Positions 1 to 27,172 of a DNA stretch of 27,172 nucleotides are shown one piece after another; position 1 is the first letter of the stretch; the number at the start of each line of letters is the position of its first letter. The notes beneath the pieces were generated by a model that did not search any database, was not told where the DNA came from, and saw nothing but the letters and a program-made list of their open reading frames with translations. The DNA lies in the IMG/VR virus record IMGVR_UViG_3300027574_000005, positions 1-27,172 of that record, one strand, 5' to 3'. The position numbers and the translations under genes were made by a program. The DNA comes from a virus.

Positions 1-921
1 TATAGCAGGGGTTGTTGTTGGGTTAGCCACGGTACCGCTAAAACCATTTGCTGTTGCCACGCTCACACTCGTGACGGTGCCACCGCTGCCTGTGGCGACA
101 AGCGTGCTGCCAGAGAAAGCAAGCCCTGCACCCAAGGTAATTGCAGCCGCATTACCCAACGAACCTGTTGCATTTCCAACCAAAGATGAAGATGCTACTT
201 GCTGAAATTTAGCGTAGGTTACGGCGTTAGCTGCGATGGTTGCAGTAAATGTTCCGGTGCCTGAACCGATAACATCCCCCATCAGCCCAATTGTCTGGTC
301 GCCTGTATTTGTGCCGCTCAAGTTACTTCCGGTTACCGTTCCCACCGCTGCAACACTGTTGGGCGTGATGGCGCCCAAGGTAAAAGTTAGAGCGGGTGTT
401 GTAGTGGGATTAGCAACAGAAGCTGAGACCCCATTTGCACTCACAACGCTCACCATGCTGACGGTACCACCAGGAGATGCAATTACAATCCAGTTGGCAT
501 TTGTGCTGGGCGGAAGCTGTTGCAAAATGTACGTCGTATTTGTATCGGTTTGTACGGCAACATCACCTACATTTGCACTTAAAGCTAGTCGCGCGGCTTG
601 GTTGGCGACAACATACGTATTGTTAATAGTCAGGGGTGGTATTTGTGAGGCTGGAACTAAGCCACCGCTATCTAAAGTAGCCACACCATTTGCCATGCCA
701 GGCACGCCGCCATAAGACAGGAGGTGACCTGATGTACCAGAAAATACCGCTATTGCACCATCCGTTGGAGCGCTAACAGCGTTTACAAATTGAGTAATAA
801 ATTGCTGCCCGGTAATAACGTAATCATCGGTTAAATCGAATGGCGATCGACCCAGATACAATTTATCTGTAGCTAGTAAAGAGCCGGCTACATTTACGAT
901 TTGATTAATATTCATGCCCAT
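1..921 (-). CDS. phage tail fibre protein, N-terminal part (3' end outside window)
   Basis: The frame stays open for 307 codons from ATG 921 and runs off the left edge, so the C-terminus is missing. GGGG sits nine bases before this ATG; a second ATG lies at 915. The protein is rich in Gly, Ser, Thr, Ala and Val and starts MGMNINQIVNVAGSLLATDK. A module of the type GTVTSVSV-ANGFSGTVANPTTTP occurs twice, around 375-471 and 1-97, which is typical of repeat-built fibre shafts of tailed phages. It is the last gene seen in the late operon, after the tailspike-like gene, as expected for a receptor-binding protein. The receptor and any C-terminal chaperone or enzyme domain cannot be seen. Fibre role is inferred from composition, repeats and position. 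Confidence 0.8.
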   Translation of the reverse strand, partial: MGMNINQIVNVAGSLLATDKLYLGRSPFDLTDDYVITGQQFITQFVNAVSAPTDGAIAVFSGTSGHLLSYGGVPGMANGVATLDSGGLVPASQIPPLTINNTYVVANQAARLALSANVGDVAVQTDTNTTYILQQLPPSTNANWIVIASPGGTVSMVSVVSANGVSASVANPTTTPALTFTLGAITPNSVAAVGTVTGSNLSGTNTGDQTIGLMGDVIGSGTGTFTATIAANAVTYAKFQQVASSSLVGNATGSLGNAAAITLGAGLAFSGSTLVATGSGGTVTSVSVATANGFSGTVANPTTTPAI

Positions 922-927
922 TATATT

Positions 928-1071
928 TTACCCCAGCAATTCAAAATTCTGACCATTTAATAATAGAAAATCCTGTCCATCCAAAAATTCAAAATTATCA
1001 TCAGGGGGAGGAGCGCTACCGCCCCCGTCCGGTGGTGATGACCAGACTGTGGGTGCCCATGAAAAAATCAT
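928..1071 (-). CDS. small late-operon protein with FELL/DGQDF-type repeats
   Basis: This is a 47-aa protein. I place the start at ATG 1071 because it overlaps the upstream stop as ATGA (1068-1071), although the frame extends to 1125. After a Trp-containing start (MIFSWAPTVW) comes a Pro/Gly-rich linker and then a C-terminal run of three related units: NFEFLDGQ, DFLLLNGQ and NFELLG. Tandem units of this kind are seen in small proteins near phage tail genes, but I cannot assign a function. It ends seven bases before the fibre gene, so the two are probably co-translated. It could be a fibre-tip or adaptor peptide (inference). Confidence 0.6.
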   Translation of the reverse strand: MIFSWAPTVWSSPPDGGGSAPPPDDNFEFLDGQDFLLLNGQNFELLG

Positions 1072-1391
1072 ACGAACCACTCCATGTTGGTAATGCCGGC
1101 ACCTATACGTGAAACTCCCCAACAAGAGAGAGGAACAAGTCCGTTATGACCAATCGTCCATGTGAGCACTTGGCCATTCTCAGCCAAATAATCAAACGAA
1201 GTATCCATGGTTAAATCAACAATCGTATTAAACCCACGACATCTCACTTGCGAGTTAGTATTTGAATTTGCTTGGTTCACATAGAACGCCTCATTAACCA
1301 CCACAGGAAAGCTATATACTGGGACTTGAATCGAGCGTGGATCGGGGGTCCACAATAATTGATTACCATTCATTGGAATTTGTAAAGGCAT
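1068..1391 (-). CDS. small structural-type protein of unknown function
   Basis: This 107-aa protein has a good ribosome-binding site (AGGAG, eight bases before the ATG) and lies three bases downstream of the tailspike-like gene. It starts MPLQIPMNGNQLLWTPDPRS, has no signal peptide, membrane segment or enzyme motif, and looks like a compact beta-rich domain with two Cys. It couples to the next gene by an ATGA overlap. Its place between two receptor-binding candidates suggests a fibre-associated or tail-associated part, but I do not recognise the family. Confidence 0.7.
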   Translation of the reverse strand: MPLQIPMNGNQLLWTPDPRSIQVPVYSFPVVVNEAFYVNQANSNTNSQVRCRGFNTIVDLTMDTSFDYLAENGQVLTWTIGHNGLVPLSCWGVSRIGAGITNMEWFV

Positions 1392-1394
1392 TTT

Positions 1395-3569
1395 CTAAGC
1401 TCCTAATAAAGATGTTGCGACAAAGTCAAAATAAACAGTAGGCGCATATGGTAAAGTGGTTCCATTTGGAAAAGTTAATGCACCTGCGCCCAATCCAACA
1501 GAAATAGTATTTACGCCGCCCCCCACTTGAAATGCAGTCACATCGTGAGTGCCAGCGCTGATTGGCGCGCTTGCATTAACAAATAAAATGTAAGCTGTGC
1601 TGACAGCTCCGGTATAAGAGCTGTATATAGTTGTGACAGGAATGCCATACATTTCTTGAGGAAGAAAAATGGTTAGCGCCGTTGCGTTTGTACTGGAAGA
1701 AATAGGCCCCGTGTGAGGATAAGTAGTCGCCCCTATTCCCGAATAAGAATAAACAGGGAAACTGTATCCTTCCGTTTGTGTGATAAAGCCCGCAGGTACT
1801 CCTAATCCATAAGAGCGAACAACATAACGTCTACATTTATCTAATACGATACCAATGTCTTCATTTGGTGCTAAGGATGCAGTTTGATTTCTAACTAGCG
1901 ATGAGTTCCAGAAATTAACTGAGGATGCTATTCCCATATCAGCAGAATCACACCAAATAAAAACACCGTAACAGGTAGCCGAAGGTAAGTCCTGGGCGTT
2001 TAATACATTAAAGTTTAAATCTGTATCATCAGGAATAAAATCTGCAACAGCAGATGCGTATGTCCATGCCGAGTTTAGTGATGGATTAGTTCCGGCTACA
2101 TTCCATGAGGTCACTGCATTTCTAGGAACAGAAGCAGACGACGTATTGCTAGCTAAAACTGCCATTTTGAATGTATGGGGTGTGGTTGATGTCGTTAATA
2201 CCGCACACAATGACACAAGATATTTATTTAAGTTTTCACAATTTAAATCTTCGATAATTTGGAATATACCGAATTTTTTATCAGCCACGACTATTGTAAG
2301 ATTTAATGGAGAGCCAATTGTGCTTGATTGTGTAACAATTCCGTCTCCATCACTTAGTAAAATAGTTTGGTCTGCAATATAGGTTGCATTTGGGACGGTG
2401 GCAATCGTAGCGCCAAATTGTCTTGGATTAGTTAAAAAATCCCATCCGATTAACGCGCTTTCTTGCGAACCATATTGCGCTTGTAAATCTAAATATTCCT
2501 GTAACGTTTCATCATGAACTACTGCATTTACATCTTCAGGAACGCTCATCCCGATTAATGTGGTTCCTTGAGTTGGAGCATGTCCAGCAAGTTCTTCCGG
2601 CAATATTTTTACATACTGTTCATTAATGGTTATATATGGATAATTAATGCCACTACCAGTCTTTTCTTGGAGCGAATAATCAGCAAAAATAGTTTGCTGC
2701 GTTAGCGTTGAGTCTGCTTGATAAACAATAGCGACATAACTTCCTGGGCCAATTGTTTTTCCGCCTACACTAGGAACAGTAAAGGTAGTTGCATATTGCA
2801 ATGGAACATCGGTGGTATTATAGGTTCCAATATTGATATCAACCGTTGTGCTACCGCCCACTCCAAAATTCTGAATAAGCCTTAAGTTAACAACCGATGA
2901 GCCAGACGCATTTAATGCATAAATATAAATTGATGCCGTAATTATCTGGTCATTAAATGACTGAACATTTTCATATGTTTGATAAATATAATTTGAGTTA
3001 ACATCAGCTCCGGCAGACGTAACGGTATATAACAGCGCATAAGGAGGTGAATTTGGAACTATATTAGCGCCCGCGTTATATGTATATCGCTGTATGCTCA
3101 ATATTGCGTTTGTGGTTCCTCTCTCATAAAACCAGTCGTCAGCTATTTCAGTTGTACCAACAGGAAGGTCTGTATCAGAGAAATTGGTGTCGATACTCCA
3201 GAAAGTAAATTGTTCGTTTCGCCCATAATTATCTAGACTTTGATAAGTAATAGAGCTGCCACCACCCCCAGAAGTTGTAGGATAGTTAGGTATTGAATAA
3301 ATAAGCTCACCGGTAAAGTCGAGTATGTTTAATGTATAAAGATTTCCTGTGCTATCAATCTCCCAATAAATAGGATAATTAGTTATACCCGCTTGATTTA
3401 ATGGGAGGGGGTTTGGGGCCGGATTAAGATTGTTTTGATCTAAATAAACTGGCTTCGGCGCTCCTGTAACCGTATCAACGGTAACAAAAAATCCGCCAGC
3501 GTTTGGAAGTCCTGTCCGGGTTGGCACATAGATAAACGGATTTTCGCCTAATACATAACTAATAGTCAT
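1395..3569 (-). CDS. tailspike/tail fibre-like protein with P22-type head-binding N-terminus
   Basis: This is a 724-aa virion protein. Residues 1-95 (NPFIYVPTRTGLPNAGGFF, a PVYLDQ stretch, then LYTLNILDFTGELIYSIPNY) resemble in layout the head-binding domain of P22 tailspike: Pro-rich start, a 'prices paid as columns' beta domain, and a last strand before a Gly-rich hinge (GGGGSS, about 99-104). The rest is Ser/Thr/Asn-rich and beta-like, with sugar-binding-like segments and a conserved-looking LDKCRRY motif near residue 580 that recurs in many phage fibres. No polysaccharide lyase or hydrolase residues are recognisable. The next gene is a second fibre, so host binding may be shared between them. 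Confidence 0.75.
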   Translation of the reverse strand: MTISYVLGENPFIYVPTRTGLPNAGGFFVTVDTVTGAPKPVYLDQNNLNPAPNPLPLNQAGITNYPIYWEIDSTGNLYTLNILDFTGELIYSIPNYPTTSGGGGSSITYQSLDNYGRNEQFTFWSIDTNFSDTDLPVGTTEIADDWFYERGTTNAILSIQRYTYNAGANIVPNSPPYALLYTVTSAGADVNSNYIYQTYENVQSFNDQIITASIYIYALNASGSSVVNLRLIQNFGVGGSTTVDINIGTYNTTDVPLQYATTFTVPSVGGKTIGPGSYVAIVYQADSTLTQQTIFADYSLQEKTGSGINYPYITINEQYVKILPEELAGHAPTQGTTLIGMSVPEDVNAVVHDETLQEYLDLQAQYGSQESALIGWDFLTNPRQFGATIATVPNATYIADQTILLSDGDGIVTQSSTIGSPLNLTIVVADKKFGIFQIIEDLNCENLNKYLVSLCAVLTTSTTPHTFKMAVLASNTSSASVPRNAVTSWNVAGTNPSLNSAWTYASAVADFIPDDTDLNFNVLNAQDLPSATCYGVFIWCDSADMGIASSVNFWNSSLVRNQTASLAPNEDIGIVLDKCRRYVVRSYGLGVPAGFITQTEGYSFPVYSYSGIGATTYPHTGPISSSTNATALTIFLPQEMYGIPVTTIYSSYTGAVSTAYILFVNASAPISAGTHDVTAFQVGGGVNTISVGLGAGALTFPNGTTLPYAPTVYFDFVATSLLGA

Positions 3570-5642
3570 TTATTCATTCCCCTGAGATTGATTTAGTAAG
3601 CCAATTAATAATTTGGCTAATGGTCCGGATGATTCTTGTAATTTTTGAGCGGCCGCATATGGAATGCCCATGTCAACTTGCTGGCCTTTTTTAAGACCGA
3701 TAATTTTTTGAAGTAATTCTGGATCGTTAACTGCCTTACCATTCGCAACTGTCTGAGCCCATGATAAAAGCTTGGCGGCAACATTCGATTTATTACCAGA
3801 CATGGCGTCCTTCAATAAATCATTCATCGCGTTAGTTGATTCAAATATGTTTTGATTCGCTACGTTTGCATACCCGGTTTTAGGATTTAGCATGGCGAGA
3901 AGAGACTCGTAGCCATTAGTCATATTATTTTGAAAGCGTTTAATTTCTTTTAACATCTCAGGATTATCAACAAGCATGTTCATTCGATAATTCCCAATGT
4001 TCTTTAAAATAACATTTAATTTTCCTGGATTTATATAACTTTCACCTAATGCATTTTGCTCTACCGAGCTACTTAATTTGTCAGTCAATAAAGCTTTCTT
4101 ACTATCAGGGGCATTTTTTAAAAACTTAGATAATAAGTTAATCCTCCCAATACCTTTGTTTGGTAAAAAAGTATCAGTAATAGTATTGCTATCGGTAACG
4201 CCATTCACTATTCCAGCTATTTTTCTATCTTTTATTGGAACGATATTTTCTTTATAAAATTTATTGGCGTCTTCATATGCCTGACGCAATTCGGGAATGC
4301 CAGCAGCATCAGCTTTATCCAGACCTTCTTGGATATCTTTTTCTAATGAGCTAGCAAGTTTTGAATAAAGTCCGCGCATTTTTCTATCATTGTCATGCTT
4401 GGCTTTAAACGCTAAATCGTTTAAATCAGACTTAGCAAAAATAGCATCTCGAAATGATAATGGCTTTTTATCTGCTCCCAATATATCTTCCAACATACCA
4501 GAGGCTTCGCCGCGTTTATTAATACCGACAGCTCTTTTCATTCTTTCAATATCATTTTTTTCTAACCCAGCATTTCTTAATAAATTTTTCTTACTGACTT
4601 TTAAATCTAAATTATTATTATCAGCAATCTCGCTTACCATTGAATATAGATGTCTATTTTCCTCTTCCAACGTATCAACATGATTCACAACGGAGTTTTC
4701 TAGAAAATTAGATACTTCGCTTTTGTCCATTTTGTTAGTAAGTTTTTCAAATAACTGATTAGCTTGTTTCCCGAGCATAGAACCCATTTGTTGAATCTTT
4801 TTAGCCGCGTCCTTGGAAAATCCAGGAACTGTTGGCAGCGTGTTCATCTCAAGTTTATGTACGTTAGGGTTTTGAAGGGCCATCCCAGCCATGGGCGTCG
4901 TCCCTTTAGCATCCTTTATAACTTGCTCAAGCTCTTCTACATCACCCCCAAAGAAATCAGCTATTTTCTTAATAGCGTTATGTTTAGTAGCGCCTTTTAC
5001 GGTTGCCCCCACCACATCCGCTCCCGCTTTTCCAATTGGGGATACAAGACTTCCGATGGTTAATCCTTCGCTAACATCTTCTCCGGGAGAGGTGGTGGCT
5101 GCTCCAAAGGCAGCCCCCCCCGGAATAGTTTTAGCAAGAGCTGAGCCATATTTAGTGGCTTTGTTTTTGTTTATTAAACCACGCAACGTTTCAACTGCTT
5201 TAGGTAATAATTTTGATGCGCCTTCTGCGGCCATCCCCAGACCTTTGCCAATAGCCATTTCAGCGCCACCGCCCAAAGCCATTGCAGGAAGCATGTTTGC
5301 AAATTCTTTAGTGGCCATTTGAGATATGCCGGGGTCAGTTTTTTCATAATCTAGCCCCATGCTCTTTTCTAACTTTTCAGCTGAATCTTTAATCCAGTCT
5401 GGAAGGCCCAAGCTAGATCCAAGTCGTCCCAATGCCCCAATACTTTCACCTAGCCCTGCTTTTATAGCGGCAACATTAGGATTGGTCCTTTCAATTAAAT
5501 CATCATATTTTTTATAATTATTTTTTTCTATCTGTTTATCATAAAGCGCCACCATTTCATCTGCAGAAAGGCGTTTCGCACCAGTATTTGTTTTGGATTT
5601 ATCGTAAGTTTCAATCATTTGGTCGACAGTTAATCTAGGCAT
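3570..5642 (-). CDS. large internal virion / DNA ejection protein candidate
   Basis: I choose ATG 5642 (690 aa) because TGAGG lies six bases upstream; an earlier in-frame ATG at 5654 lacks a good ribosome-binding site. The N-terminal 60 residues contain two similar units (LTVDQMIETYDKSK and LSADEMVALYDKQ). Residues about 100-240 are Gly/Ala-rich and could insert in or cross a membrane; the remainder is Lys-rich and helical. Position between the tail factors and the fibre, and size, match the third and largest ejection protein of P22-like phages (gp16 role). I see no lytic transglycosylase motif. Family membership is inferred from synteny only. Confidence 0.6.
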   Translation of the reverse strand: MPRLTVDQMIETYDKSKTNTGAKRLSADEMVALYDKQIEKNNYKKYDDLIERTNPNVAAIKAGLGESIGALGRLGSSLGLPDWIKDSAEKLEKSMGLDYEKTDPGISQMATKEFANMLPAMALGGGAEMAIGKGLGMAAEGASKLLPKAVETLRGLINKNKATKYGSALAKTIPGGAAFGAATTSPGEDVSEGLTIGSLVSPIGKAGADVVGATVKGATKHNAIKKIADFFGGDVEELEQVIKDAKGTTPMAGMALQNPNVHKLEMNTLPTVPGFSKDAAKKIQQMGSMLGKQANQLFEKLTNKMDKSEVSNFLENSVVNHVDTLEEENRHLYSMVSEIADNNNLDLKVSKKNLLRNAGLEKNDIERMKRAVGINKRGEASGMLEDILGADKKPLSFRDAIFAKSDLNDLAFKAKHDNDRKMRGLYSKLASSLEKDIQEGLDKADAAGIPELRQAYEDANKFYKENIVPIKDRKIAGIVNGVTDSNTITDTFLPNKGIGRINLLSKFLKNAPDSKKALLTDKLSSSVEQNALGESYINPGKLNVILKNIGNYRMNMLVDNPEMLKEIKRFQNNMTNGYESLLAMLNPKTGYANVANQNIFESTNAMNDLLKDAMSGNKSNVAAKLLSWAQTVANGKAVNDPELLQKIIGLKKGQQVDMGIPYAAAQKLQESSGPLAKLLIGLLNQSQGNE

Positions 5643-6651
5643 TATTAGCCTCATTTAATATTCTTGACATTACTTCGGGAGAAACGCCTTTTTTCCTAGC
5701 GGCCGCCACCACTTCCTTATCTGTAGGCGAATAAATTTCCTGGTAAGAAGAGTGGTCTTTTATTGTGGGGCTTCTAGAATTTGCAGGAGATTTAACCCTG
5801 TTAGAATCTCTAAATCCAAATGATTTACCCATATTGTTTGCAATAAAAGTTTGCATATCTTCCCTGGAAGCATTTTCGTCGGCATCATCTCTTCCAACAG
5901 CAATTAAAGGCTCCCCCTTTCCTAGGTGATATTGAGATTGTAAAAATCTATCTTTAAAATCACCTAGCGTAGCGGCTACTCTATTAGCATATACTTCCGC
6001 TGTATCACCCTTTCGGGGAGCAAATAACTCGATATTTCTATGCATAGTTTCGTTTGTCTTTCCCTGGTTCATAACAAGGCTGGCGGTTTCCGCAGCTCGT
6101 GTTATTGCATCTAATGCAATGCCTGATTTGCTTAATACTGCAATTTGTTTCGGAGTTGCTTCATTCATAGCATAAGCTGAGGCTGCATCAATTAATTTAT
6201 TCATGTCCCCTTTAAAATTGGTTCCTGAATATTCAATTCCTTGAGTAATTTGCTCAACAGCTTCCTCTAACTGTGGGTAAGCAGTAATAGAAGCCTGAGC
6301 TTTAGATTGTTGGTCAGGACGAAGTTTAATATATAAACCGGGACGCCCAGATGCCGTAGCCTGAACAAAAGGCTCTCCACTATTTTTTTGTTGCTGCACA
6401 AATCTTTGTTGCGACAATTGTTGCCGAGGATTTAGGCCGCCATTATTTGCCATATTGGCGGTAGCCTGGCGCATGCGAGCAATAGACGCCCTAATCTGCT
6501 GTATGCGTTCAGCTTGCATTGCCTCAGTATCAGCCAGACGCCTATCTCCCTGGTCTAGTCGGCGCTTTTGATTGCCCTCCATTTCACGCTGGTGGTCTAA
6601 TCTACTAGCCTGAACAAAAGGTTCTAAAAATGAATTACCGTATCGTGTCAT
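5635..6651 (-). CDS. probable ejection/internal virion protein
   Basis: This is a 338-aa protein with a highly charged, Gln/Arg-rich N-terminus (residues about 12-70, coiled-coil-like, with repeated QQ) followed by a helical domain and a basic C-terminus. It overlaps the upstream stop as TAATG and overlaps the following gene by eight bases, so the three genes 7334-3570 form one translational unit. In P22 the equivalent slot holds gp7, gp20 and gp16, the proteins released into the host envelope at infection. Sequence identity to those is not recognisable to me; the role is inferred from order and composition. Confidence 0.55.
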   Translation of the reverse strand: MTRYGNSFLEPFVQASRLDHQREMEGNQKRRLDQGDRRLADTEAMQAERIQQIRASIARMRQATANMANNGGLNPRQQLSQQRFVQQQKNSGEPFVQATASGRPGLYIKLRPDQQSKAQASITAYPQLEEAVEQITQGIEYSGTNFKGDMNKLIDAASAYAMNEATPKQIAVLSKSGIALDAITRAAETASLVMNQGKTNETMHRNIELFAPRKGDTAEVYANRVAATLGDFKDRFLQSQYHLGKGEPLIAVGRDDADENASREDMQTFIANNMGKSFGFRDSNRVKSPANSRSPTIKDHSSYQEIYSPTDKEVVAAARKKGVSPEVMSRILNEANNA

Positions 6652-7334
6652 TATTTAGTTCCTTTTGGTTTGCTAAATAACCTATCCATAAAATAGACGT
6701 CGCCAGGAATGCGCATCAAAGAGTGCAACATATTAGTGAGGCCTCGTTGATGATTGGCTGAATTGCGGTCGGCAGAATTAACCTCCATTTGTCCCGTACG
6801 CATAGCATTTCCTGACATCTCTTTAGACGCACCATACTCAGTACCTAACATGCTTTGGAACATCTTTGCTAAACTTGCACCCTGCTTGTTGTAATCGCCA
6901 AATAATTCATGCTGAACATCAAAGCTGCCTAATACATTACTTAAAAATTGCTGCATATCTTGAGAGCCGATGATATTTCCGATTTCAGAGTCGATAAGTT
7001 CCTGGTTAGCAGAACCACCCATCCCCTGCGCATTCATTTGATTATCAGCTGCAGATGTTGCAAATTGCTGTTGATATTGAGCCATGGGACTTTCTTCGTA
7101 TTGACCCATAACATGATTTAACATGTCGACGGGAGAGAGATTCATGTAGTCATAAAACTTTTTGTGATAATCAGGAAGTTGACCGTATTTTCCCATCATT
7201 CCGTAAAGCGTATTACGACCCCAATCAAAATCTTGACCGGCATTTTGCGTATAAGGACTTAATGACTGCTGAGCGCGGTCATATCCTTGTTCAGCATATT
7301 TGTTCGCATTACTTTTTTGGCTGAAAATACCCAT
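6651..7334 (-). CDS. probable ejection/internal virion protein, small
   Basis: This 227-aa protein starts MGIFSQKSNANKYAEQGYD and is rich in Gln, Met, Asn and Gly, with a helical pattern and no enzyme motif. Small Met/Gln-rich proteins starting MGxF at this position are common among DNA-transfer proteins of P22-like and other podoviruses. It ends MDRLFSKPKGTK and its stop overlaps the next start. Its place as the first of the three tandem candidates corresponds to P22 gp7. The assignment rests on context and composition. Confidence 0.55.
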   Translation of the reverse strand: MGIFSQKSNANKYAEQGYDRAQQSLSPYTQNAGQDFDWGRNTLYGMMGKYGQLPDYHKKFYDYMNLSPVDMLNHVMGQYEESPMAQYQQQFATSAADNQMNAQGMGGSANQELIDSEIGNIIGSQDMQQFLSNVLGSFDVQHELFGDYNKQGASLAKMFQSMLGTEYGASKEMSGNAMRTGQMEVNSADRNSANHQRGLTNMLHSLMRIPGDVYFMDRLFSKPKGTK

Positions 7335-7342
7335 CTCTTACC

Positions 7343-8125
7343 TCATGTCAACGTGTTGCACGTGATTGTTTCTAAAATATGATTAACTACTAACGGGGTA
7401 CTTAAATCTGATAGTTCCGCTTTTAAATAAAAAATATCGAAATCCAAACTTTCAGAATAAGCATTGTCAATATTGAATTGAAATTGTGTATAAGGATTTG
7501 ACCCTAAATCAGTATCGCCAAAATCGGGCATTTGAATATCAGTATTAATAAAATTAAATGCCTTCTGCAAATAAATTCCCCCACCATTCGTCATGCCAAT
7601 TCCTGGTGTATTGGCTGAAAAACTACATGCAGGTGATTTCAACTGCCCCGTATTATTATTTCTGATAATGGCAGATAAGCTTATTAGCTGGCCGCTTAAC
7701 GAGTCGGAACGAAACTGGCCCGTGGTAGAAAAGTTTTGATTCAGCAGCGATAATGGCGTCGCTAATACAGGAACTTGTACATTTAAGTAGTTAATAGAGC
7801 CCGAAGCGGAGCGTTGCGTTCCGGTATAAGCCGTGGGCGTTAAGGTAAATGTATTGCCCGTCCCGTTACTGACAAACCACTTGCTAAATATCTCAGTTAA
7901 ATCTGTACTTGCTTGCGTAACCGGTGCATACATATTGCTTGATAGAACATTAAAGTCAGGATTTCTCAATATATATTCTTGTGCGCGATTAATTAGTGAA
8001 TTTGAATTGGCATGCAACGAGCTAAATAATCGCTGATAATCAATAGATGCCACTCCTTGTTCGTCTGCAACGGTTGACCAATTAGGAGGGTTTGAGATGT
8101 TTTGAACAATAGTTTCATCTGTCAT
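7343..8125 (-). CDS. late structural protein of unknown function
   Basis: This 260-aa protein overlaps the gp10-like gene by ATGA and precedes the ejection genes. It begins with an acidic helical stretch (TDETIVQNISNPPNWSTVADEQG) and continues as a Ser/Thr/Asn-rich beta domain, as in many tail or capsid-decorating proteins. In P22 the gp26 tail needle follows gp10, but this protein lacks the long heptad-repeat coiled coil expected of a needle, so I do not call it gp26. A tail hub, plug or fibre-attachment role is possible. Confidence 0.6.
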   Translation of the reverse strand: MTDETIVQNISNPPNWSTVADEQGVASIDYQRLFSSLHANSNSLINRAQEYILRNPDFNVLSSNMYAPVTQASTDLTEIFSKWFVSNGTGNTFTLTPTAYTGTQRSASGSINYLNVQVPVLATPLSLLNQNFSTTGQFRSDSLSGQLISLSAIIRNNNTGQLKSPACSFSANTPGIGMTNGGGIYLQKAFNFINTDIQMPDFGDTDLGSNPYTQFQFNIDNAYSESLDFDIFYLKAELSDLSTPLVVNHILETITCNTLT

Positions 8126-9648
8126 CGCGTGGCCTCCACAATATCAATTTGAAATTGCGAGCCAGTAATATAGACTGGCACAGGCGCTCTAATAATCAAT
8201 TTAAATGTCCATGAATGATACGTACCCAAGCTGGTAAATCGAGTAGAAAAATTATAAACACCAATCCGTGCAAGCCGTCCGCGAATAGGTTCTTGAAAAG
8301 TTCTTCCACCATCAAGAGAAATATATAAAAATACTTCTGGCTCTGCTCCATAAACATAAAATGGCGCATTGGGAAATAAATTACCGGAGGGCGCATCGCC
8401 TTGTTGAAAATATATATCTAGAATTTTACCTACAATATTTCTAAATTGAGGGGCTTTAATTTCAGGTGTGATTCTAATAAGTGGACGAGGGTCACCACGC
8501 TCGGTAAATAAACTTTCAGTTAATTCATAAAGTTTATTATCGTTGTAACATAGAGCCAGCGCTTTATTATTGAAGAAACAAAAAGCAGTTGCAAAATACC
8601 GGTGCATATTTCCATTTTGAATATCAAACCATACACCGCTTGTCATGTTATAAACAATAGTTAGGTCGTCAATTGTCCAGCTACATACCCAAAAAGTTTG
8701 ACCGTTCTCCGTCCAAATAAAAGCTTCTGCATTATCAGGATTATTTAATTGATTGATTCGATAATCGATGCTTGGCGTACTAATAACGCGAGGCGGATTT
8801 CCAGACGTCATCATCACTTTCTTGGTGCCGTCATTCGTAACGCTGATGAAAATAATAAATTCTGGTTGCTCTTTTCCTTCGTTTCCACCCACGCTTTGTA
8901 CCGTAGATTGGTCATTAAGGGCCCCATATCCAAATATTAAGTTTTGGTCTGGTCTAAATGTAAATCCCACTTTTCCTGCATTCGCATAAACTTGAGTGAA
9001 ACCACTAGTAAAGGCAAATATTCTTCCGTTACATGAGCGTAAAGATAGAAGAGGAAATGCGGATGTGCACGACCTAAAGTTTACAACAACAGCGTTAAAT
9101 ACGTTCCATACAGTTGGATCGTAAGGCGGGCTCTGATAAAGTTCTTGAGTACCATCATTGTTTACTAGAAAATAACCTTGTTGCTCAGTGCAGGTAGTGG
9201 GAGAAACCGGAAAGGCGGCGTCGGTTACTGGATCGAAATCACCCGTAGATATTTTATATGTCCATCCCCCTGTGCCGTCCACAATAAGAATGTAATCTCC
9301 GCCTGAACACATAGAAACGGGGCCCGTATTGGAGCCAATCGTTCCCACAGACGAAGGGGAGAAGGACGTTGTCATCACAAAAAATTCATCGCCTATCACC
9401 CAAACAGAGATTGGACCCACAGCTAGAGCGCCACGCTTTCTTCCTACCGCAGCTGGATTTGCTGTGCTGAAGGTTAGAATTTCTTGGCTGCCTGCATAAG
9501 GATATTGAACTTGCTGTTGCTTTACACTGTCATAAAGTGGATAGCAGTTAATGGCCTGCTGGCTATCAAATTGAGAAGAGCGCTGAATATTGGAACCCCC
9601 AATAAAACCTACTTCAATTGATTGATTAGAGCCCCCGCTAGCGGCCAT
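8122..9648 (-). CDS. P22 gp10-like packaged-DNA stabilisation / tail accessory protein
   Basis: This 508-aa protein (P22 gp10 is about 472) has the start typical of the phage stabilisation family: GFIGGSNIQRSSQFDSQQAINCYPLYD, then a beta-propeller-like succession of Gly/Asp-rich strands. It lies directly after the gp4-like gene with a short overlap, the same order as in P22, where gp4, gp10 and gp26 close the portal after packaging. It probably forms the hexameric tail hub to which the tailspike-like protein attaches. The family is known; the attachment detail is inference. Confidence 0.8.
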   Translation of the reverse strand: MAASGGSNQSIEVGFIGGSNIQRSSQFDSQQAINCYPLYDSVKQQQVQYPYAGSQEILTFSTANPAAVGRKRGALAVGPISVWVIGDEFFVMTTSFSPSSVGTIGSNTGPVSMCSGGDYILIVDGTGGWTYKISTGDFDPVTDAAFPVSPTTCTEQQGYFLVNNDGTQELYQSPPYDPTVWNVFNAVVVNFRSCTSAFPLLSLRSCNGRIFAFTSGFTQVYANAGKVGFTFRPDQNLIFGYGALNDQSTVQSVGGNEGKEQPEFIIFISVTNDGTKKVMMTSGNPPRVISTPSIDYRINQLNNPDNAEAFIWTENGQTFWVCSWTIDDLTIVYNMTSGVWFDIQNGNMHRYFATAFCFFNNKALALCYNDNKLYELTESLFTERGDPRPLIRITPEIKAPQFRNIVGKILDIYFQQGDAPSGNLFPNAPFYVYGAEPEVFLYISLDGGRTFQEPIRGRLARIGVYNFSTRFTSLGTYHSWTFKLIIRAPVPVYITGSQFQIDIVEATR

Positions 9649-10363
9649 AATTTCGACCCCCTCCTAGCGGATTGCACTCTTGAAAAGCATCACCCTGATT
9701 TACTTCGAAATCAAATTGGTTGCTACTTTCTAGCATGGTCATATAACGCGTAAGTTTGGATGAAAAATCTCTAGGTAATTGGCCACCTTCAAAGTCAGAG
9801 ACCAATTCTGCTAATGCATAAATCAATGGGTTAAAAGCATAGCGCGGAACATTATCGCTATTTTGGAATAGGGTTACATTTCCCAAACGCTGTTTTCCTA
9901 CAATCTTAATGGTTTGATTTCCACCTTGAGTGCGTGGATATAATCTTAATAGGGTGTAATCTTTGAAAACTTCATATGTCCAGCATGCTGGATAATTTGT
10001 AATACTTTTAAAAACAATAGAATTGAAATCTTTAGGTGTAATATATTTTGGTGTGTAAGTAATATTGCCTACATCATAGGTAAGGCTATAAATTTGGCTA
10101 AATGGCTGAGCGTCGACGTCAAATGCGGTGCTATTGCCAATTAGGTAATCTAGCGAGTTCCCAATAGCTTCAAACGTTAGGCTATTTACGAAAAAGCAGT
10201 AAGTACCGCTTTCTCCCCATGCTGCTAATAAATTATTAAGTAAAAAAAGGCCTGTATTGGCTTGCGAGCCAGTAAGCACTACATTTTCACGGGTAATTCC
10301 CGCCAAACGATAAGCTTGCGCGATAATTTCACCAATAAATGTCGAACTATTTAAATCGCCCAC
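9638..10363 (-). CDS. P22 gp4-like head-to-tail connector / tail accessory factor
   Basis: The start is GTG at 10363, overlapping the end of the 61-aa gene. The 241-aa product has the helical N-terminus of gp4-type head-completion proteins (IIAQAYRLAGIT, then LFLLNNLLAAWGESG), which binds under the portal ring. P22 gp4 is shorter (166 aa), so this protein carries an enlarged beta-rich middle. P22 gp4 also has cell-wall hydrolase activity; I see no conserved catalytic residues to support that here. Position between coat and gp10 supports the call. Confidence 0.75.
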   Translation of the reverse strand: MGDLNSSTFIGEIIAQAYRLAGITRENVVLTGSQANTGLFLLNNLLAAWGESGTYCFFVNSLTFEAIGNSLDYLIGNSTAFDVDAQPFSQIYSLTYDVGNITYTPKYITPKDFNSIVFKSITNYPACWTYEVFKDYTLLRLYPRTQGGNQTIKIVGKQRLGNVTLFQNSDNVPRYAFNPLIYALAELVSDFEGGQLPRDFSSKLTRYMTMLESSNQFDFEVNQGDAFQECNPLGGGRNYGR

Positions 10364-10532
10364 GTTTTTTCACTTTCCTTTTGTTACTGAAAGGTTCCGG
10401 AGACTGCGAAAGCAGTTCGGGTGCAGTCTCCGGGTTTGCCTTCAGATAGCGTTTACGCATCCAATCAAGCTGGTACTCTTGTTGAGTGTGATACTGAACT
10501 GCACCATCTTTCCAAAATACGGTAAACGCCAT
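10347..10532 (-). CDS. small basic protein in head operon
   Basis: This 61-aa protein lies between the coat and gp4-like genes. It begins MAFTVFWKDGAVQYHTQQEY and ends in a strongly basic tail (SNKRKVKKRGRFK). It overlaps the gp4-like start by 17 bases. The basic tail could bind DNA or RNA. A WKDG start of this sort is seen in small phage proteins of unknown role. I do not recognise a family. Confidence 0.65.
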   Translation of the reverse strand: MAFTVFWKDGAVQYHTQQEYQLDWMRKRYLKANPETAPELLSQSPEPFSNKRKVKKRGRFK

Positions 10533-10541
10533 TCTTTTGCC

Positions 10542-11915
10542 TTAAGTTGCGCTTGCAATCGTAAATCCATAACCATTTAACGGTAACGCGGCTGCAATAG
10601 TTCTTACTGTCCACTGGTTATTGAACAGACCGATATCACCCTGAGAAGCAACGTTCAGAGATAATGGCAAGTCGGAACCTGGCACTTTCATTTGCAATAC
10701 CATTTCAGTTGGGAATGCGCTGTATTTTTGATTCGCAGCGATTGATGGATTTGGGAAAGTAGCAACAGGAGGGTTAGCAGCGAAGAACCCATCGCGTATA
10801 AAGCCGAAACTTTTACGGTAAACGGTACTCGCGCCACCAAACAGGCTAACAATCGCACCGCTCGTCACTTGAGCGCTAACGTTTCTATAGTTATCAGCAG
10901 GGTTTGCAACGATAGGGGCAAAAACGGCAATTTGCGCATTACCCGAACCATCTGCGTCAACCGATGCATTGAAACCGCCCGAACCATTTGGAGAGCCCAT
11001 AACGTAGAATTTCTTCGCGTTATTATAAGGCTGGTATGAATCAGGATTTAATGCGCGCACTGGGGTGGTGCCGATGATAAAGGAAATTAAATCGCCTTTG
11101 TTTAATACGCCTGTCGCATTAGCAGTAAATCCACTTAAGCTTACTAATGTGAACGCGTCATTAATTGTGGTAGTCAAAGGAACTGTTGTAGCAACAGTTA
11201 CGTTACCAGATGCAGCGAAAGTACCATTGGTATGCATTTTCATCAGCACATCTTCGCCTACCTTCATGCCATAAATATTTTCACGACGGGAATTCAGCAT
11301 GATTGGGGTTGACATACCTTCGTTAAAGTAGCTTGGGTAAGCTAACTGTAATGAGTTAATGGAGTCTGGATGGAAAACAACATATCTATCGTTTCCGCCA
11401 TTAATTTGACGCAGCCCCATGTTAGAAAACTGGCTATCATAAAGAGCCATGCTCGCTTGGCCTGAAATAGGCTGAGTTGGATCGCCAACCGCATCTGACC
11501 AATACATTTCGCAGCGGTCAATAAAGGATGAATCAACTTGGTTACCAATCGAACGAGCAGCTGATGTCATATAATACGCATCGAATTCAGCATCATTTTC
11601 TGTCATTGAGAAGAATGACATTTGTTCAGCGGTCATTGAAAACGGAGTTGTTTTTTGAATATCTAAAGTGATAGTTTGTTCACGCACAAAGATATTGTTA
11701 TTTTGGGTAGTTAAATCTACAGATAAACCGTCGTAAGTAGATAATTGTTGTGGATAAATGAAACGACGTGAATCGCCAGCGGATGCATTGTTATTGAAGC
11801 CCATATAAGACTTCGCTAAGCCTGACATACCAAGAGCGTTAATAAATGAAGGAAACATTTGTTTAGCAATCAGATTACTTACCTGAAAACTATTATTAGC
11901 TGTTGAAAATGGCAT
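10542..11915 (-). CDS. major capsid protein, P22 gp5-like coat
   Basis: This 457-aa protein (P22 coat is 430) has the layout of the P22-type HK97-fold coat: an N-terminal arm (residues 1-60), a long-helix region around FFSMTENDAEFDAYYMTSAARSIGNQVD, and a Ser/Thr/Ala/Gly-rich insertion from about residue 225 to 345 that would match an enlarged insertion domain. It follows the scaffold gene, as in P22. No proteolytic cleavage site is evident and no protease gene is present nearby, in line with P22-type assembly. Its ribosome-binding site GAGG is buried in a predicted hairpin (see 11923-11970). Confidence 0.85.
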   Translation of the reverse strand: MPFSTANNSFQVSNLIAKQMFPSFINALGMSGLAKSYMGFNNNASAGDSRRFIYPQQLSTYDGLSVDLTTQNNNIFVREQTITLDIQKTTPFSMTAEQMSFFSMTENDAEFDAYYMTSAARSIGNQVDSSFIDRCEMYWSDAVGDPTQPISGQASMALYDSQFSNMGLRQINGGNDRYVVFHPDSINSLQLAYPSYFNEGMSTPIMLNSRRENIYGMKVGEDVLMKMHTNGTFAASGNVTVATTVPLTTTINDAFTLVSLSGFTANATGVLNKGDLISFIIGTTPVRALNPDSYQPYNNAKKFYVMGSPNGSGGFNASVDADGSGNAQIAVFAPIVANPADNYRNVSAQVTSGAIVSLFGGASTVYRKSFGFIRDGFFAANPPVATFPNPSIAANQKYSAFPTEMVLQMKVPGSDLPLSLNVASQGDIGLFNNQWTVRTIAAALPLNGYGFTIASAT

Positions 11916-11922
11916 GATAATA

Positions 11923-11970
11923 CCTCTATCTTAAATTAGTAAAAATCGTTTTACTGATAAAAGATAGAGG
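11923..11970 (-). promoter_or_regulatory. hairpin enclosing the coat gene ribosome-binding site
   Basis: The 64-bp gap between scaffold and coat holds a two-part inverted repeat. The outer arms CCTCTATCTT (11923-11932) and AAGATAGAGG (11961-11970) are a perfect 10-bp match; inner arms AGTAAAA and TTTTACT (11938-11944, 11949-11955) add 7 bp, with a symmetric 5/5 internal loop and a 4-base tip. In the minus-strand mRNA the last four bases of the outer stem, GAGG, are the coat gene's ribosome-binding site. There is no U-tract, so it is not an intrinsic terminator. RNase III processing or translational control is possible (inference). Confidence 0.7.
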
Positions 11971-11978
11971 AATGGGCG

Positions 11979-12878
11979 TTACTTTTTACCCATAAGCTTT
12001 TGCTTGACGTGGTCTTCGACTGACATCTCTTTCCAGTTTTTAGCTGGGGAGCCGCTGCCGCGTGGACGCTCTATACTTTTATCAGCACCAGTTGTTTTTT
12101 TACGTTTAGCGGCGATATCGGCATGTAGTTTTAACATAGCCGGTATCTGGTCCTCTAAAGGTAAATTTTTGAACTGTGGATGTTTACCAACGGTATAGAT
12201 GGTCTCAGCAGCGTATTCCAGGTCTCCCGCCACCCCCAAAAGGGCGCGCTTTGTAGAATCGCTGTCGACGTCCGCAATATAATTGCTGAACCAGTCAATA
12301 AATGCATTAGCCTTTGCAGGCTCTTTCTCCAGTTCTTTACGCATTCGCGCAATCTGTGGATTCCATTTATTCGCCAGCTTTTCATTCTTAGCTTGAGCTT
12401 GCATACTTTCAGTAAGAAACTTTTGAGTTCTTTCCTTAACTATGCGGTCAATATCTTCAGAATTAATAGCTTTTGTAGCAACAGAAGGCGCAGATGCCGC
12501 GAATGCATCTTGTTGCGTAAAGTTGGTATTAGTTTGTGGTTCGCCGGTAGCTGATTGGAAAAGACTTTGTATAAACTTGTCTTTCGTCTCGAGCTCAGCC
12601 ATTTTTTGGACTAAGACCATTTCACGCTCGCGGGCTAATTGCTCAGCACGCAACTTTTGCTCAGTTAGGTAGTTAACTTTACGTTTCCACCGACTGGGCT
12701 TTTTCGTTTGCTGTGAAACGGTCTCATTAGTTGAATCATCCTCGCCTGACTCATCATCGTGACTTTCGTCATCATCGTGGTCTTCGTCTGGAGATATTTC
12801 ACTTAGGACATCATCGTAATCAGAATGGTCAGAGTCGTCTTCTGGCATTTCGAAATCGATGTCGTTTTCATCTTGCAT
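11979..12878 (-). CDS. capsid scaffolding protein
   Basis: This 299-aa protein has a very acidic N-terminus (residues 1-50, long Asp/Glu/Ser/His runs), a central coiled-coil segment (about 65-110, EQKLRAEQLAREREMVLVQK), a helical middle, and a basic C-terminus ending DHVKQKLMGKK. P22 scaffold (303 aa) has the same length, is mostly helical, and binds coat through a basic C-terminal helix-turn-helix. Its position between portal and coat is the same as in P22. It should direct procapsid assembly and then leave without cleavage. Confidence 0.8.
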   Translation of the reverse strand: MQDENDIDFEMPEDDSDHSDYDDVLSEISPDEDHDDDESHDDESGEDDSTNETVSQQTKKPSRWKRKVNYLTEQKLRAEQLAREREMVLVQKMAELETKDKFIQSLFQSATGEPQTNTNFTQQDAFAASAPSVATKAINSEDIDRIVKERTQKFLTESMQAQAKNEKLANKWNPQIARMRKELEKEPAKANAFIDWFSNYIADVDSDSTKRALLGVAGDLEYAAETIYTVGKHPQFKNLPLEDQIPAMLKLHADIAAKRKKTTGADKSIERPRGSGSPAKNWKEMSVEDHVKQKLMGKK

Positions 12879-12903
12879 ATATATCTATTCCTATAGTAGT
12901 ACA

Positions 12904-15117
12904 TTAGTCTAGCTTTATCAACTCAGTAAAGATTTTATTTTCAGCTTCTAGCGCTTTAATGGCCTCTTTACTTTCCCTTTCTGCCTGACGGTCTTGCGCA
13001 TTAATTGCGGCTGTTTCCATCTCTGCAAAACTTTCTAAATTACGCGTCTTCATGTCCATCACTGTTTCGGCATATTCCATTTTTGCCATTTGCATGTCTT
13101 TTTGCATTTCCATTTTCTTGGTTTCATTATCTAAATTAGCCTGTTGCATCGCCGCTTTGGCTGTCATTAATTTAGCTGCAGCAGTAATCATGTCGGCCTT
13201 AGATTCCATTTGCATCGCCTGTTCTTGAGGAGTTGGAGGTTGTGGTTTAACTGGCTCCCCATTTTCTTCTTCAATAATCTGAGGCGGAGTAACCATGGAC
13301 TTAATACGATTAACTAACGTATTAGCGTCGGCGATAGGATAAAGCTCTGCAATAAGGTCATATGAAAGAGGGCCAAGTTGCATTGGGTCCATTCTAACAA
13401 ACTGCATAAGTAATTCGATAATGGCAAACTTCTGAGAGATAAAGCTAGCGCCACCTTTAACTTCAATGTCGAATTCTCCCTTAGATAAGTCATTCTCCAG
13501 CGCCATATTTCCATGCTCATCCATCTCATACTGCGGCGTATTAACTTTCTGGTAAGTAATCTTTCCGTTTTTACCTCTTAGCATTAAGGTTCTTTCGCCA
13601 TCATATGTGTGAGGAATACGCTCGACTCCACATCTGGCAAGCTCGCCAACACCTTTAAGTAGGTTATCGGAATAAGCCCCCATTGATAAATCGCCGGCAA
13701 ATTGGCGGTAACTAATTCCTTTACCGCTGGTTGTGTTGGATTGGTCACCCATGTTTTCATCATTACGCCCCAGTGTGGCACGCACGTCAGCTTGGCACTG
13801 CTGCATGATTGTTAGCAGGGATGTATTAAATGGGGGTGGAGAAATAATATGAGGAACAAACCCAGGTGCATTTGGGTCCGGGGTAAAGGGGAGCTGTTGG
13901 GCCAAATCTGGATTGTTCCATACTTTTGAATCTGCGGCCATGTTAGCTTTGGTAGCTATCAGTTTAGGTGAAAATGTTTTTCTGATGCCATTGATAATTT
14001 CTGAGAAGCAATAATTAGCCCCTTTTTGAGCTGTGTGAGCAACGCCGGCAAATGTAATTGGCACTACTTTGCCTTCAATTGTTTTTGTTTCACCCGGAAC
14101 ATAAACCAAAGGAAGTTTTTTAATTTTAGGATTAAACTTTCTTCGCTCTAACACATGATGCTTTGTTACCAAGAACTGTAATATTCTGGATTTAGTTCGT
14201 ACCTGTCTTTTCAATACTTTTGGAATATATTCGGGCTCAAAGGTTGGTAACATTTCTTCCGGCATGCCAGCAGAGCGTAACTGAGAATGCAAGTCGTTCA
14301 TTCTGAGCTTATTATTTGCATCAAGTTCGTGGGCTTTTTTCTTAAGTTTATTAAATGCTTTGGAAGAAAATTGAGAGCCATTTTCTAAGATGACCATTTC
14401 TTCAGTGTAATATTCCCGGCACCAAATATTTAATAGCATGACGCTGTCGCTATCTACCATCTTCTCTAAAATGCCGCTAGAAATACTTTCTTGGTCGGCT
14501 GACATTTTTAGTTCAGGCCATTTACGATTAAATTCTTTTTTTGACATGATGGTATAGATAAAACAAGCTGCACCATCCGTTTTATTTGGCGTTTGCGCTG
14601 CCGGGTCCCATCCACAACGTAATATATCCATAATGTAGGGATAACATAAAACATTATATAAACTATCTTCATTTTCCTGTTCTTCATCTACCAGTAAAGC
14701 GCCCCATCCTGCGTCTAATTGGTCGGAGAAACATTTAGCAATCACTTCATCTGCATTGGAGGTATAAGCGATTTGATTAAGTAGTCCATCGTATATTCCA
14801 GCTATCTCTTTGGGGACGTCTGCGCTTGTAGGAATAACGTTTACGCCTGGGGCGGAATGCCGTTGTTCCGCAACAAGTTTACGCTGAATAGGCATAATAA
14901 TATTATTGCTATAGCACGGCTTGCCCGCCATATTTCTTTCTGAGCGAGTCCGGGAGTCCCACTGGTCAACATAAATAAACTCAATGTTATCTCGGGCGTT
15001 TTGAATGGCTTCATTAGCATATTGAAACCAGTTTTCTGCAAACTTAAATGCATATTTGGCTATCTCGCCATCTTCCATATTCCAAATTTCGCCGTCATCG
15101 TAATCATAATGTTCCAT
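12904..15117 (-). CDS. portal protein, P22 gp1-like
   Basis: I start at ATG 15117 (737 aa), two bases after the terminase stop and with GGAG at proper spacing; an upstream TTG at 15129 is less likely. P22 portal is 725 aa. The N-terminal region has the recognisable portal pattern: ENWFQYANEAIQNARDNIEFIY-D-QW, then a conserved RPCYSNN-like segment (GKPCYSNNIIMPIQRKLVAE). The C-terminal 130 residues form a long Met/Ala/Gln/Glu/Lys-rich helix, matching the P22 barrel. It forms the dodecameric DNA channel at one capsid vertex. Confidence 0.88.
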   Translation of the reverse strand: MEHYDYDDGEIWNMEDGEIAKYAFKFAENWFQYANEAIQNARDNIEFIYVDQWDSRTRSERNMAGKPCYSNNIIMPIQRKLVAEQRHSAPGVNVIPTSADVPKEIAGIYDGLLNQIAYTSNADEVIAKCFSDQLDAGWGALLVDEEQENEDSLYNVLCYPYIMDILRCGWDPAAQTPNKTDGAACFIYTIMSKKEFNRKWPELKMSADQESISSGILEKMVDSDSVMLLNIWCREYYTEEMVILENGSQFSSKAFNKLKKKAHELDANNKLRMNDLHSQLRSAGMPEEMLPTFEPEYIPKVLKRQVRTKSRILQFLVTKHHVLERRKFNPKIKKLPLVYVPGETKTIEGKVVPITFAGVAHTAQKGANYCFSEIINGIRKTFSPKLIATKANMAADSKVWNNPDLAQQLPFTPDPNAPGFVPHIISPPPFNTSLLTIMQQCQADVRATLGRNDENMGDQSNTTSGKGISYRQFAGDLSMGAYSDNLLKGVGELARCGVERIPHTYDGERTLMLRGKNGKITYQKVNTPQYEMDEHGNMALENDLSKGEFDIEVKGGASFISQKFAIIELLMQFVRMDPMQLGPLSYDLIAELYPIADANTLVNRIKSMVTPPQIIEEENGEPVKPQPPTPQEQAMQMESKADMITAAAKLMTAKAAMQQANLDNETKKMEMQKDMQMAKMEYAETVMDMKTRNLESFAEMETAAINAQDRQAERESKEAIKALEAENKIFTELIKLD

Positions 15118-15119
15118 TT

Positions 15120-16619
15120 TTAACTCCAACCATATTGCACTACGCCATCGCTACTGCGAGTTGCTTGCAGAGATAAGGCGGGTTTATTTTCGGCAGCGTT
15201 ATAAAGAGGCAGGAGTGCATATTCGCCGGCCTCAGCGCTATGTGAATAATCGTTTTTTTCCGGAACCAAATGAAACTTTACGTTTCCGTTACTAAATACA
15301 TTTATTCGTTTATACATGTAGCCACCTGCATAAGCTTCATTCATGAAATCACAATGACGAGATATCTTAACAGCAGCCTTACCATGTACGTTTCTATTTA
15401 ACCATTGAGACAAAGCGGCGCGTCTTGTAGCTGGGTCATTAGTTTGTCCAGGATAAGTTTTAATTCCTTTCTCGTTTAGGGTGCGAATTTCGTGAGAAGT
15501 AATTGATTTTCCTGCGGGGTCGCCTGTGCTGACATAATTTCCGCCAAGATGCCATTGTGCATATTTGGTTTGCCACATAGGAAGAAATACAGAGTCAACA
15601 AAAGTTGCTATATCTGACCATTCTGCTTGCCAATTATCGATTAGATTTAACACGCCCCCAACCAATTGCCACACGACGACAGCAGGAGTTGCCCCGAAGT
15701 CCCATCCAAGATAAATAGGGCAGCCATTAACTGGCTCAATATCATCACGAGCATAATGGATGCTCGAATTGTACTCTGGATGAACCGGCTTTCCATCAAA
15801 ATTGCTTCCATATTCGCTTAACACGTCTACTCTAAATCGCTCATCATCAAGGGAGCGTGCCATATTAATAATACCGTACGCGGTAGAACCTTTTTTGTTT
15901 TCTCTTTCAGGGTTAATTACCCATCTTCCAAGTCCATTTACTACGTCGGGTTCTTGATCTTCCAATGCCGGAATCATTGCAGGCGGTTGCCGATAAAACT
16001 TCCATCCTGGGGGTGGATTATCTTCCACTTCTTTTAGCCAATGGCGTATGTTAGGCGCGTTGGTATCAGCGATTAGGCACTGATAATACAATCTTCCTTC
16101 ATAATCTTCAGGCAGCCCTAACATAGGTTTAGAGGGGTATCTTCCAGTTAAGCGAGTGATAAGCCCGATAATTACGCTTCGAGACACTTCTCGTACTTCA
16201 TTGAAGTAAAAGACGGTTAGCTCTAAAGATAATACTTTCTTTAAGTCATCTGGCTTATCCATAGAAACAAAATACACATCAAACTCACAGTAGGCACCCT
16301 TGTCATCTTTGAATCGCATCACGTGGTGAAAAGGAGATTTTCTATACAGGCGTCCAAACATAGATTCAGGAAACCATTGTAGCCACGTGGCGAGTGTAGT
16401 TAGCTCCAATTCAGAATAGGTGTTACGCAATATTAAGCCTTTAGCGCGTCTTATCCCATCCGCGCACACGGGCACTTCGAGCATAACTTGGAAGAACTCC
16501 ATGCAGCACATGGTCGACTTACCACCCCCAACATGTCCATCTACAATTTTTACTAACGACTCGCGGTCATTATGCAATAAGATGGCTGTTTTTTCGGGAT
16601 AATAATTAATATCACCCAT
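15120..16619 (-). CDS. terminase large subunit (packaging ATPase-nuclease)
   Basis: This 499-aa protein has the P22 gp2 size and both terminase domains. Walker A is GHVGGGKST at residues 28-36; Walker B is VFYFNE at 136-141, with Glu141 as the catalytic acid. The nuclease domain shows YLGWDFG (Asp307), STGDPAG (Asp367) and an NDYSHSAEAGEYAL motif near 456-469 that would supply the third metal-binding acid. It abuts the small subunit and portal genes. It cuts concatemers and pumps DNA through the portal; headful packaging is inferred from P22-like gene order, and no cos site is recognisable. Confidence 0.9.
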   Translation of the reverse strand: MGDINYYPEKTAILLHNDRESLVKIVDGHVGGGKSTMCCMEFFQVMLEVPVCADGIRRAKGLILRNTYSELELTTLATWLQWFPESMFGRLYRKSPFHHVMRFKDDKGAYCEFDVYFVSMDKPDDLKKVLSLELTVFYFNEVREVSRSVIIGLITRLTGRYPSKPMLGLPEDYEGRLYYQCLIADTNAPNIRHWLKEVEDNPPPGWKFYRQPPAMIPALEDQEPDVVNGLGRWVINPERENKKGSTAYGIINMARSLDDERFRVDVLSEYGSNFDGKPVHPEYNSSIHYARDDIEPVNGCPIYLGWDFGATPAVVVWQLVGGVLNLIDNWQAEWSDIATFVDSVFLPMWQTKYAQWHLGGNYVSTGDPAGKSITSHEIRTLNEKGIKTYPGQTNDPATRRAALSQWLNRNVHGKAAVKISRHCDFMNEAYAGGYMYKRINVFSNGNVKFHLVPEKNDYSHSAEAGEYALLPLYNAAENKPALSLQATRSSDGVVQYGWS

Positions 16620-17063
16620 TTATTCTGTTCCGCATTTAGCATCAACTCGATGAATATTAAGGGTGGACTTTTGCTCTTCCTCGCCGTCTTCGATGCGATC
16701 GCCGTATTTCTTGCGTTTTAGCTTGGAAGCTTTCCATTTAATAAAATCTATTTCAAGTTTAGCGGCGTTAATTACGCCATTATCGAGCGATATTTTTCCT
16801 GTAACTGGGTCCATATGCTCATACGCTTTCAAGTCTCTAATAATCGTATTAACTTTATCTAATTCCACTTCAACCTGTGAAGATTTTGCACGCGTATAGG
16901 CCGAGGAAAAGGCCGGATATTTCAATAACCAGGTATAGATTGTTTGATCATCAGGCCAATGAGCATACCGTTCACATAAGACCTTTAGTCCGTCTGGAGT
17001 TTTTGAAATAACCTCGCATATTTCAGCGCCCATTTCTTCAGTGTAAGTACAAGGAACTCCCAT
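16620..17063 (-). CDS. terminase small subunit
   Basis: This 147-aa protein is the first gene of the late operon, with GAGG seven bases before the ATG. It begins MGVPCTYTEEMGAEICEVIS and continues with WPDDQTIYTWLLKYPAFSSAYTRAKSSQ, the helix-turn-helix pattern typical of DNA-recognising small terminase subunits. The C-terminal half is charged and helical (oligomerisation and large-subunit contact). It abuts the large subunit. Some such phages carry the pac site within this gene; none is evident by eye. Confidence 0.85.
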   Translation of the reverse strand: MGVPCTYTEEMGAEICEVISKTPDGLKVLCERYAHWPDDQTIYTWLLKYPAFSSAYTRAKSSQVEVELDKVNTIIRDLKAYEHMDPVTGKISLDNGVINAAKLEIDFIKWKASKLKRKKYGDRIEDGEEEQKSTLNIHRVDAKCGTE

Positions 17064-17093
17064 GTCTTATCCTCTGCGTAAATTATTTACCAC

Positions 17094-17122
17094 AGTGTAA
17101 GACATTTCTTACAAAATTGTAA
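17094..17122 (-). promoter_or_regulatory. candidate late promoter in front of terminase
   Basis: On the minus strand TTACAA (17122-17117) and TACACT (17099-17094) are spaced by 17 bases, giving a start about 25 bases upstream of the terminase ATG. The -35 match is weak (three of six), so an activator or other factor may be needed, as is usual for late promoters. The same TACACT box with 17-base spacing occurs in the promoter of the replication gene at 23429-23457. Confidence 0.4.
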
Positions 17123-17133
17123 GAATATTCTTA
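17096..17133. promoter_or_regulatory. paired TGTAAGA inverted repeats, candidate operator
   Basis: Two adjacent dyads lie on the candidate late promoter. The first is TGTAAGA (17096-17102) with TCTTACA (17107-17113); the second is a perfect 14-bp palindrome TAAGAATATTCTTA (17120-17133) extended on the left by TG. The left half-sites are 22 bases apart, about two helical turns, so bound proteins would lie on one face of the DNA. The protein that binds is unknown. Confidence 0.5.
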
Positions 17134-17156
17134 AAGTCAAGGAATATTTTTAAATT

Positions 17157-17281
17157 ATTTACTTTCCCCATTTAACAATCCTCATTTGAATAATTAACAT
17201 TTACTCGGCTAAAACCCGTATTAAATAAGGATTTACTCCGTTTTCTTTACTGGAAAGATTTGCAAATTAAAAATATTTACT
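17157..17281. repeat. spaced ATTTACT heptamers in the divergent control region
   Basis: The 303-bp gap 17064-17366 between the late and early operons has no gene. In addition to the two promoters it contains exact ATTTACT at 17157, 17199, 17231 and 17275, with near copies at 17085 and 17245. In AT-rich DNA some are expected, but four in 125 bases on one strand is more than chance would readily give. They could be binding sites for a regulator; nothing else is seen between 17140 and 17285. Confidence 0.3.
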
Positions 17282-17290
17282 TAAAATGTG

Positions 17291-17319
17291 TTGACATAAA
17301 GTATATTGTCTACTATACT
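17291..17319 (+). promoter_or_regulatory. strong early promoter PR1 with built-in dyad
   Basis: TTGACA (17291-17296), 17 bases, TATACT (17314-17319): a near-consensus sigma-70 promoter, with transcription expected to start near 17326, about 40 bases before the first early gene. The dyad AAGTATA (17299-17305) and TATACTT (17314-17320), separated by eight bases, covers the spacer and -10 box and is a candidate operator. The promoter at 23942 matches this one over about 28 of 32 bases. Confidence 0.8.
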
Positions 17320-17366
17320 TATTATGTAACGTAATTAAAAGAAGTGTCAAAAAAGGGGATATTTAG

Positions 17367-17585
17367 ATGAAAAAATTATTTATAACCGGCTCGGCAATTA
17401 TATTAACGCTAAGCTCCATTTTCACGATTCCAGTTAGTTTAATAATGTCCGGACTGACCGCTGCCTACACATCTTATGCATGGGGATTTGCATCGCTCTT
17501 TTTCGTGGCGATGGGAATAATTGGCTGCTGGCTATGCAACCACAATGACTGTTTATTGCCGAAATATGATTTAGGAGATGATTAA
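17367..17585 (+). CDS. small membrane protein, first early gene
   Basis: This 72-aa protein has two hydrophobic segments (about residues 5-27 and 36-57) and a short polar tail with a Cys pair (CWLCNHNDC) ending LPKYDLGDD. GGGG lies nine bases before the ATG. It is the first gene after the strong promoter PR1. Early small membrane proteins of phages often act in superinfection exclusion or host inhibition, but I do not recognise the family and do not assign that role. Confidence 0.65.
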   Translation: MKKLFITGSAIILTLSSIFTIPVSLIMSGLTAAYTSYAWGFASLFFVAMGIIGCWLCNHNDCLLPKYDLGDD

Positions 17586-17587
17586 AA

Positions 17588-17713
17588 ATGGATGACCATC
17601 AATTAGATTATTATGCGCCCAACGATCGAGAAGAAGATTCAGAAACTGACTACATGGCATCTTTTCCAATAGATGTTATTGAAGATGATACATGGGATTA
17701 TATAGGATATTAA
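17588..17713 (+). CDS. small acidic protein
   Basis: This 41-aa product (MDDHQLDYYAPNDREEDSET, ending DDTWDYIGY) has about a third Asp and Glu and almost no basic residues. GGAG lies ten bases before the ATG, and the start is two bases after the previous stop. Very acidic small early proteins are sometimes DNA mimics or host-protein inhibitors; this is only a possibility here. The clear ribosome-binding site and tight spacing support it as real. Confidence 0.55.
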   Translation: MDDHQLDYYAPNDREEDSETDYMASFPIDVIEDDTWDYIGY

Positions 17714-17729
17714 AAGGAAAAAATTTAAC

Positions 17730-18011
17730 ATGAAAAAAGTAATTAACAATGACAAAAGTGTAACCATTACATTTAACAATAGAGAGTATGATTTGGTTAG
17801 ATGCTGCCTTTCTTCTTTGATGAAAAAAAATGGAATAGAAGGGAAGTTAACAATAAAAAAATTCTTAAAAAAAGTTGACTTATGGAGTATTTTTTGTAGG
17901 CTTCACTCTGAAGAAGCGTTGTTTGCAACCGGTAAAGACATGATAGAAGCTACAATAGAATTTTTAGGAGATGCAGTAGAGGTGCACGAGACAGAAAAAA
18001 TGGATGCATGA
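17730..18011 (+). CDS. early protein of unknown function, 93 aa
   Basis: MKKVINNDKSVTITFNNREY starts a small alpha/beta-looking protein with two adjacent Cys (RCCLSSLMKK) and a helical C-terminus. AAGGA is present upstream, with a rather long 11-base spacing. It overlaps the ATG of one possible start of the next gene. No known domain is recognised. Confidence 0.6.
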   Translation: MKKVINNDKSVTITFNNREYDLVRCCLSSLMKKNGIEGKLTIKKFLKKVDLWSIFCRLHSEEALFATGKDMIEATIEFLGDAVEVHETEKMDA

Positions 18012-18021
18012 GGACATTATT

Positions 18022-18246
18022 ATGAAATACTTTACAATTTTAGTTAAGAATAAAAATGAGAAAACAGTTATGTCCATTTCATTAACTGATTTTAATGATG
18101 TACGTCGTTATTGTGAGATATCAGCAAAAAATATAGAAGAACATGATTCAATAATAGTAACGCAGAATGATACGGCATCTGCTTCCATGTATGGATTTAT
18201 TTGCGCTATTCAATTACCGGACGATGATAAACTAAGGGTTATATAA
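18022..18246 (+). CDS. early protein of unknown function, 74 aa
   Basis: I choose ATG 18022 because GAGG lies eight bases upstream; an earlier ATG at 18004 would overlap the preceding gene by eight bases and lacks a site of its own. The protein begins MKYFTILVKNKNEKTVMSIS, an alternation of strands typical of a small alpha/beta fold, with SLTDFNDVRRYCEISAKNIE as a helix. Its stop overlaps the next start (TAATG), implying translational coupling. No family recognised. Confidence 0.6.
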   Translation: MKYFTILVKNKNEKTVMSISLTDFNDVRRYCEISAKNIEEHDSIIVTQNDTASASMYGFICAIQLPDDDKLRVI

Positions 18247-18626
18247 TGGAAGATTACACCAAAGAATTTCAAGAGCTTGATTTTGCACTGAGGGATATGA
18301 TTAAAAAAGAATTAAGTATAGGCCTACAAGATTTAACTATTTTAAGGATGTGGGCTCAATTTTTCATAGAGCACACTCAAAAAGATAAATCATTTTATGA
18401 GATGATATCTTTCAAGATGGAATCATCTTGTCCCGATTCTTTTTGGGAAGAAATAGAAGTAGACTGTATAAACTTAGCTAATAAATTAGAGTCAGTGCAT
18501 AATAATTTTATTAAAATACAATTTGAAGAGCCAGCGGATAAAATGAACTTGGTTTTTAAGGAGCTGGGAAGTGTCCTTATTCAAGAATTGGATGAAATAG
18601 AAAAAATAGATAAGACTATTCACTAA
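18246..18626 (+). CDS. early acidic helical protein, 126 aa
   Basis: The protein is mostly helical and acidic (MEDYTKEFQELDFALRDMIK at the start, VLIQELDEIEKIDKTIH at the end) with a CPDSFWEEIEVDCINLANK segment in the middle. It is coupled to the previous gene by TAATG. No enzyme motif, membrane segment or recognisable domain is seen. Confidence 0.6.
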   Translation: MEDYTKEFQELDFALRDMIKKELSIGLQDLTILRMWAQFFIEHTQKDKSFYEMISFKMESSCPDSFWEEIEVDCINLANKLESVHNNFIKIQFEEPADKMNLVFKELGSVLIQELDEIEKIDKTIH

Positions 18627-18635
18627 GGATTTGAA

Positions 18636-18989
18636 ATGAAAAACCGTTAATGTAATTGCTGCGAAATAGATTATGAAGATGAGCATGATTATCTTAATGT
18701 AATTATATATAGTGTAGATTGCCTTGAATGCCGGGAAAGGGTTGTTGAGCAAAAAAAACAGATAGAGCAGACGAAAAGTTATATTTGCACCCTTCCTGAA
18801 AGCATTAAAAATGAAGAAGAAAATTCCAATATAGCATCTTTCGCGGAAAAGTTAGCCTGCTTAATTAGAGAAAAAAGTGAGATGCATGTAAGTCAATATG
18901 AAGTTTTTCACGCGCAAGGGCTGACACAGTCCCTCACCTTATTAAAAAATTTAGTTGCTAAATACAAATCAGAAGGACGCTTTAAATGA
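18636..18989 (+). pseudogene. Cys-rich small protein gene interrupted by an in-frame TAA at codon 5
   Basis: A good ribosome-binding site (AAGGA, then six bases) precedes ATG 18636, but after MKNR comes TAA (18648-18650). The same frame then stays open for 112 codons to TGA 18987-18989, which overlaps the next ATG as ATGA, exactly as the neighbouring genes do. The downstream reading (CNCCEIDYEDEHDYLNVIIY, then VDCLECRERVVEQKKQIEQ) has CNCC and CLEC pairs followed by a coiled coil, like a zinc-binding protein. No ATG, GTG or TTG follows the stop closely enough to restart. It is most likely a nonsense mutation, or a sequencing error; readthrough is possible. Confidence 0.6.
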
Positions 18990-19195
18990 CAGTCAGAAAA
19001 TGTAATAAATGTGATTGGTTTTGGGATGGCGCAGATTGCTCTGGCTGTAAGATGGAGTTATCAGCTATGGGGTTATCAGGCAAGCTTTCTGGAGAGGACA
19101 CAGCAGGGTTTGGTTTTGAATTTACAGATAAAACCATATACAAATTAGCAAATGCAGTATGCGATGAAATGGAAAAAAGAGGAATTTTAAAATGA
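18986..19195 (+). CDS. small CxxC zinc-ribbon-like early protein
   Basis: This 69-aa protein starts MTVRKCNKCDWFWDGADCSGC: two CxxC pairs ten residues apart suggest one bound zinc. The rest is a Gly-rich stretch and a C-terminal helix (TIYKLANAVCDEMEKRGILK). It is coupled by ATGA overlaps at both ends. Nucleic-acid or protein binding is likely for such a fold, but the target is unknown. Confidence 0.65.
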   Translation: MTVRKCNKCDWFWDGADCSGCKMELSAMGLSGKLSGEDTAGFGFEFTDKTIYKLANAVCDEMEKRGILK

Positions 19196-19233
19196 CATTA
19201 GATTTATTGGAGGGAGATTTAAATAATGTTTAA
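19192..19233 (+). other. 13-codon bridging micro-ORF
   Basis: ATGA at 19192-19195 opens a short frame reading MTLDLLEGDLNNV that ends at 19233, eight bases inside the next gene. It contains that gene's ribosome-binding site (GGAGGGAG). Ribosomes finishing it would be set down at the next start, so it may serve only for coupling. A similar arrangement occurs at 25718. Confidence 0.3.
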
Positions 19234-19474
19234 AAATAAAAAATTACAAGAAGAATTGAGCATGGCTCATCAATATCAAGATGAATTGCTTAATGAAATA
19301 AAAAGATTGAGAGAAAAGCGAGTTAACCTTGATTATAAAATAGAATCACTAACATATGTCTGTAAATTTTGGCAAGATCAATTTAACGACCTTAAAAAAG
19401 CAATAAAAGATGGCGATAATATATGCCCGACTTGTTCTAAATTATTAAGACTTCAGGGGGATAATTCCGAATAA
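19226..19474 (+). CDS. small coiled-coil protein with a C-terminal CxxC
   Basis: The 82-aa product starts MFKNKKLQEELSMAHQYQDE and forms a heptad-type coiled coil over residues about 5-45, followed by a short helix and CPTCSKLLRLQGDNSE at the end. GGAGGGAG lies a little far (about eleven bases) upstream. It overlaps the next gene by TAATG. A single CxxC could pair with another in a dimer to bind zinc. Function unknown. Confidence 0.6.
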   Translation: MFKNKKLQEELSMAHQYQDELLNEIKRLREKRVNLDYKIESLTYVCKFWQDQFNDLKKAIKDGDNICPTCSKLLRLQGDNSE

Positions 19475-19692
19475 TGACAGCAAATGAATTAATAAATATA
19501 CTCAAATCATTTGACCCTAATGCTAAAGTTAAATATGCCGCTTACAGTGAGGAACATGAAGGATTACCGTATTATATGCCTTTAAATATAATTGATGTTT
19601 CGAGCTACATGGGGAATATATTGTTATCAACACAAGAAAAATTTATGTACCCAGATAAATTTCTTGATGATGAAGAAAAAAGGACTTATTAA
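19474..19692 (+). CDS. small early protein, 72 aa, of a common phage type
   Basis: The start MTANELINILKSFDPNAKVK followed by a short beta part resembles the many small phage proteins that begin with a 'T-x-x-E-L-I-x-x-L-x-x-x-x-P-x-A-x-V' helix and strand. Their role is not known. Coupled to the upstream gene by TAATG, and directly followed by the next gene. The C-terminus is acidic (YPDKFLDDEEKRTY). Confidence 0.6.
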   Translation: MTANELINILKSFDPNAKVKYAAYSEEHEGLPYYMPLNIIDVSSYMGNILLSTQEKFMYPDKFLDDEEKRTY

Positions 19693-19935
19693 ATGTCATT
19701 CACCCGCTACAAAATAAACTACCCAAAAACATTAGCTTACGAAAAAGCCAAATATACAATGTCTACTCGAGATACTTTAAAAATTATCGAGTCCATTGGT
19801 GAATTATCTCCGACAGCTGAAATAAAAATTAAGAAGAAAGCCTATGATAGCTTGGTTAATTTATTGCATCCATTAGAGCAGATACAAGCTAAAAATGGAA
19901 TGAGGTGGAATTTTGTTAGCGTGGTACCCGTGTAA
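19693..19935 (+). CDS. early protein of unknown function, 80 aa
   Basis: The ATG follows the previous stop immediately. The 80-aa protein is basic and helical (MSFTRYKINYPKTLAYEKAK, then KIIESIGELSPTAEIKIKKK) and ends WNFVSVVPV. No motif is recognised. Confidence 0.55.
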   Translation: MSFTRYKINYPKTLAYEKAKYTMSTRDTLKIIESIGELSPTAEIKIKKKAYDSLVNLLHPLEQIQAKNGMRWNFVSVVPV

Positions 19936-19956
19936 ATATAATATAGGAATTAATAG

Positions 19957-20451
19957 ATGCCGAATAATGTAAAAAACCATTTATCTTTTACCGGTAACAA
20001 AAATAACATTTTATCCCTGATAAAATTTGTTGAAAGCAATAAATCTATTTTTGATTTTAATAAAATAATTGAATGTCCGCCAATATTTGAGAATATATAC
20101 AGCAAATACTCTCCAGCCACATTAAGAGAAGAATACTTTAGAATGGACGAGGAATATGATGTAATGCTGTCAAAAGAAGAGTGTGAAATATTGCGCGAAC
20201 AATATGGGCACATAGGTTGGTATGACTGGAGGACCGCCAAGTGGGGAACTAAGTGGAATGCATACAACGTTGGTAAATGGAGCACAAAAAGAGGGGCGCA
20301 AATAACATTTGAGACTGCCTGGGAAAGCCCTGAACCTGTTCTAAGAGAATTAATGAGAACATTCTCTTCTGTGAGCTTAAAGGTCAAGTGTACCGGAGAA
20401 GTGCATTCACCTTATAGCTACTGTATTAAGGCAAGTGGGGTACCGGTATGA
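19957..20451 (+). CDS. Api92-like / ferredoxin-fold early protein
   Basis: This 164-aa protein has the hallmark of the Api92-like family found in phages and plasmids (related to the DUF1281/YubB group): an N-terminal PNNVKNHLSFTGN strand, then IGWYDWRTAKWGTKWNAYNV around residues 87-106, then ITFETAWESPEPVLREL. The family adopts a ferredoxin-like fold; its biochemical role is not established. AGGAA lies upstream of the ATG. Its end overlaps the next start (ATGA). It is one of the few early genes whose family I recognise. Confidence 0.75.
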   Translation: MPNNVKNHLSFTGNKNNILSLIKFVESNKSIFDFNKIIECPPIFENIYSKYSPATLREEYFRMDEEYDVMLSKEECEILREQYGHIGWYDWRTAKWGTKWNAYNVGKWSTKRGAQITFETAWESPEPVLRELMRTFSSVSLKVKCTGEVHSPYSYCIKASGVPV

Positions 20452-20780
20452 ATAATGAAAAATTACGAGAAAAATTAAATAAAGCGTTAGATAAAAATAC
20501 AAAAAATCACTTTGCTGACATCCTTACAGAAGGCGCACTCTATCATTTAATAAATAACCATATAAAACAAACTGTAAGCAATGATTTTATTTTTTGTATT
20601 AACGCCTATATACACCCAATAAGTGGATTTACACATTTTTACATGATCACAGACAATCCATCTACAGAATGCCACGTTTCGATCGAAACGGACAGAGGTT
20701 ATAATAAAAATTGGGTAGCTAGAGCATTTTTTAATTTTATATTGGACAATGTAAGCTGCATGCTAGAGGAATTAAAATGA
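20448..20780 (+). CDS. early protein of unknown function, 110 aa
   Basis: The protein starts MNNEKLREKLNKALDKNTKN (helical), and continues as a mixed alpha/beta domain with FCINAYIHPISGFTHFYMIT. It is joined to both neighbours by ATGA overlaps. No catalytic motif or known domain is recognised. Confidence 0.6.
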   Translation: MNNEKLREKLNKALDKNTKNHFADILTEGALYHLINNHIKQTVSNDFIFCINAYIHPISGFTHFYMITDNPSTECHVSIETDRGYNKNWVARAFFNFILDNVSCMLEELK

Positions 20781-20971
20781 ACTTCATTAAAAAACTTTTA
20801 CATAACAAACAAATAAAATATAAAATTAAACTAATCCATGAAAAGAAATTACTTCTATCTAAATTAATGCCGACAATCCCCCCATCAAACGGGACGGCTA
20901 TAACAATATTATTACAAGACCTGGAAGTACTAGAATTAGAAGAGATACAATTAATAAGGGAATTACAATGA
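20777..20971 (+). CDS. small basic-then-acidic early protein, 64 aa
   Basis: The N-terminal half is Lys-rich and helical (MNFIKKLLHNKQIKYKIKLI), the C-terminal half acidic and Leu-rich (LQDLEVLELEEIQLIRELQ). ATGA overlaps with both neighbours support that it is translated. An amphipathic N-terminal helix could touch membrane or nucleic acid. No family recognised. Confidence 0.5.
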   Translation: MNFIKKLLHNKQIKYKIKLIHEKKLLLSKLMPTIPPSNGTAITILLQDLEVLELEEIQLIRELQ

Positions 20972-21207
20972 ATGATTTTCATAAGGAAGAAAATGAAGTT
21001 ATAGGTTTTTTATTTGAAGATGGAAAAGGATATTTTGGACAGTTAGCCGTCGATGAATTTAAAAAAGGAGGTAAAATAAATCAGTTTATAACAAGAGGCG
21101 TGACACGTCTTATGTCTGCCGCTGATTTGGGAGAAAAATGGGGGAGATGGGCCGATACGATGCCAACATTATTTTTAAAATCGGATTTTTATAAGAAGGA
21201 GCCGTAA
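20968..21207 (+). CDS. early protein of unknown function, 79 aa
   Basis: The product starts MNDFHKEENEVIGFLFEDGK and contains LAVDEFKKGGKINQFITRGV and WGRWADTMPTLFLKSDFYKK. It looks like a small alpha/beta domain. ATGA overlap upstream and TAATG overlap downstream place it in the translationally coupled chain. No known domain. Confidence 0.6.
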   Translation: MNDFHKEENEVIGFLFEDGKGYFGQLAVDEFKKGGKINQFITRGVTRLMSAADLGEKWGRWADTMPTLFLKSDFYKKEP

Positions 21208-21554
21208 TGAAATTCCCCCCTGCTGAACTTGAACCTCAAGTACAAATTAATATGCAAGATAAATTGCAAATTGAATTAGATAAGCTATGCATTAAATTTA
21301 ATTTGCTTGAGATACGAAGGGTGAGAATTACTGATCGGGCGGCAGAACATGGTTGGGTATTTTCATTAATATTGGGTAACGGAGTTAAAAAAGAAGATGA
21401 ATCTCTTCCCTCTCATCTAATGGGAAAATTTGGATGGGGAATTGATGCGCACGTAAGTATTGTCACTTTCCAACCTTGCAATGAAGATGCTATAGTAAAA
21501 GAATTTTTATCATGGATAATAAATAATTATAAAGCTACAAAGGACTGCCTTTAA
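21207..21554 (+). CDS. early protein of unknown function, 115 aa
   Basis: This protein begins MKFPPAELEPQVQINMQDKL, followed by a helix and then strands (RRVRITDRAAEHGWVFSLIL; WGIDAHVSIVTFQPC). The pattern resembles a small alpha/beta domain of the kind found in many phage-specific proteins. GGAG lies five bases before the ATG, and both ends are coupled by TAATG. Confidence 0.6.
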   Translation: MKFPPAELEPQVQINMQDKLQIELDKLCIKFNLLEIRRVRITDRAAEHGWVFSLILGNGVKKEDESLPSHLMGKFGWGIDAHVSIVTFQPCNEDAIVKEFLSWIINNYKATKDCL

Positions 21555-21760
21555 TGAATATAAATGATTGGAAAAGAAGTATACACGAAGCGTTAGAAGG
21601 TAAAAAACCACCAGCGTGGCCTGAGGATACCCTAACGAAAAAATTAATTGAAGAAATTTATGGTGACCATGCACTCCTTAAAGGATTTTCTTTGCATCAA
21701 AAACGTTTAATGTCTCTATTTATTCAGCATGTGAGTTTAAATGATAGGGATGACAGTTAA
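21554..21760 (+). CDS. early protein of unknown function, 68 aa
   Basis: MNINDWKRSIHEALEGKKPP begins a short helical protein with IEEIYGDHALLKGFSLHQKR in the middle and an Asp-rich end. It overlaps the preceding gene (TAATG) and the following zinc-ribbon-like gene. No family recognised. Confidence 0.55.
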   Translation: MNINDWKRSIHEALEGKKPPAWPEDTLTKKLIEEIYGDHALLKGFSLHQKRLMSLFIQHVSLNDRDDS

Positions 21761-21908
21761 CTATATATGCCCGGACTGTAACCATAATATGCGTTATTGG
21801 GGTATTAAAGGCTCATGGATTATGGCAAGATGTCGCTATTGCAAGATAAGCGGCGCTATAAGACTTTTAGCCTATGATACTAACACTCCCTTTCCCTCCG
21901 AGCCTTAA
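21741..21908 (+). CDS. small zinc-ribbon-like protein overlapping rusA
   Basis: This 55-aa frame lies between the 68-aa gene and rusA, overlapping them by 20 and 35 bases. It reads MIGMTVNYICPDCNHNMRYW, then GSWIMARCRYCKISGAIRLL: two CxxC pairs 17 residues apart, the normal spacing of a zinc ribbon. Start could be ATG 21741 (TGAG upstream) or 21750 (no room for a ribosome-binding site). Without it the gap before rusA would be an unusual hole in a tightly packed operon. Confidence 0.6.
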   Translation: MIGMTVNYICPDCNHNMRYWGIKGSWIMARCRYCKISGAIRLLAYDTNTPFPSEP

Positions 21909-22275
21909 TAAGCTATACGGGTACAACCCTAAAACGTGTTCACCCTATTTAAAACCTATAGGAAAACAGTACAAAATGGTCGCGGGTCTCTTAATTAAAC
22001 AACAAATAAAAGAAAATCAATTTGAGTTCATCGATAAGCCGTGTTCAATCATAGTCCATTTCTCACCCCCAGACCTCCGATTCCATGACATAGACAACCT
22101 ATACAAAATACTTTTCGACACCCTAACCTATGCAGGCGCATGGAAGGACGATAGTCTATGCAAGGAGCGGTATGACTGTAAGTTAGCGCCTGAAAAACCA
22201 GGAAGTTTAATATTACAGATTATTCCTTCGCATGAATTGTTGTTTCAGGTGCCCATTCCGTTTATTTATTTCTAG
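21874..22275 (+). CDS. rusA: RusA-type Holliday junction resolvase
   Basis: This 133-aa protein has the RusA pattern: PFPPSLNKLY at residues 6-15, then PPDLRFHDIDNLYKILFDTL (65-84) and AGAWKDDS (87-94). Asp72, Asp74 and Asp92 or Asp93 line up with the metal-binding Asp70, Asp72 and Asp91 of E. coli RusA. It cuts four-way DNA junctions, resolving replication or recombination intermediates before packaging. It closes the early operon and starts inside the upstream zinc-ribbon-like gene, which implies coupling. The last 15 residues (FQVPIPFIYF) are hydrophobic and extend past the usual end. Confidence 0.88.
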   Translation: MILTLPFPPSLNKLYGYNPKTCSPYLKPIGKQYKMVAGLLIKQQIKENQFEFIDKPCSIIVHFSPPDLRFHDIDNLYKILFDTLTYAGAWKDDSLCKERYDCKLAPEKPGSLILQIIPSHELLFQVPIPFIYF

Positions 22276-22406
22276 CGGCAATTTTCTCCAAATAAAGATA
22301 AACAACTATTATGATGCGATAAATCGAGTCGCAGAGCGAGTTTTTGAGTCGCATTCACTTTCATGTTCAAAATTGGAACCCAAGATAATTTTCTAATCAT
22401 GGTATT

Positions 22407-22430
22407 TTAAAAAGTTAATTAACTTTTTAA
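22407..22430. repeat. perfect 24-bp AT-rich palindrome
   Basis: The half-site TTAAAAAGTTAA (22407-22418) is followed directly by its exact reverse complement (22419-22430), with no spacer. The core GTTAATTAAC recurs nearly exactly (GTTTAATTAAC) at 22434-22444. With no loop it is a poor RNA hairpin, so a DNA-binding dimer or cruciform is more likely than a terminator. Confidence 0.7.
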
Positions 22431-22455
22431 TTTGTTTAATTAACACATTTATGAT

Positions 22456-22471
22456 TGTTCCATGTGGAACA
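22456..22471. promoter_or_regulatory. parS-like 16-bp site
   Basis: TGTTCCATGTGGAACA has 7-bp perfect arms around a central TG. It differs at one position, the eighth base, from TGTTCCACGTGGAACA, the parS-type sequence bound by chromosomal ParB of gammaproteobacteria such as Pseudomonas. No parA or parB gene is in the window. Binding is not shown; the lost central C could weaken it. Confidence 0.45.
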
Positions 22472-22500
22472 TAACCCTTCCTAATTTAAAAAACACACAC

Positions 22501-23316
22501 CTAATTAAATATTCGTTTAAGACGAGTATCTCTTTCATCACATTCTTTTTGTTTGAATTTAAACATTCGGTCCCGAATCATGATCATCCCAATTTCAAGT
22601 GTTAAACCCTTCTCAACATGACTTCTTAAAATTGCTGCGCCAGTGTTGTAAGATAGTTTACTTTCTGTGCATTCGTTGTAAAATTTAATAATATTGGCAA
22701 TAACATCAATTTCCGATTTATAGCTTCTTGGTGCAACGTTTTTATATAGGGTGCTACATGCGTATGGGATTGACTGTTTTAATTGAATGGCGGTGGGTGT
22801 TTGATCGATTTTGGTGTACCTTGAGGGATGGCTGTCTCGGCTGTTCGGCAATTTTGTATGTAAAAATGGCTGTCTGCTCTCTCCGATCGTAGATCCCAAA
22901 CTCTCTACAAAGTTTGTTTTTATAGTTTGTGATATAGGAGGGGTCTTGATCCGACAAAATGGCGGATCAAGAATTGACTTATCCACAGGTTTATCCACAG
23001 ACTTATCCACATTTGGCAGATCAAGATTTTTAGCACACTTTTTATCCGCCATTTCGTTTACTATTTGCTCTATTTTAGCATAGTTTGGTCTAATTAAAGC
23101 CACCTGTCTTCGCTGATATTCGACTAAAATATATTCATTTTGACGTAGGTAACGCATGGCGCGATCTACAGTTCTTATTGAACAACACATAATTTTTGAA
23201 ATCGTTTCAGTTCCAGCATAACAAAAAGATTTCTTAATGGATAATTTTAGAATGAGCTCTAAGAGCAGTTTTGCTCTGCGATTGGGTATGTTGACTTTGT
23301 TGATTTTTTTGTACAC
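22501..23316 (-). CDS. HTH replication initiator-like protein carrying the origin in its gene
   Basis: This 271-aa protein starts at GTG 23316, with AGGAAG seven bases upstream. Residues about 36-60 (TETISKIMCCSIRTVDRAMR) form a winged helix-turn-helix of the type in phage and plasmid replication initiators; the wing follows (EYILVEYQRRQVALIRPNY). Residues 103-114, VDKSVDKPVDKS, are the translation of three DnaA boxes. A Pro/Ser-rich linker leads to a C-terminal helical domain (VIANIIKFYNECTESKLSYN), where a helicase or loader would bind in lambda O-like proteins. It is the only minus-strand gene in the early half. Initiator function is inferred from the fold and the embedded origin. Confidence 0.65.
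   Translation of the reverse strand: MYKKINKVNIPNRRAKLLLELILKLSIKKSFCYAGTETISKIMCCSIRTVDRAMRYLRQNEYILVEYQRRQVALIRPNYAKIEQIVNEMADKKCAKNLDLPNVDKSVDKPVDKSILDPPFCRIKTPPISQTIKTNFVESLGSTIGESRQPFLHTKLPNSRDSHPSRYTKIDQTPTAIQLKQSIPYACSTLYKNVAPRSYKSEIDVIANIIKFYNECTESKLSYNTGAAILRSHVEKGLTLEIGMIMIRDRMFKFKQKECDERDTRLKRIFN
22803..23026. other. candidate replication origin inside the initiator gene
   Basis: Three perfect DnaA boxes, TTATCCACA, stand at 22979, 22991 and 23003, spaced 12 bases. To their left is a 10-bp inverted repeat, TCTTGATCCG (22944-22953) and CGGATCAAGA (22963-22972). To their right a copy of the same unit recurs as GGCAGATCAAGA (23015-23026). Six GATC sites occur at 22803, 22885, 22892, 22948, 22965 and 23019, several times the number expected. 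An AT-rich stretch at 22905-22935 could melt. This layout resembles lambda ori inside gene O and DnaA-dependent plasmid origins. Confidence 0.7.
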
Positions 23317-23349
23317 TATATAACTTCCTGTTATAGATATCGTGACGGG

Positions 23350-23381
23350 AACGCGGTTTACATCCTTTCCGCGTTATTTTT
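23350..23381 (+). terminator. first of two plus-strand hairpins in the initiator leader
   Basis: AACGCGG (23350-23356) pairs with CCGCGTT (23369-23375) across a 12-base loop and is followed by ATTTTT. It is a modest terminator for rightward transcription. On the minus strand it lies in the untranslated leader of the initiator mRNA. Confidence 0.5.
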
Positions 23382-23382
23382 G

Positions 23383-23417
23383 GCCCTAGAATTTCTACTT
23401 CTCTAGGGCTTTTTTTT
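23383..23417 (+). terminator. strong rho-independent terminator, plus strand
   Basis: GCCCTAGA (23383-23390) pairs with TCTAGGGC (23402-23409) across an 11-base loop, followed by eight T (23410-23417). It would stop rightward transcripts crossing the initiator gene antisense and shield the regulator gene at 23476. There is no plus-strand gene between rusA and this point. Confidence 0.75.
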
Positions 23418-23428
23418 GCGTCTGTTGT

Positions 23429-23457
23429 AGTGTACAATGCTTACCATACTTTTACAA
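23429..23457 (-). promoter_or_regulatory. promoter of the initiator gene, with dyad
   Basis: On the minus strand TTGTAA (23457-23452), 17 bases, TACACT (23434-23429). Transcription would start near 23422 and give a leader of about 105 bases with two hairpins. The region is framed by TGTTGTA (23423-23429) and TACAACA (23453-23459), a 7-bp inverted repeat, which may be an operator shared with the rightward gene at 23476, for which I find no clear promoter. Confidence 0.55.
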
Positions 23458-23475
23458 CAACAGAGATAAGCTATT

Positions 23476-23952
23476 ATGACTCAGCCATTTAAATTTAAAA
23501 AAGATAAAACTATCGAAGCCGTAGACGCACTCCTAACTCTCACTTCCCATATGCTAAATATTCTAATGCCTAAAGATTTTTCCACCGAAGGAAAAAAACA
23601 AGCAACCGCCGATGCGTGGGCTCGAGCAGAACAAATGAAAAATATAGTCAATCAATATTATGAAGAACATCCCCTTAAACGTAATTATGGTGCTCCAGTT
23701 TATAATTTTAAATTAGAAAAAACAGCTGAATTAGCTTTCAGAAAAGCACTTGACTATGCAGGAAATGGAGCCGCCCTTGCTGAATTATGCTGCTGCGCCT
23801 CTACCCGCATATATGAAATAACGCGAGGCGTTAAATCTACAGTAGGAATGAAATTAGCTAAAAGAATTCATATAGCAACTAAAGGAACAGTAAAAGCATG
23901 GGAGCTAAATTCCCAAATTGATAAAGATTTTAATCCAAGTGTTGACATATAG
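23476..23952 (+). CDS. YdaS/Cro-like DNA-binding regulator
   Basis: This 158-aa protein has an N-terminal helical domain (residues 1-65) and a C-terminal helix-turn-helix at about 88-145. There, KALDYAGNGAALAELCCCAS, then RIYEITRGVKSTVGMKLAKR, and a final TKGTVKAWELN match the layout of YdaS/Cro-like regulators (A-x-x-x-AGG-x-x-x-LA, recognition helix, final 'T-G-x-V-x-x-x-x-L'). It stands divergent from the initiator gene across a dyad-framed promoter region, a typical place for a phage regulator. The -35 box of the next promoter begins in its last codons. Ribosome-binding site is weak. It could repress the initiator and/or the sister promoters (inference). Confidence 0.65.
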   Translation: MTQPFKFKKDKTIEAVDALLTLTSHMLNILMPKDFSTEGKKQATADAWARAEQMKNIVNQYYEEHPLKRNYGAPVYNFKLEKTAELAFRKALDYAGNGAALAELCCCASTRIYEITRGVKSTVGMKLAKRIHIATKGTVKAWELNSQIDKDFNPSVDI

Positions 23953-23970
23953 TTTATTGTATACTATACT
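23942..23970 (+). promoter_or_regulatory. early promoter PR2, sister of PR1
   Basis: TTGACA (23942-23947), 17 bases, TATACT (23965-23970). It matches the promoter at 17291 over about 28 of 32 bases, including the spacer (TTGACATA, TATTGT, TACTATACT). The same dyad is present with one mismatch (AGTTTA and TATACT). It drives the recombination genes. The -35 box overlaps the last codons of the upstream regulator gene. Confidence 0.8.
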
Positions 23971-24000
23971 CATAAACATGATTACAAAGGAGGTTTAATC

Positions 24001-24123
24001 ATGATGGCAAAAAAAGTAAAGAATTTTGTTTTTAGTATCGAAGAATTGGTGTTTTTTGTTTCTATGAATTTAGCGTGTAGTTTATTTTTGAGTGGCATGA
24101 TTATCTTAATAAAAGGATTTTAA
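24001..24123 (+). CDS. small single-span membrane protein
   Basis: This 40-aa product has a near-perfect ribosome-binding site (AAGGAGG, seven bases before ATG) and is the first gene after PR2. It starts MMAKKVKNFVFSIEELVFFV; residues about 17-38 form one membrane segment, with a basic N-terminus probably inside. It ends three bases before the Sak4-like gene. The strong signals make it very likely expressed. Its role is unknown; its counterpart after PR1 is also a small membrane protein. Confidence 0.65.
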   Translation: MMAKKVKNFVFSIEELVFFVSMNLACSLFLSGMIILIKGF

Positions 24124-24126
24124 ATA

Positions 24127-24786
24127 ATGGCTAATACAACGTTAATATTAGGTGAGTCAGGAACTGGAAAAAGCACGTCTATTAGAAATTTAAATCCAGA
24201 TGAAACATTTATTATTGCCGTACTTGATAAGCCTCTTCCTTTTAGGGGAGCAAAGATAAAATACATCGATAAAAATGACGGTAACAGATTGGTTAATTAT
24301 TTTAGTTCCGATAACTATAGGGTAATAATAAAAGCAATAGAAAAAATAAGTAAGGAAAGACCAGATATAAAAACAATTATATTAGATGACTGGCAATATA
24401 TAATGGGTAATGAGTATATGTCTCGAGCTGATGAGAAAGGCTTTGGGAAATTTACTGAAATTGGTCAACATGCATGGCAAGTAATTAATGCATTGGTTAC
24501 AGCTAGAAATGATTTAAATTGTTTTGTTTTATGTCATAGCGATAAAAATGAAGATGGCAAAGCCAAATGTAAAACGATTGGACGCATGCTTGATGAGAAA
24601 ATAACTGTAGAGGGAATGTTTACAACAGTAATGCATTCTCTTATTGTGGATGGAAAATATTTATTTGCAACTCAAGGTGATTCTAGCATTATTGCTAAAT
24701 CTCCGATGGGAATGTTTGAAGATAAATATGTACCTAATGATTTGCAGTATGTAATAAATAAAATAAATGAATATGCTGACGAATAA
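24127..24786 (+). CDS. Sak4-like recombination ATPase (AAA_24 type)
   Basis: This 219-aa protein starts MANTTLILGESGTGKSTSIR. Walker A is GESGTGKS (residues 9-16) and Walker B is IILDDWQY (84-91). The later segment LNCFVLCHSDKNEDGKAK resembles the sensor region of RecA/Rad51-core proteins. Length and pattern fit the phage Sak4 family, single-strand annealing recombinases with a minimal RecA-like core that work with a partner ssDNA-binding protein. Such a partner is probably the gene at 25746. It should act in recombination-dependent replication or repair of phage DNA. Confidence 0.8.
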   Translation: MANTTLILGESGTGKSTSIRNLNPDETFIIAVLDKPLPFRGAKIKYIDKNDGNRLVNYFSSDNYRVIIKAIEKISKERPDIKTIILDDWQYIMGNEYMSRADEKGFGKFTEIGQHAWQVINALVTARNDLNCFVLCHSDKNEDGKAKCKTIGRMLDEKITVEGMFTTVMHSLIVDGKYLFATQGDSSIIAKSPMGMFEDKYVPNDLQYVINKINEYADE

Positions 24787-24815
24787 ATACGTTAATAAAA
24801 AAGAGGATATTGAAT

Positions 24816-25001
24816 ATGAAAGAAAAGAAAATTGAACATTACAAGATAATAGCTTCTGATTATTTTGGAGAGCTAGAAACATTTGTAAATGATTGGATTA
24901 AAAAAGGGTATGAGCCGGTAGGTGGCGCTTCTCAATGGGAGGATAAGTACCACGGAAGATACTTGTGTCAGCCGATGGTAAAATGGAAAGATAAAATTTA
25001 A
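24816..25001 (+). CDS. DUF1737-like small protein
   Basis: I start at ATG 24816 (61 aa), with GAGG nine bases upstream; a TTG six bases earlier is less likely. The sequence HYKIIASDYFGELETFVNDW, then IKKGYEPVGGAS and a last strand, is the DUF1737 pattern (strand, helix, 'GW-PVGG'), a small domain widespread in phages and bacteria with no known function. It is co-transcribed with the recombination genes. Confidence 0.7.
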   Translation: MKEKKIEHYKIIASDYFGELETFVNDWIKKGYEPVGGASQWEDKYHGRYLCQPMVKWKDKI

Positions 25002-25047
25002 TTAAATTTAATAGGGGCGTTAACAGCGCCCTCTACAAGGAGGTAAT

Positions 25048-25242
25048 ATGAAATCGATGTATGCGATAGGGATTATGCTGGTAATGGTGATACTTTTTAT
25101 AATTCAAATGAATGCAATAGAAAAAATAAATAAAAAAGTCATGTTTGTTCAAAGTAAAATAAGTGATTCTTACGTATGTAATTGCGAAGGAACCGAGGAA
25201 AAAGAAGAAGATGTAACTTATCCAGAAGGAGTTGGATCGTGA
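25048..25242 (+). CDS. small membrane-anchored protein
   Basis: This 64-aa protein has a perfect ribosome-binding site (AAGGAGG, four to five bases before ATG). Residues about 4-22 are a single hydrophobic segment (MYAIGIMLVMVILFIIQM), followed by a short coiled coil and an acidic tail with CNC and EGTEEKEEDV. Upstream, at 25012-25032, is a GC-rich hairpin (GGGCG and CGCCC, loop seven) without a U-tract. Its stop is shared with the next start as GTGA. The layout recalls small Rz-type or signal-anchor proteins, but nothing ties it to lysis. Confidence 0.65.
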   Translation: MKSMYAIGIMLVMVILFIIQMNAIEKINKKVMFVQSKISDSYVCNCEGTEEKEEDVTYPEGVGS

Positions 25243-25718
25243 ATTTATACCAAATAAAAACAGAATACCAAGCCATTATCGATGCATCTTATGAAACGGG
25301 TGAGATAGATTACGATAAATTTAAAGAAATTGATTCAGCCTTAGAGGAAAAATGTTTTGCATATGGATGTGTTATTAAAAATATGCAAGTCGAATTAAAT
25401 GGCATAGAAGAAGCTATAGCTAATATGAGAAAAAGACAATCATCCTTAGAGAATAGAATTGAAAGTTTGAAATTCAATGTTATAGATGCATTGCAAATAG
25501 CTAAAAAAGAAAGCTTTGCTTATCCTGAATTCGCTATTAAGTTAAAAGACTGCCCTCCTTCTGTGGTTATATTTGATGAGTCTCTTATCTCAACGCAATT
25601 TATAAAAACAAAAACCCAGAATGTGATAAATAAAACGATGATAAAAGAATATTTAACAAAAGGTCTTTCGGTGCAAGGCGCTGAACTTATCAGAAATCAA
25701 CGAGTGGAGATTAAGTAA
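25239..25718 (+). CDS. Siphovirus Gp157-like protein
   Basis: The start is GTG 25239, overlapping the previous TGA as GTGA and preceded by GGAG; the frame is open further upstream (to 25182), but this start gives the conserved N-terminus MNLYQIKTEYQAIIDASYET. The 159-aa protein has the full Gp157 pattern: acidic helical start, a coiled coil (IEEAIANMRKRQSSLENRIE), then PSVVIFDESLISTQFIKTKT, NKTMIKEYL, and a last GLSVQGAELIRNQRVEIK. The family is linked in Streptococcus to phage resistance and is common beside Sak-type and DUF669-type recombination genes. Molecular role not established. Confidence 0.85.
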   Translation: MNLYQIKTEYQAIIDASYETGEIDYDKFKEIDSALEEKCFAYGCVIKNMQVELNGIEEAIANMRKRQSSLENRIESLKFNVIDALQIAKKESFAYPEFAIKLKDCPPSVVIFDESLISTQFIKTKTQNVINKTMIKEYLTKGLSVQGAELIRNQRVEIK

Positions 25719-25753
25719 TGTTTAAAAATAAAAAGGAGGATAAAAATGTTTGA
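25718..25753 (+). other. 11-codon bridging micro-ORF
   Basis: TAATG at 25716-25720 opens a frame reading MFKNKKEDKNV that stops at 25753, eight bases inside the next gene, and contains that gene's AGGAGG. Its first 19 bases from the TAATG are identical to those at the start of the coiled-coil gene at 19226, which also begins MFKNKK. Confidence 0.3.
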
Positions 25754-26213
25754 GTTTGAACTAAGGATGAATATAGATGAAATTGATAAAAAAGATAGAT
25801 ATTTTCAGGAGGGTCCAGTGGATATTTTTATTGTTAATATGCAAGAAGGAATGTCTAAGGGCGGCAGGAATCAGGTGATAGTTTCTTTAGAGTTAATCGA
25901 TTCAGCTAATAAAAAAGGTAAATTTACCTTTTATCTATCGGTTGACTTTAAGATTATTGAGTTTTTAAAAGCTGTTTGCTCTACTCGGGAAGAGTATGAA
26001 AAAGCAAAATCTTTATTTTTGCAGGGTAAATTTGATTTCTTGAGATATGTAGATGGTACAGCTCAAGGAAATTTAAAGTATGAAAAAGATGATAAAGGTG
26101 ACGAGTGGCCTCGATTATATTTTAAACCTGTAAAATATGAGTCAACTTCTTTATCTGATACTCCAGTTAAAGCCAAGGAAGGCGCTCCTTTTAATGATGA
26201 TATTACTTTTTAA
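25746..26213 (+). CDS. probable phage ssDNA-binding protein (SSB-like acidic tail)
   Basis: This 155-aa protein has AGGAGG upstream and a beta-rich, OB-fold-like body: FELRMNIDEIDKKDRYFQEG, IVSLELIDSANKKGKFTFYL, then YEKDDKGDEWPRLYFKPVKY. It ends GAPFNDDITF, close to the DDDIPF tip by which bacterial SSB recruits partner proteins. Size, fold pattern and place after Sak4 and Gp157 match the DUF669-type proteins of phage recombination modules, thought to bind single-stranded DNA. It is probably the partner of the Sak4-like ATPase. No direct SSB sequence match is claimed. Confidence 0.7.
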   Translation: MFEFELRMNIDEIDKKDRYFQEGPVDIFIVNMQEGMSKGGRNQVIVSLELIDSANKKGKFTFYLSVDFKIIEFLKAVCSTREEYEKAKSLFLQGKFDFLRYVDGTAQGNLKYEKDDKGDEWPRLYFKPVKYESTSLSDTPVKAKEGAPFNDDITF

Positions 26214-26219
26214 GAATTG

Positions 26220-26244
26220 GGAGGGCTATTTAGGGTCGCCCTTC
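26220..26244 (+). terminator. candidate terminator hairpin after the recombination operon
   Basis: GGAGGGC (26220-26226) pairs with GCCCTTC (26238-26244) with one G-U pair and an 11-base loop, four bases after the last stop. The following bases (ATTGCGC) give no U-tract, so termination would be weak or factor-dependent. Confidence 0.4.
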
Positions 26245-26254
26245 ATTGCGCTTT

Positions 26255-26280
26255 GCCGGTAGCGTCCCAATAAAACCGGC
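26255..26280 (+). repeat. hairpin H1, GCCGGT/ACCGGC, before the tRNAs
   Basis: GCCGGT (26255-26260) pairs with ACCGGC (26275-26280). It shares the stem pattern GCCRGT/ACYGGC and the loop start AxCGTCC with a hairpin at 26513-26535, and the stem pattern with one at 26624-26645. These may be processing or terminator-like elements around the tRNA genes, or copies of one small repeat. Confidence 0.45.
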
Positions 26281-26298
26281 ATACTATCACCGAATTAT

Positions 26299-26375
26299 CA
26301 GGGTGTAGCTCAGTTTGGTAGAGTACTCGGTTTGGAACCGAGATGTCGTAGGTTCAAGTCCTACCGCCCTGACCA
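26299..26375 (+). tRNA. tRNA-Pro (anticodon UGG)
   Basis: Complete cloverleaf of 77 bases with CCA encoded. Acceptor CAGGGTG pairs with CGCCCTG (one G-U), the D arm is GCTC/GAGT, the anticodon arm is CTCGG-TTTGGAA-CCGAG with TGG at loop positions 34-36, and the T arm is GTAGG-TTCAAGT-CCTAC, followed by discriminator A. It reads CCA codons (and by wobble other CCN). Phage-borne tRNAs usually serve codons rarer in the host; Pro-CCA suits an AT-rich genome. Confidence 0.95.
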
Positions 26376-26378
26376 AAT

Positions 26379-26453
26379 TGCTAAATAGCTCAGTGGTAGA
26401 GCAGCTCGCTGTTAACGAGTTGGTCGTAGGTTCGAATCCTACTTTAGCAGCCA
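26379..26453 (+). tRNA. tRNA-Asn (anticodon GUU)
   Basis: Complete 75-base cloverleaf with CCA encoded, three bases after tRNA-Pro, so both are probably cut from one transcript. Acceptor TGCTAAA pairs with TTTAGCA, D arm GCTC/GAGC, anticodon arm GCTCG-CTGTTAA-CGAGT with GTT as anticodon, T arm GTAGG-TTCGAAT-CCTAC, discriminator G. It reads AAC and AAU; Asn is abundant in this AT-rich phage's proteins. Confidence 0.95.
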
Positions 26454-26464
26454 ATAAATCGGTA

Positions 26465-26499
26465 CTAAATAGTTACTTCTTGTAATTTTAACTATTTAG
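26465..26499 (+). repeat. perfect 11-bp hairpin after tRNA-Asn
   Basis: CTAAATAGTTA (26465-26475) pairs exactly with TAACTATTTAG (26489-26499) across a 13-base loop. No U-tract follows. The arm CTAAATAG repeats the tRNA-Asn 5' end (GCTAAATAGCT at 26380), so it may derive from a partial tRNA duplication or help tRNA 3' processing. Confidence 0.5.
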
Positions 26500-26512
26500 C
26501 AATCTACGTTCT

Positions 26513-26645
26513 GCCAGTATCGTCCGTAGACTGGCGCCATATTCTAGTCTCTCATAATGCACGTTTGAGAGCTCCTCCGTCTGTCGGTGCGGTCTAGAGA
26601 ATCTGACGTCACAACGCACACTCTGCCAGTAGTGTAATACTGGCA
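26513..26645 (+). ncRNA. structured region with three hairpins, possible RNA gene
   Basis: This gene-free stretch (the gap runs 26454-26677) is less AT-rich than its surroundings and shows GCCAGT/ACTGGC (26513-26518, 26530-26535), CTCTCA/TGAGAG around 26550-26573, and TGCCAGTA/TACTGGCA (26624-26631, 26638-26645, perfect 8 bp, 6-base loop). ATTCT near 26542 and AGAAT near 26598 could close an outer stem. No cloverleaf or open frame fits. It may be a structured RNA, degenerate tRNA remnants, or a repeat-rich spacer. Confidence 0.35.
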
Positions 26646-26677
26646 ATTATATTAATTACATTTTAAATAAGGAATAA

Positions 26678-27052
26678 ATGTTCATGAGTAAATTAGATAA
26701 TTTATTAAAAATAGCACAACTGGTAGAGGGTGATATCTCTGAAGCGGAAAGTAATATTTATTCTCACCTACTAGGTAATTTTGTAATAATTCGTACGTAT
26801 GCTGCTGGCGTACATGTTGGCTATTTAAAGGATTTTGACGCTAAAAATCTATGCGCACGACTAAGTAAATCGCGCAGAATTTGGCGATGGGAAGGCGCGT
26901 TTACCCTGTCCGAAATAGCTAATAACGGAATTAAAGACGGAAAATTATCAGACTTTATAGATGACATTATTGTCACGCAAGTTTGCGAAATATTGCCAAC
27001 TTCAAATACAGTGGAACAGCAGTTAAATAAATTTATTATTTATACTCCTTAG
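26678..27052 (+). CDS. DUF6948-like phage protein
   Basis: The 124-aa product contains GNFVIIRTYAAGVHVGYLKD, then RRIWRWEGAFTLSEIANNGI, the conserved 'VRTYSAGVHxG' strand pair and 'RRIWYWxGA-SLSQLA' segment of a small protein common in tailed phages (often annotated DUF6948). It is predicted to form a small beta barrel; the role is unknown. AAGGA stands four bases before ATG 26678 and ten before ATG 26684, so either may be used. It is often found next to Gly-rich proteins like the following gene. Confidence 0.7.
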   Translation: MFMSKLDNLLKIAQLVEGDISEAESNIYSHLLGNFVIIRTYAAGVHVGYLKDFDAKNLCARLSKSRRIWRWEGAFTLSEIANNGIKDGKLSDFIDDIIVTQVCEILPTSNTVEQQLNKFIIYTP

Positions 27053-27061
27053 GAGATTGGT

Positions 27062-27172
27062 ATGTTAGCAATAAATAACGGCTCCGGCTACGGCTACGGC
27101 GACGGCGACGGCTACGGCGACGGCGACGGCGACGGCTCCGGCTACGGCGACGGCTCCGGCGACGGCTCCGGC
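27062..27172 (+). CDS. Gly-Ser/Tyr/Asp dipeptide-repeat protein, 5' end only
   Basis: ATG 27062 follows GGAG at good spacing. After MLAINN the frame consists of alternating Gly with Ser, Tyr or Asp up to the window edge, encoded by six-base units GGCTCC, GGCTAC and GGCGAC. The DNA is suddenly GC-rich, unlike everything around it, because of these units. Similar phage proteins continue into a small globular domain (DUF7666 type) with the repeat as linker, but that part is beyond the window, so identity stays open. Slippage within the repeat would vary its length. Confidence 0.65.
   Translation, partial: MLAINNGSGYGYGDGDGYGDGDGDGSGYGDGSGDGSG

Follow-up and report, generated by a model that had tools for sequence, protein, structure and literature searches.

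A probable replication origin carrying host DnaA boxes within the linker-coding part of a phage initiator-like gene

Introduction

According to the available excerpts of the cited sources, the replication origin of phage lambda and the Stx phages lies in the middle of gene O, where inverted-repeat iterons are bound by the initiator next to adjoining AT-rich DNA, and extra repeats lengthen the linker by added residues; the lambda origin has four iterons of ~19 bp and a 40-bp AT-rich tract (PMC5043065, PMC7466680). DnaA is described there as acting via pR transcription (PMC7466680), and the excerpts describe no DnaA boxes within these origins (PMC5043065, PMC7466680). In the RepA_N plasmid pSK41, as excerpted, the N-terminal domain of the initiator binds boxes that are central in its own rep gene, and the part of the protein that the origin encodes is a linker which can be deleted; the same review states that no DnaA boxes had so far been detected in staphylococcal plasmids (PMC5703833). 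The origins of P1, R6K and pSC101 unite replicon-specific iterons, mostly direct repeats, with host DnaA boxes, and the excerpted text does not describe DnaA boxes coded inside the initiator gene for any of them (PMC5043065).

Here we analyse a 27-kb virus record (27,172 nucleotides, referred to throughout as the window), possibly a fragment, in which an initiator-like gene contains three DnaA boxes. The candidate origin has in common with that of lambda and the Stx phages a position in the middle of an initiator gene and inverted repeats within it, but adds the three DnaA boxes and has few palindromes, a weak AT tract and no P-like helicase-loader gene beside the initiator within the window, itself perhaps incomplete. 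With the RepA_N plasmids it shares a location in the central linker of the initiator gene, whereas the presence of DnaA boxes and the lack of a RepA_N Pfam match in the 271-aa protein set it apart; with the iteron plasmids it shares the pairing of specific repeats and host DnaA boxes, there not described inside the initiator gene. The window protein and most of the box-bearing open-reading frames scanned match PHROGs 428, 186, 270 and 678 (replication initiation, DnaD-like loader, O-like), families which are defined by protein alone. We found no description in the open-access literature of phage initiators whose linker codons contain DnaA boxes, or of the peptides that such boxes spell, which is no proof of novelty; an intragenic phage origin with host DnaA boxes is apparently previously undescribed.

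Results

Three in-frame DnaA boxes in an initiator-like gene

The 271-aa protein is laid out as an N-terminal winged helix (approximately residues 10–95), a linker containing the putative origin elements and a C-terminal part, and its gene is preceded by a ribosome-binding site (Table 1). As in lambda O-type initiators, the N-terminal domain is a DNA-binding winged helix: the protein matches PF13730 (HTH_36) with an E-value of 9.8e-7, above the Pfam cut-off, and PHROGs for replication initiation and DnaD-type loaders, the best being PHROG 428 (E 8.9e-8), with weak matches to the O-like PHROGs 391 and 678. The PHROG matches are weak but consistent, and run mainly through the winged helix. The neighbours are a convergent RusA-like gene and a divergent, weakly YdaS-like gene at 23476. 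Searches for close relatives of the initiator in phages, plasmids, viral contigs and genome contigs found none, nor did a terminase-based search find sister phages, and because the window initiator has no close homologue found, the comparative evidence below comes from other initiator families. An AlphaFold run on the window protein without an alignment gave a mean pLDDT of 35.7 and no usable model.

The three boxes are exact copies of TTATCCACA, all co-oriented, with a unit spacing of exactly 12 bp, a cluster of consensus boxes such as a DnaA-type origin would have; one further exact copy occurs in the whole window, at 11749–11757 (−). All three are antisense to the gene and in frame, spelling the peptide NVDKSVDKPVDKS, the first valine of which is residue 103, so that the repeated VDKSVDKPVDKS spelled by the array stands directly after the winged helix. 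The synonymous positions that the boxes require at residues 102–113 (T before each Val, GTG for Val and GAT for Asp) agree without exception. Given the peptide, the probability that all three boxes would be spelled is 2e-4 with the codon usage of the genome and 7e-5 with that of the gene.

Table 1 Features of the initiator-like gene and its surroundings in the window.
Feature	Position	Strand	Basis or detail
Initiator-like gene, 271 aa	22501–23316	−	GTG start at 23316, stop 22501–22503
Ribosome-binding site AGGAAG	23324–23329		7 nt upstream of GTG start
DnaA box 1, exact TTATCCACA	22979–22987	+	Exact-match scan
DnaA box 2, exact TTATCCACA	22991–22999	+	Exact-match scan
DnaA box 3, exact TTATCCACA	23003–23011	+	Exact-match scan
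Codons of residues 102–113 (NVDKSVDKPVDK)	22978–23013	−	9/9 box-required synonymous positions match
Palindrome TCTTGATCCGACAAAATGGCGGATCAAGA, 29 bp, candidate initiator binding site (iteron)	22944–22972	.	Repeat search
Repeat TGGCAGATCAAGA, direct copy across the boxes	23014–23026	+	Repeat search
Diverged inverted copy TGGCGGATAAAAA, partner of 23014–23026	23039–23051	−	Repeat search
Short AT-rich stretch, 31 bp, 26% GC, weak candidate opening element	22906–22936	.	Left of palindrome
AT minimum near gene, 15% GC	22400–22459	.	Just past the 3′ end of the gene, outside it
Perfect inverted repeat	22407–22430		Within the AT minimum
Six-site GATC cluster	22803–23022	.	Sites at 22803, 22885, 22892, 22948, 22965, 23019
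TTGTACACTA, operator-like, overlaps initiator start codon	23309–23318	+	Match to TTGTAYACTA
TTGTAYACTA, exact match	23428–23437	−	Motif scan
TTGTAYACTA, exact match	23957–23966	+	Motif scan

Repeats and base composition around the boxes

Inverted repeats lie inside the gene and code for the linker, as in the lambda O type, in the form of the palindrome and the diverged pair spanning 23014–23051; lambda-type origins have four or more regularly spaced iterons, whereas here there is one clear palindrome plus that pair, and the repeat arrays spaced 23–24 bp that are common in homologues are absent from the candidate origin region of the window. Relative to the boxes, the palindrome is on the side where homologues have their repeats, and the inverted-repeat score is 10 to the left of the boxes (p = 0.00, 40 shuffles) against 5 to the right (p = 0.85). 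The GC content of the box flanks is 33–45% in 60-bp windows, that of the whole window ~38%, and the GC profile revealed no pronounced AT-rich tract within the initiator gene. Compared with a lambda-like opening region of ~40 bp next to the iterons, the AT-rich stretch at the palindrome measures 31 bp, and the strongest AT bias is outside the gene, in a stretch that is a candidate alternative opening element or a terminator. The TTGTAYACTA motif has three exact matches in the window and no others, all of them near the start of the initiator gene and the weakly YdaS-like gene; these copies are likely repressor operators.

Most of what the initial annotation had read from this DNA was recovered: three perfect boxes at 12-base spacing, translated as a repeated tetrapeptide in an HTH protein (in frame, and with the PF13730 match), flanked by GGATCAAG-type repeats (the palindrome and the diverged pair), with six GATC sites in about 220 bases and in a gene that, on the ORF map, faces against the surrounding genes. 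The AT-rich DNA that it placed beside the boxes holds for the 31-bp stretch but not for the flanks as a whole, the minimum being outside the gene. The GC skew of the window, which it had proposed as a check, gave no origin signal, and because skew follows gene orientation we dropped it as evidence on the origin.

GATC sites

GATC is otherwise scarce in the window, with 25 sites found against 75–81 expected (ratio 0.33), and is the most depleted palindromic tetramer among those tested; such strong avoidance across positions 1–27172 suggests GATC-directed pressure, for example restriction, in the host range. Not one of 20000 uniform placements equalled six sites within 220 bp, and three of the six fall inside GGATCAAG repeats. 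The initial annotation had raised possible Dam/SeqA control on this ground. However, 15 other box arrays lack the clustering (16 sites observed against ~31 expected, compared with 7 against 0.29 for the window array), and we rejected the cluster as a conserved Dam/SeqA control, since it is confined to the window and is not a general feature. As a separate observation, ten other loci (L005, L017, L022, L037, L039, L045, L047, L061, L065 and L076) have mostly non-coding arrays, most with ~5 boxes, and a local GATC count of 5–10 against 1.4–4.8 expected; they possibly form a separate, Dam-linked origin group.

Homologues selected by the winged helix alone

Homologues were retrieved on the winged-helix sequence only, the boxes not being a criterion. 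The family A1 search returned five loci, the same five contigs that had been found through boxes, that of family A5 also returned five, and that of family A3 returned 80, of which the 74 with a gene uncut at its 3′ end were counted. An exact box was present in 50 of the 74 and a one-mismatch box in a further 23, with a single homologue having none; the one-mismatch forms were mostly TTATCTACA, TTATGCACA and TTGTCCACA, and may be weaker or lineage-specific boxes. All the exact boxes in A3 homologues are antisense, in one codon phase and in the linker. There are one to four boxes per homologue, their number changes among close relatives by whole 12-bp units (as in the series NLP-VDKS-NV, NLP-VDNS-VDKS-NV, NLP-VDKS-VDNS-VDKS-NV), and the spacers differ between repeat units.

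In a codon test that took a single representative from each of the 16 clusters (34 VD[KN] sites), full boxes were found at 10 sites, where peptide and codon usage predict 0.7 and synonymous codon shuffling within the gene predicts 1.2. The codon before Val ended in T at 29 of 34 sites (7.1 expected), Val was GTG at 17 of 34 (10.1 expected) and Asp was GAT at 22 of 34 (13.3 expected). Some homologues keep VD[KN] with the non-box codons GTA, GTT or GAC. The loss of boxes through synonymous codons under a retained peptide, which the initial annotation had named as evidence against an origin, is seen only in a minority; in the alignment of homologues that it had called for, boxes persist while linker residues vary, though exact boxes have gone from some.

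One homologue, L328, has a winged helix that is 51% identical, and the VDN peptide is gone from its linker; two exact boxes occupy the corresponding place in the linker, on the opposite strand and in two other frames, where they code VIHKKQSYPQ, beside ACAAGCTGCACCTTGT-type repeats that have been retained. We favour a function at the DNA level because the boxes of L328 outlast a change of peptide, frame and strand. Two further homologues, L327 and L147, have no box even within one mismatch, and since L327 retains the repeats, dependence on the boxes can evidently be lost. Taken at the level of sequence comparison, selection of the boxes as DNA in the homologues is well supported.

Repeats and predicted structure of the linker

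Most families have their inverted repeats to one side of the boxes, 5′ with respect to the TTATCCACA strand, and the repeat sequences are family-specific: GATAACCCTATGTTATC, ACAAGCTGGGGCTTGT, GGTAACTGATTAGTTACC, ACAACCTCCAGGTTGT and CTGTCCAGATTTCTGGACAG. They are often 23–24 bp apart, and often followed by AT-rich DNA. Of 20 arrays given an inverted-repeat score, 18, among them that of the window, score higher on the left than on the right. Because repeats and winged helices differ between families while the boxes are the same, the arrangement fits initiator-specific iterons combined with host DnaA. An AlphaFold model of a homologue, built with 42 homologues, has block-mean pLDDT values mostly of ~68–89 in the winged helix and 80–90 in the C-terminal helices, but ~27–43 across residues 134–188, the stretch coded by boxes and repeats; by this prediction the linker is probably disordered. 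Foldseek searches with the model returned generic winged helices, the Rep/initiator chains 5kbj and 4pt7 ranking third and fourth with a weak E of ~0.009, and a sequence search of solved structures with the homologue profile gave no match.

The same array elsewhere

The triple array at 12-bp spacing was found in at least 119 viral-contig stretches (L002–L120). Among these matches listed, 31 loci have it in VD[KN]x register within an open-reading frame of at least 180 aa, and other open frames are rarely so placed over it. Ten such VD[KN]x proteins were scanned, with seven matching replication-initiation, O-like or DnaD-loader PHROGs, one matching a transcription regulator and two without a match. 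The array alone is not specific, because further arrays fall outside coding sequence or within genes for proteins other than initiators. Four closely similar, apparent membrane proteins of 321–325 aa (L009, L019, L030, L087), which are not initiators, carry VDNPVDN box arrays on contigs without any GATC.

Four chromosomal winged-helix regulators (L213, L231, L243, L259) also carry in-frame TGTGGATAA arrays, as VDKS/VDKT repeats in near-perfect 12-bp copies just before the winged helix, whereas the units vary in most phage initiators. One of them, L243, belongs to a Woesearchaeota (archaeal) MAG; to our knowledge, archaea have no DnaA. Because such regulators, one archaeal, carry these arrays, the array alone is no proof of a role for DnaA, and on this sequence evidence they show that repeats of the VDKS/VDKT type can arise without an origin.

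Box arrays were seen in further settings. In three Desulfurobacteriaceae/Thermovibrio MAGs (L268, L273, L280), triple arrays occupy the final codons of an apparent dnaA, the protein ending in VDNYVDNYVDN, and box and gene overlap there too. In the ssDNA microvirus PQ006781 (L323, 1813–1856), four tandem boxes at 11–12 bp spacing straddle the 3′ end of the gene annotated as replication initiator, and several other microviruses have similar matches. Several T5-like phages, for example MF431730 at 5779, show similarity to the box array in the left terminal repeat or in other regions.

Discussion

We consider it likely that the segment at 22.9–23.05 kb is the replication origin of this phage, or the core of it, within the linker-coding part of the initiator gene, and its interpretation as an intragenic origin of the lambda type with added DnaA boxes of the plasmid type is well supported by the comparisons made here. 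The initial annotation had proposed such an origin, embedded in the initiator gene as in lambda O but with host DnaA boxes; the proposal gains from the homologues, from L328 and from the recurrence of the array with family-specific palindromic repeats in initiators of several families, and is tempered by those homologues which have lost the boxes. Its further idea, of protein and origin sequence evolving together, has to be amended: the DNA appears to lead. Through its winged helix the phage initiator would bind the GGATCAAG palindromes, host DnaA would bind the three co-oriented boxes, the two proteins would jointly open nearby AT-rich DNA, and the host helicase would be recruited or loaded at the opened DNA. 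Selection would act on the DNA, with the VDKSVDKPVDKS peptide a by-product in a linker, probably disordered, that tolerates whatever gets spelled.

DnaA is also a transcription factor, and the boxes might instead be regulatory, with intragenic DnaA, as roadblock or sensor, matching initiator expression to the cell cycle of the host, the palindromes being autoregulatory and the origin lying elsewhere, on a missing part of the genome. The operator-like TTGTAYACTA copies do suggest a regulated gene, and if the window is a fragment, further candidate origins may lie on DNA that it does not cover. We nevertheless find this unlikely, as the boxes lie deep in the coding region beside inverted repeats and, in many homologues, AT-rich DNA, comparable with the intragenic origins of lambda and pSK41, and as the layout recurs across initiators of several families.

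It is quite improbable that VDKS/VDNP has been kept for some property of the linker peptide, the boxes being a codon coincidence or the product of recent 12-bp tandem slippage: the synonymous positions track the box far past codon usage (10 against 0.7 for full boxes, 29 against 7.1 for T before Val), spacers vary between units, L328 has boxes without the peptide and the linker is disordered in the predicted model of a homologue. The same in-frame, near-perfect 12-bp copies in the chromosomal regulators, one archaeal, and the initiator homologues that keep VD[KN] with non-box codons do count in favour of such a peptide. A tight array of exact consensus boxes would also suit a sink that titrates host DnaA, slowing host replication or freeing the replisome for the phage; yet with just one to four boxes per homologue, and with a location in the initiator gene and adjoining initiator-specific repeats, neither of which a sink requires, this role seems scarcely credible.

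Beyond the origin proposed for this phage, we lean towards the broader view that many phage groups, independently or via mosaic cassette exchange, have written host DnaA boxes into the codons for the linker of unrelated initiators, beside initiator-specific inverted repeats, which would constitute a widespread class of DnaA-dependent origin, recognisable in the protein sequence alone by VD[KN]x repeats, in which the peptide is dictated by the DNA. The origins of uncultured phages are rarely known, and if this view is right, they could be located by the signature of TGTGGATAA-encoded VD[KN]x repeats in the linker of a protein with a winged helix. It would also be a clear example of dual coding, with the protein sequence set by DNA function, and such phages, unlike lambda, would need host DnaA at the origin itself.
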